Assembly: GCF_003601975.1 (NCBI RefSeq) | Contig: NZ_QZWZ01000014.1 | Location: 1 to 64,000 of the forward strand | Reading direction: 5' to 3' | DNA length: 64,000 bases | DNA from: Mesorhizobium waimense | GTDB lineage: Bacteria; Pseudomonadota; Alphaproteobacteria; Rhizobiales; Rhizobiaceae | Shown: piece by piece, positions 1-64,000 of the stretch | Layout of the letters: the number at the start of each line of letters is the position of its first letter | Numbering within the stretch: the stretch's first letter is position 1 | Position numbers and translations under genes: made by a program | Notes under the pieces: generated by a model | Seen by the model: only the letters and a program-made list of their open reading frames with translations | Database searches by the model: none | What the model was told of the DNA's origin: nothing

Positions 1-67
1 CGAGATAATCCTGCTCGTCTGCGCTCAGAACCAACGGCGCGGTTGGGCGGCCATTCGCGTTCGCCAT
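1..67 (-). mobile_element. IS630-family transposase, N-terminal fragment cut by window edge
   Basis: Reading leftward from the ATG at 67, the first 22 codons are open to the window edge. They resemble the usual start of IS630-family transposases: a short polar leader, then a proline, then an LVLSADE-type stretch that begins the first helix-turn-helix. Only this N-terminus is visible, so whether the element is complete cannot be judged. The 170 bases to the right, up to the next gene, would hold its upstream end; I could not recognise a terminal repeat there. Confidence 0.55.
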
Positions 68-241
68 AATGCGCTCCTCTCCAGAAGCGACGTAGCATAC
101 AATGTAACGAACTTCAGTTCCAGATGACTAGGGCGTGATCTCATTAACGGCTGGTAGAAGCGCCAAGAAGCGAGATAGCGCGAGCAGGGACCCGACTTTT
201 CGGATAAAGTTTTCTCCTTCCGATCACCTGAGGGCGCTTAG

Positions 242-673
242 ATGTTAGCCTCTGACCTAACGAAATTTATCGAGCAGGATCATCTGGCTTTGGATGCCTT
301 CGTGAAGGGCGATCCTGAACCTCTGAAGGATCTCTACTCGCGACGGGATGACGTCATTATCGCTAATCCGTTCGGCCCGCCGGCGAAGGGTTGGGAAAAG
401 GTCGCCACGACCATGGAATGGGCTGCCACCAATTTTCGGGGCGGCGAGGCCACCGGCTTTGAGCGCATCTCCGAGTACGCGACGGCGGAGTTGGGGTACA
501 TCATCGAGATCGAGCGGTTCCGATCCAAGGTCGGTAGTGACGACAAACTGGTGCCGATTACGCTTCGGGTCACCACCATATTCCGGCGGGAGCAAGGCGC
601 GTGGAGGATCGTCCTTCGTCATGCCGATCCGATAACCTCAGCTCGCCCACCGGCGTCCATAGTCGGAGAGTAG
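242..673 (+). CDS. SnoaL/NTF2-like small protein (DUF4440-type)
   Basis: 143 residues with the layout of the SnoaL/NTF2-like cone fold: an N-terminal amphipathic helix, an early D-D-V-I-I-A-N-P-F-G strand, a central W-E-K-V-A helix, then three strands ending with T-T-I-F-R-R-E-Q-G-A-W-R-I-V, the usual last strand of the fold. Proteins of this type are ketosteroid-isomerase-like enzymes or ligand-binding proteins; no catalytic residues can be assigned safely. A GAGGG sequence lies just upstream of the ATG. It stands alone between a transposase fragment and an ABC operon on the other strand, so context gives no substrate. Confidence 0.7.
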   Translation: MLASDLTKFIEQDHLALDAFVKGDPEPLKDLYSRRDDVIIANPFGPPAKGWEKVATTMEWAATNFRGGEATGFERISEYATAELGYIIEIERFRSKVGSDDKLVPITLRVTTIFRREQGAWRIVLRHADPITSARPPASIVGE

Positions 674-775
674 AAGGGTTGCCGGCCCGTCTGGGTCCTA
701 CTCGATGCGAGCCGCAGTTTGTGCCTCGGCGGGCTGCGGTTTATGAGTCCACGCCACTAGCAGCTTAGGCGCCCC

Positions 776-1594
776 TCAGCCTGGCCGCTTCTGGCCACGC
801 CGCGCCAGAATATTGGCGACGACCAGCAGGACGATCGACAGCCCCATCATCAGCGTCGCAGCAGCGGTGATCGCCGGGGAGAGTTTTTCGCGCAAGCCAA
901 TGAACATTTCGAGCGGCATGGTGCGCTGGTTGGCGCTGGCCAGGAACTGCACCACGACCACCTCGTCGAACGAGGTGACGAAGGCGAACGCTGCGCCCGA
1001 GAGCACGCCAGGCAGGATCAGCGGCAGCATCACCTTGAAGAACGACCGCACCGGTTTGGCTCCGGAGATGGCGGCGGCGCGCATCAGATTGCGGTCGAAG
1101 CCGGTCAGGCTCGCCGCCACGGTGACGACGACGAACGGGCTGGCAAGCGCGGTATGCGCCAGGATGATGCCGGCATAGGTGCTGGCAAGGCCGACGCGGG
1201 CGTAGAACAGATACGAGCCGACCGCGGTGATCACCACCGGCACGATCAGCGGCGACAAGAGCAGCGGCATGACGATGCGGCGTCCCGGGAACTTTTCGTC
1301 GGCCAGCGCGATCGCCGTCATCGTGCCCAGTATGGTGGCGATCAGCGTCGTGCCGAAGGCGACCAGCAGGCTGTTGCCGATCGCCGACTGCCAACGCTGG
1401 GTGCCGAGCACGACCTCGTACCAGCGTGTCGAAATGCCTTCGAGCGGAAAGATGAAGAAGGAGCCGCTGTTGAACGACAGCGGCACCGGGATCAGGATCG
1501 GCACCAGCAGGAACAGGATCACCAGTCCGCACCACAGCCATAACAGCCCGATGCGGATGCGCTCGCCGGTGGTCGGATAGGGAGACAGCATCAT
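776..1594 (-). CDS. ABC transporter inner-membrane permease, PotC-like
   Basis: 272 residues, about six membrane segments, with the first at roughly residues 15-40. The cytoplasmic EAA coupling loop, with the conserved pattern A-A-x-I-S-G-A-x-P followed by F-F-K-V-M-L-P, is near residues 170-195. This is the family that pairs with PotB-type permeases in spermidine/putrescine-type importers (BPD_transp_1). It is the last gene of a four-gene minus-strand operon (ATPase, binding protein, permease, permease) with gaps of 6 to 12 bases. Two adjacent ATG codons offer the start. Polyamine specificity is only inferred from the binding-protein family; amino acids or opine-like compounds are possible. 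Confidence 0.88.
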   Translation of the reverse strand: MMLSPYPTTGERIRIGLLWLWCGLVILFLLVPILIPVPLSFNSGSFFIFPLEGISTRWYEVVLGTQRWQSAIGNSLLVAFGTTLIATILGTMTAIALADEKFPGRRIVMPLLLSPLIVPVVITAVGSYLFYARVGLASTYAGIILAHTALASPFVVVTVAASLTGFDRNLMRAAAISGAKPVRSFFKVMLPLILPGVLSGAAFAFVTSFDEVVVVQFLASANQRTMPLEMFIGLREKLSPAITAAATLMMGLSIVLLVVANILARRGQKRPG

Positions 1595-1606
1595 GGCGAG
1601 AAGCTC

Positions 1607-2887
1607 CTATACGAGTTTCAGCCGGTCGAGGCCGAGGATGCGGGCAAAGATGCCGAACAGCGCCAGCGTGAACACCAGCAGGATGAAGCTGAGCGCCGCC
1701 GCCATCTCCCAGTTCAATTCGACATTGACGTAGTTGGCGATGAAATTGCTGATCAGCTGGTCGCTGGCGCCGCCGATCAGCGCCGGCGTGATGTAGTAGC
1801 CGAGGCACAGGATGAAGGTGAGCAGGCATCCTGCCATGACGCCCGGAAAGACCTGCGGAAGATAGATGCGGCGGAATGCGGTGAAGGGCCGCCCGCCCAG
1901 CGAATAGGCGGCCTTCATTTGCGAGGGCGGGATGGTGCGCATGACGCTGTAGATCGGCAGCAGCGTGAACGGCAGCTGGATATGGGTCATGGCGATGATC
2001 AGGCCGATGCGGCTGTACATCAGGTCGAGCCGGTCGTCGACGACACCGAGCCACAGGAGCAGGTCGTTGACCAGCCCGAATTTCTGCAGCAGCACCGTCC
2101 AGGCCGCCGTGCGCACCAGGATTGACGTCCAGAACGGCAGCAGCACCGCAACGATCAGGATGGCGGCCAGCCCCTTCGGTGCGCTGGCGATGAGATAGGC
2201 GAGCGGAAAGGCCAGCATGAGCGTCGCCAGCGTCACCGCCGCCGCGACGAAGAAGGTGCGCATGAACACCTGCAGGAAGATCGCCTGTTCGGGCGGCACG
2301 CGTTCGATCGAGCCATCGGCGTTCCAGCGCAGGTCGAGGGCGCTGAGCAGATAGAACGAGGTCACGGCGTGGGTGCCGTTGGCGATCGCCGGCCAGGTGC
2401 CCGGCTGCGACCAGAATGGCACCGATTTCACCACCTCCAGCGGCGGCTTGTCGCCGGCGCTTTCGAGCTGGCGCACCGTCTTCAGCACCTGGCTGCGCGC
2501 GCCGGGCAGGCGGGCGTTCAGGCTCTTGGCAAGCTCATAGGCGGTGCCCTTGGCCTGGTTGTCCCTGAGGTCGGCGGCCAGAGCCAGGAAGGCAGCGTCG
2601 TCGGGCAGGCCGCTGCCGCTCCAGCCGCTGAGCGCCTGGGAGGTCTGCGGCAAGGCACTGGCGATGGTCGGGTCGTAGACGGCGCGCGACAGCAACAGCA
2701 CGATCGGGATGCCGAAGCTCAGCGCCAGCAGCACCAGCAGCGGTCCGGCCAGCGCCAGCGAGCGCAGCCGGTCGCCGAACTCGGCCCGCCGGATCGCCGC
2801 CGACACCGACCTCAGGTCGGCGTCGGCGGCCGACCGGCCGCGGGCCAGCGCCGGCCGGTCAAGTTCGCTGGGCGGGATCGCCGTCAT
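1607..2887 (-). CDS. ABC transporter inner-membrane permease, PotB-like, with long periplasmic insertion
   Basis: 426 residues, longer than classical PotB (about 285). A first membrane segment near residues 45-70 is followed by about 140 mostly polar residues, rich in Ala, Asp and Ser, before the second segment near 210-235. The rest is a standard BPD_transp_1 core with the EAA loop around residues 325-355 (A-A-Y-S-L-G-G-R-P). The insertion would lie in the periplasm and may contact the binding protein or substrate. The gene sits 6 bases after the binding-protein gene and 12 before its partner permease, so all four are probably co-transcribed. Confidence 0.87.
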   Translation of the reverse strand: MTAIPPSELDRPALARGRSAADADLRSVSAAIRRAEFGDRLRSLALAGPLLVLLALSFGIPIVLLLSRAVYDPTIASALPQTSQALSGWSGSGLPDDAAFLALAADLRDNQAKGTAYELAKSLNARLPGARSQVLKTVRQLESAGDKPPLEVVKSVPFWSQPGTWPAIANGTHAVTSFYLLSALDLRWNADGSIERVPPEQAIFLQVFMRTFFVAAAVTLATLMLAFPLAYLIASAPKGLAAILIVAVLLPFWTSILVRTAAWTVLLQKFGLVNDLLLWLGVVDDRLDLMYSRIGLIIAMTHIQLPFTLLPIYSVMRTIPPSQMKAAYSLGGRPFTAFRRIYLPQVFPGVMAGCLLTFILCLGYYITPALIGGASDQLISNFIANYVNVELNWEMAAALSFILLVFTLALFGIFARILGLDRLKLV

Positions 2888-2893
2888 CGCCTT

Positions 2894-3946
2894 CTACTGC
2901 GCGAGCCAGGCGTTGAAGCGCTTGACCAGGTCCTCGCCATAGTCGCCCCAGAACTCGGTGTCGGCGACGAGGTAAGCACCCTTCAGATGCTCGGGCGCGT
3001 TCGGCAGCTTCGGCAAGGCGTCGGCGGCGACGAAGGACGCCGCATCGATGCGCACCGGCCCGTAGGTGATGTAGCTGGCGAGCTTGGCGTTGTTCTCCGG
3101 CTGGCTGATATAGGCGAGGTATTTGTAGGCGAGCTCCGGGTTCTTGGCGCCCTTCGGAATGGCGATCATGTCGTATTCCAAGATCTGGTTGTTCCAGACG
3201 ATCTTGAACGGCGCGCCGTCCTTGTCGATGGCGTTCTGGATGCGGCCGTTCCAGGCGGTGGTCATCACCACTTCCTTGGAAGCCAGAAGCTGCGGCGGCT
3301 GTGCGCCGGCATCCCACCAAACGATGTCCTTCTTGATCGTGTCGAGCTTCTTGAAGGCGCGGTCGACGCCTTCCGGCGTGCCCAGCACCTTGTAGACGTC
3401 GGCTGGCGCGACCCCATCGGCCATCAGTGCCCATTCGAGGTTCTGCGCCGGGAACTTGCGCATGGCGCGCTTGCCCGGGAATTTGGTGGTGTCGAAGAGA
3501 TCGAGCACCGAGGTCGGCGCTTCCTTCAGCACGGTCGGGTCATAGGCCAGCACGTCGCCATAAGCATCGAGGCCGACGCCGCAGTCGAGGGCCGAACCTT
3601 CGAGGAATTTGTCGCGCGGCGCGATCTTGGAATAGTCGAGCCGCTCGAGGATGCCTGCGTCGCAGCCCTGCAGCACGGTTGCGGTTTCGACCGTCACCAG
3701 GTCGATCGGCACGTTGCCGGTGTCGACCATGGCTTTGACCTTGCCGAGATCGCCGAGATATTCCTGCTCGACGATCTTGGTTCCGGTCTCCTTGGTGAAC
3801 GGCTCGAACCAGGCCTTGCGCTGCGCGTCCTGCCAGGCGCCGCCGCTGGCCATGATCGACAGCTCGTCGGCGACGGCGGCGTGGCCGATCGCCATCCAGG
3901 CGGTGGCCGCCGCGAGCGCGAGCAGCCGGGACTTGGTGATTTTCAT
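2894..3946 (-). CDS. ABC transporter periplasmic substrate-binding protein, PotD-like
   Basis: 350 residues. The N-terminus is a clear signal peptide (Lys-Ile-Thr-Lys, then an Ala-rich hydrophobic run, cleavage near residues 24-27 at A-V-A-D). The mature part belongs to the extracellular solute-binding family 1/8 used by PotD- and PotF-type polyamine importers, with an S-G-G-A-W start and a W-N-G-R-I segment in the middle. It delivers substrate to the two permeases downstream and is energised by the ATPase encoded 6 bases upstream. The exact ligand is unknown; a linked DadA-like amine/amino-acid oxidase and a MocR regulator hint at a nitrogen compound that is oxidised after uptake. Confidence 0.88.
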   Translation of the reverse strand: MKITKSRLLALAAATAWMAIGHAAVADELSIMASGGAWQDAQRKAWFEPFTKETGTKIVEQEYLGDLGKVKAMVDTGNVPIDLVTVETATVLQGCDAGILERLDYSKIAPRDKFLEGSALDCGVGLDAYGDVLAYDPTVLKEAPTSVLDLFDTTKFPGKRAMRKFPAQNLEWALMADGVAPADVYKVLGTPEGVDRAFKKLDTIKKDIVWWDAGAQPPQLLASKEVVMTTAWNGRIQNAIDKDGAPFKIVWNNQILEYDMIAIPKGAKNPELAYKYLAYISQPENNAKLASYITYGPVRIDAASFVAADALPKLPNAPEHLKGAYLVADTEFWGDYGEDLVKRFNAWLAQ

Positions 3947-3952
3947 GTGATC

Positions 3953-5119
<1,167 letters not shown>

Positions 5120-5227
5120 CGGTGGAAATCCGTCGTGCGGCCGCCAAGGCCGTTGATCGAAACGAAAAGGGGCTTGCGCTGCATGTCTCGGTCTCGCGGG
5201 GCGCTGGCCGCATAATAGGAGCGGCAA

Positions 5228-5382
5228 ACCAAACTTGTATGCTCACACAATCGATGGCTAAAGAACCATAGATGCAGACAAGTTTCCCCGTCAAGCGACT
5301 TTTTTGACAGTTGTGTGGGATTTTTGCGATCGGATATTGGATTTATGAACCAGACAAGTGCTATTGTCCGGAACATTGTCTT
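5228..5382. promoter_or_regulatory. Divergent promoter region with repeated ACAAGT/ATTGTC motifs, candidate MocR operator
   Basis: The gap between the importer operon and the MocR gene holds an exact 9-base direct repeat CAGACAAGT at 5275-5283 and 5351-5359, 76 bases apart (about seven helical turns). The core is also present inverted (ACTTGT, 5233-5238). ATTGTC occurs twice, 12 bases apart, at 5363-5368 and 5375-5380. A TTGACA is at 5304-5309. MocR-type regulators such as GabR and PdxR bind direct repeats, so these are candidate sites; which promoter each serves is not resolved. Confidence 0.45.
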
Positions 5383-6816
5383 ATGCTAGATGCCAATCGT
5401 CTCAACAGTCCGAATCCGCCAATCCGCATGCTTCAAGACCTGCAACTCGCCTCGGATGAAGGTCCGGTCTATCGCCGCCTTGCCGACGCAATTGCCGAAC
5501 GGATCGCTGCCGGCACGCTTGCCGTGGGCGACCGGCTGCCGCCGCAGCGCGAGATCGCGCGGGCGCTGGGTATCAACGTCACCACGGTGACGCGCGCGCT
5601 GTCGACGCTGCAGGAGCGCGGTCTGCTCGAAGCACGGCCGGGGCGCGGCACGACCGTCGCCGCGCGCGATGCCAGCGAAAGGCCGGGCTTCGTCTCGGCG
5701 CCGAGCGACGACAGCGGTGTCGTCGACCTGTCCGTCAATCGGCCGGCGACATCAGCCTATCTCGACGCGCTGGCGCAGCTTCTGCCGCGCATGGCCAAGC
5801 ACCGGCACTACGCCACGCTGCAGGACTACCATCCGCCGGAAGGGCCGCTCTGGGCGAGGGCGGCGATCGCCGAATGGATGCGGCCGGTGGCCGGCGACGG
5901 CGATCCCGGCCGGGTCGTGTTGGCGGCCGGTGCCCAGCATGGGCTGGATTGCGTGCTCGGCGCGGTGACCAAGCAGGGCGAGGTCATTCTCGCCGACGAG
6001 GTCACCTATCAGGGCATCAACGCGCTCTGCCGGGTGCATGGGTTGGATCTGAGGGGCGTCGCCATGGATCGCGGCGGCATGCGGCCGGATGCCTTCGACG
6101 CCGCCTGCGCGCAACTGCGCCCGCGCGCCGTCTTTCTGGTGCCGACGCTGCACAATCCCACGACGATCACGCTAAGCGCCGAACGCCGCAACGAGCTGGT
6201 GGCCGTCGCCCGGCGCCACAACGTGCTGATCGTCGAGGATGATGTCTATCGCCCGCTGGCCGACAACCCGCCGCCGTCGCTGGCCAGCCTCGAACCCGAA
6301 CTGACCGTGCACATTGGCGGCCTGTCGAAATGCATCGCGCCGGGGCTGAGGCTCGGTTTCGTCATTGCGCCGCGCGCCATCGCCGGCCAGGTGGCGGCAG
6401 CACTGCGCATCAATTGCTGGAGCATCAGCCCGATGGCGGCGCTGATCGGCACACAATTGCTGGAGGAGGGGACCGCGGCGCGCATCATCGAGACGCAGAA
6501 GCAGGAACTGCGCCTGCGCCAGGCGGTGCTGACCGACATCCTCGGCGGCTTCGATGTCCAGACCCATCCGACCTCGACCCATGCCTGGCTGCGGCTTCCC
6601 GAACCGTGGCGCGGCGCGGGCTTTGCCCGCACCTGCCTGCAGCGCGGCGTTGCCGTGCTGCCAGGCGACGCCTTCGCCGTCGGCCGCGAACCGGTGCAGC
6701 ATGGCGTGCGCATCAATGTCGGCGCGGCACGCTCGCTCGACGATTTGCGGATGGCGCTGAGCACAATGGCTGAATTGCTTGCGGCCGGTCATTTGCAGCT
6801 TCCCGGCTTCGTCTGA
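5383..6816 (+). CDS. MocR-type transcriptional regulator (GntR HTH fused to aminotransferase-like domain)
   Basis: 477 residues from the ATG at 5383; an in-frame ATG at 5428 is also possible. Residues about 25-90 form a GntR-type winged helix (pattern G-D-R-L-P-P-Q-R-E-I-A-R-A-L-G-I). From about 120 on it is a fold-type I aminotransferase domain with the H-N-P-T sequence and the PLP lysine context H-I-G-G-L-S-K. Such proteins use PLP or an imine as effector and regulate nearby amine or amino-acid genes. Divergent from the ABC importer and 10 bases upstream of the DadA-like oxidase, it probably controls one or both. Confidence 0.88.
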   Translation: MLDANRLNSPNPPIRMLQDLQLASDEGPVYRRLADAIAERIAAGTLAVGDRLPPQREIARALGINVTTVTRALSTLQERGLLEARPGRGTTVAARDASERPGFVSAPSDDSGVVDLSVNRPATSAYLDALAQLLPRMAKHRHYATLQDYHPPEGPLWARAAIAEWMRPVAGDGDPGRVVLAAGAQHGLDCVLGAVTKQGEVILADEVTYQGINALCRVHGLDLRGVAMDRGGMRPDAFDAACAQLRPRAVFLVPTLHNPTTITLSAERRNELVAVARRHNVLIVEDDVYRPLADNPPPSLASLEPELTVHIGGLSKCIAPGLRLGFVIAPRAIAGQVAAALRINCWSISPMAALIGTQLLEEGTAARIIETQKQELRLRQAVLTDILGGFDVQTHPTSTHAWLRLPEPWRGAGFARTCLQRGVAVLPGDAFAVGREPVQHGVRINVGAARSLDDLRMALSTMAELLAAGHLQLPGFV

Positions 6817-6826
6817 GGGCTTTGTG

Positions 6827-8063
6827 GTGGCGGCATCCGAAACAGTCGAGATCGCCATTGTCGGCGCCGGAATTGTCGGGCTGGCGACGGCGCTGGGGCT
6901 GGCCGGCGAGGGGCGCGAGGTCCTGCTCATCGATCCCAACGAGCCCGGCTCCGGCGCCTCCTTCGGCAATGCCGGGACGATCGCCGAATATGCCTGCATG
7001 CCGGTCGGCAACCCGGCCGTGCTGCGCGCTTCTGCTGCTCGATCCCGACAGCCCGTTTGCACTGCGCTGGACAGCACTTTTCCAGCTGGCGCCATGGCTG
7101 GTCCGTTTTGTCAGGCAGTCGCTGCCCGGAGCCACCCGCGCCAACGCCGTGGCGCTGGCCGGTTTGCTGGCCGAGGCCTTGCCGGCCTGGGGAGAGATGG
7201 AGCAGGAGGCCGGCCTGCAGGACCTTATGCGCCGCAATGGCTGCCTCTATCTCTACCGCCGCGAGAGCGACTTTGCCGCTTCAGCCGGCGGCCGGGCGCT
7301 GCGTGCCGAGTTTGGCGTCCACCAGGAGGTGCTGACGCCGCAGCAGGTGGCCGTGCTGGAGCCCCGCCTGCCGGCGATCGGGGCCCGCGGCCTGTACTTT
7401 CCGGACTCGCTGAACGTCACCGATCCGGGCATGGTGATGCGCCGGCTGTTCGATGCAGTCGTCGCTCGCGGCGCATCGCTAGCCAAGGCCGAAATCAGCC
7501 GCTTGCAGGCTGGCGACGGTGGCGTTGAACTCAGCGGTCCCGGTTTTCGCGTCAGGGCAAAAACGGTGGTCATCGCCGCCGGCGCCCGCTCGCGCGCCTT
7601 GGCCGCACAAGCCGGCGACAGCGTTCCGCTCGAGACCGAGCGCGGCTATCATTTGGAATTTTCGACGGAAGCAGCTCTGCTCAACCGTCCGGTCTGCCCC
7701 GTCGATCTCGGCTTCTACATGACGCCGATGGCTGGCCGGCTGCGCGTTGCCGGCACCGTCGAGCTTGGCGGCCTTGCCGCGCCGCCCAATCCGCGCCGAC
7801 TGGCGCTGCTCGACCGCGGCGTGAGGCAGATCTTTCCCCAGCTCGGCAAGCCGTCATCGGAATGGCTCGGCTTCCGGCCATCGCTACCCGATTCGCGTCC
7901 GGTCATCGGGCTCTCACGCCGCAGCCCCGGCGTCGTCTACGCGTTCGGCCATGGCCATCTCGGGCTGACATTGGCGCCGATCACGGCGCGGCTGGTCGCC
8001 GATCTGATCGCCGGACGCGGCGATGCGGCGCGCGTCGCGCCCTTTGCCGCGGATCGCTTCTGA
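6827..8063 (+). pseudogene. DadA-like FAD-dependent D-amino acid dehydrogenase/oxidase, frameshifted
   Basis: Two frames together make one family member of about 410 residues. The first frame, from GTG 6827 (GAGGG seven bases upstream; GTG 6824 also possible), gives the FAD-binding motif I-V-G-A-G-I-V-G-L and continues to about 7031. The second resumes with L-L-L-L-D-P-D-S-P-F and ends at 8063 with the usual DadA C-terminus (G-F-R-P-S-L-P-D-S-R-P, then G-H-G-H-L-G). Removing one T in the GCTTCT at about 7030-7035 would restore the frame. The rest is intact, so the lesion is recent or a sequencing error. It oxidises amino acids or amines in relatives, matching the importer next door. Confidence 0.82.
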
Positions 8064-8255
8064 CGGTCATTTCCTCCTAGGACGCGAAACCTGTTCGGCG
8101 AGACCGGAAAGGCGAGATGGACCTGAGCCGGCGCTCTGAACCGGCTGGCTTGCCTTTTGATTGCCGCGTTTCCCATTGTACAAGCCACGGCGGACCAATA
8201 GATGGGTGCCAGTGGCTTCCTCCCAAGGCCGGCAGAAAAAGCAGGATTGATACGC

Positions 8256-9587
8256 ATGACCGACACGAAATTGACCGACCGCGTTGCGGCCCTGGTCGAG
8301 GCTGCCAAACGCGCCGGCGCCGATGCCGCGGATGCAGTCGCGGTGCGCGGCCGCTCGGCCGGCGTGTCGGTGCGGCTGGGCAAGGTAGAGGCCACTGAAT
8401 CGTCCGAGAGCGAGGATGTCGCGCTGCGCGTCTTCGTCGGGCAGCGGGTGGCGAGCGTTTCGGCGACCGCCGCCTCCGACCCGAAGGCGCTGGCCGAGCG
8501 TGCCGTCGCCATGGCCAAGGTGTCGCCGGAGGATCCCTATCAGGGGCTCGCCGATTCGGCGCTGCTGGCCGGCAAGCCGCGCGACCTCGATCTGTTCGAC
8601 CCGACCGAGGTTTCGGCCGACGAACTGAAGGAGGCGGCCCTTGCGGCGGAAGCGGCGGCACTTGCCGTCAAGGGCGTCACCAACTCGTCCGGCAGCAGCG
8701 CCGGCGCCGGGCTCGGCGGGCTGGTGCTCGCCACCTCGCACGGCTTCGTCGGCCAGTATGTCGCCTCGCGTTTCTCGCGCTCGGCCAGCGTCATCGCCGG
8801 CGAGGGCACCGGCATGGAGCGCGATTACGAGTACTCCTCGCACCAGCATTATTCCGATCTCGACGCACCCGAAGATATCGGCCGCAAGGCCGGCGAACGC
8901 GCCGTGCGCCGCCTCGGCGCCCGCAAGGCGGCCACCGGGCCGGTCGATGTCGTGTTTGATCCGCGCGTTGCGCGCGGCATTGCCGGCCATCTTGCCGGCG
9001 CCATCAATGGCGCCGCCGTGGCTCGCAAGACCAGTTTCCTGCGCGACATGATGGGCAAGCAGGTGGCCTCGGCAGCTATCACCGTCACCGACGAGCCGCT
9101 GCGGCGCCGAGGCCAGGCCTCGCGACCCTTCGACGGCGAAGGCGTCGAGGGAAAGATGCTGCTAATGGTCGAAAAAGGCGTTCTCAACCACTGGCTCCTG
9201 TCGACCTCGGCCGCGCGTGAGCTCGGCCTGACCACCAATGGACGCGGGTCGCGCAGCGGCTCCTCCGTCTCGCCATCCTCGACCAACCTCGCCATCGAGC
9301 CGGGCGAACGCACGCCAGAAGATTTGATCAAGTCGCTGAAGAGTGGCTTTTACGTCACCGAAGTGTTCGGCCAGGGCGTCGATATGATCACCGGCGAATA
9401 CAGCCGCGGCGCGTCCGGCTTCTGGATCGAGAATGGCGAACTTGCCTATCCGGTGGCGGAAGTGACCATCGCCTCCAATTTGAAGACGATGTTCCTCAAC
9501 ATGGTCCCGGCCAGCGATCTCGATCGCGATTTCGGCACCGCGGCTCCGACGCTGATGATCGAAGGGATGACCCTTGCCGGCGCCTGA
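8256..9587 (+). CDS. pmbA: PmbA/TldD-family metallopeptidase homologue (PmbA)
   Basis: 443 residues from the ATG at 8256 (AGGA at 8243-8246), close to the 450 of Escherichia coli PmbA. It has the family's long, mostly beta C-terminal half with the N-S-S-G-S-S-A-G segment near residue 150 and the G-V-E-G-K / F-Y-V-T-E-V-F-G-Q-G-V-D stretches near 300-380. PmbA acts with TldD as a heterodimeric protease that trims unfolded peptides, matures microcin B17 and supports CcdA degradation; TldD carries the zinc site and PmbA lacks it. tldD is not in this window. The end overlaps the next gene by 14 bases, so the two are coupled. Confidence 0.9.
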   Translation: MTDTKLTDRVAALVEAAKRAGADAADAVAVRGRSAGVSVRLGKVEATESSESEDVALRVFVGQRVASVSATAASDPKALAERAVAMAKVSPEDPYQGLADSALLAGKPRDLDLFDPTEVSADELKEAALAAEAAALAVKGVTNSSGSSAGAGLGGLVLATSHGFVGQYVASRFSRSASVIAGEGTGMERDYEYSSHQHYSDLDAPEDIGRKAGERAVRRLGARKAATGPVDVVFDPRVARGIAGHLAGAINGAAVARKTSFLRDMMGKQVASAAITVTDEPLRRRGQASRPFDGEGVEGKMLLMVEKGVLNHWLLSTSAARELGLTTNGRGSRSGSSVSPSSTNLAIEPGERTPEDLIKSLKSGFYVTEVFGQGVDMITGEYSRGASGFWIENGELAYPVAEVTIASNLKTMFLNMVPASDLDRDFGTAAPTLMIEGMTLAGA

Positions 9588-10380
9588 TACGGTCATATCG
9601 GCCGGGGCCTGCGAGGACCTGACCCTGCTGCGCGACGCCGCCCGCGAGGCCGGCATCATCGCCATGCGCTACTTCGGCAACAACCCGCAGGTCTGGATGA
9701 AGGGTGGCACGTCGCCGGTCAGCGAAGCCGACCACGCCGCCGATGCCTATCTGCGCGAGACCTTGCTTGCGGCACGGCCCGACTATGGTTGGCTGTCGGA
9801 GGAAACCGCCGACGATCCGGCACGGCTTCTCGCGCGCCGGACCTTCGTCGTCGATCCGATCGACGGTACGCGCGGCTTCCTCGAAGGCCTGCGCTCCTGG
9901 TGCGTCAGCGTTGCGGTGGTCGAGGTCGGCCGCACGGTGGCAGGCGTGCTTGAATGCCCGGCCATGGAAGAAACCTATTGGGCGCTGCCCGGCGAGGGCG
10001 CGTTCCTGAACGGCCGTCGCATTGCCGCGCGCCAACCCTCGGCAAAGATCGACATTGGCGGGCCGAAGCCGCTGGTCGACCTGATGCCGGCTGAGTGGCA
10101 GGACCGGCTGAACCGCGTGACCTACATTCCTTCGCTCGCCTACCGGCTGGCGATGGTCGCCAATGGCCGCCTCGATGCAACCTTCGTCAAGCCGAGCGCG
10201 CATGACTGGGACATCGCCGCCGCCGATCTCATCCTGCACGAGGCGGGGGGCTCCTTGCTCGACCGACACGGCGAGCGGCCGCGCTATGCCGGCAAGGTGA
10301 TTCGCCACGGCGCGCTCGCCGCCGGCAGCGGCGCGCTGCTTGCCGTGCTTGCCGGTGTCATTGCCGGGCTGGACAGTTAA
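9574..10380 (+). CDS. Inositol monophosphatase-family phosphatase (CysQ/3'(2'),5'-bisphosphate nucleotidase type)
   Basis: 268 residues with the full metal-binding set of the family: W-L-S-E-E near residue 70, D-P-I-D-G-T-R-G-F near 90, and W-D-I-A-A-A-D near 213. These bind two or three Mg ions for phosphate-ester hydrolysis. The best start is a TTG at 9574, with GAAGGG seven bases before it inside the end of pmbA; the next in-frame ATG (9664) would remove conserved sequence. R-G-F after D-P-I-D-G-T favours the CysQ-like branch over true inositol phosphatases, but substrate is not proven. It lies upstream of the lipid A block. Confidence 0.85.
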   Translation: MPAPDTVISAGACEDLTLLRDAAREAGIIAMRYFGNNPQVWMKGGTSPVSEADHAADAYLRETLLAARPDYGWLSEETADDPARLLARRTFVVDPIDGTRGFLEGLRSWCVSVAVVEVGRTVAGVLECPAMEETYWALPGEGAFLNGRRIAARQPSAKIDIGGPKPLVDLMPAEWQDRLNRVTYIPSLAYRLAMVANGRLDATFVKPSAHDWDIAAADLILHEAGGSLLDRHGERPRYAGKVIRHGALAAGSGALLAVLAGVIAGLDS

Positions 10381-10453
10381 CCATCATCAAAGGTTCCAAA
10401 GTCGGCGGCTTTGGTCTAGACCTCTGCAAACTCACGATATGTGAAGGACCGAC

Positions 10454-10699
10454 ATGACCGCGGAAGACGGAAAGAAACAGCTTTTGCACCTGGTTTTCGG
10501 CGGCGAGCTGAAAAAGCTGGGCGGAACCGAATTCCGCGACCTCGATGGGCTCGACATCGTCGGCATCTACCCCGACTATCAATCCGCGCACACGGCCTGG
10601 AAGGCCAAGGCGCAAGCCAGTGTCGATAACGCCCATATGCGCTATTTCGTCGTTCACCTGCATCGGCTGCTCGACCCAGACAGCAAGGCCGTCGGTTGA
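10454..10699 (+). CDS. DUF4170 small protein at the head of the lipid A/Kdo block
   Basis: 81 residues with the DUF4170 pattern: an H-L-V-F-G-G-E-L strand, then F-x-D-L-D, then G-I-Y-P-D-Y, a helix with A-W-K-A-K-A-Q, and M-R-Y-F-V-V-H-L-H-R-L-L at the end. The function of the family is unknown. In alphaproteobacteria it is commonly found beside the acyltransferase and waaA genes, as here. The stop codon overlaps the alternative TTG start of the following acyltransferase, so the two are probably made from one message. No signal peptide or membrane segment is present, so it is probably cytoplasmic. Confidence 0.82.
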   Translation: MTAEDGKKQLLHLVFGGELKKLGGTEFRDLDGLDIVGIYPDYQSAHTAWKAKAQASVDNAHMRYFVVHLHRLLDPDSKAVG

Positions 10700-10704
10700 T
10701 TTCC

Positions 10705-11496
10705 ATGGACCATGATGTGGCGAAAGCGCCGGCCGGCGAGGCCGCGCCCGCGGGCCGCGGCGGCAGCCGTGCCACCAAGGCCTTCTGGCGCAGGGTCCGC
10801 GAACCGCTGGCGCAGTCGCGATTCGTCAAGAACCTCATTGTCGGCCTGCTCGCCCAGTTCGTGCGCCTGGTGCGCCTGACCAATCGCATGGTCGACGGAT
10901 CGGCTGAGGTCGCCGGCGGCGCCTACGCGCATCTGGAACCCGGCATCATCGCGCTCTGGCACGGCCAGCATCTCCTCACCCCGGCCTACTATCCCAAGGG
11001 CCGGCCGCTGGTCGCCATGGTCTCGCGCAGCGCCGATGCCGAGCTCAACGCGCTGATGCTCGAGAGATTCGGCATCGAGGCCGTGCGCGGCTCCGGCGGA
11101 CGCGACAGCACCAGGCATCTCGACAAGGGTGGCGCCAAGGCGCTGATTGCCCTGAAAAAGTCGCTCACGGCCGGCAAGAACGTCGCCATGATCGCAGACA
11201 TACCCCACGGTACGCCGCGCGACGCGGGGCTCGGCATCGTCCTTCTGGCGCGGCTCTCGGGTCGCCCGATCATGCCCGCGGCCATCGCCACCAGCCGCCG
11301 CAAAGTGCTGGAGAAGAGCTGGGACAAGACCACGATCAACCTGCCTTTCGGCCGCGCATCGATCGTTCTCGGAACGCCGGTGCTGGTTCCGGCCAATGCC
11401 GACGACGCCGAAATGGAGCGCAAGCGCCAGGAACTGACCGCCTCGCTCAATGCCGCCACCGCCGAGGCCTACCGCCTCGTGGGCGGTCGCAAATGA
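10705..11496 (+). CDS. Lysophospholipid acyltransferase-like protein (DUF374), lipid A region
   Basis: 263 residues from the ATG at 10705; a TTG at 10696, overlapping the previous stop, is also in frame. A hydrophobic helix at about residues 45-65 would anchor it to the membrane. The sequence I-I-A-L-W-H-G-Q-H near residue 85 carries the His expected in LPLAT-type acyltransferases (with Gln replacing the usual Asp of HX4D). G-S-G-G-R-D-S-T-R-H and A-D-I-P-H-G-T-P follow, both typical of DUF374. Its position directly before waaA points to acylation of a lipid A precursor, but the acyl donor and position are unknown. It overlaps waaA by four bases (ATGA). Confidence 0.82.
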   Translation: MDHDVAKAPAGEAAPAGRGGSRATKAFWRRVREPLAQSRFVKNLIVGLLAQFVRLVRLTNRMVDGSAEVAGGAYAHLEPGIIALWHGQHLLTPAYYPKGRPLVAMVSRSADAELNALMLERFGIEAVRGSGGRDSTRHLDKGGAKALIALKKSLTAGKNVAMIADIPHGTPRDAGLGIVLLARLSGRPIMPAAIATSRRKVLEKSWDKTTINLPFGRASIVLGTPVLVPANADDAEMERKRQELTASLNAATAEAYRLVGGRK

Positions 11497-12809
11497 GTGA
11501 GCGCTGGGCGCGCGCCATGCTGTCGGCCTACCGCTATGCTGGCGCCGCCGCCTATCCGCTGATCGGGCCCTACGTCGCCTGGCGCACCTCCCGTGGCAAG
11601 GAAGATCGAGTGCGCCGGCGCGAGCGCTACGGCGTCGCCGGTCGTCCGCGCCCGGAAGGGCCGATGATCTGGATCCATGCGGCGAGCGTTGGCGAGACGC
11701 TCGCTGTCATTCCCCTGGTCGAGAGCATCCTCGATTACGGCGTCAACATCGTGCTGACCACCGGCACCGTCACCTCCGCGCAGGTCGCCGACGAGCGCCT
11801 TGGCGCCCGCATCATCCACCAATATGTGCCGCTTGATCTCAAGCCGGCGGTCAGCCGTTTCCTCGACCATTGGCGGCCGGACCTGGCGATCATCGCCGAA
11901 TCGGAAATCTGGCCGATGACCATGCTGGAACTCGGCGCGCGGCGCGTGCCGCAGGTGCTGGTCAACGGCAGGCTGTCCGACCGCTCCTTCACCTCCTGGA
12001 AAAAGCGCGCCAACATCGCCGAGGCCCTGTTCGAGAACCTTGCCCATGTCGTCGCCCAGTCGGATGTCGACGGCGAGCGATTCCGCTCGCTGGGCGCCCG
12101 GCCGGTCACCGTGTCGGGCAATCTCAAGGTCGACACCTCGCCGCCGCCGGTCGACGAACGGGCGTTGTCCTCGCTGAAGCGCCAGCTCGGCGAGCGGCCG
12201 ACCTGGGCGGCGATCTCGACCCATGACGGAGAGGAAGTGGTGGCGGCGGAAGTCCATGCCATGCTGCACAGGCGCCATCACGGCCTGCTGACGATCATCG
12301 TGCCGCGCCATCCCGACCGCGCCGAGGCGCTGGCCGTGCAGATTTCCGGCATGGGCCTGAAGCTTGCCCGGCGCAGCAAGGGCGACAGGATCACCGCCGA
12401 TACCGATATCCTGCTCGGTGACACGATCGGCGAGATGGGCCTTTACCTCAGGCTGACGGAGATCGCCTTCGTCGGCCGTTCGCTGACCTCCGAGGGCGGC
12501 CAGAACCCGCTGGAACCAGCGATGCTCGAGACGGCGGTGCTCGCCGGCCGCAACGTGCAGAATTTCCGCGAGGCCTATCAGCGGTTGCTCGACAGCGGCG
12601 GCGCGAGACTCGTGCGCGACCGCGACATGCTGGCCGGCGCCGTCAATTTCCTTTTGACCAACGAGGCGGCCCGCTATGAGATGATGGCGGCCGGTGTGGC
12701 GACCGTCGACGAGATGCGCGGCGCGCTTGCGCGCACGCTGAAGTCGCTGGAGCCCTACATCCAGCCGCTGGTCGTCAAGTCGCGCCTGAAGGGCGCCAAC
12801 GGGAGGTAG
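11493..12809 (+). CDS. waaA: 3-deoxy-D-manno-octulosonic acid (Kdo) transferase
   Basis: 438 residues, the usual size for this GT30 enzyme, which adds one or more Kdo residues from CMP-Kdo to the lipid IVA core on the inner face of the inner membrane. An N-terminal hydrophobic helix is at about residues 12-30. H-A-A-S-V-G-E-T places the catalytic Glu at residue 68. E-S-E-I-W-P near 130 and the GT-B C-terminal signature with G-G-Q-N-P-L-E-P-A near 335 follow. The ATG overlaps the stop of the acyltransferase gene, and lpxK starts immediately after, forming a coupled lipid A assembly operon. Confidence 0.95.
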   Translation: MSERWARAMLSAYRYAGAAAYPLIGPYVAWRTSRGKEDRVRRRERYGVAGRPRPEGPMIWIHAASVGETLAVIPLVESILDYGVNIVLTTGTVTSAQVADERLGARIIHQYVPLDLKPAVSRFLDHWRPDLAIIAESEIWPMTMLELGARRVPQVLVNGRLSDRSFTSWKKRANIAEALFENLAHVVAQSDVDGERFRSLGARPVTVSGNLKVDTSPPPVDERALSSLKRQLGERPTWAAISTHDGEEVVAAEVHAMLHRRHHGLLTIIVPRHPDRAEALAVQISGMGLKLARRSKGDRITADTDILLGDTIGEMGLYLRLTEIAFVGRSLTSEGGQNPLEPAMLETAVLAGRNVQNFREAYQRLLDSGGARLVRDRDMLAGAVNFLLTNEAARYEMMAAGVATVDEMRGALARTLKSLEPYIQPLVVKSRLKGANGR

Positions 12810-12810
12810 C

Positions 12811-13839
12811 GTGACCTCCGAGGCGCCGCCCTTCTGGTGGGAAAAGCCGGACTGGCGCGTGCTGGCGCTGTCGCCGCTGTCGGCCGCCTATGCCGTTGTC
12901 GCCGGCCGCCGCATGCGCCGTGCGCCGCGCGAAAAGGTCGAGGCACCGGTGCTGTGCGTCGGCAATTTCACCGTCGGCGGCACCGGCAAGACGCCGGTGG
13001 CGATCACGCTGGCCAGGCAGGCCAAACGCATGCAGCTCAATCCTGGCTTCCTGTCGCGCGGCCATGGCGGCTCGTTCGCGCAGCCGCATCTCGTCGATCC
13101 GCATCACGACGCCGCCAAGCATGTCGGCGACGAGCCGCTGCTGCTGGCCGAACATGCGCCGGTCGCGGTGACGCCGAACCGTGCGGCGGGCGCCAGGCTG
13201 CTCATCGAGGAGCATGGCTGCGACTTCCTCATCATGGACGACGGCTTCCAGAGCGCGCGCATTCATATCGACTTTGCGCTGGTCGTCGTCGACACGCGCT
13301 ACGGCATCGGTAATGGCCGCGTCATCCCCGGCGGGCCGCTGAGGGCAAACATCGTCGACCAACTGGTCTTCACCAGCGCGCTGCTAAAGTTGGGCGAGGG
13401 CACCGCGGCCGATGCGGTGGTACGCCAGGCGGCGCGCGCCGGCCGGCCGATCTTCGAGGCGCGCACCGAACCTCGGGGTAAGGTCCGCTTTGCCGGCGGG
13501 CGCTTTCTGGCCTTCGCCGGTATCGGCCATCCCGAAAAATTCTTCGACACGCTTCGCGCAGCCGACGGCGAGGTGGTGCTCTCGAGGGCCTTTCCGGATC
13601 ATCATTTCTATGGCGAGGACGAGCTTGCCGAACTCGCCGGCACCGCGCGTCGCGAAGGGCTTCGCCTCGTCACCACGGCCAAGGATGCTGCGAGGTTGCG
13701 CCACGGCGCGGCACCTGCCGGGTTCCTGGAGCAGCTCGACGTGCTGGAGATCGACACCGTGTTCGAACTCGACCACGTGCCCGAACGCATCATCGACGAA
13801 ACGCTGGATGCATGGCGGCAGCGGAAGTTGCGGGGCTGA
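12811..13839 (+). CDS. lpxK: Tetraacyldisaccharide 4'-kinase
   Basis: 342 residues from a GTG at 12811 with GGGAGG just upstream, inside the waaA stop region. LpxK phosphorylates the 4' position of the disaccharide lipid A precursor at the inner membrane. The P-loop G-N-F-T-V-G-G-T-G-K-T is at residues 51-61, preceded by a hydrophobic helix at about 17-33 for membrane attachment. The D-D-G-F-Q motif near residue 140 supplies the catalytic and metal-binding acids. The gene is co-directional with waaA and ends exactly where the convergent DUF2093 gene ends, with no bases between the two stop codons. Confidence 0.95.
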   Translation: MTSEAPPFWWEKPDWRVLALSPLSAAYAVVAGRRMRRAPREKVEAPVLCVGNFTVGGTGKTPVAITLARQAKRMQLNPGFLSRGHGGSFAQPHLVDPHHDAAKHVGDEPLLLAEHAPVAVTPNRAAGARLLIEEHGCDFLIMDDGFQSARIHIDFALVVVDTRYGIGNGRVIPGGPLRANIVDQLVFTSALLKLGEGTAADAVVRQAARAGRPIFEARTEPRGKVRFAGGRFLAFAGIGHPEKFFDTLRAADGEVVLSRAFPDHHFYGEDELAELAGTARREGLRLVTTAKDAARLRHGAAPAGFLEQLDVLEIDTVFELDHVPERIIDETLDAWRQRKLRG

Positions 13840-14073
13840 CTACCGCCGGCTGCGCAGTTCCGGATTCGCCTCGATCTCACGCCGTAGCGAGGCGGTGGCG
13901 TTCGCGTAAGGCTCCTGCCTGGCCACGCTCCAATATTTGAGCTCGTCGAGCGGGATGCTCTCGCCGGTCACCGCGCAGCGCACGAAGGCGCCAGGACTGG
14001 TGACCTGGAAATCGCCATCGAGATAACGAATCCGGGCTTCCTTGCCGCCAGGGCCTTCGAAACGGTTCATCAT
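13840..14073 (-). CDS. DUF2093 small protein
   Basis: 77 residues with the DUF2093 pattern: N-R-F-E-G-P-G-G-K-E-A, then R-I-R-Y-L-D-G-D-F-Q-V, then V-x-C-A-V-T-G-E-S-I-P-L-D-E-L-K-Y-W-S-V and Q-E-P-Y-A. The function is unknown; members are small soluble proteins found next to lpxK in many Rhizobiales. The G-x-F-V-R-C-A-V-T-G sequence has one cysteine only, so a zinc ribbon is unlikely. It is convergent with lpxK with abutting stop codons and no room for a separate terminator. Confidence 0.85.
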   Translation of the reverse strand: MMNRFEGPGGKEARIRYLDGDFQVTSPGAFVRCAVTGESIPLDELKYWSVARQEPYANATASLRREIEANPELRSRR

Positions 14074-14175
14074 GGGGTGGCGCCAAGGTTCATGAGGATG
14101 TCATCGCCATAAATTGCCGGCAAGGTCAAGCTTGACGCAATGCTGATGCCCTATTGTCCGATCGGATACTGCAAG

Positions 14176-14268
14176 CAATTCCAGGAAAAGTGTGAAACGG
14201 TTTTCCGTCCGGAATTGCGTCAACAAACAGATAGAGCGGTTCGGCGTTTCCGTGAAACGATGAACCGC
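14176..14268. repeat. RIME-like mosaic palindromic intergenic element
   Basis: Two consecutive imperfect palindromes. The first runs from CAATTCC (14176-14182) to GGAATTG (14211-14217), with GGAAAA/TTTTCC inside. The second runs from GCGGTTC (14236-14242) to GAACCGC (14262-14268), with GCGTTTC/GAAACG inside. Two adjacent large palindromes of this size are the architecture described for Rhizobium-specific intergenic mosaic elements. The IS481-type element is inserted directly after it. Apart from this, I see no gene between 14074 and the IS. Confidence 0.6.
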
Positions 14269-14330
14269 ACTAGATGTTTGATCCCGGGCTTTGATGGAGC
14301 ATCCTTATCTTCCGAATCAAAGGATGCGCT

Positions 14331-14398
14331 ATGGGCCAAGTTCTGCATGGGAGCGCCACAACGACAGAGGCGGTCCGTCGAGCGATACAACATAGTCA
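14331..14398 (+). pseudogene. IS481-family transposase, N-terminal piece (split by insertion)
   Basis: The ATG at 14331 opens a frame whose first 22 residues (M-G-Q-V-L-H-G-S-A-T-T-T-E-A-V-R-R-A-I-Q-H-S) are the standard start of a common rhizobial IS481-type transposase. The reading then runs into the left end of the inserted IS1111-type element. The continuation expected in relatives (Q-E-S-L-R-T-L-A-K-R-Y-G) is found at 15783-15820. Confidence 0.85.
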
Positions 14399-14650
14399 TG
14401 TCTGGACGGCGCCCGCAGATCAAGGGTTTGTTTTCGGCGATGGGATGGTCTCGGGTGCGGTCATGTCTCCGGCCTGTTGTTGCGGTACTGTGACCGCTGG
14501 CCCTGATGGTGTCCGCTGATCCTTTGGCCTGATCAAGAGAACGAGCTCGAAGCTCCGACTACGTTGCAGGCTTTCGGGATATGTCCTCGTCTGTTCCCAT
14601 CACGTCATTGTCACCCTCGATTCTGGACCGCTGCCTCAGCCGTTTTTCCG
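14399..14650 (-). ncRNA. Candidate bridge/seekRNA region of the IS1111-type element
   Basis: About 250 bases between the transposase stop and the nearer element end encode no protein of their own. In characterised IS110/IS1111 elements one non-coding end is transcribed into a structured guide RNA (bridge RNA or seekRNA) that pairs with target and donor; in the IS1111 group it lies downstream of the recombinase gene, as here. I infer the RNA from position and length only and did not fold it or match guide loops. Confidence 0.4.
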
Positions 14651-15691
14651 TTACGCCGGCGTACCGGCATAGCGTGCGTCATCACGCATGAGTGCGAAGG
14701 CGATGCGGGCGAGCTTGTTGGCGGTCGCCACGGCGACAAGCTTGAATGGCTTGGTCTCCATCAGGCGGTCAGCCCAGCTTCTCAACGCATCGCTGCAACG
14801 TTTGCGATGGAAGAGGACCGCGTGAGCGCCGACAACGAGCAGCTTGCGCAGATATCGGTTTCCCATCTTGGAAACGCGCCCCAGCCGCTCCTTGCCGCCT
14901 GATGAACTTTGCCGGGGCGTTAGCCCGAGGAAGGCCGCGAACTCACGCGGGCCCGAGAAAGCGGAGATATCCTGGATACTTGCGGCAAGCGCAGAGGCGG
15001 TGACGGGACCGATGCCGGGAACGGTCATCAGACGGCGCGCGGTGTCATCGGCTCTGGCGAGAGCCAGAATGGCTCGATCGCTTTCCCCGATCTCTTCATC
15101 GAGTTCGTTCAACCTACGCACCACAGGCAACAAGGCCGAGCGCACGACCGCCGGGATCATGTCGTTGCTTTCCATGATGAGAACCGCCAGAGCACGGGCA
15201 TTGTTCGGTCCCTGCGCGGCGATGATCCCGATTTCGGCCAGATGGCTGCGCAGGGCATTGAGCATTTGCGTGCGTTGCGCCACCAAAAGTTCGCGCACCT
15301 TATGGTGCATGAGCGCAGCCTGGTTCTCGACCGATCGCACCGGTACAAAACGCATGGAGGGCCGCGTCACCGCCTCGCAGATGGCCGCTGCATCAGCGGC
15401 GTCGTTCTTCTGGCGACGGACATAGGCCTTCACGTACGCTGGCGGCATCAGCCGCACATCATGGCCACACTTTGCCAGTTCGCGAGCCCAATGATGGGCC
15501 GAGCCGCATGCTTCTATGCCGATCAGGCACGACGGCAGACGCTCGAAGAATGCCAGCACATCTTTGCGCCGTAGCGCACGAGACATGACGACACGGCCGG
15601 CAGCGTCGACAGCGTGGACCTGGAAGACATGCTTGGCCAGATCGAGGCCGACGGTGGCTACAGCATTGAGTTCGATGTTAGTCTTTTCCAT
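14651..15691 (-). CDS. IS110-family (IS1111-group) transposase/recombinase
   Basis: 346 residues from the ATG at 15691. The N-terminal DEDD (RuvC-like) domain shows V-G-L-D-L-A-K-H-V-F-Q-V-H (first Asp), G-I-E-A-C-G-S-A-H-H-W-A (Glu) and K-N-D-A-A-D-A (Asp pair). The C-terminal Transposase_20 domain has V-P-G-I-G-P-V-T-A-S-A-L near residue 240 and a conserved Ser-rich stretch T-P-R-Q-S-S-S-G-G-K, which includes the catalytic Ser of this family. All key residues are present and the frame is open, so it is probably functional. It sits inside an IS481 remnant, between subterminal repeats. Confidence 0.93.
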   Translation of the reverse strand: MEKTNIELNAVATVGLDLAKHVFQVHAVDAAGRVVMSRALRRKDVLAFFERLPSCLIGIEACGSAHHWARELAKCGHDVRLMPPAYVKAYVRRQKNDAADAAAICEAVTRPSMRFVPVRSVENQAALMHHKVRELLVAQRTQMLNALRSHLAEIGIIAAQGPNNARALAVLIMESNDMIPAVVRSALLPVVRRLNELDEEIGESDRAILALARADDTARRLMTVPGIGPVTASALAASIQDISAFSGPREFAAFLGLTPRQSSSGGKERLGRVSKMGNRYLRKLLVVGAHAVLFHRKRCSDALRSWADRLMETKPFKLVAVATANKLARIAFALMRDDARYAGTPA

Positions 15692-15782
15692 GGGACGGTG
15701 CTCCTTCAGATGAGTGCTCGACAGCAGCCATCTTGGCATGCCTCTCACGAGGATGATGCCGTTGCGGGCGCCGTCCACCCCA

Positions 15783-16417
15783 TCAAGAGAGCCTGAGGAC
15801 GCTGGCCAAGCGCTACGGGATCAACCAGAAGACGGTTGCGAAGTGGAAGAGGCGAGCTTCGGTCTCCGATCTACCGACTGGTCCGAAGGAACCGAGATCG
15901 ACGGTGCTCTCGATTGAGGAGGAGGTCATTGTCGCTTTCCGCCGCTACACGCTGCTGCCGCTCGCGGTTGATCGCGGCCGTGCCCTACAAGATCCACACC
16001 GTGCTTACCGACAATGGCATCCAGTTCACCACCCCCGGTGCCGGTGGCTCGGCGGTGCCGCTGATCAAGGAGGCAATCGCCAATGGCGAGATATTCCGCG
16101 CTCACGCCTTCGAATACGCCTGCGCCAGGAACGACATCGAGCACCGCACGACCAAGGCCAGGCATCCGTGGACCAACGGCCAGGTCGAGAGAATGAACCG
16201 GACTATCAAGGACGCCACCGTCAAGCGCTTCTACTACGAGAGCCACGACCAACTCCGCACCCATCTCGCCGACTTCGTCGCCGCCTACAACTTCGCCCGC
16301 AGGCTCAAGACCCTCAAGGGTCTCACACCCTACGAGTTCATCTGCAAGGCGTGGGCGTCACAACCGGAACGCTTCAAACTCAATCCGCTCCAGCAAATGC
16401 CGGGACCAAACATCTAG
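15783..16417 (+). pseudogene. IS481-family transposase, remaining part (internal deletion)
   Basis: Resumes with the helix-turn-helix L-R-T-L-A-K-R-Y-G-I-N-Q-K-T-V and runs in one frame to about 15970. There it jumps to another frame at L-I-A-A-V-P-Y-K-I-H, losing roughly 110 residues that in relatives hold the first catalytic Asp. The second Asp (V-L-T-D-N-G) and the Glu (T-N-G-Q-V-E-R-M-N-R-T) remain. The stop codon TAG lies inside the CTAG target duplication. With the first part at 14331 this is a dead transposase. Confidence 0.88.
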
Positions 16418-16426
16418 CTGACCGGC

Positions 16427-17023
16427 ATGGACATTTCCTCTGCCCGCCTGACATCGTTGTTGCGGGAAGCATTGACGCCGGAGGCTTTGCCGTCGGCTAA
16501 GGCCGATCCGGTGAGGACGGCGCTGGTCAAGGCATTGGTCGCGCCGCCGGAACCGGCGGCCGGGCCATCGCAGCCGGTGGCAGTCGCGCTGCCGACCCTG
16601 TTGCCGGCCATCGCGCCCGGCACGCATCAACAATTGTCCTCGGCCGAGATTGAGAATGCCTATCGGCTTCTGATCGACCCGGGCACGGATTCGGCAAGCG
16701 ATGCTGCGCCGGTCGCAGCCGTCGCGAGGAGACAGGCGCCGGAAGCCGATACCGCGCAACGTAGCCTGGTGTTGTCCCCGGTGGTCGCAGATGAGGGCGG
16801 CAAGCCAATTGCCATGCCCTGGCTGGCGCTTCTTGCGGCGGAGATCGCGCCGCTTCGCCGTGCTCCCGCCACCGGTTCGGCGACAAGACAGGGGCAGGGC
16901 GGCTCCCGGCCGGGCGACACGGGGGAGCCCCAACCCAGGAAGATGAGCATCGGACTGATGTCGCTTGGCGCCGGGTTGCTTGCCGTCGCGATCGTCGGCT
17001 TTGTACTGATGGTGCTTCGCTAA
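16427..17023 (+). CDS. Hypothetical protein with C-terminal membrane anchor
   Basis: 198 residues of unrecognised family. Most is low-complexity, rich in Ala and Pro, and predicted disordered. The last 22 residues (about 173-195: S-L-G-A-G-L-L-A-V-A-I-V-G-F-V-L-M-V-L) form one membrane helix with the protein tail outside or very short. No enzymatic motif is seen. The ATG is only nine bases after the CTAG duplication of the IS481-type element and has no good ribosome site, so the insertion has probably cut off its native promoter. Its end overlaps by four bases the convergent LysR gene. It is either weakly expressed or a decaying gene. Confidence 0.55.
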   Translation: MDISSARLTSLLREALTPEALPSAKADPVRTALVKALVAPPEPAAGPSQPVAVALPTLLPAIAPGTHQQLSSAEIENAYRLLIDPGTDSASDAAPVAAVARRQAPEADTAQRSLVLSPVVADEGGKPIAMPWLALLAAEIAPLRRAPATGSATRQGQGGSRPGDTGEPQPRKMSIGLMSLGAGLLAVAIVGFVLMVLR

Positions 17024-17946
17024 CTCTCGGCCTCGATGAACGCCTCGATCTTTTCCGGCGCCAGTCCGGCCTGCGCCGCGATGCGCCGGGCAAGGTCGGC
17101 GGCGGCGGCGCGCGGGCGGCCAGCCGGCCGGTCGAGCCAGTAAGAAATCGGATTGAGCGCGACGCGGTCGTCAACCGCGACGATACGGCCCGACTTCAGC
17201 TGGTCCTGCGTTAGCGGCGGCCGCGCCAGTGCGATGCCCAGCCCATGCGCGGCTGCGTCGAGTACCAGATTATAGTCCTCGAAGCGGCGGTCGTGCGGGC
17301 GCGGGCGATAGTCGATACCTTGCGCCGCGAACCAGGCGCGCCATGTGGACGCATCGGAATCGTTGATCAGCGGGAATTTGAGCAGCCGGGCAGGGTCGCC
17401 GCGGCCGATTTCGCTCGCGAGATCCGGCGAGGCGATCGGGAACACATGTTCCTCGAACAGCTGCACCGAAACGCGTCCTGGAATGCGGCCGCGCCCGCAG
17501 CGCACCGACAGATCGATGCCTTCATCGGCGAGATCGGCCTGCCGGTTGTCGACATCGAGTACGATGCGCAGTTTGGTCGGGTGGCTCTCAAGCGCTGCCA
17601 TGCGCGGCATCAGCCACAGGCCGCTGACCGAGGGGATCGAGGTCAGTCGCACCACGGCTGTGCCGCGCGGCTCGACCCAGCGGTCGGAATTGCTCGCGAT
17701 CAGCGCGAAAGCCTCGGTGGTCCTGAGATGCAGCCGATTGCCCTCGATCGTCAGCGACACGCCGCGCGCGCCACGATCGAACACTTTCAGCCCCAGCCAG
17801 TCCTCCAGCTTGGCGATCTGCCGGCTGACGGCGCCATGGGTGAGGTTGAGCTTTTCGGCGGCGGCCGAAAAACTCCCGGTGCGCGCCGCCGCGTCGAAGG
17901 CGCGCAAGGTCTCAAGCGGCAGCATTGGTTCTGAGCTGTGATCCAT
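17020..17946 (-). CDS. LysR-family transcriptional regulator (GcvA-like branch)
   Basis: 308 residues from the ATG at 17946; the frame is open further upstream but that part has no family sequence. The winged helix is at residues about 8-65 (L-R-A-F-D-A-A-A-R-T-G-S-F-S-A-A-A, then N-L-T-H-G-A-V-S-R-Q-I). The effector-binding domain follows, with the D-L-S-V-R-C-G-R-G segment that marks GcvA-type LysR proteins. It diverges from an EamA-type exporter 90 bases away, the classic arrangement for a LysR protein controlling its neighbour and itself; an 18-base palindrome lies between them. Confidence 0.9.
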   Translation of the reverse strand: MDHSSEPMLPLETLRAFDAAARTGSFSAAAEKLNLTHGAVSRQIAKLEDWLGLKVFDRGARGVSLTIEGNRLHLRTTEAFALIASNSDRWVEPRGTAVVRLTSIPSVSGLWLMPRMAALESHPTKLRIVLDVDNRQADLADEGIDLSVRCGRGRIPGRVSVQLFEEHVFPIASPDLASEIGRGDPARLLKFPLINDSDASTWRAWFAAQGIDYRPRPHDRRFEDYNLVLDAAAHGLGIALARPPLTQDQLKSGRIVAVDDRVALNPISYWLDRPAGRPRAAAADLARRIAAQAGLAPEKIEAFIEAES

Positions 17947-17974
17947 GCTCACAGGTGACCCTCGATTTGCTCGT

Positions 17975-17992
17975 TTGTCAACCGGTCGGCAA
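17975..17992. promoter_or_regulatory. Palindrome in LysR/EamA divergent region, candidate operator
   Basis: TTGTCAACCGGTCGGCAA is an inverted repeat centred on ACCGGT, symmetric at 14 of 18 positions. It lies 29 bases upstream of the LysR start and 45 upstream of the transporter start. No classical T-N11-A box was found, so assignment to the LysR protein rests on position and symmetry only. Confidence 0.4.
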
Positions 17993-18036
17993 TAGCGTTT
18001 CTGTACGTCATGCAATTGAATCGCAAGGACGGTCAG

Positions 18037-18930
18037 ATGAGCGCTTATACCGGCACGTTGAATTCGACACAGCGCATGGATACCACGGCGGTCATTGCCG
18101 TGGCGCTGACCGTGGTCGGTTGGGCCTCCGCCTTTCCGGCCATCCGGGCCGGCCTCGCTGCCTTCGATCCGCTCGAACTCGGCGCGCTGCGCTTCGCCAT
18201 CGCCGCCGTTCCGGCCGCGATCTTCCTGGCCGTCAAGCGCCCTGCGCTGCCCCGCATCGACGAATTGTGGCGCTTCGGCTTCGGCGGCGCCATCTTCGTC
18301 GCGCTCTACACGGCGATGCTCAATTTCGGCGAGCTGACGGTCTCGGCCGGTGCCGCCGGCTTCATCATCAATGTCAGCCCGATCTTCACCGCCATCATGG
18401 CCATGGCGCTGCTCGGCGAACGCTTTTCCGGCCTGGCCTGGCTCGGCACCGGCATTTCCTTCGCCGGCATCGGCATCATCGCCATGGGCGAGGGGCAGGG
18501 CCTGCATTTCAACACCGGCGCGCTGCTGGTTCTAGGCTCCGCCCTGTGCTCGGCCGTCAACACCATCGTCCAGAAGCCGCTCTTTGCCCGTCACCACCCG
18601 CTGACCATCGCCGCTTCCAACATGGTGCTCGGCGCGCTCTGCCTAGCGCCATTCCTGCCCAACGCGCTCTCGCAGGCCGCGGTCGCCGACACTGCCGGGC
18701 TCAGTGCCGTCATCTTTCTCGGCATCGTGCCGAGCCTGATCGCCTACGCCGCTTGGGCCACCGCGCTGTCGCGTCTGCCCGCCGCGCGCGCCTCGAACTT
18801 CCTCTATCTGGTGTCGCCGGTGGCGACGCTGATCGGCTTCTTCTGGCTCGGCGAAGTGCCGACCCTGCTCGGCATCATCGGCGGCGCATTGGCGCTCGGC
18901 GGCGTCATCGTGGTGAATTTGAAGAGGTGA
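18037..18930 (+). CDS. EamA/DMT-family transporter (RhaT/YdcZ-type drug-metabolite exporter)
   Basis: 297 residues with about ten membrane helices in two EamA repeats (about residues 10-145 and 155-290). Typical sequences are W-A-S-A-F-P-A-I-R near residue 27 and the second-repeat P-x-L-I-A-Y-A-x-W near 235. Start chosen at ATG 18037 because AAGGACGG lies just upstream; an in-frame ATG at 18010 is possible. Members export amino acids, purines or small metabolites at the inner membrane; no substrate can be assigned. Regulation by the divergent LysR protein is likely. Confidence 0.88.
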
Positions 18931-18957
18931 ATCAGAGAGTTGGAGGAGTTGGCTGTA

Positions 18958-19479
18958 CTAGGGCTGGCGAGCAAGCGAGTTAACGAAGTCGGATATCTGA
19001 CGGCTGCCACGCAAGTTCATCACCGGCACCAGCGCCCCCCTCGCCAGACGCTCCTGCTCGATGAGCGGTCGACTGTCACGGTCGAAATTCCAGATGTAGC
19101 GCAGAAACGACAAAAACTCTTTGTCCAGCCTCTCACGGCATCCGGCCGCAAGATCAGGCCGAGGCCGGTTCAATGCGCTACGCAATATGACCCGGCTCAG
19201 GCAGGTTACGCGAGGGGTGTCGAGCCAGACAACGAGATCGGCGCGGGGCAGCCTGAGGTCGAAAGTTTGCCGATAGTAGTTTCCCTCGCACGCCCAGCCG
19301 TCACCAGAGATGGCCTCGCTGACGTGTGCACGAAAGACCTCATTTTGAGGTTTGCTCCAACCCGGGCCCCAGAACAGTCTGTCCAAATGCACGACCGGCA
19401 ATTTCAGCCGTTCGCCCACTTCCCTTGCCAGGGTTGATTTGCCGCTTCCAGCATTTCCGAGAATTACGATCCGTTGCAC
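18958..19479 (-). CDS. P-loop NTPase, adenylate-kinase-like (DNA topology modulation FlaR-related)
   Basis: 173 residues from a GTG at 19479 (GAGG about nine bases upstream); the longer frame to 19539 runs through a dispersed repeat and is unlikely. The P-loop G-N-A-G-S-G-K-S-T is at residues 8-16, followed by H-L-D-R-L-F-W-G-P-G-W near 33 and a D-L-V-V-W-L-D-T-P strand near 78, the pattern of small kinases annotated as FlaR-like topology modulation proteins or adenylate kinases. The lid has Arg-rich helices. True substrate is unknown. It ends 28 bases from the EamA gene, convergent. Confidence 0.78.
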   Translation of the reverse strand: MQRIVILGNAGSGKSTLAREVGERLKLPVVHLDRLFWGPGWSKPQNEVFRAHVSEAISGDGWACEGNYYRQTFDLRLPRADLVVWLDTPRVTCLSRVILRSALNRPRPDLAAGCRERLDKEFLSFLRYIWNFDRDSRPLIEQERLARGALVPVMNLRGSRQISDFVNSLARQP

Positions 19480-19503
19480 GAGGCGACCTCGGAAAGCTTG
19501 GGT

Positions 19504-19556
19504 TCTCACCCCCACGATGTGAGGGAGAGGTGGTCGCAAAGCGGCCGGAGAGGGAG
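19504..19556. repeat. Dispersed rhizobial palindromic repeat
   Basis: CTCAC/GTGAG arms (19505-19509 and 19519-19523) are followed by GGTCGC-AAA-GCGGCC (19532-19546) and GAGAGGGAG. It has the same three-part plan as the repeat at 43302-43345: a first hairpin with CCCC/GGGG-rich arms, a second short hairpin with a GAA- or AAA-type loop, and a G-rich tail. It fills most of the gap between the kinase-like gene and mutL. Confidence 0.5.
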
Positions 19557-19578
19557 CTACGCCGACGGAACTGTGTCG

Positions 19579-21441
19579 TCACCGCCGCCCGAACAACCGC
19601 TCGATGTCCGCCAGCTTGAGCTCGATATAGGTCGGGCGGCCGTGGTTGCAGGTGCCGGAGCCCGGCGTCGCCTCCATCTGCCTGAGCAGCGCGTTCATCT
19701 CCTCGGCCTTCAGTAGGCGGCCGGAGCGCACCGAGCCGTGGCAGGCCATGGTCGCGGCGATCCTGTCCAGCCGGCCCTTCAGCGTCTCGACCGTGTCGTT
19801 GTCGGCGATCTCGTCAGCGAGGTCGCGCACCAGTTGCTGCACATTGGTTTCGCCGAGCATCGACGGCGTCTCGCGCACCGCGACGGCACCCGGCCCGAAG
19901 CGCTCGATGCCGAGGCCAAAGCGGGCAAGCGTTTCGGAATGCATGGCGAGCCGCTCGGCATCCTCTTCCGGCAGGTCGACGATCTCCGGCAGAAGCAGCA
20001 TCTGCGAGGGCACCGCGCGCGAATGGAGCGCATTCTTCAAGGCTTCGTAGACCAGCCGCTCATGCGCGGCGTGCTGGTCGACGATGACGAGCGAATCCCT
20101 GGTTTGGGCGACGATGTAGTTCTCATGCACCTGCGCCCGCGCCGCGCCCAGCACTGTGCCGAGCAGGGTCTCGGCCGCCTTGTCCTGGCCGGCGCGCGCA
20201 TCGGCGCTGACCAGCGGCCCGGCATCGAAGGCGGCCTGATCGTTCTCGCGGAACCCGCCACTACCGGAGCCACCGCCTTCCATGTCGAGCGGTCGCTGCG
20301 CAGAGCGGTCGAACCCGGTGAAGCCCGAGGCGCGATAGGCCGCATCGTAGCTGCGGTGTCCATTGGCCGGTCCGGGATGCGCGTAGCTGGCAGCACCGGG
20401 TCGGAACGCCGCCATCATGCCTGCCGCTCCTGTGGTGGCGGCGCGGATGCTGGCATTGGCCAGCGCCTCGCGGATGGCGCCGACAATCAGCCCGCGCACC
20501 AGTCCGGGATCGCGGAAACGGACATCGGCCTTGGCCGGGTGGACATTGACGTCGACGGTTCCCGGATCGAGCGTCAGGAACAGCACGGTCACCGCATGGC
20601 GGTCGCGCGGCAGCACGTCTGCGAAAGCGCCGCGAATGGCGCCGGCGATCAGCTTGTCGCGAACCGGCCTGCCATTGACATAGGCATATTGCTGCAGCGC
20701 GTTGGCGCGGCTGAAGGACGGGATCGAGATATGGCCGGCAAGGCGCACGCCTTCGCGCCCGGCATCGATGGCGATCGCGTTGGCGGGGAAGTCGGCGCCC
20801 ATCACTTGTGCGACACGGGCAAGCCGGCCCTCGGGGCTGTCGGTAGTTGCCGGCAATTCCAGCGTCGAACGGTCGGAGCCGGCCAGCGTGAAGCGCACGG
20901 CGGGGAAGGCAATCGCAATGCGCTTGACCACATTGCTGGTGGCCGAACTTTCGGCGCGCTCGCCCTTCATGAATTTGAGCCGCGCTGGCGTTGCGAAGAA
21001 CAGGTCGCGCACCTCAACCGTGGTGCCGCGATTGGCCGCCGCCGGCTTGACGGCGGACATACGGCCGCCCTCGATGCCGATCTCGGCGGCGCTATCGCCA
21101 GCGGCCGTGCGCGAGCGGATCGATAGCCGTGCCACCGAGCCGATCGAGGGCAGCGCCTCGCCGCGGAAGCCGAGCGAGCGGATGTCGTGGATGTTGTCGG
21201 CAAGCTTGGACGTGCAGTGGCGGGCGATCGCCAGCGCCAGCTCCTGCTCGGGAATGCCGAAGCCGTCGTCGGTGACGCGGATCAGGTTCAGCCCGCCACC
21301 AGCGGTGACGATCTCGACGCGCGAAGCCCCGGCATCGAGCGCGTTCTCGACCAATTCCTTGACCACGCTCGCCGGACGCTCGATGACTTCGCCGGCGGCG
21401 ATCTGATTGATCATCGTTTCGGAAAGCTGGCGGATGGGCAT
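19579..21441 (-). CDS. mutL: DNA mismatch repair protein MutL
   Basis: 620 residues from the ATG at 21441. The N-terminal GHKL ATPase shows [21 protein letters not shown] near residue 20, D-D-G-F-G-I-P near 60 and G-F-R-G-E-A-L near 95. The C-terminal part has the endonuclease signature [12 protein letters not shown] (DQHAX2EX4E), plus A-C-H-G-S-V-R-S-G and C-N-H-G-R-P-T for metal binding, so this MutL should nick DNA itself, as expected in bacteria that lack MutH. A Gly/Ala-rich linker of about 100 residues joins the halves. No mutS is in the window. Confidence 0.96.
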
Positions 21442-22600
21442 GGGAGCACTATAGGCGGATTCGTGGGGTTTGCGGGAGGGGAGATTCACGCGATTGGGTG
21501 GACCAGCATTTACCTCACGCCACAAGCTCGCCTACATGGCGCCGGCGCTGCACTCCTCGAGCTCGATCATCTGCGAGCCGATGGAAATTGCGGTGCCGAA
21601 GCGCCACCTGCACATCATCCATTCGGCACTGAAGCATTCCGACAAGCCGTTCATGGGCATCGTCACCTCGAAGGAACGCGCCGAAGACACGATGGCGATG
21701 GCCGGCATCGTGTTCGGCGAGGATTATGTGCGCGACAACCCGGTCCTGGTGTCGATCACCAACTGCAACTCGCCGCTGGTGTGGGACGCCACCATGCTCG
21801 ACGCCATGAAGGTCTATGCGCGCAGCAACCAACCCGCTGATCCTGGCGCCTTTCGCACTCTGCGGCGCCTCGACCTCGGCCTCCGCCGTCGGCGCGGTCG
21901 CGCAGGTCAATGCGGAAGCACTGGCCGGCGTCGCGTTCACGCAACTCTTGCGTCCCGGCTCGCCGCAGATCTACGGCCAGTTCATGGTCACCGTCGACAT
22001 GAAGACCGGCGCCCCGATGGGCGGCACGCCGGAGGCCGCGCAGATGATGTATCTGATGGGTGCGCTTGCCAGGAAATACCGGCTGCCGTGGCGCACGTCA
22101 GGCTTCCATGTCGGGTCGAAGCTGAACGACGCCCAGGCCGGCTACGAGGCGAACATGCTGATGCATGCCGCCATCCTGGCCGGCGCCAACTACATCTGGC
22201 ACTCGGCCGGCTGGCTGGAGGCGGGGCTCACCTGCGGCTATTCGAAATTCGCGACGGACTGCGAGCAGCTTGTCGGCTGGTACAAATATGCCGGCGGGCT
22301 GCCGTTCGACGATTTCAAGGAAGCCATGGCGGCGATCCGCGAGGTCGGGCCTCAGGGTCATTTCCTGGGCACCCAGCACACGCTCGAACATTTCGAGTCC
22401 GCCTTCTTCATGCCCAGCATCATGGACTTCAATTCGTTTGAACAGTGGAAGGCTGAAGGCGCGAAGGACCACGACACGCGCGGTCGCGAGAAAGCGTGCT
22501 GGCCGACTATGAGGAGCCAAAGCTCGACGAGGGCATCGCCGAGGGTCTCAAGGATTTGATCGCGCGGCGTGAGGAAAAACTGCCCGACAGCGTTGGTTGA
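21442..22600 (+). pseudogene. Trimethylamine methyltransferase (MttB)-family gene, 5' truncated, two frameshifts
   Basis: Three frames together give the C-terminal three-quarters of an MttB-superfamily protein. The remnant starts near 21510 ([15 protein letters not shown]), shifts frame near 21830, carries on with T-L-L-like core and the G-F-H-V-G-S-K-L-N-D-A-Q-A-G-Y-E-A-N helix pair, shifts again near 22489, and ends D-Y-E-E-P-K-L-D-E-G-I-A to the stop at 22598-22600. The first about 130 residues are missing, next to mutL. Relatives transfer a methyl group from quaternary or tertiary amines to a corrinoid protein. It is dead here. Confidence 0.85.
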
Positions 22601-22721
22601 TGGAACAGGCGAAGACTTGACCGGACCATAGAGAGTGATTTGCCTGGATCGGTAGCCTGTGCCGTCGGACGGGGCGCTGCAAGATTTATGGGCCGCAAGA
22701 AAGCCAGTATGCAGGATGCGT

Positions 22722-22750
22722 GATATTGATAGTTTAGGGCTATCGATATC
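22722..22750. promoter_or_regulatory. 29-base palindrome directly before a secreted-protein gene
   Basis: Arms GATATTGATAG (22722-22732) and CTATCGATATC (22740-22750) pair with one mismatch around a seven-base spacer. The palindrome ends just before CGGAGA and 12 bases before the ATG at 22763. It may be a repressor operator placed over the start of the message, or an RNA hairpin next to the ribosome site. The regulator is unknown. Confidence 0.5.
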
Positions 22751-22762
22751 CGGAGATTCTGC

Positions 22763-23242
22763 ATGAGACCGACAGTGCTCGTTGCCGTCCTTTCGATCGC
22801 CGCGCCCGCGGCGGCCCTGGCCGGCCCGGCATCCAATGCGGTGAAGTTCTTCTATGTGCCCGAGGTCAAATTCGAGGCCGACGCCAAATACCGCGACCGT
22901 TTCACCGAGCCGGTGACCAAGCTGTTCGACCTCAACGACCAGGCGCAGAAGAACAAGCCGGACGAGGTGCCTTGCATCGACTTCGCTCCCGGTCTCGACG
23001 CGCAGGACTATGACGAAAAGACCGTCGCCAAGACGCTGAAGCTGTCTGAAGCGGTGGACGGCGACAGCGCCGTGGTGACGGCGACGTTCAGCCTTTTCCC
23101 GGAAGGCGATGAGTCCAAGCGTGAAATGGTCTGGTCTCTCAAGAAAATCGACGGCAAGTGGAAGGTCGCCGACATCACGTCGAAGACCAGCGGCTGGACG
23201 CTCAGCGCGCTGGAATGTCTGGCCGGCCAGACGCCGCAGTGA
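22763..23242 (+). CDS. Secreted DUF3828-like protein, copy 1
   Basis: 159 residues. A signal peptide (residues 1-21, cleavage near A-L-A-G) precedes a small domain with F-Y-V-P-E-V-K-F near residue 30, P-C-I-D-F-A-P near 73, Y-D-E-K-T-V-A-K-T-L-K near 84, and a final sheet ending W-S-L-K-K-I-D-G-K-W-K-V-A-D-I and W-T-L-S-A-L-E-C. Two cysteines (near 74 and 153) could form a disulphide in the periplasm. The same plan recurs in the gene at 23633, so the two are tandem paralogues. The DUF3828 assignment is tentative and the function unknown. A strong palindrome lies just upstream. Confidence 0.72.
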   Translation: MRPTVLVAVLSIAAPAAALAGPASNAVKFFYVPEVKFEADAKYRDRFTEPVTKLFDLNDQAQKNKPDEVPCIDFAPGLDAQDYDEKTVAKTLKLSEAVDGDSAVVTATFSLFPEGDESKREMVWSLKKIDGKWKVADITSKTSGWTLSALECLAGQTPQ

Positions 23243-23284
23243 TGCAACGGGACGCGGCTGCGTCCAGGCCGCGTCGGCAGGTCG

Positions 23285-23410
23285 ACGATCTCCGGCAACG
23301 GGACCGGCACGGCCATCCTCAATGGTGGTGTGATCTCGTCCTATGCCAGCAATCAGATCAACGGCAACACCGCCGACGGCCCGAATCCGCCAACCATCCC
23401 GCTGAAATAG
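23285..23410 (+). pseudogene. C-terminal tail of a beta-helix repeat protein
   Basis: A 41-codon open stretch with T-I-S-G-N-G-T-G, then G-G-V-I-S-S-Y-A-S-N-Q-I-N-G-N and N-P-P-T-I-P-L-K before the stop. This is the usual end of right-handed parallel beta-helix proteins common in Mesorhizobium, where each turn has G-N-G or N-x-I-x-G-N. Nothing upstream continues it: the previous gene ends 42 bases before. It is an orphan fragment with no start. Confidence 0.5.
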
Positions 23411-23567
23411 CGGTTATCGACAATGCTTCGCGCGGCACCGCCGCGCGAAGCTGATGCATGAACGTCATGCACAAACAAAACCTGAGGCGCGTCGGCGACG
23501 CGCTTTGGCGGTTCAGGCGGTTTGGGGTTGTTCGCGCCGGCGAATTCTGCATGTTTGTGAGCGGGCT

Positions 23568-23609
23568 CCAAAGACCGATGGCTGGACGCTGAGCCAGCTG
23601 AGTGCGTGA
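23568..23609 (+). pseudogene. 3' end of a third DUF3828-like paralogue
   Basis: P-K-T-D-G-W-T-L-S-Q-L-S-A followed by TGA matches the end of copy 1 (S-K-T-S-G-W-T-L-S-A-L-E-C). It lies 24 bases before copy 2. Nothing recognisable remains upstream of it except the beta-helix tail. It suggests an original array of at least three tandem copies, one of which has been deleted almost entirely. Confidence 0.55.
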
Positions 23610-23632
23610 ACGGTCGGCCCCGGAGTGATGCG

Positions 23633-24208
23633 ATGGTCCGTCTTCCGCCCTTGGTGGCTGTGTGTCTGCTGGCGGGACTGACCGGCGGTGCCAGCGCTCA
23701 GGGCTTGTTCGGTGCGCCACCTGCAAATGCGCCGGCCGACGAGACATCCCCTGCAAGCCCGCCGGCGGCATCGCCGCCGGCCCAAAGTGCTCCAGCCGAG
23801 AGCGCGCCATCGGCGCCCGTGCTGCCGGGCTCGCCAACGGCGGTGATCAAGCCTTTCTACGAGCGTGTCGGGCTGGAACTTGATCCGGCTGAGCGCAAGA
23901 ACTTCATCGACCCGGCCAAGACCGTGCTCGACAAGAGCGATGCGCTGCGCAAATCCGGGCAGGGCGAATGCCTCGACCCCAACATGGCGCTCGACAATGC
24001 CAATTACGACAAGCTCGCGATCGACAAGAGCCTGAAGACCATCGAAGCGGTCAATGGCGACGAGGCCAAGGTGGTTGTCGCCTTCGTCGTCGAAGGCAAT
24101 GCGCATCGGCTGGAATGGAAACTGAAAAAGATCAACGGCGGCTGGAAGATATCAGACCTTCTGTCGGTGACCGGCGAATGGGCGCTCAGTCAGTATCAGT
24201 GCGAATAG
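23633..24208 (+). CDS. Secreted DUF3828-like protein, copy 2, with Pro/Ala-rich linker
   Basis: 191 residues from the ATG at 23633. A signal peptide (about 1-23, ending G-A-S-A-Q) is followed by about 40 residues rich in Pro, Ala and Ser, then the same domain as copy 1: I-K-P-F-Y-E-R near residue 72, G-E-C-L-D-P near 110, Y-D-K-L-A-I-D-K-S-L-K near 123, and a C-terminal W-K-L-K-K-I-N-G-G-W-K-I-S-D then C near the end. Two cysteines occupy positions equal to those of copy 1. The extra linker could span peptidoglycan. Probably periplasmic; function unknown. Confidence 0.72.
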   Translation: MVRLPPLVAVCLLAGLTGGASAQGLFGAPPANAPADETSPASPPAASPPAQSAPAESAPSAPVLPGSPTAVIKPFYERVGLELDPAERKNFIDPAKTVLDKSDALRKSGQGECLDPNMALDNANYDKLAIDKSLKTIEAVNGDEAKVVVAFVVEGNAHRLEWKLKKINGGWKISDLLSVTGEWALSQYQCE

Positions 24209-24215
24209 GGAACCG

Positions 24216-24356
24216 ATGAAGATCACCGACATCCGCGTCAACGTCCCGCTCGTGCCGTTCTGCTGGACGGCCGGTCTCTATGGCGGTGCCCCAACAACCC
24301 GGCCGCTGAAGCTGCGTGGTTCCGCATTGATCCAGGCTCATCCCCGCCCGCGATAG
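24216..24356 (+). pseudogene. Enolase-superfamily (mandelate racemase-like) N-terminal stub
   Basis: A 46-codon frame beginning M-K-I-T-D-I-R-V-N-V-P-L-V-P-F, the standard first strand of mandelate racemase/muconate-lactonising enzymes. After G-L-Y-G-G it degenerates and stops at 24354-24356, overlapping the 3' end of the convergent queF gene. The remaining roughly 330 residues of such an enzyme, with all catalytic residues, are gone. Confidence 0.55.
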
Positions 24357-24799
24357 GGCGCGACACCCGTATCGGGCAGCCAGGCGCCTTCCGGCGGCGC
24401 GGCGGTTTGCCAGAACACGTCGATCGGAATGCCGCCGCGCGGATACCAATAGCCGCCAATACGCAACCACAGGGGCTTGGTCGCGGCCACAATGCGGCGC
24501 CCGATCATGACGGTGCATTCTTCATGGAAGGCGCCATGGTTGCGGAAAGAGGTCATGAACAGCTTGAGTGACTTCGATTCCACCAAGAGCGTATCGGGTG
24601 CGTAGTCGATGACGATATGGGCGAAATCCGGCTGTCCGGTGACCGGGCAGAGCGAGGTGAATTCCGGGCAGACGAAGCGCACGATGGCCGGCGGGCCGTT
24701 GCCGCGCGCAAACGGCACGGTCTCCAGCACCGCTGCTTCAGGGCTCTGTGGCGGCTCGACATGGGCGCCGAGCTGGGTGAGGGTTCTGGTGTCGATCAT
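24338..24799 (-). CDS. queF: NADPH-dependent 7-cyano-7-deazaguanine reductase
   Basis: 153 residues, a unimodular (B. subtilis-type) QueF that reduces preQ0 to preQ1 in queuosine synthesis. The catalytic Cys is in C-P-V-T-G-Q-P-D (Cys51, with Asp58). E-S-K-S-L-K-L-F near residue 74 is the NADPH/family motif, and [10 protein letters not shown] near 85-94 supplies His and Glu contacts with the substrate. The start is the ATG at 24799. It stands alone among decayed genes, so it was probably kept by selection. No preQ1 riboswitch is seen upstream. Confidence 0.95.
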
Positions 24800-24880
24800 G
24801 GGCGGGGTCTCTTTTCAATTTTCGGCGCTCATTAGCACAAATTGAATCAGTAGGAAGAGATGACCAGCAACGATCCGCCC

Positions 24881-25431
24881 GGCCATCGCCACCGGCAAGC
24901 TCGACATGGTCGGCATGACCCGCGCTATCATCAAGAAGGTGATGGAGGGCCGCGAGTACGAGATCCGGCGTTGCGCCGTCAAGCCAGCCGAGAACGTGCT
25001 GCTCTACGACGACATCGGCGGCCATCAGGGCATGGGCGCGGCCGAACTGATCGCGACGGGCGGGTCGAAGCTCGAGCTGGTCTCACCGGAGCGCTTCTTC
25101 GCCCGGAAATGGGCGGCATGAACCACGTTCCCTATATGCGCGCCTTCCAGGAAAAGGGGGTCACCATCACCATCAATACCAGGTTGCGGTCGGTGCGGCG
25201 CGTGGTGGTCGAGCATGGCACGCACCCTCGACGACCTCTACCTCACGCTGAACCCACTGTTACAGAATGGCGGCGCGGTCGACTACGAGCGGCTGGTCAG
25301 CGGCGGCGACAATTTCCCCCAGGCGCAATCCCGAGGGCGGGTTCGTGCTGTTCCGCATCGGCGACACCGTCGCCTCGCGCAACATCCGCGCCGCCATCTA
25401 TGACGGCATCCGGTTCGGCTTGCGAATCTGA
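24881..25431 (+). pseudogene. NADH:flavin oxidoreductase (StcD/TMADH-like), decayed
   Basis: Pieces in several frames follow the order of one protein. A-I-A-T-G-K-L-D-M-V-G-M-T-R-A (24881 on) is followed directly by A-E-N-V-L-L-Y-D-D-I-G-G-H-Q-G (an internal deletion removes the Fe-S region), then G-G-M-N-H-V-P-Y-M-R-A-F-Q-E-K-G in another frame, L-D-D-L-Y-L-T-L-N-P-L in a third, and F-R-I-G-D-T-V-A-S-R-N-I-R-A-A-I-Y-D to the stop at 25429-25431. Intact relatives are flavin/Fe-S demethylases of N-methylated amines such as stachydrine derivatives. At least three frameshifts and one deletion make it non-functional. Confidence 0.8.
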
Positions 25432-25573
25432 CGGGCAGTACGGACGATTGGTGGCGCGCAGCCGGGCCTTCGCAGGGAGAGCCACCTGCCGCGTTGGCCC
25501 GGTGCGCGCCGCGCACGGTGCCGGCTTGGCGCCGGGCACTGTACGATGTTGTAGACAGTGCTTGCGCCATTGC

Positions 25574-25981
25574 TCAAAACATCCTGGCGGTGGCCATGCA
25601 GAGCACTGTGATGACAAGCAGCCCTCCGGCAATGCGCTCGCCTCTTGTCATCTTCGCACGCAACTGGCTTTCCGTTGCCTGGTCGGCGCCGGCAAGTTGC
25701 CTGCTGGCAGAGCCCACCAGCGCGCCCTGTACGCCGGCGGCGATCAGCGCCGTCACGATGCCCAGCGCCAGCACCTTTTCCATCGAGCCGAAAACGCCCT
25801 CATGGAAGAAATACCAAAGCAGTATGCCGGTGAGAAAAGCCAGGCCGGCCGCGCCCATTTGTGGCCGGAAGAACCGCTCCGCCCGAATGTCCGGATCACG
25901 GCCGACAGCGATGGTGGTGCCCGCCCAGAACACGCCTGCCATGACGTGAAGGCCGAGGACGACGATGTAGATATATTGCAT
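25574..25981 (-). CDS. Small membrane protein under MarR control
   Basis: 135 residues with four predicted membrane helices: about 3-22 (V-V-L-G-L-H-V-M-A-G-V-F-W-A-G), 42-62, 68-90 and 115-133. H-V-x-A-G-x-F-W-x-G resembles the haem- or copper-domain membrane proteins of the DUF2269/CopD-like type, but I cannot place it firmly. AGAGGA lies before the ATG at 25981. A promoter and a perfect 15-base palindrome sit upstream in the gap shared with the divergent MarR gene, so it is almost certainly the target of that regulator. Confidence 0.72.
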   Translation of the reverse strand: MQYIYIVVLGLHVMAGVFWAGTTIAVGRDPDIRAERFFRPQMGAAGLAFLTGILLWYFFHEGVFGSMEKVLALGIVTALIAAGVQGALVGSASRQLAGADQATESQLRAKMTRGERIAGGLLVITVLCMATARMF

Positions 25982-26017
25982 GACCGCATTTCCTCTTTTT
26001 GCCCCGCCGTTGACAAA

Positions 26018-26046
26018 AAGTTAGATATCGAATGATTCGATGTCAA
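26018..26046 (-). promoter_or_regulatory. Promoter of the membrane-protein gene overlapped by a perfect MarR-type palindrome
   Basis: On the minus strand TTGACA (26046-26041) and TAACTT (26023-26018) are 17 bases apart, a good sigma-70-type promoter about 37 bases before the ATG at 25981. Between the two boxes lies ATCGAATGATTCGAT (26027-26041), a perfect palindrome. A repressor bound there would block the promoter. The MarR gene starts 54 bases to the right, so autoregulation is also likely. Confidence 0.65.
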
Positions 26047-26094
26047 TGAATGAGTCGAGTTTCGCCGATCCGTTTGATGCACTAGTGTCGAAAC

Positions 26095-26532
26095 ATGACG
26101 CCTTTTGACCGTCCGCCTGTCGGCATGAACCTGGCCCGCACCGCCAAGCTGGTGGCGCAGGCCTTTGACGCGGCGCTTGTCGAGGCCGGCGGCACGCTGC
26201 CGGTATGGGTCACTCTGCTGTCGGTCAAGTCGCGCGAACTTGCCAACCAGCGCGAGCTTGCCGGCATGATCGGCATCCAAGGCGCGACGCTGACCCACCA
26301 TCTCAACGCCATGGAAGCGCAAGGGTTACTGACGCGCCGGCGCGATCCGGAGAACCGCCGGGTTCACCAGGTGGCGCTGACCACGGACGGCGAAGCACTG
26401 TTCGAGACATTGCGTACCGCAGCACTTGCCTTCGACAAGCGGTTGCGGGTGGGATTGCCGGACGACAAGTTGGCGGAGTTTGCAGAGGTGTTGGCGGCGC
26501 TCAGGGCAAATGTCGCTGACGCTGCCGGCTAG
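26095..26532 (+). CDS. MarR-family transcriptional regulator
   Basis: 145 residues with the MarR winged helix at about residues 35-105: L-P-V-W-V-T-L-L-S-V, then Q-R-E-L-A-G-M-I-G-I-Q-G-A-T-L-T-H-H-L-N-A-M-E recognition helix, then the wing with R-R-D-P-E-N-R-R-V-H. It would dimerise through the terminal helices and usually acts as a repressor released by small phenolic or oxidising ligands. It diverges from the four-helix membrane protein, and a perfect palindrome covers that gene's promoter. No Cys is present, so thiol sensing is unlikely. Confidence 0.9.
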   Translation: MTPFDRPPVGMNLARTAKLVAQAFDAALVEAGGTLPVWVTLLSVKSRELANQRELAGMIGIQGATLTHHLNAMEAQGLLTRRRDPENRRVHQVALTTDGEALFETLRTAALAFDKRLRVGLPDDKLAEFAEVLAALRANVADAAG

Positions 26533-26666
26533 CGCGTGGCCGTCCCCGCTCAGCCGTCATATCCCGGGATCGAGCCAAAGGCGTAGTGGCGCAGCTTCAG
26601 CGCGGTTGCGATCACGGCCGGCCGCCATGTCGGTGCCGGCTTGTCAAGCTAGGCGCGGAGGCGTGC

Positions 26667-28736
26667 CTAAGCGAGGCTTCCCTGCAGCACCTTGAGCCTG
26701 GCCTTCTTCGGGCGCCGCGCCATCAGCCATTCGCGCGCCTTGTCCTGCGGCATCGGGAAGGCGATGGAATAGCCCTGAACCTGGTCGCAGCCGATCGCCA
26801 TCAGCGAGTCGAGCTCGGCTTCGGTCTCCGCGCCCTCTGCGACGATCGAGATGCCGAGGCCACGCGCCAGCTCGGTGATGGCACGCACGATCTTGGAGTT
26901 GTCGCCGTTCTCGTTGATGTTCTGGACGAAGCGGCGGTCGATCTTCAGCCGGTCGATCTCGTTCGGATTGACGTGGCTGAGCGAGGCATAGCCGGTGCCG
27001 AAATCGTCGAGTTCGAGATGGACGCCGGAGGCGCGGATGTGCCTGAGCTTGGCCGCGATGCCCGTCTTCTCGTCGTCGAGGATCACGGATTCGACGATCT
27101 CGAGCGACAGTTTCTGCGGCGCCAGCGCCGCCTTCTCCAGGGTATCGAACAGGAACTTGTCGAAGTCCGGCTCGCGCAGCTCGGTGCCGGAGACGTTGAC
27201 GGCAAGCCGCCCGAAAGCGATGCCGGCGCGGTCCCATTCCGCCGCTTCGTTGATTGCCTTGCTGATGACGATGCGGCCGATCTCGGGCATGAAGCCGCAT
27301 TTCTCGGCCACCGGAATGAATTCGCCGGGCGAGATCATACCGCGATCGGCGTGTTTCCAGCGCACCAGCGCTTCGATGCCGCTGATCGTGCCGTTGGTCA
27401 GCGACACCTGTGGCTGGAAATAGACCTCGAACGCCTTGTCGGCGATTGCCGTGCGGATGTCGTGCTCGAGCTGCTTGCGGTAGTCGAGTTCGCGCCTGAG
27501 CTCCTCGGAGAAGAACGAGAAGTTGCCGCCGCCGAGCTTCTTGGCGGAGTAGAGCGCGAGATCCGCATGAACGAGCAGGTCCTCGGCATTGTCGGCGTCG
27601 ACAGGGTAGACGGCAATGCCGCCGCTGGCCCCCGGCAGGATGGTCGTGCCCTGGAAGACGATCGGCTCGTTGATCTGCTCCAGGATGCGCCTGCCCAGCA
27701 TATGGATGTCCTCGGTGCTGCCGGCGCCGTTGAGGATCATCACGAACTCGTCGCCGCCGAGGCGCGCGCACAGATCCGATGCCCGGCAGGAATCGCGCAT
27801 GCGCTGTGCGGTCACCACCAGCACATAGTCGCCGGCGGCATGGCCGAGCGTGTCGTTGATCTGCTTGAACCGGTCGAGGTCGAGCTGGATCACGGCCAGC
27901 CGCTCGCGCCGGCGGTGCGCGCCCTTGATCAGCGTGTCGAAATGGTCGGTGAGGAAGGTGCGGTTGTGCAGGCCGGTCAGCCCGTCATGGACGGCGATGA
28001 AGGCCATGGAGTTGCGCGCGTCGACCAGCTCGCGCGTCTTGCGCAGGATGGCGTTCGACATCGGCCGGAAGATGAACAGCGCCACCAGCACGATGACGCC
28101 GATGGTGGCGAAGAACAGTGTACGGTGGAGATCGAGCAGTTGCCCCGAGCGCTCGTCGGCATAGGCGCTGATGCGCTGGCCAAGTGCCGCATAGCCCGAC
28201 AGCGTGGCATTGGCGACGGAGGCATCGAGATTGACGCGCTCGGCGCCGCCCTTGTAGCCCTCGCTGCCGATTGCGAGCTTCGATTCGAAGGATGAGATCA
28301 GGCGTTCGCCATTGGCGATCAGCCCGACCGAGAAATAGTCGAGGTGGAAGGGCTTGGCGAACAGCACATTCTCGATCGATTTCGGATCGAGCCGTGCCGG
28401 CGACGTCGGATCGGCGCCCGTCTGGTCGAGCAGGAGGTCGTAATTCGTCTCGAACTCGGCGGTCGCCTGCTTGAACGCGGCAACCAGGGCCGGTTGCTTG
28501 TCGCGCGTAGCAGCGCCCGTCGCGCCGGCAAGGAAGACAATGCGCTGCGACAGGGCCTTCTGCGTGCTGACGATGTTGAGCAGCGCGTCATTGTGCTGCT
28601 GGGCCGCCATCATCTGCTGCAGCAGGATGAAGGAGGCCATCACCATGGTGGCGATGATCAGCAGCGCCAGCCAATAGCCGCTCTTGATCAGCAGTATCAG
28701 CTTGCGCGACACGCTATGCACTGGCTGCTGCGACAT
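26667..28736 (-). CDS. Membrane-bound diguanylate cyclase/phosphodiesterase (PilJ-like sensor, GGDEF, EAL)
   Basis: 689 residues. Membrane helices at about 13-38 and 208-226 enclose a periplasmic sensor of about 170 residues with a PilJ-type helix ([15 protein letters not shown]). The GGDEF domain is at about 245-415, with an intact G-G-D-E-F. The EAL domain is at about 425-675, with E-A-L-V-R, Q-P-Q-V, D-D-F-G-T-G, K-I-D-R-R-F-V and E-G-A-E. Both catalytic sites look complete, so it could make or break cyclic di-GMP depending on the signal. It stands alone, divergent from kbl. A role in attachment or motility is inferred from the family. Confidence 0.93.
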
Positions 28737-28847
28737 CTCTAGGTGACCCCTCCGGTCGACGGATTCCTGCCGTGAATTCCTGGCGAGAAGACCATTGGCT
28801 TGAAAGGGTTAACAGGTCCGGAAACGATGACGCTGACCGCAAGGGCA

Positions 28848-28895
28848 GGGATGGAAAGCTGCCGAGATGGTTATCATGTTCTTTCTCGGCATCCC
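28848..28895 (+). promoter_or_regulatory. Hairpin in the long leader of kbl-tdh
   Basis: Within the 299-base gap between the GGDEF-EAL gene and kbl, TGCCGAGA (28860-28867) pairs perfectly with TCTCGGCA (28884-28891), and GGGA (28848-28851) can add four pairs with TCCC (28892-28895). No T-run follows, so it is not a standard terminator. It may be a leader structure acting on kbl, 140 bases downstream. I see no known riboswitch in the gap and no credible small gene. Confidence 0.4.
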
Positions 28896-29035
28896 TGTAT
28901 TTGAGTTCATCGTCGCTTGATTGTCACGAAGGATCGCGGCCGCGCTTTCGCGGCGCCACCGAAGCCGTCGCTTTTGCGATGGATTTTTCCCCCGCGCGGG
29001 GCGACAGTCCGCCTCAAACCGAACAGGGCCTGACC

Positions 29036-30223
29036 ATGAGCGCCGCATTCCTCTCCCATATCGACAGCGAGCTTGAAAACCTGAAGTCGGCCGGCCTCTA
29101 CAAATCCGAGCGGGTGATTGCCTCGACGCAGTCTGCCGAGATCGAGGTGGGCGGCGACAAGGTGCTGAATTTCTGCGCCAACAACTATCTCGGGCTCGCC
29201 GACAGTCCAGAACTGCGCGAAGCGGCCAAGCAGGCGCTCGACCGCTATGGCTACGGCATGGCCTCGGTGCGCTTCATCTGCGGCACGCAGGAAGAGCACA
29301 AGGAGCTCGAAGCCACGATTTCCGCCTTCCTCGGCATGGATGATACCATCCTCTACGGTTCCTGCTTCGACGCCAATGGCGGCCTGTTCGAGACGCTGCT
29401 CGGCGAGGAGGATGCGATCATCTCCGATGCGCTGAACCACGCATCGATCATCGACGGGGTCAGGTTGTCGAAGGCAAAGCGCTTCCGCTACGCCAACAAC
29501 GACATGGCCGAGCTCGACGCGCGATTGAAGGAGGCGAAGGATTGCCGCTTCCGGCTGATCGCGACCGACGGCGTGTTTTCCATGGACGGTATCATCGCCA
29601 ACCTGAAGGGCGTTTGCGACCTCGCCGACAAGTACGACGCCATGGTCATGGTCGACGACAGCCATGCGGTCGGCTTCGTCGGCGCCAATGGCCGCGGCTC
29701 GGCCGAACATTGCGGCGTCGAGGGCAGGGTGGACATCATCACCGGCACGCTCGGCAAGGCGCTGGGCGGCGCGTCCGGCGGCTACACCTCGGGCAAGAGG
29801 CAGGTGGTCGACTGGCTGCGCCAGCGCTCGAGACCATACCTCTTCTCCAACACGCTGATGCCGGCGATCGCCGGCGCCTCGATCAAGGTGTTCGACATGA
29901 TCCGCCACGGCGATGCGCTGCGCCGGCGGCTCTACGACAACGCCGCGCGCTTCCGGTCCGAGATGGGCAAGCTTGGCTTCACGCTCGCTGGCGCCGATCA
30001 TCCCATCATCCCGGTGATGCTGGGCGATGCAGCGCTGGCGCAGGAGATGGCGGCGCGCATGCTGAAGCGCGGCATCTATGTCATCGGTTTTTCTTTCCCG
30101 GTGGTGCCGAAGGGCCAGGCGCGCATCCGCACGCAGATGTCGGCGGCGCATTCCACTGCCGACATCGACCGCGCGGTCGAAGCCTTCGGCGCGGTGGGCA
30201 AGGAGTTGGGCGTCATCTCCTGA
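29036..30223 (+). CDS. kbl: 2-amino-3-ketobutyrate coenzyme A ligase (glycine C-acetyltransferase)
   Basis: 395 residues from the ATG at 29036, matching the about 398 of E. coli Kbl. It is a fold-type I PLP enzyme of the alpha-oxoamine synthase family that splits 2-amino-3-ketobutyrate with CoA into glycine and acetyl-CoA. Seen are [10 protein letters not shown] near residue 45, S-V-R-F-I-C-G-T-Q near 78, D-D-S-H-A-V-G-F-V near 205 and the PLP-lysine sequence G-T-L-G-K-A-L-G-G near 240. It is followed after 45 bases by tdh, giving the two-step threonine-to-glycine route. Confidence 0.96.
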
Positions 30224-30268
30224 GCCGCCAAAAGCGATTCCGCATCAAGGGATTCGAGGGACAAAAGA

Positions 30269-31303
30269 ATGTCGAACATGATGAAGGCGCTGGTGAAGGC
30301 CAAGGCCGAGCCGGGCATCTGGATGGAAGAGGTGCCGGTGCCGGAGATCGGCCCCAACGACGTGCTGATCAAGGTCAGGAAGACCGCGATCTGCGGCACC
30401 GACGTCCACATCTACAATTGGGACCAGTGGGCGCAAAAGACAGTGCCGGTGCCGATGGTGACCGGCCATGAATTCGTCGGCACCGTTGCCGATTTTGGTG
30501 CGGCGGTCACCGAATACAAGGTCGGCCAGCGCGTGTCGGGCGAAGGCCACATCGTCTGCGGCCACTGCCGCAACTGCCGGGCAGGACGAGGGCATCTCTG
30601 CCGCAACACGCTCGGCGTCGGCGTCAACCGCCCCGGAGCCTTCGGCGAATATCTGGCGATCCCGCAGCACAATGTCGTGCCGATCCCGGACGACGTGCCG
30701 GACGAGATCGCCGCGATCTTCGATCCCTTGGGCAATGCCGTCCACACCGCATTGTCGTTCGACCTGGTCGGCGAGGACGTGCTGGTCACCGGCGCCGGGC
30801 CGATTGGCATCATGGGCGCGCTGGTGGCGCAATGCGTCGGTGCGCGCAAGGTTGTCATCACCGACATCAACCCGGTGCGGCTGGCGCTGGCGAAAAAACT
30901 CGGCGTCCAGCATGTCGTCGACGCCTCGAAGGAAAAGCTGCGTGACGTCATGCCGGCGCTCGGCATGACCGAGGGTTTTGACGTCGGCCTCGAAATGTCG
31001 GGCGCCGCACCCGCCTTCCGCGACATGATCGACACCATGAACAATGGCGGCAAGATCGCCATTTTGGGCATCGCGCCGACCGGCTTCGAGATCGACTGGA
31101 ACAAGGTCATCTTCAAGATGCTGCATCTCAAAGGCATTTATGGGCGCGAGATGTTCGAGACCTGGTACAAGATGATCGCCCTGGTGCAGGGCCCGCTCGA
31201 CGTCTCCGGCCTGATCACGCACCGCATCGGCATCGACGATTTCCAGACCGGCTTCGATGCGATGCGCAGCGGCAGTTCGGGCAAGGTGGTGATGGATTGG
31301 TGA
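30269..31303 (+). CDS. tdh: L-threonine 3-dehydrogenase
   Basis: 344 residues, a zinc-dependent medium-chain dehydrogenase that oxidises L-threonine to 2-amino-3-ketobutyrate with NAD. The catalytic zinc site is C-G-T-D-V-H near residue 40 and G-H-E near 67. The structural zinc site has four cysteines in [15 protein letters not shown] near 97-111. The NAD fold has [11 protein letters not shown] near 173. The unstable product passes to Kbl, encoded just upstream, so the two form an operon. Confidence 0.96.
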
Positions 31304-31582
31304 GGGTCGAGCCTATTGGCTTCACGTGGGGACCCGAGATGGCGGAAAACGAGCACGGACGTTTGCCTGAACGTAGCAGTCCACTGGCTTTGGGGCTCGC
31401 TTCTGGAGACACTGACCTTCGATCGCTCTGAACGCGTCGGCGGCGTTCCAGGGCCCCGAACAGTTTGTGCCCCTGGTCGGTCAAATGGCCAGGAAGGCAG
31501 TCGAAATTGACCAGATTCATCGATCGATGTTCCCTTCCGTGCAGGCGACAGCGACGATCCTCGTGAATGAAACAGCCGGGGG

Positions 31583-31952
31583 CGTACGGCGTATCATTGC
31601 TTCGCAGGCAAAGATCGCATTGCAGCCCGCCGGATTTCGGCGAAAGGGCAATCTCGTGTCTGGATCGCTGATCGTGGCTTCTGGCTAAGTGTAGTCGAAT
31701 TTCAGCCCAGTGCTTGGTCCAAAGGCCGAATGGGGAGCTTTCCATGCCGGGGTGGCGGCCGGCTTGGCTGGTGACTTTGAAACGGCAAGGCGGCTGTTTG
31801 AAAGCGTTCGAAGACACGCGGCTTTGCAGGCGCAGATGCTCCTGGCCTACATCGATGATCCGGTAGCATTTCGAAGCCACGTCAGAGGCATCATTGAAGC
31901 CGAACGCGCCCATTACGGCTTAGGAGCGTTGCCTGCCGCCGTAGCCATCTGA
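31583..31952 (+). pseudogene. DUF4304-like gene, frameshifted remnant
   Basis: Three short stretches in order look like one protein. The first is A-L-Q-P-A-G-F-R-R-K-G-N, ending about 31653. The second is R-G-F-W-L-S-V-V-E-F-Q-P-S-A-W-S-K-G in another frame (about 31670-31726). The third is F-H-A-G-V-A-A-G-L-A-G-D-F-E-T-A-R, running to the stop at 31950-31952. G-F-R-R-K-G-N and V-V-E-F-Q are features of DUF4304 proteins (function unknown). The 280 bases between tdh and this remnant hold nothing I can recognise. A GTG at 31710 could still give an 80-residue product, but it would lack most of the domain. Confidence 0.5.
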
Positions 31953-31983
31953 TTTCTGCGACCGTCGACCCTATGGGAGGATT

Positions 31984-32421
31984 TTAACCCAAGGTGAGTT
32001 TTGCCTCCAGCGCTGCCACCCCGCTGACGATCGCCGCCTGTTCCTCCGCACCTAGCCTCGCCAGCAACTCCCTCTCAAACGCCTTCGCCAGCGGCACCAT
32101 CTCGCGATAGGCGGCCAGCCCCGCTTTGGTCAGCGTCAGATGTTCGATACGGCGGTCGTTCTCATCAGGCGTGCGCGTCAGCCAGCGCCGCCGCTCGAGT
32201 TCGGCGACGGCGCGCGAAACCTTGGTCTTGTGCATCGCCGACTGTTCGCCAAGCGCCGTCGCGGTCATCGTGCCGCGCTGCCCGAGCCCGGCCAGCGTGC
32301 GCCATTCAGGTCGGGTCAGACCGTGACGGTGCTTGTAGATCTTCGAGAATTCGTGGCTGACGGCATCGGCAAGCCGGTAGAGCCGGTAGGGCAGGAAGCT
32401 TTCCAATTCGAGGATGTCCAT
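31984..32421 (-). CDS. MarR-family regulator, probably of homogentisate catabolism
   Basis: 145 residues with a MarR winged helix (about 30-105): R-P-E-W-R-T-L-A-G-L, then T-A-L-G-E-Q-S-A-M-H-K-T-K-V-S-R-A-V recognition helix, and the wing R-T-P-D-E-N-D-R-R-I-E. It diverges from hmgA across 148 bases that contain repeated GTTACA motifs over a plausible hmgA promoter. Regulators of this family (for example HpaR- and HmgR-like proteins) respond to aromatic acids, so homogentisate is a likely effector, by inference only. Confidence 0.88.
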   Translation of the reverse strand: MDILELESFLPYRLYRLADAVSHEFSKIYKHRHGLTRPEWRTLAGLGQRGTMTATALGEQSAMHKTKVSRAVAELERRRWLTRTPDENDRRIEHLTLTKAGLAAYREMVPLAKAFERELLARLGAEEQAAIVSGVAALEAKLTLG

Positions 32422-32453
32422 GGTTGCTTAGTCCTCGCAACGCCATCGCGGCA

Positions 32454-32482
32454 TTGATAGTTACATTTTCAATGGTTACAAA
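32454..32482 (+). promoter_or_regulatory. Probable hmgA promoter with repeated GTTACA operator motifs
   Basis: TTGATA (32454-32459) and TACAAA (32477-32482) are 17 bases apart. GTTACA occurs at 32460-32465 and again at 32475-32480, 15 bases apart, directly behind the -35 and over the -10. A GGTT...AACC inverted pair also covers 32474-32489. These are likely binding sites of the divergent MarR protein. The expected transcript start is about 80 bases before the hmgA start. Confidence 0.5.
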
Positions 32483-32569
32483 TGAAACCAATTTGGTCAA
32501 CCCGCGGACCGCCAGACGCCATCGCTGGGCGGAAATGGCAATCCGGGGATCATGCTTGAGGAGGAAGCG

Positions 32570-33883
32570 ATGGCCTTTTCCTATATGCCGGGCTTCGGCA
32601 ATGATTTTGAAACCGAAACCTTGCCGGGCTCGCTGCCGCAGGGGCGCAATTCCCCGCAGCGGCCGGCTTACGGCCTCTATGCGGAGCAGCTGTCGGGCTC
32701 GCCCTTCACGGCGCCGCGCGGCACCAACGAGCGCTCCTGGCTCTACCGCATCCGGCCAAGCGTCAGGCACACCGGGCGCTTCAAACCGGCAAGCTATCCG
32801 CTGTGGAAGACCGCGCCCAATGTCGGCGACCACGAACTGGCGCTTGGCCAGTATCGCTGGAATCCGGTGCCAATGCCGAAGGAGCCGACCGATTTCATTC
32901 AAGGCATACGCAGCATGACCACGGCCGGCGACGTGCTGGGACAGACCGGCATCGCGGCGCATGTATATGTCGCCAACACATCGATGGTCGATGACCATTT
33001 CTTCAACGCCGACGGCGAGTTGCTGGTCGTGCCGCAGGTGGGGGCGCTGCGCTTCGTCACGGAAATGGGCGTCATCGAGCTCCGGCCGGGCGAGATCGCC
33101 GTTCTGCCGCGCGGTCTGGTGTTCAAGGTCGAACTGGTCGACACGGAAGTGCGCGGCTATGTCTGCGAGAACTACGGCGCCAAGCTGACTATGCCCGACC
33201 GCGGCCCGATCGGCGCCAATTGCCTGGCCAATCCGCGCGATTTCAAGACGCCTTGCGCCTGGTTCGAGGAGAAGGAGACGCCGTGCCGGCTGATCGTCAA
33301 ATGGTGCGGAAATTTCCACATCACCGAAATCGGCCATTCGCCGCTGGATGTGGTGGCGTGGCACGGCAATTACGCGCCTTACAAATATGATCTGGCAACG
33401 TTTTCGCCGGTCGGCGCGATCCTGTTCGATCACCCCGACCCGTCGATCTTCACGGTGCTGACGGCGCCGAGCGGTGAGGAGGGCACCGCCAACATCGACT
33501 TCGTCATCTTCCCGCCGCGCTGGGTGGTGGCGGAAGACACGTTCCGTCCGCCCTGGTACCACCGCAACATCATGAGCGAGTTCATGGGCCTGATCCACGG
33601 CCAGTACGACGCCAAGGAGGAAGGCTTTGTCCCCGGCGGCATCAGCCTGCACAATCTGATGCTGGCCCACGGGCCCGACGCCCCTGGCTTCGAAAAGGCC
33701 TCGCGTACCGAGCTGAAACCGGTCAAGCTCGACGATACCATGGCCTTCATGTTCGAGACCCGATTCCCGCAGATGCTGACCCGCTATGGCGCCGAACTGG
33801 AAACCCGGCAGGACAATTACATCGACTGCTGGGCCGACCTGAAGAAGCGTTTCAACGGCACGCCCGAGGGCGACTGGTCTTGA
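32570..33883 (+). CDS. hmgA: Homogentisate 1,2-dioxygenase
   Basis: 437 residues from the ATG at 32570, chosen because GAGGAGGAA is directly before it (an upstream in-frame ATG at 32552 would place that ribosome site inside the gene). Iron(II) enzyme that opens the homogentisate ring to maleylacetoacetate in tyrosine breakdown. The N-terminus has the family start G-F-G-N-D-F-E-T-E. The metal-binding His/Glu set is expected in the C-terminal part around [14 protein letters not shown] (about residue 325-340) and H-N-L-M-L-A-H-G. The stop TGA overlaps the TTG start of the next gene. Confidence 0.96.
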
Positions 33884-34782
33884 GCGTCGACCGGGTGCGC
33901 GATCGGCTGGTGCTTCTCGGCTCCAAGGGCGGCCCGGCGCTGCGGCCGGGCGGGCCTTGGCCGAGTTCGTCATTGTTGGAACTCGGCGGTCGAACCATCG
34001 TGGTCGACTGCGCGCTCGGCGTGACGCGCGGACTGGTCGATGCCGGCATTAGCCTGAGGGCGCTCGACCTGATCTTCATCACGCATCTCCATTCCGACCA
34101 TGTTCTGGAACTCGGGCCGCTCATCCACACCGCCTGGACAGCCGGTCTGGCGAGCCCGGTCAGCGTCTTCGGACCACCCGGCACCGGCCATTACTGGCGG
34201 CGCTTCTGCCAGGCGATGGAGTTCGACATCGAGATCCGCATCGCTGACGAAGGCCGGCCGGATATCCGCGAGTTGGTTTCGGTCGAGGAGTTCGGCGAAG
34301 GCCTGGTCTTGGAGAAAGGCGGTTTGAGTGTGACGGCGTTGCGCGTCGACCATCCGCCGGTGACCGACTGTTTTGCGTTGCGCTTCGAGCATGGCGGCGG
34401 AAGCGTCGTCTTCTCTGCCGACACGGCGTTCTTTCCGCCGCTGGCCGGTTTCGCCCGGGGCGCCGACATTCTTGTCCACGAGGCGATGCTGGAGCAAGGC
34501 ATTGAGCGACTGGTCGCAAAAACCGGAAACGGCGCGCGGCTGAGGAAACATTTGCTCGCCAGTCATTCGTTTGCCGCCGAAGCAGGGCGCATCGCCACCG
34601 ACGCCGGTGTCAAAAGACTGGTGCTCAACCACCTCATTCCGGCCGACGATCCCGGGATCGGCGAAGCCGATTGGATCGCCGCCGTCAGGAAAACTTGGAC
34701 TGGCGCCTTGACGATTGCCCGCGACGGCCTTGTTGTGGGCTTAAGCTGCGCCGAAGCCGCAGTAGGAGAGGAAACCGCATGA
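33880..34782 (+). CDS. MBL-fold metallohydrolase in the tyrosine operon
   Basis: 300 residues with the metallo-beta-lactamase fold. T-H-L-H-S-D-H near residue 68 is the zinc motif HxHxDH, S-A-D-T-A-F near 180 supplies the bridging Asp, and L-N-H-L-I-P near 250 the last His. It resembles RNase Z-like hydrolases but lacks a clear exosite, so a small-molecule ester or thioester substrate is more likely. The TTG start overlaps the hmgA stop, and its own stop overlaps the next ATG, so it is translationally coupled on both sides. That placement suggests a role in homogentisate breakdown, not yet known. Confidence 0.82.
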
Positions 34783-35792
34783 AGCTTGCCACATTGAAGG
34801 ACGGGACGCGCGACGGGAAACTTGTCGTCGTCTCGCGTGACCTGACGCGCTCTACCGATGCCTCGTTCCTGGTGCGGACGCTGCAGGCCGCGCTCGACGA
34901 CTGGAGCAGGATTTCGCCGCATCTCGCCGCCATGGCGGAATCGCTCGAGAACAATGCGGTGCCGTCGGCGCGCTTCCACGAACATGACGCCCATTCGCCG
35001 CTGCCGCGCGCCTATCAATGGGCCGACGGTTCGGCCTATGTGAACCATGTTGAGCTGGTGCGGAAGGCGCGTGGCGCCGAGATGCCGGCAAGTTTTTGGA
35101 CCAACCCGCTGATCTATCAGGGTGGCTCCGACAGCTTCGTTCCGCCGCGCGATCCGATCCGCATGGCGGATGAGGAATTCGGCATCGACATGGAGGCGGA
35201 GGTCGCCGTCATCGTCGATGATGTGCCGATGGGCGCAGGCCTCGAAGAGGCAAAAGCCGCTATCCGGCTGGTGATGCTGGTCAACGACGTGACGCTGCGT
35301 GTCCTCACAGGGCCGGAGCTTGCCAAGGGTTTTGGTTTCTTCCAGTCGAAACCGTCCTCGGCCTTTTCGCCGGTCGCGGTGACGCCTGACGAATTGGGCG
35401 ATGCCTGGGATGGCGGCAAGGTCAGCCTGCCGCTGCTCGTCGATCTCAACGGCAAGCCGTTCGGCCGGGCGAGCGCCGGCATCGACATGACCTTCGATTT
35501 TCCGGCGCTGATCGTCCATGCCGCCAGGACAAGGCCGCTGGCCGCCGGCACCATCATCGGTTCCGGCACCGTGTCCAACAAACTCGGGGGTGGTCCGGGC
35601 AAGCCCGTTTCGGCAGGTGGCGCCGGCTATTCCTGCATCGCCGAACTGCGCATGATCGAAACCATCGAGACCGGCGAACCCAAAACGCCATTCCTGCGCT
35701 ACGGCGACACGGTGCGCATCGAGATGAAGAACAAGGCGGGAAGTTCGATCTTCGGCGCCATCGAGCAGAAGGTCGAGAAATACGAGGGGTGA
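34779..35792 (+). CDS. Fumarylacetoacetate hydrolase-family enzyme
   Basis: 337 residues from the ATG at 34779 (AGGAGAGG upstream). The FAH-type fold is shown by E-F-G-I-D-M-E-A-E-V-A-V near residue 135, with the metal-binding acidic residues, L-V-N-D-V-T near 165, F-x-Q-S-K-P-S-S-A-F near 190 and G-T-I-I-G-S-G-T-V-S-N near 255. By context it should split fumarylacetoacetate (or maleylacetoacetate directly) into acetoacetate and fumarate or maleate, the last step of tyrosine breakdown. It is shorter than eukaryotic FAH, as usual in bacteria. Its final 42 bases are repeated at 36315-36356. Confidence 0.88.
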   Translation: MKLATLKDGTRDGKLVVVSRDLTRSTDASFLVRTLQAALDDWSRISPHLAAMAESLENNAVPSARFHEHDAHSPLPRAYQWADGSAYVNHVELVRKARGAEMPASFWTNPLIYQGGSDSFVPPRDPIRMADEEFGIDMEAEVAVIVDDVPMGAGLEEAKAAIRLVMLVNDVTLRVLTGPELAKGFGFFQSKPSSAFSPVAVTPDELGDAWDGGKVSLPLLVDLNGKPFGRASAGIDMTFDFPALIVHAARTRPLAAGTIIGSGTVSNKLGGGPGKPVSAGGAGYSCIAELRMIETIETGEPKTPFLRYGDTVRIEMKNKAGSSIFGAIEQKVEKYEG

Positions 35793-35805
35793 CGGGGCAC
35801 GGCGA

Positions 35806-36287
35806 ATGAATGGGTCCCCGAAAGAAACAGCCAAAACCTACGTGGCTACCGCCGCTTTCCTGATCGTTTTTTGTGTGGTGCTGATTCCATTAGGTTTATC
35901 TTTCGCACATGCAGGGGAGCAGACCAGACAGCTCGCTTTTGCTGCCTTCACCGGCCTTTCGGTTGTCTGTTTTGTCGTTCTTGCGCGTAACTTTCACGGA
36001 GAAGGAAGCTGGCGCATGCATTCTTTGTCGTCGCCAGCTTTGTCGCCATGGCCATCATAAGTTGGCTTTGCATTTGGCCAGATTTTGCGGCGGTGAGAAC
36101 CTCCATTCCTGGTTCGCCGGATTCGGAGGTAAATTCCACGCAACTGCCCCCTAGCCGTATACCTGGTAAGGTCATGCTCTACTTGCTCCTGGCTTGCGCG
36201 GCTTTTTGGTATTTGTTGCTTTTTCTGCCGGTCATCATCGCAGGGGTTGCAGAGCGTTATTTGCTACGAAGCGAAACGCTGAAATAG
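35806..36287 (+). pseudogene. Multi-spanning membrane protein gene with one frameshift
   Basis: The first frame (35806 on) encodes two membrane helices (A-F-L-I-V-F-C-V-V-L-I-P-L and F-T-G-L-S-V-V-C-F-V-V-L-A). After about 36005 the sense continues in another frame with L-A-H-A-F-F-V-V-A-S-F-V-A-M-A-I-I-S-W and a last helix near the stop at 36287. Adding one base near 36005 would join them into a protein of about 160 residues with four helices. Family not recognised. It lies between the intact fumarylacetoacetase gene and a copy of that gene's last 42 bases, so it was probably inserted later. GC content looks lower than its neighbours. Confidence 0.55.
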
Positions 36288-36314
36288 CTTGTATCTGAGA
36301 CTGGCCATTCGAAC

Positions 36315-36356
36315 TTTGGCGCCATCGAGCAGAAGGTTGAAAAATACCAAAGGTGA
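36315..36356 (+). repeat. Duplicate of the 3' end of the fumarylacetoacetase gene
   Basis: These 42 bases encode F-G-A-I-E-Q-K-V-E-K-Y-Q-R and a stop, matching the end of the upstream gene (F-G-A-I-E-Q-K-V-E-K-Y-E-G, 35751-35792) at 36 of 42 bases. The two copies bracket the frameshifted membrane-protein gene. The copy has no gene body and directly precedes the ribosome site of the next gene. Confidence 0.8.
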
Positions 36357-36360
36357 GGGA

Positions 36361-36648
36361 ATGACGGGCGAGGCATTCTATCTTCTGTGCGGTTTCTGGG
36401 CGCTTGTGATGCTGGCGATCTTCATCCAGGCGATCCGGCTGAGTTATCGCATCGAGGCGCGCTCGCCTGACCTTGCCAACCGCAGCGGCTTTCCACGCAA
36501 CGCGATGATGTTCCACACCGTCACCAACACGAACGTGGCACGGGACCAGGAAACGCAGGCCATGCGGCGCCGCATGAACCGGCTGCTGCTGACCGTTCTC
36601 GCCGGTTTCGTGCTGATGTGGGCGCTCTTGGTCTGGTCAGGCGGATGA
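36361..36648 (+). CDS. Small two-helix membrane protein
   Basis: 95 residues from the ATG at 36361, with AAGGTGAGGGA just before it. Helices at about 3-23 (F-Y-L-L-C-G-F-W-A-L-V-M-L-A-I-F-I) and 74-92 (L-L-T-V-L-A-G-F-V-L-M-W-A-L-L-V-W) enclose a basic loop of about 50 residues with R-S-P-D-L-A-N-R-S-G-F-P-R. No family recognised. It is co-directional with, and four bases before, the DinB gene, so the two may be co-transcribed, originally perhaps straight after the fumarylacetoacetase gene whose duplicated end lies upstream. Confidence 0.62.
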   Translation: MTGEAFYLLCGFWALVMLAIFIQAIRLSYRIEARSPDLANRSGFPRNAMMFHTVTNTNVARDQETQAMRRRMNRLLLTVLAGFVLMWALLVWSGG

Positions 36649-36652
36649 ATTC

Positions 36653-37213
36653 GTGACCCTGCTCGATCACCTCCGCCGCATGGCCGGCAACAATCTCTGG
36701 TCGAACGACCGGCTATACCGTGCCGTGCTGCAGCTCAAGCCTGGCGAGTTCGAAGCCGAACGCACCAGCTTCTTCCCGTCGATCAAGGCGACGCTCAACC
36801 ACATCCTCGCGGTCGATCATCTCTATCTCGATTTCCTGGAGGAGGGCGGCGTCGGGGCTGCTGCCCACGACGACTACGTGCCGTTTGACGAACCACAGGT
36901 GTTGTTCGCCGCCCAGACCGTATTCGACCGGCGTCTCATCGCCTTCTGTGGCAGGCTGTCGGAGAGCGATCTCGACCGCCACGTCATCACCGACCGGCGC
37001 GAGGACGGCATGATCCCGGAGCGCATCGGCGATATCCTCGCCCATGTCTTCCTTCACGACATCCACCATCGCGGCCAGGTGCATGCCATGCTGTCCGGCA
37101 CCTCGATCGCGCCGCCGCAGCTCGACGAGTTCCTGCTCGATTATGATCTGAAGCTCAGGAAAGCGGAGGTCGAGCGGCTGGGGCTGGATGATCAGACCAA
37201 CGCTACGTCATAG
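36653..37213 (+). CDS. DinB-family metal-binding hydrolase-like protein
   Basis: 186 residues from a GTG at 36653. The DinB/YfiT four-helix bundle is shown by N-L-W-S-N-D-R-L near residue 15, T-L-N-H-I-L-A-V-D-H-L-Y near 46-57 (first His) and H-V-F-L-H-D-I-H-H-R-G-Q-V-H near 130 (further His), the usual three-His nickel or zinc site. Members are thiol S-transferases or unknown; bacillithiol is absent in proteobacteria, and a glutathione-linked role such as maleylacetoacetate isomerisation is possible because DinB-fold maleylpyruvate isomerases exist. The 3' end overlaps the VapC-type gene by 22 bases. Confidence 0.85.
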   Translation: MTLLDHLRRMAGNNLWSNDRLYRAVLQLKPGEFEAERTSFFPSIKATLNHILAVDHLYLDFLEEGGVGAAAHDDYVPFDEPQVLFAAQTVFDRRLIAFCGRLSESDLDRHVITDRREDGMIPERIGDILAHVFLHDIHHRGQVHAMLSGTSIAPPQLDEFLLDYDLKLRKAEVERLGLDDQTNATS

Positions 37214-37566
37214 GCTGAAAAATGCCGATCCGCGGTGACCAACGTGAGGCCTTCAATTTGAGCCTGTGCAATGAGCAGGCGGCCGAAGGGATCGCGGTGG
37301 TGAAGCGGCAGATGCTCAAGTCTCGCCGCGTGTAGTTCGTTTACGCCGAGGATCGGAATCCCGTTCGATCGCAGAATGCCCACGATGTCGCCTGTGAGCG
37401 TGACTTTGCCGAGCGATTTCTTGATGGCGATCTCCGCTACCGAGATGGCGCTGACGATCACATCCTTGCCTGCGAGAAAGATGTCGCGATGGTGATCTGA
37501 AAGACGTGAATCGGCGTTGAGTACCCAAAGCAGAATATGCGTATCGACCAGATATTTGCGGCTCAT
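37192..37566 (-). CDS. PIN-domain toxin, VapC-type
   Basis: 124 residues with the four PIN acids: Asp8 in L-V-D-T-H-I-L-L-W, Glu near 45 in S-V-A-E-I-A-I-K, Asp near 93 in R-D-P-F-G-R-L-L and Asp near 112 in T-A-D-R-H-F. PIN toxins cut RNA, often initiator tRNA or rRNA, when the antitoxin is lost. It overlaps the antitoxin gene by four bases (ATGA type). Its end overlaps the convergent dinB-like gene, so it may have entered this place as a cassette. Genes of this subgroup are paired with Phd/YefM antitoxins, as here. Confidence 0.9.
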   Translation of the reverse strand: MSRKYLVDTHILLWVLNADSRLSDHHRDIFLAGKDVIVSAISVAEIAIKKSLGKVTLTGDIVGILRSNGIPILGVNELHAARLEHLPLHHRDPFGRLLIAQAQIEGLTLVTADRHFSAYDVALV

Positions 37567-37796
37567 TTAATATACTCGTCCCATTCGGGACCGAGTTCAT
37601 CAAAATCATCCGATATCCGAATTTGACCTTTCAGGGCCCCAAACAGGCCTTTGCTGCCGCCGGGCCGCGCGGGAGCGCTCAAGGTTGCGACAATTTCCCC
37701 ATGCCGGGTCAGATGGATCTCTTCGCCGGCCTGGGCACGCTTCACCAACGCGGAGAGCTGGGCCTTCACTTTCGCCATCGGAATATTCATCGTCAT
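37563..37796 (-). CDS. Phd/YefM-type antitoxin
   Basis: 77 residues. The N-terminal part (about 3-50: I-P-M-A-K-V-K-A-Q-L-S-A-L-V-K-R-A-Q-A-G-E-E-I-H-L-T) is the Phd/YefM DNA-binding fold; the acidic C-terminus (D-D-F-D-E-L-G-P-E-W) should wrap and inhibit the PIN toxin. Two ATG codons at 37796 and 37790 are possible starts. It is the first gene of the toxin-antitoxin operon, with a 24-base palindrome just upstream for autoregulation. Confidence 0.88.
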   Translation of the reverse strand: MTMNIPMAKVKAQLSALVKRAQAGEEIHLTRHGEIVATLSAPARPGGSKGLFGALKGQIRISDDFDELGPEWDEYIK

Positions 37797-37801
37797 ACCT
37801 C

Positions 37802-37825
37802 TTATGACCAGAATTTAGGTCATAA
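37802..37825. promoter_or_regulatory. Toxin-antitoxin operator palindrome
   Basis: TTATGACC (37802-37809) and GGTCATAA (37818-37825) are perfect eight-base inverted arms around an AT-rich eight-base centre, six bases upstream of the antitoxin ATG. This is the expected position for Phd/YefM autorepression. Confidence 0.65.
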
Positions 37826-37853
37826 TTGGCCGAGCCGCAAATGAGTTCGATGG

Positions 37854-38969
37854 TTACGCCGCCTTGCCATCCACCTTGATCACGCCGCGCTTGATCTGGT
37901 CCTGCTCGATCGATTCGAACAAAGCGCGGAAATTGCCTTCGCCAAAACCTTCGTCGCCCTTCCTCTGGATGAACTCAAAGAAGATCGGGCCGATCACGGT
38001 TTTCGAAAAGATCTGCAGTAGGATCTTGGTCATGCCTCCGTCGACCACGCCTTCGCCGTCGATCAGGATGCCGTGCTTCTTCATCCGCTCGATCGGCTCG
38101 TCATGGCCGTTCACCCTGTCATAGGACATGTCGTAATAGGTTTCCGGCGGGCCAGGCATGAATTTCAGCCCGTTGGCCGCCAACTTGTCGGTGGCGCCGT
38201 AGATCTCGTCGGTGCCGACCGCAATGTGCTGGATGCCTTCGCCATTGTACTTCTTCAGATACTCGGCGATCTGGCTGGTCTCGTCCTTGGACTCGTTGAG
38301 CGGGATGCGGATCTTGCCACAGGGCGAGGTAATCGCCCGGCTGACCAGCCCGGTGATCTTGCCGTCAATATCGAAGAAATGGATCTGCTTGAAACCGAAC
38401 AGCTCGCGGTAGAAATCCCACCATTTGTCCATCTGGCCGCGATAGACATTGTGGGTAAGGTGGTCGAGATAATAGAAGCCGACGCCTTGCGGCCGCGGGT
38501 CGCGGGCGCCCAACCATTCGAACTCGGCGTCATAGGCCGAGCCCTTCTCGCCATAGCTGTCGATGAAATAGAGCAGCGAGCCGCCGATGCCGACGATGGC
38601 CGGCACGTCCAGCGCCTTGTCATTGCCTTCGTAGGGCGTGGCGCCCTTGGCCACGGCATGGTCGAAAGCGTGCTTGGCATCGACCACCCGCCACGCCATC
38701 GAGGCCGCGCAGGGGCCGTGCTTGTCGACGAATTTCATCGCATGCGAACCGGGCTCGGCGTTGACGATGTAGTTGATGTCGCCCTGGCGCCAGACTGTGA
38801 TGTTTTTCGAGCTGTGTTTTGCAACCGCGACATAGCCCATGCGGGTGAAAAGCTCGGCGAGCTTTTCCGGCTCCGGATGCGCGAATTCAACGAACTCGAA
38901 GCCGTCGGTGCCGGCGGGATTGGTCTTGCTGATCTTGGCCGGCGGTGCGTCGTGCGGGAAGGGGCCCAT
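37854..38969 (-). CDS. hppD: 4-hydroxyphenylpyruvate dioxygenase
   Basis: 371 residues from the ATG at 38969; the open frame further upstream has no family sequence. Non-haem iron enzyme of the VOC superfamily that makes homogentisate from 4-hydroxyphenylpyruvate. Iron ligands are seen as His in L-D-H-L-T-H-N-V (near 175), His in G-I-Q-H-I-A-V-G-T-D (near 260) and Glu in I-F-F-E-F-I-Q-R-K-G (near 340). It supplies the substrate of HmgA, encoded 5 kb to the left on the other strand. It faces an Lrp/AsnC regulator across 151 bases with repeats. Confidence 0.96.
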   Translation of the reverse strand: MGPFPHDAPPAKISKTNPAGTDGFEFVEFAHPEPEKLAELFTRMGYVAVAKHSSKNITVWRQGDINYIVNAEPGSHAMKFVDKHGPCAASMAWRVVDAKHAFDHAVAKGATPYEGNDKALDVPAIVGIGGSLLYFIDSYGEKGSAYDAEFEWLGARDPRPQGVGFYYLDHLTHNVYRGQMDKWWDFYRELFGFKQIHFFDIDGKITGLVSRAITSPCGKIRIPLNESKDETSQIAEYLKKYNGEGIQHIAVGTDEIYGATDKLAANGLKFMPGPPETYYDMSYDRVNGHDEPIERMKKHGILIDGEGVVDGGMTKILLQIFSKTVIGPIFFEFIQRKGDEGFGEGNFRALFESIEQDQIKRGVIKVDGKAA

Positions 38970-38980
38970 GGCAGTTCTCC

Positions 38981-39006
38981 GAAATTTGATCTGGAAATTT
39001 GATCTG
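38981..39006. repeat. Exact 13-base tandem repeat upstream of hppD
   Basis: GAAATTTGATCTG occurs twice without spacing (38981-38993 and 38994-39006), 12 bases before the hppD start. It could be a pair of regulator sites; Lrp/AsnC proteins often bind repeated AT-rich motifs, and such a gene diverges from hppD here. Confidence 0.6.
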
Positions 39007-39059
39007 GCCGCTCTTGGCCATCCTTGCCCATTATAGCGCCAACCAACCGCACAGAGCTT

Positions 39060-39080
39060 GCATTCAAACGCTTGAAATGC
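39060..39080. promoter_or_regulatory. Palindrome near the Lrp-type gene, candidate Lrp operator
   Basis: TTCAAACGCTTGAA (39063-39076) is symmetric except at one pair, and GCA/TGC flank it nearly symmetrically. It lies about 40 bases before the Lrp start and 90 before hppD, so it may serve both genes. Confidence 0.5.
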
Positions 39081-39120
39081 TGATCTGATGCGTAAAACGT
39101 GCACAAGGAGGAGAACGTCC

Positions 39121-39588
39121 GTGGATAATGTGCGCATTGATCAATTTGACCGCAAGATACTGGCGCTGTTGCAAGCCGACGCGCGGCTCACCAACGCTGA
39201 TTTGTCGGACCGGGTGAACCTGTCGCCGTCGCAATGCTCGCGTCGCCGCCAGCGGCTGGAGGAGGACGGGTTCATCAGGGGCTACCGCGCTGTGCTCGAT
39301 CGCGACAGGCTCGGCTTTTCGCTGGTCAACGTCATCTCGGTGACCTTGGCCACCCACAACCGCGACAATGCCAGGCGCTTCGGCGAACTGCTGGCGCGGC
39401 TGCCGGAAGTGCAGGAGGCGCACGCGCTGACCGGCGAGATGGACTACATCTTGAAAGTCGTGACGCCGGACCTGAAATCGCTGTCGGAATTCGTCAACGA
39501 CGTGCTGCTGCCGCACGAATCCGTGCAGCATGTGAAGACGGCGATCGTGCTCGAAACGCTGAAGGAAACCGGCGCGCTGCCGATTTAA
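39121..39588 (+). CDS. Lrp/AsnC-family transcriptional regulator of hppD
   Basis: 155 residues from a GTG at 39121, chosen because AAGGAGGAG (39105-39113) is seven bases upstream; the ATG at 39088 would put that site inside the gene. The N-terminal HTH (about 4-60: I-D-Q-F-D-R-K-I-L-A-L-L-Q-A-D-A-R, then L-S-P-S-Q-C-S-R-R) precedes a RAM/AsnC effector domain (about 65-150: A-L-T-G-E-M-D-Y-I-L-K-V). Members of this subgroup often sit beside hppD or phenylalanine genes and sense aromatic amino acids. It overlaps by four bases the convergent DUF442 gene. Confidence 0.9.
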   Translation: MDNVRIDQFDRKILALLQADARLTNADLSDRVNLSPSQCSRRRQRLEEDGFIRGYRAVLDRDRLGFSLVNVISVTLATHNRDNARRFGELLARLPEVQEAHALTGEMDYILKVVTPDLKSLSEFVNDVLLPHESVQHVKTAIVLETLKETGALPI

Positions 39589-39923
39589 GCCTTCTGCTGC
39601 TGCACCAGCCCATAAAGATTGGTGCAGCGCGCGCCGGAGCGGCAATAGGCGAGCACAGGCCCTTCGAGTTCGTCGAGCGCTTCGGCCTGATCCTCGACAT
39701 TCTCCATGGTGATCTGGCCGCTGATGACCGGGATGAAGCGGAAGGTGAGCCCCGCCGCTTCGGCCGCCGCCTTGACGCTGTCGGCCGAAGGTTGGCCGGG
39801 CTGCTCATTGTCGGGCCGGTTGCAGATCACGCTCTTGAAGCCGGCTTCCTTGATGGCGACGACATCGTCGGGCTGGATCTGCCCCGCGACCGAATAGTCT
39901 TCGCTGATCTGGCGGTATTCCAT
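39585..39923 (-). CDS. DUF442/TIGR01244-family phosphatase-like protein (BLH domain)
   Basis: 112 residues from the ATG at 39923. It has the small tyrosine-phosphatase-like fold of the TIGR01244 family, with the loop Y-C-R-S-G-A-R-C-T near residue 95 carrying the catalytic Cys and Arg. N-R-P-D-N-E-Q-P near 35 is the other family marker. In BigR/Blh-type proteins this domain helps hydrogen-sulphide detoxification, where it is fused to an MBL domain; here it stands alone. The true substrate is not known. It is convergent with the Lrp gene and 120 bases after the zinc-transport binding-protein gene. Confidence 0.82.
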   Translation of the reverse strand: MEYRQISEDYSVAGQIQPDDVVAIKEAGFKSVICNRPDNEQPGQPSADSVKAAAEAAGLTFRFIPVISGQITMENVEDQAEALDELEGPVLAYCRSGARCTNLYGLVQQQKA

Positions 39924-40043
39924 GGTGTCCTCGCAATCCGATTTGGCGGCAGTCTTGCCACTCCCCGGTTGGACCGACAATCTGCGCAGGGAAATCTCCC
40001 TGCGCAGATAGACATTTCCGCCGAGGAATCCAACTGGCCTTGC

Positions 40044-40985
40044 TCAGCTGCCGAGGATCGCGCCTTTGATCTGGGCGATGTTGTTGTGCATCATGTCGAT
40101 ATAGGTCGAGGCCGGACCGTCGGGCTGCGACAGCGCGTCGGAGTAGAGCGTGCCGCCCACCTTGATGCCGGTCTCGCTGGCGATCTGCTCGATCAGGCGC
40201 GGGTTGGTGATGTTCTCGACGAAGATCGCCGCCGCCTTGTCCTGCTTGACCTGGTTGACCAGCTTGGCGACGTCGGCTGCCGAAGGCTCGGAATCAGTCG
40301 ACACGCCCTGCGGCGCCAGGAAAGTCAGGCCGTATTCGTGCTCGAAATAGCCGAAGGCATCATGCGAGGTGATGACGACGCGTTTTTCCTCGGGGATCGA
40401 CTGGATCGCCGTCTTCACTTCGCCTTCGACCGCTTCGAGCTTCTTGGTGTAGGCGGCGGCATTGGTCTGGTAGCTGACGCAGCCCGCCGAATCGGCCGCG
40501 CAGAAGGCATCGGCGATGTTCTTCACATAGATCTTTGCGTTGGCGATCGACTGGAAGGCATGCGGGTCGGTAACCGTCTTGCCCCCACCGGTGCCCGCGC
40601 CTTCGGCAGCGTCGGCGTCGGCGAACTCAGGCTTGAAATCAATCGGCGTCACGCCTTTGGTCAAGGTGACGATCGAGGCCTTGGTGGCGCTGGCTTCAAC
40701 CAGGCGCTGCAAAAACCCTTCGAAATGCAGGCCGTTGACCAGCACCACGTTGGCGCCGGCCATCGCCACCGCATCGGCAGGGCTCGGCTCATAGACATGG
40801 GCATCGCCATCCGGGCCGACGATGGTGGTGATGTTGACCCGGTCGCCGCCGACATTCTTGGCGAAATCGGCAATCACGGTGAAGCTGGCTACCACCTTCA
40901 GCGGCGCCGCGAAGGCCGAGGACGCGCCGAAGGCGCTTAATGTTATAACGCTCATCGTCAGGGCGGCGCGGATCGATTTCAGCAT
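40044..40985 (-). CDS. Zinc ABC transporter substrate-binding protein (ZnuA/AztC-like)
   Basis: 313 residues, with a signal peptide cleaved near residue 26 (A-F-A-A-P-L). It is a cluster A-I metal-binding protein with ligands His in D-A-H-V-Y-E-P (near 62), His in D-P-H-A-F-Q-S (near 141), His in T-S-H-D-A-F-G-Y-F (near 205) and Asp in Y-S-D-A-L (near 280). The third His (not Glu) indicates zinc over manganese. It lacks the long His-rich loop of classic ZnuA. It is the last gene of the three-gene operon, 33 bases after the permease, fitting the AztABC type. Confidence 0.88.
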   Translation of the reverse strand: MLKSIRAALTMSVITLSAFGASSAFAAPLKVVASFTVIADFAKNVGGDRVNITTIVGPDGDAHVYEPSPADAVAMAGANVVLVNGLHFEGFLQRLVEASATKASIVTLTKGVTPIDFKPEFADADAAEGAGTGGGKTVTDPHAFQSIANAKIYVKNIADAFCAADSAGCVSYQTNAAAYTKKLEAVEGEVKTAIQSIPEEKRVVITSHDAFGYFEHEYGLTFLAPQGVSTDSEPSAADVAKLVNQVKQDKAAAIFVENITNPRLIEQIASETGIKVGGTLYSDALSQPDGPASTYIDMMHNNIAQIKGAILGS

Positions 40986-41018
40986 TGGGAAGGTCTCCTT
41001 TGGGGGGGCGGGTAGGAA

Positions 41019-41894
41019 TCAGGCAGTTCGGTGGCGGTGATGCACGATGCGGGCGCGCAGCACGCCGCGGGTACCGAACAGGATCGAGGCGAAATAGACG
41101 ACGCCGGCCGACAGGATGATGGCGGGGCCAGACGGCAGCGACGCATGATAGGAAAGCAGCAGCCCGGCGATGCACGAGGCAAAGCCGATCAGCACTGCCA
41201 GCACGCACATCGGCTCGACGCGCGCCGTCCAGAAGCGAGCCGCCGCCGCTGGCAACATCATCAGCCCGACCGACAGCAGCGTGCCCAGCGCCTGGAAGCC
41301 GCCGACGAGGTTGAGCACGACGAGGCCGAGGAAGATAAAATGCACCGGGCTGCCCAGACGGCTGACCGAGCGCAGGAACAAGGGATCGAGGCATTCCGCG
41401 ACCAGCGCCCGCCAGAAGATGGCGAGGCTGACCAGCGTCACCGCGACAATGCCGCCGATCAGCGCCAGCGCCTCGTTGTTGAGCGCCAGCACGGTACCGA
41501 ACAACACATGCATGAGGTCGACGCTTGAGCCGCGGATCGACACCATCAGCACGCCGATCGCCAGCGAAATCAGATAGAAGGCCGCCATCGAGGCATCCTC
41601 GCGCTGGATCGTGAAGCGCGAGACGGCACCGGCGCCGAGCGCTACGATGATGCCGGCGATCAGGCCGCCAATGGTCATCGGCAGGATTTCCAGCCCATAG
41701 AACAGGAAACCGGCGGCGGCACCCGGCAGGATGGCGTGCGCCATGGCGTCGCCGGACAGGCTCATGCGCCGCAGCATCAGGAAGACGCCGACCGGGCAGG
41801 CACCGAGCGACAGCATCAGCGAGCCGATCAGAGCCCGCTGCATGAAGCCGAAATCGGCAAAAGGGGCGATGAACAGGGAGTAGAGCAAGTCCAT
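41019..41894 (-). CDS. Zinc ABC transporter permease (ZnuB/AztB-like)
   Basis: 291 residues with about eight or nine membrane helices, the ABC-3 family used for zinc, manganese and iron import. The N-terminus D-L-L-Y-S-L-F-I-A-P-F-A-D-F-G-F-M-Q-R-A and L-S-L-G-A-C-P-V-G-V-F-L-M-L-R-R-M-S-L-S-G-D-A-M-A-H-A-I-L-P-G-A-A are typical, the latter including the conserved G-D-A-x-x-H-x coupling sequence. The ATG overlaps the stop of the ATPase gene by one base (ATGA), so translation is coupled. Confidence 0.9.
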   Translation of the reverse strand: MDLLYSLFIAPFADFGFMQRALIGSLMLSLGACPVGVFLMLRRMSLSGDAMAHAILPGAAAGFLFYGLEILPMTIGGLIAGIIVALGAGAVSRFTIQREDASMAAFYLISLAIGVLMVSIRGSSVDLMHVLFGTVLALNNEALALIGGIVAVTLVSLAIFWRALVAECLDPLFLRSVSRLGSPVHFIFLGLVVLNLVGGFQALGTLLSVGLMMLPAAAARFWTARVEPMCVLAVLIGFASCIAGLLLSYHASLPSGPAIILSAGVVYFASILFGTRGVLRARIVHHRHRTA

Positions 41895-42709
41895 CAGGCG
41901 GCCCTCGGCCCGGAGCCATGATGGTGACCGTGATCGTGCCCATGAGCATGGTCATGTCCTTGCCCATGGTCATGTCCTTCCGGCTCACACCACGGCGCAT
42001 TCTCTTCCCAGGCTTCATGGAAGCGGCGCGCGCGCAACAGGTTCTCCGGCCGCAGCGTTTCCTTGGTCTCGCCCCAGGCGACGGGCTGGCGGGCGAGCAG
42101 CAGCGTTTCGGGGAAATTCTGCCGCACCAGATCGAGGTCGTGCACGACGACCATGATGGTGCGTTCCTCGCCATGCCAGCGCTTGATCAGCGCGATCAGG
42201 TCGCCGACCGTCTTGGCATCGACTGCGTTGAACGGCTCGTCGAGCAGGATGAGATCGGCGTCCTGCAGCAGCACCCGGGCAAACAGTGTCCGCTGCAATT
42301 GTCCGCCCGACAGCGTGTCGATCGGGCGCTTCTCGAAGCCGCCAAGGCCGACGGCCATCAGCGCTTGGCTGACGGACTCGCGATCTTCTTTTGTGTAGCG
42401 GCCAAGCATGCCGCGCTTGGGCCAGAGGCCCAGCGAAACCAGATCGACGACCCGCGCCGGAAAGGAGCGGTCGAGCTCCGACTGCTGCGGCAGATAGGCG
42501 GCGTGCACGCCGGGCGCGCGGATCACGCTGCCGGCCATCGGCTTGAGAACCCCGACAATGCCCTTCATCAGCGTCGACTTGCCCGAACCGTTGGCGCCGA
42601 CGACCGCCGTCAGCGATCCCCGGCGGATCGTGCCGTCGAGATGATGGATCGCCGGGTGGCTGCCATAGCCGAGCGTCAGGTCGCGGAAGGTCAGGCAGGC
42701 ATTTGTCAT
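41894..42709 (-). CDS. Zinc ABC transporter ATPase (ZnuC/AztA-like) with His-rich tail
   Basis: 271 residues from the ATG at 42709. Walker A is G-A-N-G-S-G-K-S-T near residue 40, Q-loop P-Q-Q-S, signature L-S-G-G-Q-L-Q-R near 145, Walker B L-I-L-L-D-E-P near 165, switch V-V-V-H-D-L-D near 197. The last about 25 residues alternate His with Asp and Gly (H-D-H-G-Q-G-H-D-H-A-H-G, then more), about ten His in all. The tail is cytoplasmic and may bind incoming zinc or sense it. First gene of the operon, behind a Zur-like palindrome. Confidence 0.9.
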   Translation of the reverse strand: MTNACLTFRDLTLGYGSHPAIHHLDGTIRRGSLTAVVGANGSGKSTLMKGIVGVLKPMAGSVIRAPGVHAAYLPQQSELDRSFPARVVDLVSLGLWPKRGMLGRYTKEDRESVSQALMAVGLGGFEKRPIDTLSGGQLQRTLFARVLLQDADLILLDEPFNAVDAKTVGDLIALIKRWHGEERTIMVVVHDLDLVRQNFPETLLLARQPVAWGETKETLRPENLLRARRFHEAWEENAPWCEPEGHDHGQGHDHAHGHDHGHHHGSGPRAA

Positions 42710-42755
42710 CAAACGGTCCGTGGCACGGAAATCCGCGCTGCTGCAGGCGGCCAAG

Positions 42756-42784
42756 TCGATATGTGATGTTATTACATTAGTCAA
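42756..42784 (-). promoter_or_regulatory. Promoter of the zinc operon with Zur-like palindrome
   Basis: On the minus strand TTGACT (42784-42779) and TATCGA (42761-42756) are 17 bases apart. Between them ATGTTATTACAT (42766-42777) is symmetric except at two central pairs, like the AT-rich Zur boxes of alphaproteobacteria. Zinc-loaded Zur bound here would block the promoter. The ATPase start is 47 bases downstream. Confidence 0.6.
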
Positions 42785-42942
42785 CAAGCCAATCCGGCGG
42801 AATTGCGGCGCCCAGGTCAACTCGTCGTGTTCGGTTGGCTTTGCGCCCATCGCTTGGCTCAAGAGGATTCGCCCCGGCGGCCTTGCCCGAAGCAAGCCGC
42901 AACTCTAAAGAGGCGCGACCCACAAAAGGAAGGAAACCTCCC

Positions 42943-43287
42943 ATGAGCATTCGTCGCATCGATGTAGGCCCGCGCATGACCCAGATCGTCATCCACGGCA
43001 ACACCGTGTATCTGGCCGGCCAGGTCGGCGAGCCCGGCGGCAATGTTGCCTCGCAGACCCGCGACATTCTGGCGACCGTCGACGAATTGCTTGCCAAGGC
43101 CGGCACCGATAAGACCAAGATCCTGCAGGCGATCATCTGGCTGGACGACATGGGCACCTTCGCCGAGATGAATGCGGAATGGGACAAGTGGGTGCCGCAG
43201 GGCCACACGCCGGCCCGTGCCACCGGCGAGGCGAAGCTCGCCGGCCCGGAATATCTGGTCGAGATGATCATTACCGCTGCGATTTGA
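42943..43287 (+). CDS. RidA/YjgF-family protein
   Basis: 114 residues from the ATG at 42943 (AAGGAAGGA upstream). It has the RidA fold sequence V-Y-L-A-G-Q-V-G near residue 22, I-L-A-T-V-D-E-L-L near 43, A-I-I-W-L-D-D-M near 64, and T-P-A-R-A-T-G-E-A-K-L near 90, which includes the Arg used for imine hydrolysis in true RidA; the typical P-x-x-x-x-V-E-I-E end is replaced by P-E-Y-L-V-E-M. It probably hydrolyses reactive enamines or imines. It diverges from the zinc operon and is followed by a dispersed palindromic repeat before hutC. Confidence 0.88.
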   Translation: MSIRRIDVGPRMTQIVIHGNTVYLAGQVGEPGGNVASQTRDILATVDELLAKAGTDKTKILQAIIWLDDMGTFAEMNAEWDKWVPQGHTPARATGEAKLAGPEYLVEMIITAAI

Positions 43288-43301
43288 GAACGCGGGCTTC
43301 T

Positions 43302-43345
43302 ACCTCCCCCTGTGGGGAGGTCGGACCGAAGGTCCGGGTGGGGGT
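43302..43345. repeat. Dispersed rhizobial palindromic repeat between ridA-like gene and hutC
   Basis: ACCTCCCC (43302-43309) and GGGGAGGT (43314-43321) form a perfect eight-pair hairpin with a CTGT loop. It is followed by CGGACC-GAA-GGTCCG (43322-43336), a second perfect hairpin, and GGTGGGGGT. This three-part unit is common between genes in Rhizobiales and may act as a two-way terminator for the convergent genes on each side. Confidence 0.65.
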
Positions 43346-43373
43346 GTGGCGCTGCAAGGGGGGATAAAAGGCA

Positions 43374-44114
43374 CTACCCCTGCGACGGCCTGAACCGCGC
43401 CACCAACGTGTGGCTGTCTGCCGCGTAGGTAAAGCGGACTTGGGTGACCGGATGCTCGGCGCTCCAGGTCCGCCGCTCGACCACCAGGCACGGCGCGCCG
43501 GGCTCGATGTCGAGGGCATCGGCAATGTGCTGGTCGGCGGCAATGGCGCGGATACGATGTTCGGCTTCGCTCCAAGGCACGCGGCCGATCAGCCAGGGGC
43601 CGGGCGCGATATCAAGAAATTCCTCCTCGCCAGCCTCCACGACGGCGGTCAGATTGATCAGCCGCTGTTCGTGCGCGAACGGCCGCTGTCCGGCGAAATG
43701 CAGGCACTCCAGCGCCAACACCGGTCCTGCGCCGGTCAGCTCAAGCAGCGCGCGGTCCTCGGCGCTGCTGCGCCGCTTCAGCCGCGCCAGCCTTTCATAG
43801 CGATAGGGAAGTCCGAGCGCCTCGACCTCGATCCGGATGTCGTGGATCTCCAGCACCGCCGCCTGCGATTGCGGCCTGCGCACAAAGCTGCCCGAACGGC
43901 GGCGGCGCTCGATCAGGCCGGCCTTGGCCAGTTGCGACAGCGCCTTGTTCACCGTCATGCGCGAGCAATTGTATTCCGCCGTCAGCTCGTGTTCGAAGGG
44001 GATGCGGTGACCGGGCGCCCACGCGCCTGACAGGATTTTTTCGCTGATGTCGGACAGGATGCGCTGATGCAGCGAGCCGCCGCCTTCCACCGCCGCTGTT
44101 TCGATCAGGCTCAT
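43374..44114 (-). CDS. hutC: Histidine utilisation repressor HutC
   Basis: 246 residues: GntR winged helix at about 12-80 (H-Q-R-I-L-S-D-I-S-E-K-I, then P-G-H-R-I-P-F-E-H-E-L-T-A-E-Y-N-C-S-R-M-T-V-N-K-A-L) and a UTRA ligand domain from about 95 to 240. HutC binds urocanate, which releases it from its operator and switches on the hut genes. Its ATG overlaps the hutF stop by one base, so hutF-hutC form one operon that runs leftward from the shared operator at 45519-45530, giving negative feedback. Confidence 0.94.
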   Translation of the reverse strand: MSLIETAAVEGGGSLHQRILSDISEKILSGAWAPGHRIPFEHELTAEYNCSRMTVNKALSQLAKAGLIERRRRSGSFVRRPQSQAAVLEIHDIRIEVEALGLPYRYERLARLKRRSSAEDRALLELTGAGPVLALECLHFAGQRPFAHEQRLINLTAVVEAGEEEFLDIAPGPWLIGRVPWSEAEHRIRAIAADQHIADALDIEPGAPCLVVERRTWSAEHPVTQVRFTYAADSHTLVARFRPSQG

Positions 44115-45463
44115 GCCGAAAGCGCCGTCATCACTTTGCGGAAGCGCTCGGCAATCGCCTCGCGCTTGGCATGCCTGCCGCCGCTGACCAGTTTTACGCC
44201 ATGCACCCAGACGCAGTCGACCTTGGTGCCATTGGCGAAGATCCAGGCGTCCAGGATCGCGTCGCCCGCCTTTCCGGCCAGCGATGGATGATCTGCATCG
44301 AGCGAGACGAAATCGGCCGGACCGGCGGCAACAATCTGCGACGGACCGGCACCGAGCGCGGCGCTGCCGCCGTCGAGCGCCGCATCGAACAAGGCGCGCC
44401 CGGTCGAGCCGCCGGCGACCGCCAGCACATTGCGGGCGCGATGCGCAAGGCGTTGCGAATATTCGAGCTGCCTGAGCTCGTCGGGCAAGCCGATCAGCAC
44501 ATTGGAATCGGAGCCGACACCGAAGCGTCCGCCATGTTCTCGGAACAGCGGCGCGGCAAAGGTGCCGTCGCCGAGATTAGCCTCGGTGATCGGACACAGA
44601 CCGGCGATGGCGCCGCTTTTGGCCATGCCGATTGTCTCGGTTTCGGTCATATGGGTGGCGTGTATCAGGCACCAGCGCCTGTCCACCCCGGCATTGGAGA
44701 GCAGCCATTCGACCGGGTGTGCGCCGGACCAGGCGAGGCAGTCCTCGACCTCTTTCACCTGCTCGGCGACGTGGATGTGGATCGGCCCGTCCGGCGCCAT
44801 CGCCGCGACCGCGGCGAGTTCATCGGGGGGCGCGGCGCGCAGACTGTGTGGGGCGACGCCGACGACGGCTTGATTCAAAGTGCGAACACACTTCCGGCTT
44901 TTCTCAAGCAGGCGCGCGAACCGATCCACATCATTGATGAATCGCCGCTGGCCTTCATTGGGAGCAGCGCCACCGAAGGAGGAATGCGCGTAAAACACCG
45001 GCAGCAGCGTCAACCCGATGCCTGTCTCGCCGGCCGCCGCCGCGATGCGCTCGGCCATCTCGGCGATGTTGGCGTAGGGTTTTCCGTCGCGATCGTGGTG
45101 CAGATAGTGGAATTCGCCGACGCGCGAAAAACCGGCCTCCAGCATCTCGACATAGAGCTGCGCCGCGACCGCCTCGACCTGGTCGGGCGTCATCGACAGC
45201 GCGAAGCGATACATCACCTCGCGCCAACTCCAGAAACTGTCAGGGGAAGGGCCGCGCAATTCGGCAAGGCCGGCCATGCCGCGCTGGAAAGCATGGCTGT
45301 GCAGATTCGGTATGCCGGGAACCACGATGGCATGGCGCTCGTCACCGGTTTGCGGCGATGTACCTGGGTCGACTGTCACGATGCGGCCGTCAGCCAGCGA
45401 TATCCTGACATTGCCGTGCCAGCTGTCGGGCAGCAGCGCCTGTTCCGCAAAGATCGCCGTCAC
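44111..45463 (-). CDS. hutF: Formimidoylglutamate deiminase
   Basis: 450 residues from a GTG at 45463 (GGAG nine bases upstream); an in-frame ATG at 45517 would overlap the operator. An amidohydrolase that converts N-formimidoylglutamate to N-formylglutamate and ammonia. The metal motif H-S-H-A-F-Q-R-G is near residue 55, followed by L-H-H-D near 125, H-I-H-V-A-E-Q near 235, H-A-T-H near 280 and G-S-D-S-N near 330. Its presence with hutG shows the five-step hut route, which releases formate, not formamide. Confidence 0.94.
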   Translation of the reverse strand: MTAIFAEQALLPDSWHGNVRISLADGRIVTVDPGTSPQTGDERHAIVVPGIPNLHSHAFQRGMAGLAELRGPSPDSFWSWREVMYRFALSMTPDQVEAVAAQLYVEMLEAGFSRVGEFHYLHHDRDGKPYANIAEMAERIAAAAGETGIGLTLLPVFYAHSSFGGAAPNEGQRRFINDVDRFARLLEKSRKCVRTLNQAVVGVAPHSLRAAPPDELAAVAAMAPDGPIHIHVAEQVKEVEDCLAWSGAHPVEWLLSNAGVDRRWCLIHATHMTETETIGMAKSGAIAGLCPITEANLGDGTFAAPLFREHGGRFGVGSDSNVLIGLPDELRQLEYSQRLAHRARNVLAVAGGSTGRALFDAALDGGSAALGAGPSQIVAAGPADFVSLDADHPSLAGKAGDAILDAWIFANGTKVDCVWVHGVKLVSGGRHAKREAIAERFRKVMTALSA

Positions 45464-45518
45464 GTTTTTCTCCGAATCCCGCTTTCCATTCACGATAGCA
45501 CTTGCAGTGCGTTTCAAT

Positions 45519-45530
45519 ATGTATATACAT
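45519..45530. promoter_or_regulatory. HutC-type operator between hutF and hutI
   Basis: ATGTATATACAT is a perfect 12-base palindrome matching the TGTATATACA-type core bound by HutC repressors. It sits in the 93-base gap between the hutF and hutI starts, 27 bases before the hutI ATG, with TTGCAG (45502-45507) 17 bases before ATACAT as a possible rightward promoter. One site could repress both directions. Confidence 0.7.
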
Positions 45531-45556
45531 AATCGCTATCCATTGAAACGGAAAAG

Positions 45557-46795
45557 ATGATGGCGGCACAAATGAAAAGCCGGGCAGGGGGCCTTCACCT
45601 TTGGCGCAATGCGCGCCTGGCGACCTTGTCCGAAAACACGTCCGGACTTGGCATCGTCGAAAAGGGCGCGATCGCCGCGCGCGATGGTCAGATCGTCTAT
45701 GCCGGCCCGGAAGCTGAGATGCCGTCGGGCCTCGCTCAAGGCGCCGAGAGCGTCGACTGCGAGGGCCGTTGGATCACGCCCGGCCTGATCGACTGCCACA
45801 CGCATCTTGTTTATGCCGGCAACCGCGCCAACGAATTCGAGATGCGTCTGGCCGGCGCCACCTACGAAGAAGTCGCCAAAGCCGGTGGCGGCATTGTCTC
45901 CTCGGTCAAATCCCTGCGTGCCGCCAGCGAGGACGAACTGGTAGCCCAGACGCTGCCGCGCCTCGATGCGCTGATGGCGGAAGGCGTCACAACCGTAGAA
46001 ATAAAGTCGGGCTATGGCCTCGATCTCGACAACGAGAAGAAGTCGCTGCGGGCGGCTCGGCAACTGGACAACAAGCACCCGGTGACAGTCCGCACCACCT
46101 GCCTCGCCGCCCACGCGCTGCCGCCAGAGGCAAAGGGCGACAAGGACGCTTTCATCGATCTGGTCGCCAAGGAAATCCTGCCTGCCGTCTCGGCCGAAGG
46201 CCTGGCCGATGCGGTCGACGGTTTTTGCGAAGGCATCGCCTTTTCGCCCGAGCAGATGGCACGTGTCTTCGACGCGGCCGGGGCGCTCGGCTTGCCCGTA
46301 AAACTCCACGCCGACCAGCTTTCCAACCTGCATGGCGCCGAGCTTGCTGCCCGCTATGGCGCGCTGTCGGCCGACCATCTCGAATACACCGATGAGGCCG
46401 GCGCGGCGGCAATGGCCAGGGCCGGTACCGTGGCGACGATCCTGCCCGGCGCCTATTATTTCATCCGCGAAACCAAGAAGCCGCCGATTGCCCTGTTTCG
46501 GCAGCATGGCGTGAAGATGGCCGTCGCCACCGACTGCAATCCTGGCACCTCGCCGCTGACCTCGCTGCTGCTGACCATGAACATGGCCGCGACCTTGTTC
46601 GGCCTGACGGTCGAGGAATGCCTTGCGGGAGTCACCCGCGAAGCGGCTCGCGCGCTCGGGCTGCAGCAAAAGACCGGCACCTTGGAGGCCGGCAAGTCCG
46701 CCGATCTCGCGATCTGGGACATCGAACGTCCGGCCGAACTCGTCTACCGCATGGGCTTCAACCCGCTGCATGCCCGCATCTGGAGAGGACAATGA
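45557..46795 (+). CDS. hutI: Imidazolonepropionase
   Basis: 412 residues from the first of two ATGs at 45557. A zinc amidohydrolase that opens imidazolone propionate to N-formimidoylglutamate. Metal-binding H-T-H near residue 80 ([10 protein letters not shown]), K-S-G-Y-G near 155, H-A near 185 (L-A-A-H-A-L-P), H-A-D-Q near 255 and A-T-D-C-N-P-G near 330 are all present. First gene of the rightward hut operon; its stop overlaps the hutH start by four bases. Confidence 0.96.
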
Positions 46796-48333
46796 CTGAA
46801 CTCGTTTTGAAGCCCGGCAATGCGACGCTTGCCGACTGGCGCGCCATCTATCGCGGCGCGGTGCCGAAACTCGACAATACCTGCCGGCCAAAAATCAAGG
46901 CCAGCGCCGAGGCCGTCGCAAGGATCGTCGCCAAGGGCGAGCCGGTCTATGGCATCAACACCGGCTTCGGCAAATTGGCCAGCGTCCGCATTCCCGCCGC
47001 CGACCTCGAGACGCTCCAGCGCAACATCGTGCTGTCGCATGCCGCAGGTGTCGGCGAGCCGATGCCGGTCGCTGTCACCAGGCTGATGATGGCGCTGAAG
47101 CTCGCCAGCCTGGCCCAGGGCGCTTCCGGCGTGCGGCCGCAGACCATCGAATTGCTGGAAGCCATGCTCGCCAATGACGTCATCCCGGTGGTGCCGGCGC
47201 AAGGTTCGGTCGGCGCTTCCGGCGACCTCGCGCCGCTGTCGCACATGACGGCGGTGATGATCGGCGTCGGCGAATGTTTTACGCCGCATGGCCGCTTCCC
47301 GGCCAAGGTCGCCTTCGTCTCGCACGGGCTGGAGCCGGTCATGCTCGGCGCCAAGGAAGGCTTGGCGCTGCTCAACGGCACGCAGTTCTCGACCGCCTAT
47401 GCGCTGGCCGCTCTGTTCGAGGCCGAGGTCCTCTACCAGTCGGCTCTGGTCGCCGGCGCCCTGTCGACCGACGCCGCCAAGGGCTCCGACGCGCCCTTCG
47501 ATCCGCGCATCCATCTCTTAAGAAAGCATCGCGGCCAGATCGAGACGGCAGACGCGCTGCGCAATCTGATGGCCGGCAGCGCCATCCGGGAATCGCATCG
47601 CGTCGGCGACGAGCGCGTGCAGGACCCGTATTGCCTGCGCTGCCAGCCGCAAGTGATGGGCGCCGCTCTGGCCGTGCTGCGTCAGGCCGCCGATACGCTG
47701 GGAACCGAAGCCAACGGCGTCACCGACAATCCGCTGATCTTCGCCGAGGACGACACCGCGCTCTCCGGCGGCAATTTCCACGCCGAGCCGGTGGCCTTCG
47801 CCGCCGACATGATCGCGCTCGCCGTCTGCGAGATCGGTTCGCTGTCGGAGCGCCGCATCGCCATGCTGGTCGATCCGGCGCTGTCGGGCATGCCGGCTTT
47901 TCTCACGCCGAAGCCGGGACTGAACTCCGGCTTCATGATCCCGCAGGTGACTGCGGCGGCCCTCGTTTCCGAGAACAAGCAGAAGGCTTACCCGGCCAGC
48001 GTCGATTCCATCCCGACCTCGGCCAACCAGGAAGACCACGTCTCGATGGCCGCCCATGGCGCGCGCCGGCTGATCGGCATGATCGAGAACGCGACGGCTG
48101 TCATCGGAATAGAATTGCTGGCCGCGGCCCAAGGTTGCGACTTCCATGCCCCGCTGCCATCGAGCGCGGCGCTGGAGGCGGTGCGCAAGCTGGTTAGGGC
48201 TGAGGTGCCGCATCTCGACAACGATCGCCACTTCCATCCCGACATGGAAAAGGCCATCGCGATGGTACGCAGTGGTGCAGCGGTGAAGGCGGCTGGTGAG
48301 GTTGCGCTGCCCGCGATCTCGGGAGCGGCATGA
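46792..48333 (+). CDS. hutH: Histidine ammonia-lyase
   Basis: 513 residues. It removes ammonia from L-histidine to give urocanate, the first step and the source of the inducer. The self-made MIO cofactor forms from Ala-Ser-Gly in [12 protein letters not shown] near residue 145. Y-G-I-N-T-G-F-G near 53 supplies the catalytic Tyr, and [10 protein letters not shown] near 280 and N-S-G-F-M near 380 are further family marks. Coupled to hutI (ATGA) and to hutG (its stop overlaps the hutG ATG). Confidence 0.97.
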
Positions 48334-49145
48334 TGGCCGACTGGCTCACGGTAACGCGCGGCACGGCGCCGCTGCTGGTTTCGATCCCACACACTGGCAT
48401 CGATCTCGCCGGCTTAGAGAACCGGCTGGTGTCGCGCTGGCTCGGTCGTCGCGACTGCGACTGGTGGATCGACAATCTATATGACTTTGCCGCTGGCCTC
48501 GGCGCGACGGTCGTCCATACGGCCATCTCGCGCACCGTCATCGACGTCAATCGCGATCCCACCGGCGCCTCGCTCTATCCCGGCCAGGCGACGACCGGGC
48601 TCTGCCCGACCGAGACCTTCGATGGCGATCCGCTCTACCGCGAAGGCGAGGAGCCGGGACCGTCGGAGGTTGATGAGCGTCGCGAAAAGTACTTCGTGCC
48701 CTACCATGCGGCCTTGCAGGTAGAAATCGACCGGCTGCGCGGCCTGCACGGCAAGATCGTGCTCTACGATTGCCATTCGATCCGCTCGGTACTGCCGCGC
48801 CTGTTCGAGGGCACGCTGCCGGTGTTCAACCTAGGCACCAATGATGGCAAGAGCGCCGATGCTGGCTTGCAGGCGATGGTTGGCCAGATCATGGCCGAAA
48901 CCGGCGAGACCTCTGTCGTCAACGGCCGCTTCAAGGGCGGCTGGATCACGCGCCATTTCGGCCAACCGCAAAACGGCGTCCATGCGCTGCAGATGGAACT
49001 CTCCAATCGCGGCTATATGCGCGAGCCCGAGGGCAAGGGCGCGCCGGACAATTGGCCGGTGCCCTACGATGTCGCGTTCGCCGCACCCATGGCCGCCACG
49101 CTGAAAAAGATCCTCGAAACCGCGATTGACTGGGCCGGGCGCTGA
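48330..49145 (+). CDS. hutG: N-formylglutamate deformylase
   Basis: 271 residues of the FGase family (N-formylglutamate amidohydrolase). It hydrolyses N-formylglutamate, the product of HutF, to glutamate and formate. Family marks are S-I-P-H-T-G near residue 20, [13 protein letters not shown] near 74, Y-D-C-H-S-I near 150 with a metal-binding His, and [11 protein letters not shown] near 225. The start overlaps the hutH stop; 25 bases follow before hutU. Confidence 0.95.
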
Positions 49146-49170
49146 CGCGCCGCCTTACTCGAAAGGGACA

Positions 49171-50844
49171 ATGATGACCGATCCTCGCCACAACATCCGT
49201 GAAGTCCGCAGCCCGCGCGGCGCCGAGCTCAACGCCCGCACCTGGCTGACCGAAGCGCCGCTGCGCATGCTGATGAACAACCTCGACCCGGACGTTGCCG
49301 AAAACCCCAACGAACTGGTCGTCTATGGCGGCATCGGTCGTGCCGCGCGCACCTGGAACGATTTCGACCGCATCGTCGCTTCACTGAAGACGCTCGGCGA
49401 GGACGAGACGCTGCTGGTCCAGTCCGGCAAGCCGGTCGGCGTCTTCCGCACGCATCCGGATGCGCCCCGCGTACTGATCGCCAATTCCAACCTGGTTCCG
49501 CATTGGGCGACCTGGGAGAAGTTCAATGAGCTCGATAAGAAGGGCCTCATGATGTACGGCCAGATGACGGCCGGCTCCTGGATATATATCGGCACGCAAG
49601 GCATCGTGCAGGGCACCTACGAGACCTTCGTCGAGGCCGGCCGCCAGCATTATGGCGGCAATCTCAATGGCAAGTGGATCCTGACCGGCGGCCTTGGCGG
49701 CATGGGCGGCGCCCAGCCGCTGGCAGCCGTCATGGCCGGCGCCTGCTGCCTCGCCGTCGAGTGCGATCCCGACCGCATCGATTTCCGTCTGCGCACCCGC
49801 TATGTCGACGAGCGCGCCGATACGCTCGACGAGGCTCTGGAAAAGATCGAGCGCTGGACCAAGGCGGGGGAGGCGAAGTCGGTCGGCCTGGTCGGCAATA
49901 CCGCCGACATCGTGCCGGAACTGGTGCGGCGCGGCGTGCGCCCCGACATGGTCACCGACCAGACCTCTGCGCATGACCCGCTGAACGGCTATTTGCCCAA
50001 GGGCTGGACGCTGGCCGAATGGCGTGAGAAGCGTACCAGCGATCCGAAGGCGGTTGAGAAGGCGGCTCGCGCGTCGATGCGCGAGCATGTCGAGGCGATG
50101 GTGGCGTTCTGGAACGCCGGCGTGCCGACGCTCGACTACGGCAACAACATCCGCCAGGTGGCCAAGGAAGAAGGCTTCGAGAACGCCTTTGCCTTCCCCG
50201 GTTTCGTGCCCGCCTATATCCGCCCGCTGTTCTGCCGCGGCATCGGTCCGTTCCGCTGGGCGGCGCTTTCTGGCGATCCCGAAGACATATACAAGACCGA
50301 CGCCAAGGTGCGCGAACTCACACCCGGCAACACCCATTTGCACAACTGGCTGGACATGGCGCGCGAGCGCATCGCCTTCCAGGGTCTGCCGGCGCGCATC
50401 TGTTGGGTCGGCCTCGGCGACCGCCACCGACTCGGCCTCGCCTTCAACGAGATGGTGGCCAAGGGCGAGCTCAAGGCGCCTGTCGTCATCGGCCGCGATC
50501 ATCTCGATTCCGGCTCGGTTGCTTCGCCCAACCGCGAGACGGAAGCGATGAAGGACGGCTCCGACGCCGTGTCCGACTGGCCGCTGCTCAACGCACTGCT
50601 CAACACCGCCTCCGGCGCCACCTGGGTGTCGCTGCACCATGGCGGCGGCGTCGGCATGGGCTTCTCGCAGCATTCAGGCATGGTCATCGTTGCCGACGGC
50701 ACGCGTGAAGCTGCCAGACGCCTGGAACGGGTGTTGTGGAACGACCCGGCGACCGGCGTCATGCGCCACGCCGATGCCGGCTACGACATCGCTGTTGACT
50801 GCGCCAAGCAGCACCAGCTCAACCTGCCGGGCATTTTGGGGTGA
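49171..50844 (+). CDS. hutU: Urocanate hydratase
   Basis: 557 residues from the first of two ATGs (GAAAGGG upstream). It adds water to urocanate to give imidazolone propionate, using NAD as an electrophile. The Rossmann motif [12 protein letters not shown] is near residue 170; the catalytic Cys region [12 protein letters not shown] is near 350-362 and Y-G-N-N-I-R-Q near 323. It acts between HutH and HutI. In many genomes hutU precedes hutH; here it follows hutG. A strong hairpin separates it from hutD. Confidence 0.97.
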
Positions 50845-50866
50845 GAAATGTCCGGCCGCAGGCAGG

Positions 50867-50892
50867 CGAAAAGCCGCAGGATCGGCTTTTCG
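50867..50892 (+). terminator. Hairpin between hutU and hutD (partial terminator or processing site)
   Basis: CGAAAAGCCG (50867-50876) and CGGCTTTTCG (50883-50892) form a perfect ten-pair stem with a six-base loop, 22 bases after the hutU stop. It is followed by AGTTTCG, not a long T-run, so termination may be incomplete, lowering hutD expression relative to hutU or protecting the 3' end of the message. Confidence 0.6.
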
Positions 50893-50930
50893 AGTTTCGA
50901 ACGCCCGTTGCCATAGCGGAGGGCTGAGCG

Positions 50931-51518
50931 GTGCGCATCCTTCGTGCCGCCGACTATCGCGTCATGCCGTGGAAGAACGGCGGCGGCACGACGACCGAAA
51001 TCGCCGTCTCGCCTGAGGGCGCCGGGCTCGATGATTTCGACTGGCGCGTCTCGATGGCGCGCGTCGAGGCCGGCGGGTCTTTCTCCAGCTTTGCCGACGT
51101 CGACCGCACTTTGGCCGTGCTGGAAGGCGAGGGCATCATCCTCAATATCGCCGGTCAGGCCCCGAAGGAACTGACGGGCACAACCGCCCCGTTTTCCTTC
51201 CCGGCCGACGTGCCGACGGGAGCATCGCTGATCGCCGGGCCGATCACCGATCTCAACGTCATGACGCGCCGCACCCGCATGACTCACACTATCGAGCGGC
51301 TGTTGATTTCCACCGTGACCGACGTTCCGTCGGCTGCCGATGCGACGCTCATCCTGTGCCTCGACGGCGAACTCGCGGTGCACAGCGCCGCGTCGGCGTG
51401 CCTGGGTCCGCTGGATGCGGTTCTGCTGAGGCAGGGTGCCTCAAGGCTTCGCCTGGAGCCCGCCGGTGCGGTGGCTCTGTTCGTCGTCCACATCGGCCGT
51501 GTTCCCGGAAATGGTTAA
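50931..51518 (+). CDS. hutD: HutD-family cupin protein
   Basis: 195 residues from a GTG at 50931 (GGAGGG upstream). HutD (Ves-like) proteins are bicupins without a known enzyme activity; they are thought to limit hut activity, perhaps by binding formylglutamate, as shown for Pseudomonas. Family marks are M-P-W-K-N-G-G-G-T-T-T-E-I-A near residue 12, D-W-R-V-S-M-A-R-V near 37, D-R-T-L-A-V-L-E-G-E-G near 58 and G-P-I-T-D-L-N-V-M near 103. Last gene of the rightward hut operon, behind the hairpin at 50867. Confidence 0.92.
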   Translation: MRILRAADYRVMPWKNGGGTTTEIAVSPEGAGLDDFDWRVSMARVEAGGSFSSFADVDRTLAVLEGEGIILNIAGQAPKELTGTTAPFSFPADVPTGASLIAGPITDLNVMTRRTRMTHTIERLLISTVTDVPSAADATLILCLDGELAVHSAASACLGPLDAVLLRQGASRLRLEPAGAVALFVVHIGRVPGNG

Positions 51519-51644
51519 CGCCTGTCTCCAAACATGATCGCGCCGCCGGCGAAATATCGCGTAAGCTGTTGCCCGTACCACGAAAAAGCCTGAATCCGAT
51601 CAAATCCGAATGGGTGCGAGGGGCGCTCATCCGGAAGTTGTCGA

Positions 51645-51662
51645 GAGACGGCGCCCCGTCTC
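51645..51662 (+). promoter_or_regulatory. Hairpin in the region upstream of ndvB
   Basis: GAGACGG (51645-51651) and CCGTCTC (51656-51662) form a perfect seven-pair stem with a CGCC loop, about 115 bases before the ndvB ATG. The 258-base gap between hutD and ndvB otherwise shows no gene. It may close the hut transcript or lie in the ndvB leader. Confidence 0.35.
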
Positions 51663-51776
51663 GCGCGGAAACAACATTTCGGCCAATGTCGCTATGCAAC
51701 CAATTGCATTTGAATCGGTTTTAGGGACATTGCCGTGGCGTGGACGCCGCATCGCGCCCGCTATACGGAATTTTCA

Positions 51777-54700
51777 ATGAACATACAGACGAACCCCGCC
51801 AAGATCGAAAAGACGAGCGCCGCCTTTCCGGCCATTACGGAAGAGCCGATCCGCTCCAATTTCCTGCCAGAGGACCGCCTGCGTGCGCTGGGCAGCGGCC
51901 TTGCCGAAGGCGAAGTTGGGGACCTATTCGGGCTGACGCCGTTCGAATTCCAGGCCCGTATCCGCGACAGCGCGAAACGGATTCTCGAAGTCTACCGCTC
52001 GACCAATGCCGCGCAGGCGAAGGGCGAAACCATCACGCCGGCCGCGCAATGGCTGCTCGACAACAACTATCTGGTCGAGGAGACGATCTTCCAGGTCAAG
52101 CGCGATCTGCCGCGCCGCTTCTATCGCCAGTTGCCGACCCTGAAACTGGCCGACGGCACCAGTGTACCGCGCGCTTTGGCGGTGGCCTGGACCTATGTCG
52201 CGCATTCCGACAGCTCGGTCTCGGCGACCATGTTCAAGTCGATCGTCGAAGGTTTCCAGTCGGTCGAGCCGCTGAAGATCGGCGAGCTCTGGGCGCTGCC
52301 ATCGCTGCTGCGCTTCGTGTTGATCGAAAACCTTCGCCGCATCGCCGTGCGCGTCAACCGCACCAGGCAGATGCGCCAGATCGCCAACGAGGTCGCCGAC
52401 CGCGTGCTGGCGACCGACGACAATGCCGACCGCCAGGCGATCCTGTCGCACTACGTTACCCATGCGCAGGACACCACCTTCGCCACCCAGCTGCTCTACC
52501 GTCTGCGCGACGGTTCGCAGAATGCCGGCCGGGCGCTGGAATGGCTGGAGGGCGAGCTCGAGAAGACCGGCTCCGACGCCGAGGAAATCATCATCTCGGA
52601 GCACCACACGCTGTCCAGCGGCAATGTCACCACGGGCAACATCATCCGCGGCCTGCGCCTGATCAACGACGTCGACTGGACGGTGTGGTTCGAAGGCGTC
52701 AGCCGCATCGACACGCTGCTGCGCGAGCGCACCGATTTCGCCGGGCTCGACTTCTTCTCGCGCGACCAGTACCGCACCGCGATCGAGGAACTGGCGCGCC
52801 GCTCCGAGCTGTCCGAATACCGCGTCGCCGAGAAGGCGATCGAGCTTGCCGGCCATGTATCCGGCGCCGACGCCACCGAGAGTGCGGCGCATACGGATGT
52901 CGGTTTCTTCCTCGTCGGCCCGCGCCGGTTGGAGCTGGAAAGGGCGATCGGCTACCGGCCGACCGTCAGCGTCACCGTCAAGCGGACCTTTGCCAGCACC
53001 GGCTGGCTGGGCGTCGTCGTGCCGGTGTTTGGGCTGACCGTCCTGCTTCTGGCGCTCGCCGGCAATGCGCTCACCCATCTCGGCCTGTCGGTGCCGTCGA
53101 TCGTGCTGATGCTGGCGCTGTTCGCGGTGCCGGCCAGCGAGGGCGCGCTCGCCTTCTTCAACACCGTCGTGTCGCTGTTCCTGAAGCCGACGCGGCTCGT
53201 CGGCTACGACTACAAGCACGGCGGCGTGCCGCCCGAGGCGCGCACCCTGGTCGTGGTGCCCTCGCTGATCGGCTCGCGCGACGATGTCGAGGAGAACATC
53301 CGCAACATCGAGGTGCACTACCTCGCCAACACGGCGGACGAAATCCGTTTCGCGCTGCTTTCGGACTGGCCGGACTCCAAGACAGAGATCGACGCCGCCG
53401 ACATCGAAATCCTGCAATACGCCCGCGATGAGATCGCCCGGCTCAACGCCCGCCACCCTTCGGAAGGCGCGCCGCGTTTCTATGTCCTGCACCGGCGCCG
53501 GCTCTACAACGCCGCGCAAGGCTGCTGGATGGGCTGGGAGCGCAAGCGCGGCAAGCTGCACGAATTGAACCTTCTTCTGCGCGGCGACAGCGACACCACC
53601 TTCCTGCCGCTCGACGTGCCGTTGCCGGAAAACGTCGTCCATGTGATGACGCTCGACGCCGATACGCGCACCACGCGCGATGCCGTCGCCACCTTGGCCG
53701 GCAAGCTCAGCCATCCGCTCAACCGGCCGCATTTCGATGCGGCCAAGCGCCGTGTCATCGCCGGCTACACCATCCTGCAGCCGCGCATCACCGCCTCGTT
53801 GACCAGCGGCGACGACGCCTCGTTCTTCCAGCGGATTTTCTCCGCTAATCGCGGCCTCGACCCTTACGTCTTTGCCGTTTCGGACGTCTACCAGGACGTC
53901 TTCGGCGACGGCTCCTTCACCGGCAAGGGCCTCTACCATGTCGATGCCTTCGAGGCGGCGCTGAAGGGCCGCATCGAGGAGAACACCATCCTCAGCCATG
54001 ACCTGCTCGAAGGCGCGCTGGCGCGCTCGGCTCTTGTCACCGATGTCGAACTGGTCGAGGACTATCCGACCCGCTATTCGGTCGATGCTTCCCGCCATCA
54101 CCGCTGGGCGCGTGGCGACTGGCAGTTACTCAGCTTCATCTTCAATCCGCGCTCCGGCGTGCCGGCGCTGTCGCGCTGGAAGATGGTCGACAATCTGCGC
54201 CGCTCGCTGACGCCGATCTTCTGGGTGATGGCGGCGGTCGCCGGCTGGACGCTGCTGCCCTTCACGCAGGCCGCGCAATGGCAGGCGCTGTTGATCCTCA
54301 GCCTGTTCATGGCGCCGACCTTCGACATCGTCAACGGCATCCTGCCGAAGAGCGGCGACCAGACGCCGCGCGGCCATTTCTCGGCGCTGGCGCGCGACAC
54401 CGTCTTCGGCACGGCCCTGGTGGCGCTCAAGATCCTGTTGATGGCGCATAATGCCTGGATGATGGGCGACGCGATCGTGCGTACGGTCTACCGCTTGTTC
54501 GTCAGCCGGCATAACCTGCTCGAATGGCGCACCGCATCGCAGGCGCACAAGAGCGGCGGCAGCGATCTCGGCGCCTATTACGGCATGATGTATGGCGCCG
54601 TGATCATCGGCGTCGTCGGCCTCGCCATTCCAGTGCTCGCCGATTCCACCGGCGCCTTCGTCGCCTTCTTCTTCGCGATTTTCTGGATCGGCTCGCCGGC

Positions 54701-57700
54701 GGTGGCCTGCTGGATCAGCCGCTCGGCCGAGACCGAGGACCGGCTGCGCATCTCGGCTGCCGACATCCATACGCTGCGCACGGTGGCGCGGCGCACTTGG
54801 CATTATTTCGAGACCTTCGTCACCGCCGAGCACCACAATCTGCCGCCCGACAATTTCCAGGAGAGCCCGGCGCCGGTGGTGGCGCCGCGCACCTCGCCGA
54901 CCAATATCGGCGTCTACCTGCTGTCGGTGGTTTCGGCGCGCGATTTCGGCTGGATCAGCCTGTCCGACGCCATCACCCGCATCGATGCGACGATGGCCAC
55001 CATCGAGAGCATGCCGCGCGATCGCGGCCATCTCTACAACTGGTACGACACCACGACGCTGAAGCCGCTCTATCCGCTTTACATCTCGGCCGTCGACAGC
55101 GGCAACCTCGCCGGACATCTGGTGGCGGTGGCTGCCGCCTGCGCCGAATGGGCGGAAGCGCCTTCCGTGCATCTGCAGGGCGATTTCGAAGGCATTCTGG
55201 ACACGGTGACCATCCTCGACGAGAGCCTCGAGGAATTGCCCGACGACCGCCGCCAACTCAGGCCGCTGCGCCAGCGGCTGGCCGACCGCCTCGACGGCAT
55301 GCGGCGCGCGGTGATGACCATCAAGGCACAGCCCGAGATGGCGTCGATCCGCACCATCAACCTTGCCGTGCTCGCCGGCGAGATCCGCAAGCTTGCCGTT
55401 GCCATCCACACGGAGGCCGCGTCGCCGCGCAGCGACGTGATCGCCGATTGGGCGGCGAGGCTGGAGGCCACTTGCGAGGCCCACGTTCATGACTCGCATA
55501 ATGACGAGAATGCCGTCGAAACCTTGCGCGCCAGGCTCCTGGCGCTGCGCGAGCGCACGCGCCGCTACGCCTTCGAGATGGATTTCTCCTTCCTGATGCG
55601 GCAGGAGCGCAAGCTCCTGTCGATCGGCTACCGGGTCGAGGAACACCAGCTCGACGAAAGCTGCTACGACCTTCTCGCCTCCGAGGCGCGGCTGACCAGC
55701 CTGTTCGCCATCGCCAAGGGCGACCTGCCGACCGAGCACTGGTTCCGGCTTGGCCGGCCGATCGTCGAGATCGGTTTCCAGGGCGCACTGATGTCCTGGT
55801 CGGGCTCGATGTTCGAGTATCTGATGCCGCCGCTGGTGATGAAGGAACCGCAAGGCTCGATCCTCAACCAGACTAGCAAGCTGATCATCAAGCGCCAGAT
55901 CCATTACGCTCGCTCGAAGAATGTGCCGTGGGGGATTTCGGAAGCGGCCTACAACGCGCGCGACCGCGAGCTGACCTACCAGTACACCAATTTCGGCGTG
56001 CCCGGGCTCGGCCTGAAGCGCGGCCTCGGCCAGAACACGGTGATCGCGCCTTACGCGACGATCCTGGCGGCGCAGTTCACACCGCGCGAATCCGTGCAGA
56101 ACCTGGCCAGGCTGAAGGCCATCGGCGCGCTTGGCCGGCATGGCTTTTACGACGCTGTCGATTTCACGCCGCAGCGCGTGCCTGAAGGCGCCGACCACGC
56201 CGTCGTGCTGAACTACATGGCTCACCATTCGGGCATGTCGATCGCCGCCGTCGCCGACGCCATCTTCGAAGGCCGGCTGCGCGACCGCTTCCACAGCGAC
56301 CCGGTGATCGAGTCGGCCGAACTCCTGCTGCAGGAGAGGGCGCCGCGCGACATCCCGACCGCCACCGTCAGGACGGAGGCCGACGAGCGCTCGAAGGACG
56401 AGACCGAGACCGAGAGCCCGGACACACGCATCATCCTCGATCCGGCGCGCGCGCTGCGCTCGACCAACGTGATGTCCAACGGCCGCTATTCGGTAATGGT
56501 CACCGCCACTGGCTCGGGCTACAGCCGCTTTGGCGAGCTTGCCGTCACCCGCTGGCAGCCGGACCCGACCGAGGACCGGCTCGGCTCCTACGTGTTCCTG
56601 CGTGATGCCGGCACCGGAGACTGGTGGTCGGCGACGTCAGAGCCGAGGCGCGCCGAGAACGAGCGTGTCCAGACGCTGTTTTCCGACGACAAGGCAAGTT
56701 TCATCAAATCCGTGGGATCGCTGCGTTCGGAGGTCGAATGCATCGTCATCTCGGAAGGCAATGGCGAAGGCCGTCGCGTCACGCTCTACAATGACGGCGC
56801 CGTCGACCGGCACATCGAGGTGACTTCGTTCGCCGAACTGGTGCTGGGCAACGAAGCCTCGGACTATGCCCATCCGGCCTTCTCGAAAATGTTCGTCGAG
56901 ACCGAGATCGCGCCCAACAAGGGCGCCATCTTTGCCACCAGGCGCAAGCGCGAGAAGAACGAACCCGACCTCACCATGGCGCATTTCGTCACCGATCCTT
57001 CGGGGCCGGCGCGCGATGCCGAGGCCGAGACCGACCGGCGCGCCTTCATCGGCCGCGGCCGCACCATCGTCGATGCGGCTGCCTTCGATCCCGGCGCCAA
57101 GCTCGGCGGCCATTCCGGCTTCACGCTGGATCCGGTCGCGGCCCTTCGCCGGCAGGTGCGCGTTCCCGCCAACAAGAAGATCTCGCTGACCTTCTGGACC
57201 GTCGTCGGCGCCAGCCGCGCCGAACTCGACGAAGCCATTGCCAGGCTCGACCATCCGGAAAGCTTCGCCCGCCAGGCGATGCTCGCCTGGACCCGCAGCC
57301 AGGTGCAGACCCGCCATCTCGGCCTCAGCCTGACCGATGCCGCCAATGTGCAGAAGCTGGCGCGCTATCTGGTCTATCCTGATCCGTTCCTGCGCCTGCC
57401 GGCCGAATCCATCGCGTCTGGGCTCGGCAAGCAGTCCAGCCTGTGGCCGACCAGCATCTCCGGCGACTTCCCGATCTTCCTGGTCCGCATCGGTGATGTC
57501 GCCGATTTGGAGATCGTCGCCCAGGCGCTGCGCTTCCAGGAATATATGCGCGCCCGCGGCATGATGATCGACTTCGTCGTCGTCAACGAGCAGGCGTCCT
57601 CCTATGTGCAGGACCTGCAGCGGGCGGTCGAGACGCTCTGCGAAAACGCCCGCCTGCGCGGCAAGGAGCTCGGCCCGCGCCAGCACATCTTCGCCGTGCG

Positions 57701-60335
57701 CCGCGACCTGATGGACGAGGCCACCTACAAGACCTTGCTGGCCGTCGCCCGCGTCGTGCTGCATACGCGCAACGGCACCATCTTCGACCAGATCGAGCGC
57801 GCCGAGGCGGCGGCGCTGCAGGCGCGTGATGCCCTGCTGCCGGCGCCGGGCGCGGCGGGCCCTCGCGAGCCATCGCTGCCGGCACCGGCCTTCATGGCGC
57901 GCCCCTCAGCGGAAAGCAGCGCCGACGGCAGCGGCCTAAACCTCTGGAACGGCTTTGGCGGTTTCGACGGCGACGGCCGCCACTACGTCACCCGTTTGAC
58001 CGGCCACCGCACGACGCCGCAGCCCTGGATTAACGTCATCTCCAACGCCTCGTTCGGCTTCCACGTCTCGGCCGAGGGTGCGGCCTTCACCTGGAGCCGC
58101 AACAGCCGCGACTACCAGCTGACGCCATGGTCGAACGATCCGGTCTCGAACCGGCCGAGTGAGGGTATCTATATCTACGACCACGCCAGCGGCAAGGCAT
58201 TCTCGCCGACGGCCGCCGTGCTGCGCGATCCCGCCATGACCTATGAAACATGGCACGGGCAAGGTTTTTCGACCTTCCGCTCGAAGCGCGGGCCGCTGTC
58301 GATGGACCTGACGCATGTGGTGGACCCGGATGATCCGGTGAAGATCACCCGGCTGCGCATCCAGAATTCTGGCTCGGTGTCGGCGCGGCTGCGCATCTAT
58401 GCCTATACCGAATGGGTGCTTGGCAGCCATCGCTCGCGCACGGCGGCGACCATCGTGCCCGCGCGGGACGTGGCCACAGGCGCACTGCTGGCGAAAAATC
58501 CCTATGGGCTCGATTTCAGCGAGCGGGTGGCCTTCATGGCCGCCGGCGGTCTGGTGCATTCGGTGACGGCCGACCGTGGCGAGTTCATCGGCAGGCACGG
58601 CAGCAGCGAGTATCCGCAGGCGGTGCTGGCCGGGGCCAACCTGTCCGACCGCGTCGAGGCCGGTGACGATCCCTGCGCCGCGATCGCCAGCGACGTCGAC
58701 ATCCCTGCCGGCGGCGACGTGACGCTGTTCTGGCTGCTCGGCGACGCGGCCTCGGCCGAGGAGGCGAGCGCGCTTGTGCAGACCCATCGCGGCAAGGATT
58801 TCGACCAGCGGCTGGCCGACAATGAGCGCGTCTGGCGTGGCTTCCTGGACACCATCCAGGTCGAAACGCCCGACAAGGCGCTCGACGCCATGGTCAACCA
58901 CTGGCTGCCCTACCAGAGCCTTGCCTGCCGCATCCGAGCGCGGTCCGCCTTCTACCAGGCAAGCGGCGCCTTCGGCTTCCGCGACCAGCTGCAGGACACG
59001 CTGGCGCTTTTGGCGCATGATCCGAAGCTGGCGCGCGACCAGATCCTCAACGCGGCGCGCCGGCAGTTCCCCGAGGGCGACGTGCAGCACTGGTGGCTGC
59101 CGCGCACCGACGCCGGTGTGCGCACGATGATCTCGGACGACGTGGTCTGGCTCGCCCACGCCACCAGCCGCTACATCGACGTCACCGGCGATGCCGGCAT
59201 CCTGAAGGAGCAGTTGCCTTTCATCGACGGGCAGGAGCTCGGCGAAGGCGAGCACGATGCCTTCTTCACGCCGGAGATTTCCAAGAACCACGCCTCGCTC
59301 TACGACCACTGCGCGCGGGCGCTCGATCTTGCCATCAAGCGCAGCAGCCCCGCCGGCCTGCCGCTGATCCTCGGCGGCGACTGGAACGACGGCATGAACC
59401 GCGTCGGCGAAGGCGGCAAGGGCGAGAGCGTCTGGCTGGGCTGGTTCCTGCTGAAGACGCTGGGCGACTTCACTGCCGTTGCCAAGACGCAGGGCGACAC
59501 CAAGCGCGCCCAGACCTGGACAAAGCACGCCGACGCGCTGAAGCGGGCGCTGGAAAGCACCGCCTGGGACGGCCAATGGTATCGGCGTGGCAGCTTCGAC
59601 GATGGCAGCCCGCTCGGCTCTCACAACTCCGCAGAGTGCAAGATCGACTCCATCGCCCAGTCGTGGAGCGTGCTCTCGGGCGAGGGCGATCCGGCGCGTT
59701 CGACCACCGCCATGCAGCAGGCGACGAAGATGCTCGTCGACGACGATCTCAAGATCGTCAAGCTGTTCACACCGCCCTTCTCCAGGACCGACAAGGACCC
59801 GGGCTACATCAAGAGCTACCCGCCGGGCGTGCGCGAGAACGGCGGCCAGTACACCCACGCCGCGACATGGTTCGTCATCGCGCTTGCCGAGATGGGCCGC
59901 ACCGACGATGCCTACCGCTGCTTCTCGATGCTGAACCCGGTCAACCACGCCCCCGATGAGGCTGCCGCCGAGCACTACCGGGTCGAGCCCTATGTCGTGG
60001 CGGCCGATATCTATGCCGGCGAAGGCAAGGGCGGTCGTGGCGGCTGGACCTGGTACACCGGCTCGGCCGGCTGGCTTTACCGGGCTGCGGTCGAGGGCAT
60101 TCTGGGCATCGAGCGGCGCGGCAAGCAGATCACGTTCCGGCCGAAACTTCCCGGCCATTGGGACGGCTATGCGGCGACGCTCAAGATGCTGGAGGCCGAG
60201 GTCAAGGTTCGTGTCATCCGCGACAAAAAGGCCAAATCCATTTCGCTCGAGGTCAATGGAACCAAGACAAAATCCTCGTCCTTTGAGCCGAAAGCCGGCG
60301 ACAAGACCGAGGTGGTTGTCAGGATACCTGCGTGA
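51777..60335 (+). CDS. ndvB: Cyclic beta-1,2-glucan synthase NdvB (ChvB/Cgs)
   Basis: 2,852 residues from the ATG at 51777, the size of rhizobial NdvB. It builds and closes osmoregulated cyclic beta-1,2-glucan from UDP-glucose at the inner membrane. Domains: N-terminal region; membrane helices near 407-462; GT84 transferase near 470-800 with L-D-A-D-T-R (about 625) and H-H-R-W-A-R-G-D-W-Q (about 775); more helices near 805-980; a glycoamylase-like part near 1000-1500 with D-E-S-C-Y-D-L-L-A-S-E-A-R (about 1290); then two GH94/GT36-type modules near 1550-1850 and 2050-2850, with G-D-W-N-D-G-M near 2533. The last sets chain length by phosphorolysis. Needed for low-osmolarity growth and nodule infection in relatives. 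Confidence 0.97.
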   Translation: MNIQTNPAKIEKTSAAFPAITEEPIRSNFLPEDRLRALGSGLAEGEVGDLFGLTPFEFQARIRDSAKRILEVYRSTNAAQAKGETITPAAQWLLDNNYLVEETIFQVKRDLPRRFYRQLPTLKLADGTSVPRALAVAWTYVAHSDSSVSATMFKSIVEGFQSVEPLKIGELWALPSLLRFVLIENLRRIAVRVNRTRQMRQIANEVADRVLATDDNADRQAILSHYVTHAQDTTFATQLLYRLRDGSQNAGRALEWLEGELEKTGSDAEEIIISEHHTLSSGNVTTGNIIRGLRLINDVDWTVWFEGVSRIDTLLRERTDFAGLDFFSRDQYRTAIEELARRSELSEYRVAEKAIELAGHVSGADATESAAHTDVGFFLVGPRRLELERAIGYRPTVSVTVKRTFASTGWLGVVVPVFGLTVLLLALAGNALTHLGLSVPSIVLMLALFAVPASEGALAFFNTVVSLFLKPTRLVGYDYKHGGVPPEARTLVVVPSLIGSRDDVEENIRNIEVHYLANTADEIRFALLSDWPDSKTEIDAADIEILQYARDEIARLNARHPSEGAPRFYVLHRRRLYNAAQGCWMGWERKRGKLHELNLLLRGDSDTTFLPLDVPLPENVVHVMTLDADTRTTRDAVATLAGKLSHPLNRPHFDAAKRRVIAGYTILQPRITASLTSGDDASFFQRIFSANRGLDPYVFAVSDVYQDVFGDGSFTGKGLYHVDAFEAALKGRIEENTILSHDLLEGALARSALVTDVELVEDYPTRYSVDASRHHRWARGDWQLLSFIFNPRSGVPALSRWKMVDNLRRSLTPIFWVMAAVAGWTLLPFTQAAQWQALLILSLFMAPTFDIVNGILPKSGDQTPRGHFSALARDTVFGTALVALKILLMAHNAWMMGDAIVRTVYRLFVSRHNLLEWRTASQAHKSGGSDLGAYYGMMYGAVIIGVVGLAIPVLADSTGAFVAFFFAIFWIGSPAVACWISRSAETEDRLRISAADIHTLRTVARRTWHYFETFVTAEHHNLPPDNFQESPAPVVAPRTSPTNIGVYLLSVVSARDFGWISLSDAITRIDATMATIESMPRDRGHLYNWYDTTTLKPLYPLYISAVDSGNLAGHLVAVAAACAEWAEAPSVHLQGDFEGILDTVTILDESLEELPDDRRQLRPLRQRLADRLDGMRRAVMTIKAQPEMASIRTINLAVLAGEIRKLAVAIHTEAASPRSDVIADWAARLEATCEAHVHDSHNDENAVETLRARLLALRERTRRYAFEMDFSFLMRQERKLLSIGYRVEEHQLDESCYDLLASEARLTSLFAIAKGDLPTEHWFRLGRPIVEIGFQGALMSWSGSMFEYLMPPLVMKEPQGSILNQTSKLIIKRQIHYARSKNVPWGISEAAYNARDRELTYQYTNFGVPGLGLKRGLGQNTVIAPYATILAAQFTPRESVQNLARLKAIGALGRHGFYDAVDFTPQRVPEGADHAVVLNYMAHHSGMSIAAVADAIFEGRLRDRFHSDPVIESAELLLQERAPRDIPTATVRTEADERSKDETETESPDTRIILDPARALRSTNVMSNGRYSVMVTATGSGYSRFGELAVTRWQPDPTEDRLGSYVFLRDAGTGDWWSATSEPRRAENERVQTLFSDDKASFIKSVGSLRSEVECIVISEGNGEGRRVTLYNDGAVDRHIEVTSFAELVLGNEASDYAHPAFSKMFVETEIAPNKGAIFATRRKREKNEPDLTMAHFVTDPSGPARDAEAETDRRAFIGRGRTIVDAAAFDPGAKLGGHSGFTLDPVAALRRQVRVPANKKISLTFWTVVGASRAELDEAIARLDHPESFARQAMLAWTRSQVQTRHLGLSLTDAANVQKLARYLVYPDPFLRLPAESIASGLGKQSSLWPTSISGDFPIFLVRIGDVADLEIVAQALRFQEYMRARGMMIDFVVVNEQASSYVQDLQRAVETLCENARLRGKELGPRQHIFAVRRDLMDEATYKTLLAVARVVLHTRNGTIFDQIERAEAAALQARDALLPAPGAAGPREPSLPAPAFMARPSAESSADGSGLNLWNGFGGFDGDGRHYVTRLTGHRTTPQPWINVISNASFGFHVSAEGAAFTWSRNSRDYQLTPWSNDPVSNRPSEGIYIYDHASGKAFSPTAAVLRDPAMTYETWHGQGFSTFRSKRGPLSMDLTHVVDPDDPVKITRLRIQNSGSVSARLRIYAYTEWVLGSHRSRTAATIVPARDVATGALLAKNPYGLDFSERVAFMAAGGLVHSVTADRGEFIGRHGSSEYPQAVLAGANLSDRVEAGDDPCAAIASDVDIPAGGDVTLFWLLGDAASAEEASALVQTHRGKDFDQRLADNERVWRGFLDTIQVETPDKALDAMVNHWLPYQSLACRIRARSAFYQASGAFGFRDQLQDTLALLAHDPKLARDQILNAARRQFPEGDVQHWWLPRTDAGVRTMISDDVVWLAHATSRYIDVTGDAGILKEQLPFIDGQELGEGEHDAFFTPEISKNHASLYDHCARALDLAIKRSSPAGLPLILGGDWNDGMNRVGEGGKGESVWLGWFLLKTLGDFTAVAKTQGDTKRAQTWTKHADALKRALESTAWDGQWYRRGSFDDGSPLGSHNSAECKIDSIAQSWSVLSGEGDPARSTTAMQQATKMLVDDDLKIVKLFTPPFSRTDKDPGYIKSYPPGVRENGGQYTHAATWFVIALAEMGRTDDAYRCFSMLNPVNHAPDEAAAEHYRVEPYVVAADIYAGEGKGGRGGWTWYTGSAGWLYRAAVEGILGIERRGKQITFRPKLPGHWDGYAATLKMLEAEVKVRVIRDKKAKSISLEVNGTKTKSSSFEPKAGDKTEVVVRIPA

Positions 60336-60357
60336 AATCAAAGGCTTGAAGCACTAT

Positions 60358-60381
60358 CTGCACGTCCTCCGGGGCGTGCAG
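60358..60381 (+). terminator. First hairpin after ndvB
   Basis: CTGCACG (60358-60364) and CGTGCAG (60375-60381) pair perfectly around a ten-base loop that can itself pair CC with GG. It lies 22 bases after the ndvB stop. No T-run follows, so it is probably a 3'-end stabilising stem more than a terminator. Confidence 0.4.
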
Positions 60382-60472
60382 TACTCTCTCGTCGTTATTT
60401 GCCGATGATCTTGGCGAATGGGCAGTTCAGCCTATTAGGTTCAGCTACGCAAGCTGCCGGTGATTAAAAATG

Positions 60473-60501
60473 TGGCAGCGCTTCGGCGCTGCCATGATTT
60501 T
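60473..60501 (+). terminator. Intrinsic terminator between ndvB and ndvA
   Basis: TGGCAGCGC (60473-60481) and GCGCTGCCA (60486-60494) form a perfect nine-pair stem closed by a TTCG tetraloop, followed by TGATTTT. This is a textbook Rho-independent terminator about 140 bases after the ndvB stop. The rest of the gap to ndvA (60502-60690) holds no gene and should contain the ndvA promoter, which I could not place with confidence. Confidence 0.8.
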
Positions 60502-60690
60502 GCCGCAAGGCTGACATTTCACCTTTTATCTCAAACCGTTAGGTGATCACGACAGATTTCGCAGCGTCGTCATCTTTTGTTCGCGAATTGGGAACGGAAG
60601 AGGTAGACGGGCATTGTTTTGCGACACGTTAACCGGTACGTGTCAAGAAATGGTGCGGTGCACAATAAAATTTTTGGCGGAGTAGCTGAA

Positions 60691-62469
60691 GTGTCACTTC
60701 TGCAAATCTACTGGAGAGCGCTGGGTTATCTCGCGGCCGACAGAAAGCGCGTCGCGCTGATCTGCGGCGCGAACGTTGCGCTTGCCATTATCGCCATCCT
60801 CGAGCCGATCATGTTCGGACGGGTGATCGATGCCATCTCCGAGCATGGCTCGGTGTTCTCGACGCTGGGATTGTGGGCCGGCCTCGGCGCGTTCAACATC
60901 GTCGCCTTCGTGCTGGTGGCGCGCGGTGCCGACCGTTTCGCCCATAAGCGGCGCAGCGAAGTTCTGTGCCAGTCGTTCGAGCGCGTGATCACCATGCCGC
61001 TCGCCTGGCATCACCAGCGCGGCACCTCCAATTCGCTCCACACGCTGCTGCGCGCGGTGGAGACCCTGTTCAGCCTGTGGCTCGAATTCATGCGCCAGCA
61101 TCTGTCGACGGCTGTCGCCCTGGCGCTGCTGATCCCGACCGCGCTCAGCATGGACGTTCGCATGTCGATGGTGCTGCTTGCCCTCGGCGCGCTCTATGTC
61201 GGCATCGGCCGGCTGGTCATGCGCCGCACCAAGGCAGGCCAGGCAGCGGTCGAGCGGCACTACCACACGGTGTTCGCGCATGTGACCGACTCCGTCAGCA
61301 ACGTCGCCGTGCTGCAGAGCTACAACCGCATCGGCCATGAGACCGAGGCGCTGAAGCGCTACGTTAAGAACCTGCTTGATGCACAGAACCCGGTGCTCGA
61401 CTGGTGGGCCATCGCCAACGCGCTGCACCGCCTGTCGTCGACCATCTCGATGATGATCGTGCTCTTGATCGGCGCCTATCTGGTAACCCATGGCCAGCTG
61501 CGCATCGGTGACGTCATCGCCTTTACCGGCTTCGCCACGCTGCTGATCGCCCGTCTCGACCAGATGTCGGCCTTCGCCAACCAGATCTCCGAGGCCCGCG
61601 CCAAGCTCGAGGACTTCTACCGTCTCGAGGACTCAGCCGCCGAAACCGCCGAGCCCGACGGTCTGCGCGACCTCGTCAATGTCACCGGTCACGTCCGTTT
61701 CGAGCATGTCGGCTTCGAGTTCGCCAATTCCGGCCAGGGTGTCGACGACGTGTCGTTCGAAGTCCAGGCCGGCCAGACGGTCGCCATCGTCGGCCCGACA
61801 GGTGCCGGCAAGACCACGCTCATCAACCTGCTGCAGCGCGTGTTCACGCCGTCCAACGGCCGCATCCTGATCGACGGCATCGATACCCGCTCGGTGACCC
61901 GCAAGTCGCTGCGCCATTCGATTGCCACCGTGTTCCAGGACGCCGGCCTGCTGAACCGCTCGATCGAGGACAACATCCGCGTCGGCCGCGCCGAGGCGAC
62001 CTATGACGAGGTGCACGCCGCCGCCAGTGCCGCCGCCGCGCAGGATTTCATCCTGTCGAAGAGCTCCGGCTACGACACGGTCGTCGGCGAGCGTGGCGGA
62101 CAGCTTTCGGGCGGCGAGCGCCAGCGCATCGCCATCGCCCGCGCCGTGCTCAAGGATGCGCCGATCCTGGTCCTCGACGAGGCCACCAGCGCGCTCGACG
62201 TCGAGACCGAGGACCGCGTCAAGGAAGCCATCGACGAACTGCGCCGCGACCGCACCACCTTCATCATCGCCCACCGCCTGACCACGGTCCGCGACGCCGA
62301 CCTGGTCGTGTTCATGGACAAGGGCAGGGTGGTCGAGTTCGGTGGTTTCGCGGAGCTGTCGCTCCGCAACGGCCGCTTCGCCAGCCTGCTGCGTGCCGGC
62401 GGCTTGCTCAACGACGAAGAGGTTCGCCGCCTCAGCCGCACTGTGCAGCAGCAGGAAGAAGCCGCCTGA
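60691..62469 (+). CDS. ndvA: Cyclic beta-1,2-glucan exporter NdvA (ChvA), ABC permease-ATPase
   Basis: 592 residues from a GTG at 60691 (GGAG eight bases upstream), matching the S-L-L-x-I-Y start of NdvA/ChvA; an upstream TTG at 60619 gives a poor N-terminus. Six-helix exporter domain at about 15-300; nucleotide-binding domain with Walker [10 protein letters not shown] near 368, signature L-S-G-G-E-R-Q-R near 471, Walker [10 protein letters not shown] near 491. As a half-transporter it dimerises. It moves the glucan made by NdvB to the periplasm. It follows ndvB in the same direction but behind a terminator, so it has its own promoter. Confidence 0.96.
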
Positions 62470-62554
62470 TCCGGGGCGGCTCTTACCGTCCCCATAGCGC
62501 CTGCGACAACCCACTCGATTGCCCCAAACACGCCGCCGGTCTATGTAAGGCCGC

Positions 62555-63307
62555 ATGAGCGACACCACCTCACGCCTCACCGGCTGGATGGATCTGGCCA
62601 ACCCGACGCGCTTCGTCGGGCTGGCCGACAGGCTCGTGCCGTGGCTGGCTTCGGTCGCCGCGATCCTGCTCGCTGCCGGACTCTATATGAGCTTCGCAGC
62701 ACCTGAGGATTTCCAGCAGGGCATCACCGTGCGCATCATGTACATTCACGTGCCTTTCGCCTGGCTCGCCATGATGTGCTACACGCTGATGGCGATCTCA
62801 GCGTTGGGCACGCTGGTCTGGCGCCATCCGCTGGCCGACGTGGCGCTGAAATCGGCGGCTCCGATCGGCGCCGTCTTTACAGCACTTGCGCTGATCACAG
62901 GTTCCATCTGGGGCAAGCCGATGTGGGGTACCTGGTGGGTGTGGGACGCGCGACTAACCTCGGTCTTCGTGCTGTTCCTGATGTATCTCGGCATCATCGC
63001 ACTGACCCGGGCACTCGATGACGCAAGCCGCGCCGCCTGGGCCGCCGCTATCATCACGCTGGTCGGCTTCATCAACATCCCGATCATCAAATTCTCGGTC
63101 GACTGGTGGAACACGCTGCACCAGCCGGCATCGGTGTTCCGGATGGGCGGCTCGGCCATCGATCCCTCGATGTTGCGGCCGCTGCTGGTGATGGCGCTCG
63201 GCTTCACCGTGCTGTTCTTCGCCCTACACCTGATGGCGATGCGCACGGAGATCCGCCGCCGCCGGGTCATCTCGATGCGCCGTGTGGCGGCAAGACAGAC
63301 TAACTGA
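62555..63307 (+). CDS. ccmC: Haem exporter membrane protein CcmC
   Basis: 250 residues with six membrane helices and the tryptophan-rich motif W-G-T-W-W-V-W-D-A-R-L-T-S near residue 125, which binds haem in the periplasm. Conserved His residues flank it (I-M-Y-I-H-V-P near 62 and W-W-N-T-L-H-Q-P near 188). CcmC with CcmAB and CcmD loads haem on CcmE for cytochrome c maturation. The other ccm genes are not seen here; a very small ccmD would normally follow, but the next gene starts on the other strand, 27 bases away. Confidence 0.94.
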   Translation: MSDTTSRLTGWMDLANPTRFVGLADRLVPWLASVAAILLAAGLYMSFAAPEDFQQGITVRIMYIHVPFAWLAMMCYTLMAISALGTLVWRHPLADVALKSAAPIGAVFTALALITGSIWGKPMWGTWWVWDARLTSVFVLFLMYLGIIALTRALDDASRAAWAAAIITLVGFINIPIIKFSVDWWNTLHQPASVFRMGGSAIDPSMLRPLLVMALGFTVLFFALHLMAMRTEIRRRRVISMRRVAARQTN

Positions 63308-63334
63308 CCTCAGCCTCGGATCGGCGACTGCTCC

Positions 63335-64000
63335 TCACCCCATCCGACCTCGCGCCGCTACCGGCAGCGTATCCAGCACATTGTCACCATCGATCAGATG
63401 CACCTGGTCGAACAGGTTCGTCACCACGCAGCAATGGTCGGGCACGACGCGCACGCGTTCGCCGATGCGCAGCCTTGCATCGCCCGAAAGCGTGACATTG
63501 CCGTGCTCTTCGCTGAGGCCTGTGACCCTGGCGCCGGCAACGCCCAGCAACTCGCCGAAATCGGCGAGCCCCAGCGTGTCGTTGGAGAGTGCCTTGCTGC
63601 CGGCATCGAGAATGGCGCGCGCCGGCGTCGGGTGGCTGACCACCGTCGACAGCACCGTCAGCGCGCAATCGTCGAGGCTGCCGACGCCTTTGGCGACCTG
63701 GTAGCGGTCGAGATAGATGTAGGTGCCGGGACGGTATTCGGTGACGACGCTGTCCTCGCCCGAGCGCCATATATCGGGCGTGCCGCCGCTGGAGATGCGC
63801 TCGCAGGCGAGGCCCGCCGCCGCCAGCGCTTGTTTGGCATCTACGAGCCACGCCTCGGCCTGCGCTGCGCGACCCGCCGCCGGATAGGTCATCAACCCGC
63901 CGAAGGCGAGCCCCTTGGCCTTGTCGATCTCTTGCGCCAGCGCGACCGCTTCGTCGGCCGTCTGCACGCCGCAGCGGCCCATGCCGGTGTCGCATTCGAC
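63335..64000 (-). CDS. D-threonine aldolase/D-serine dehydratase-like PLP protein, 5' end beyond window
   Basis: 221 residues of the C-terminal part are seen, open to the window edge. It has the alanine-racemase-like barrel ending (C-D-T-G-M-G-R-C-G-V, which often carries the substrate-binding part) and the C-terminal D-ser_dehydrat domain with the metal pair His-Cys in P-D-H-C-C-V-V-T-N near residue 180 of the visible part. S-S-G-G-T-P-D near 87 binds PLP phosphate. Such enzymes split D-threonine to glycine and acetaldehyde or dehydrate D-serine; the exact reaction is open. Convergent with ccmC. Confidence 0.85.
   Translation of the reverse strand, partial: VECDTGMGRCGVQTADEAVALAQEIDKAKGLAFGGLMTYPAAGRAAQAEAWLVDAKQALAAAGLACERISSGGTPDIWRSGEDSVVTEYRPGTYIYLDRYQVAKGVGSLDDCALTVLSTVVSHPTPARAILDAGSKALSNDTLGLADFGELLGVAGARVTGLSEEHGNVTLSGDARLRIGERVRVVPDHCCVVTNLFDQVHLIDGDNVLDTLPVAARGRMG

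Follow-up and report, generated by a model that had tools for sequence, protein, structure and literature searches.

An MBL-fold gene conserved between hmgA and fahA in Mesorhizobium: a candidate accessory hydrolase of homogentisate operons, apparently not a substitute for maleylacetoacetate isomerase

Homogentisate breakdown is a textbook pathway. The window analysed here, a stretch of 64,000 nucleotides from Mesorhizobium waimense, carries its genes in an arrangement that raises two questions: what an MBL-fold protein contributes to the pathway, and which enzyme isomerises maleylacetoacetate. Like the canonical hmgA-fahA-maiA operon of Phyllobacterium and Aminobacter plasmids, the window contains hmgA and fahA with MarR, hppD and Lrp neighbours (Table 1). 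Unlike that operon, it has an MBL gene inside the hmgA-fahA interval and a DinB gene after fahA, and maiA lies outside the cluster. The window is located on contig C55 of a genome (G000) of 8.15 Mb in 290 contigs. The named strains closest to it belong to Mesorhizobium amorphae, both among the best 80 of 213 relatives and in the hmgA tree.

Table 1. Features of the homogentisate region of the window.
Feature	Coordinates	Strand	Evidence and remarks
MarR-family regulator, divergent from hmgA, upstream	31984..32421	-	PF12802, PF01047; beside hmgA in related loci
hmgA, homogentisate 1,2-dioxygenase	32552..33883	+	TIGR01015 688.8 bits (cut-off 510.75); PF20510, PF04209
MBL-fold hydrolase, RNase Z-like clade	33880..34782	+	300 aa, TTG start; PF12706
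fahA, short-type fumarylacetoacetase (FAA_hydro_N_2 + FAA_hydrolase)	34779..35792	+	PF18288, PF01557
Small membrane-like protein (by eye), between fahA and DinB	36361..36648	+	no Pfam match over cut-off; match in 38/80 loci (best 80 of 213 relatives)
DinB-fold protein, candidate thiol-dependent transferase or isomerase	36653..37213	+	PF05163 77.2 bits, PF12867 38.4 bits
hppD, 4-hydroxyphenylpyruvate dioxygenase	37854..39137	-	TIGR01263 418.8 bits (cut-off 277)
Lrp/AsnC-family regulator beside hppD	39088..39588	+	PF01037, PF13412

The MBL gene is joined to both of its neighbours. An earlier note on this DNA had described the MBL reading frame as flanked by TTGA and ATGA overlaps, and both can be read in the sequence. 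At the hmgA/MBL junction, the TTG start (33880-33882) and the hmgA stop codon TGA (33881-33883) form a 4-base overlap. At the MBL/fahA junction, a second 4-base overlap joins the fahA ATG (34779-34781) and the MBL stop codon TGA (34780-34782). By eye, a Shine-Dalgarno-like GAGG lies 5' of the MBL TTG and GGAGAGG lies 5' of the fahA ATG. Between 31.9 and 37.3 kb, a scan for sigma-70-type promoters returned none (1.1 expected) and a scan for terminator-like sites returned 8 (5.3 +/- 2.4 expected). No RNA element was found at the Rfam gathering threshold in the 28-42 kb region.

The MBL protein matches PF12706 (Lactamase_B_2) with 66.8 bits against a cut-off of 27, which places it in the MBL superfamily. 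Its metal-ligand set (HxHxDH, His, Asp, His) consists of H69, H71, D73, H74, H158, D181 and H251. In an alignment of 39 sequences including relatives down to 26% identity, D181 is present in at least 90% of the sequences and the other six ligands are invariant. The AlphaFold (AF2) model has a pLDDT of 93.4. Its best fold match is 8gyg (Z 36.7, rmsd 2.4 over 287 residues, 26% identity), an MBL-fold 'arylsulfatase' from Pseudoalteromonas atlantica T6c. The same entry is the best PDB sequence match (82.9 bits), and the two proteins have in common an N-terminal LG-T/S-x-GGP stretch. However, they are only about 26% identical, and the 'arylsulfatase' label is the depositors' title. We know of no homogentisate context for the 8gyg protein. 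RNase Z (tRNase Z, ELAC) has the same fold and metal-binding motifs as the MBL protein, with a Z score of 33.8 to 4gcw, although only 253 residues of the 307-residue chain are aligned. The metagenomic MBL PNGM-1 is also similar (Z about 33, 60.2 bits, 25-26% identity); nothing in this analysis points to a PNGM-1-type beta-lactamase role for the window protein. By sequence and by fold, the protein belongs to an RNase Z-like clade and is closest to the solved Pseudoalteromonas 'arylsulfatase'.

Assignment to better-defined families was also considered. The protein scored 101.9 against a cut-off of 292.95 (TIGR02651) and 142.5 against 363 (NF000806) for RNase Z, 97.4 against 333 for the guanitoxin MBL GntH (NF041257), and 22.9 against a gathering cut-off of 50 for the anti-Pycsar protein Apyc1 (PF23023). 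With 8gyg as the best fold match and scores this far under the RNase Z, GntH and Apyc1 cut-offs, an ester, lactone or sulfate hydrolase is the natural guess, in which the step from the modelled fold to a substrate is one that we infer. No second relative of the MBL protein was found in the genome of the window at E <= 1e-20.

Conservation of the hmgA-MBL-fahA order, which the earlier note had proposed to check, was assessed in 80 loci gathered with the MBL protein as query (the best 80 of 213 relatives). All but one of them keep it (79/80). As the MBL protein served as the query and almost every locus is from Mesorhizobium, this figure measures conservation within the genus and not the frequency of the gene among hmgA clusters. 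Within the same set, the hmgA stop overlaps an in-frame MBL start in 61 of 79 loci, and the MBL/fahA 4-base overlap is found in 41 of 79. A DinB match is present in 79/80 loci, the sole exception being Sinorhizobium sp. A49, and in 78/80 at E <= 1e-30. Median dN/dS values relative to the window are 0.137 for MBL (80 pairs), 0.072 for hmgA (79 pairs), 0.090 for fahA (80 pairs) and 0.135 for DinB. Purifying selection acts on the MBL gene, which is a real and conserved member of the operon. The hmgA-fahA interval also takes other genes, namely HNH-like, methyltransferase and DUF1428 genes.

The isomerase gene was then sought outside the cluster. The earlier note had reported no maiA in the window, which agrees with the whole-genome search that it recommended: none of the 17 matches to the maiA model lies on contig C55. 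A single gene, on contig C166, exceeds the TIGR01262 cut-off (279.1 versus 171.05 bits), and the next-best match reaches only 62.9 bits. A maiA over the cut-off is present in 9/9 genomes of the genus that were searched and lies beside hmgA in 0/9. The earlier note had held that a functional maiA elsewhere, together with unimpaired growth on tyrosine after loss of the MBL gene, would count against its proposal; the first part, a maiA elsewhere, is what the sequence indicates. The C166 maiA is paired with a small FAA-hydrolase gene that is closest to the putative fumarylpyruvate hydrolase 4maq and whose last ~29 codons are in another frame in this assembly. The closest PDB match of the C166 maiA is the maleylpyruvate isomerase 2v6k. 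This match is not discriminating, because 2v6k is also the closest entry for the maiA next to hmgA in Sinorhizobium sp. A49. The gentisate pathway was considered as a possible owner of the C166 maiA; no match to gentisate dioxygenase (TIGR02272) was found in the whole genome. In a midpoint-rooted tree of 22 maiA proteins, the Mesorhizobium gene sides with hmgA-clustered maiA of families f18, f27, f36 and f50, and the cluster maiA of G023, a genome of the same family as the window, falls on the opposite side. The remote C166 gene, a putative maleylacetoacetate isomerase, probably serves the homogentisate pathway. Clusters without maiA are common: with up to 18 first-look candidates scored per genome, no maiA was found at E <= 1e-45 in 10/43 hmgA-positive genomes of the order sample, and 3/7 plasmid hmgA neighbourhoods lack an annotated maiA within 5-6 kb. 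A cluster lacking maiA is therefore, on its own, weak evidence for a new enzyme.

The earlier note had further suggested that the MBL enzyme bypasses isomerisation. In such a scheme the MBL protein would replace or bypass maleylacetoacetate isomerase, for instance through a direct hydrolysis of maleylacetoacetate that would give maleate and acetoacetate. Among the searched genomes of the same family (f1), 5 have a cluster maiA without MBL, 7 (all Mesorhizobium) have MBL without a cluster maiA, and 2 have neither. This mutual exclusion would alone look like replacement. Moreover, since the remote maiA adjoins a fumarylpyruvate-hydrolase-like gene, its role in homogentisate breakdown is only putative. 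However, MBL and maiA share one cluster in four lineages. Sinorhizobium sp. A49 (L088) has hmgA-MBL-fahA-maiA; G084 (L153) has maiA, MarR, hmgA, MBL and a long-type fahA; G171 (L164) has hmgA, MBL, a long fahA and maiA within 8 kb; and in Gemmobacter fulvus an MBL of the window's MBL family (52.5%) is clustered with hppD, fahA, hmgA and maiA. Conversely, the clusters of two Mesorhizobium genomes, G642 and G645, contain neither gene: both read hmgA-DUF1428-fahA-DinB, both genomes have one remote maiA and no second, and neither has an MBL match at E <= 1e-50. In the hmgA tree, both fall within the MBL-bearing Mesorhizobium. MBL has thus been lost in this lineage, with hmgA and fahA kept. A direct bypass is also opposed by the retention of fahA in 79/79 loci that hold hmgA and MBL (from the best 80 of 213 relatives). 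Coexistence with maiA in four clusters, loss without a second maiA and the presence of maiA in the genome, as in all nine searched of the genus, speak against the MBL protein as a stand-in for the isomerase, and its use in place of that enzyme is contradicted as far as genomes can contradict it. We consider a bypass very improbable.

How the MBL gene came to its position was examined in order, class and phylum samples of 150, 337 and 349 genomes, which overlap and were drawn evenly from larger groups. The threshold for a relative was E <= 1e-50, tightened to 1e-60 for the class sample, and some of the searches scored part of the first-look candidates. Relatives were found in 24 distinct genomes: beside hmgA in 9 (7 Mesorhizobium, G084 and G171), beside fahA only in 1, and elsewhere in 14, among them G032, whose assembly is too fragmented to judge. 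The genome with the gene beside fahA only, G089, has MBL-fahA and, at a contig end, an hmgA fragment with maiA; its assembly is fragmented. Seven of the 14 genomes with MBL away from hmgA and fahA give no hmgA match at 1e-20, so the chemistry of the MBL protein need not be specific to homogentisate. Among the 80 distinct hmgA-positive genomes of the order and class samples, 6 have an adjacent MBL; most hmgA clusters are without it.

Three trees, like all those used here rooted at the midpoint, bear on recruitment; in part of the genomes, neighbouring genes were called by a simple ORF picker. In the MBL tree (34 rows), the proteins of Mesorhizobium, Sinorhizobium A49 and Aminobacter stand apart from the G084 and G171 proteins. 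The latter come from hmgA-MBL-fahA operons with a different, long fahA and fall among proteins without a link to hmgA; the starred branches require the homogentisate label to change at least twice. In the hmgA tree (41 rows), at least three label changes are forced, one of which fits the loss in G642 and G645. The MBL gene thus joined homogentisate operons at least twice, independently. We believe in a functional link to homogentisate mainly because the gene was inserted repeatedly into the same hmgA-fahA interval. The tie to homogentisate breakdown that the earlier note had drawn from the overlaps is upheld by the conserved coupling and by these recruitments, at least two and separate. The third tree, for DinB (28 rows, with row L237 left out), also requires this label to change at least twice, and DinB likewise joined such operons at least twice, once on a plasmid.

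The MBL and DinB genes are also found detached from the operon. In Aminobacter carboxidus, a locus beside tdh has lost hmgA, with an HPP-family gene in its place, and retains an eroded fahA of 247 codons with several in-frame internal deletions. MBL and DinB are intact there (79% and 67% identical to those of the window), and a complete set of hppD, MarR and hmgA-fahA-maiA lies on another contig. Since both genes remain intact beside the eroded fahA, they seem useful even apart from the operon. Genome G755, where neither hmgA (at 1e-20) nor maiA (at 1e-40) gave a match, has adjacent MBL (65%) and DinB (46%) genes. Other relatives of MBL are near class III aminotransferases, IclR-type regulators and transporters in Phaeobacter, Leisingera, Gemmobacter, Parasedimentitalea and other genomes; further neighbours are an arylsulfotransferase-like gene and an FAD monooxygenase (FAD_binding_3), pobA-like by eye. 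No common substrate emerged from the aminotransferase, arylsulfotransferase-like and FAD monooxygenase contexts.

These settings bear on a further explanation, namely that the MBL protein is a hydrolase for general house-keeping or detoxification, placed in the operon merely so as to be co-expressed, and acts on a substrate unrelated to homogentisate. Its retention with DinB in Aminobacter after hmgA loss and fahA erosion, the hmgA-less pair in G755 and the aminotransferase-linked relatives fit such a role, as does the entry of HNH-like, methyltransferase and DUF1428 genes into the hmgA-fahA interval. However, the independent recruitments between hmgA and fahA and the tight overlaps argue for a functional link, and the aminotransferase-linked copy of Gemmobacter is itself near hppD and hmgA. 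We regard an unrelated substrate as possible but rather unlikely.

The other candidate for an enzyme with a place in the pathway is the DinB protein, which the earlier note had also named. Matches over the cut-off to PF05163 and PF12867 place it in the DinB superfamily, and H50, H131, H135 and H139, in keeping with the His metal site of that superfamily, are among the columns invariant in six sequences. This superfamily includes the mycothiol-dependent maleylpyruvate isomerase. Thiol S-transferases also belong to it, as described for the S-transferase-like (DinB/YfiT) superfamily in PMC5815605. DinB could be a glutathione-dependent maleylacetoacetate isomerase that replaces the lost cluster maiA, with MBL as a separate accessory gene. 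Its position is consistent with such a function: DinB follows fahA in 79/80 of the loci (best 80 of 213 relatives), and G642 and G645, the two Mesorhizobium without MBL, also have it at this place, which maiA occupies in relatives. A plasmid operon of Pseudohalocynthiibacter reads hmgA-fahA-MBL2-DinB-FAD oxidoreductase-DUF2783, and DinB shares 4 bases with its neighbour; a search of the 62-kb plasmid for maiA gave no match at 1e-3. The Alloyangia operon reads hmgA-fahA-MBL2-FAD oxidoreductase-DUF2783-maiA, without DinB. However, this absence of maiA refers to the plasmid, which was searched alone, and fahA is of the short type in Pseudohalocynthiibacter and annotated as longer in Alloyangia, so that the two operons differ beyond maiA and DinB. 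Among maleylpyruvate-isomerase and DinB models, the Pfam search of the window protein (E <= 0.001) returned DinB and DinB_2 only. DinB and maiA occur together in the clusters of G041 and G081, and Aminobacter carboxidus keeps DinB despite its complete hmgA-fahA-maiA cluster elsewhere. Of the 10 hmgA genomes without maiA (1e-45), 6 have no DinB match at their hmgA stretches, and in the other 4 DinB is on other contigs, ~60 kb off, or absent. This double presence and these absences speak against a simple replacement of maiA by DinB. With evidence both ways, DinB is a better candidate for an isomerase than MBL; that it has actually taken over the step seems unlikely to us.

The Rhodobacterales operons of Gemmobacter, Alloyangia and Pseudohalocynthiibacter (hmgA-fahA-'MBL fold'-FAD oxidoreductase-DUF2783) resemble that of the window in carrying an MBL-fold gene. 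However, this gene (MBL2) belongs to another MBL family and is located after fahA. Two copies of MBL2, L216 and L164, were scanned, and both match PF00753 but not PF12706; those of Gemmobacter and Alloyangia were assigned to MBL2 by length and position.

A more speculative proposal combines the two genes. Because MBL and DinB are together in Mesorhizobium, in Aminobacter after hmgA loss and in G755, they might form a two-gene helper module for aromatic ring cleavage. In Mesorhizobium and on the Pseudohalocynthiibacter plasmid, DinB would isomerise maleylacetoacetate with glutathione in place of the zeta-class GST, to which it is not homologous, and the RNase Z-like MBL would be its partner, hydrolysing off-path esters or lactones. 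We consider this quite doubtful.

The reading that we prefer, with about even confidence, is that the MBL protein is an accessory metal-dependent small-molecule hydrolase that neither is nor replaces the maleylacetoacetate isomerase and most likely cleaves a side product of the ester or lactone type. It comes close to another proposal of the earlier note, that the enzyme removes a thioester or lactone by-product or acts in repair. This reading is favoured because order and overlaps are kept, the metal ligands are conserved, recruitment was repeated, the gene coexists with maiA and it was lost in G642 and G645. Against it stand the relatives that often lack hmgA, the retention in Aminobacter, the adjacency in only 6/80 genomes and the exclusion seen in f1. 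The MBL protein would be made together with HmgA and FahA from the overlapping reading frames. The ester or lactone that it would cleave would arise on the side from homogentisate or from the product of ring fission (homogentisate lactone and a cyclised cis-enone acid are examples), and its action would return carbon to the pathway or clear a reactive dead end. Hydrolysis as the chemistry, an ester or lactone as the bond and house-cleaning as the role are what we infer from the evidence above. Isomerisation would most simply be carried out by the remote zeta-class GST (C166), perhaps aided by nonenzymatic glutathione-dependent isomerisation; the title of a reference in PMC6669923 names a GSH-dependent nonenzymatic bypass in MAAI-deficient mice. 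Among the matches listed for the open-access literature, we found no published MBL in a homogentisate operon and no link to a lactonase, and the matched part of PMC5453437 is off the point.

The puzzle that remains around this operon is modest but concrete. The question of isomerisation without MaiA is wider than the window, because 10/43 hmgA genomes of the order sample lack maiA (E <= 1e-45). The operon of a textbook pathway carries two conserved enzymes, MBL and DinB, without an assigned step. The substrate of the MBL protein would reveal a side product of tyrosine breakdown that has been overlooked, and the proposed role of DinB, if true, would make it a second kind of maleylacetoacetate isomerase.

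Ten of the hmgA-positive genomes of the order sample lack a maiA match at E ≤ 1e-45: G013, G019, G040, G051, G061 and G080 (together loci L183-L188), and G101, G115, G120 and G132. In Mesorhizobium waimense itself, the remote maiA on contig 166 adjoins a fumarylpyruvate-hydrolase-like gene whose assembled sequence is frameshifted close to the 3′ end. The relatives of this gene in G069, G105 and G136 are intact, and the frameshift reflects either decay or a sequencing error.

The interval between hmgA and fahA is occupied by other genes in some Mesorhizobium strains. In two genomes a DUF1428 gene, assigned by a Pfam run on the L199 copy, replaces the MBL-fold hydrolase gene (MBL). The HNH-like and Methyltransf_17 genes are unrelated insertions into the hmg operon, each observed in single strains. 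A second MBL family recurs in homogentisate operons of Rhodobacterales, where it adjoins an FAD oxidoreductase gene and a DUF2783 gene; by eye, the HxHxDH motif of the L164 copy looks degenerate (THYHAVR).

Features of the window and of the loci read (L numbers; positions within each locus)
Feature	Position	Remarks
Insertion 3′ of fahA	window 35796-36307	~510 bases
Degenerate fahA 3′ end	window 36308-36347	90% over 40 bases
PIN-domain (VapC-like) gene	window 37192-37566	strand -; adjoins DinB gene
Fumarylpyruvate-hydrolase-like gene	L009:7753-8523	G000 (M. waimense)
HNH-like gene	L039:5390-5998	between hmgA and MBL; just under Pfam cut-off
Methyltransf_17 gene	L081:6965-7465	between MBL and fahA
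HPP-family gene, MBL, fahA, DinB	L087:5386-8181	Aminobacter carboxidus
DUF1428 gene	L198:4662-5015	
DUF1428 gene	L199:6590-6943	
Second-family MBL	L164:3830-4789	PF00753
Second-family MBL	L216:5033-5983	PF00753
Second-family MBL	L227:8696-9646	

Compared with the closest Mesorhizobium loci, the window carries an insertion 3′ of fahA, within which a broken membrane-like reading frame was recognized by eye, and after which the 3′ end of fahA recurs in degenerate form. Besides the PIN-domain gene of the window, toxin-antitoxin genes are present at three plasmid homogentisate loci among those read.

The full homogentisate cluster of Aminobacter carboxidus lies elsewhere than at L087. At this locus, which also holds an HPP-family gene, fahA is shortened by several in-frame deletions, and both MBL and DinB are intact.
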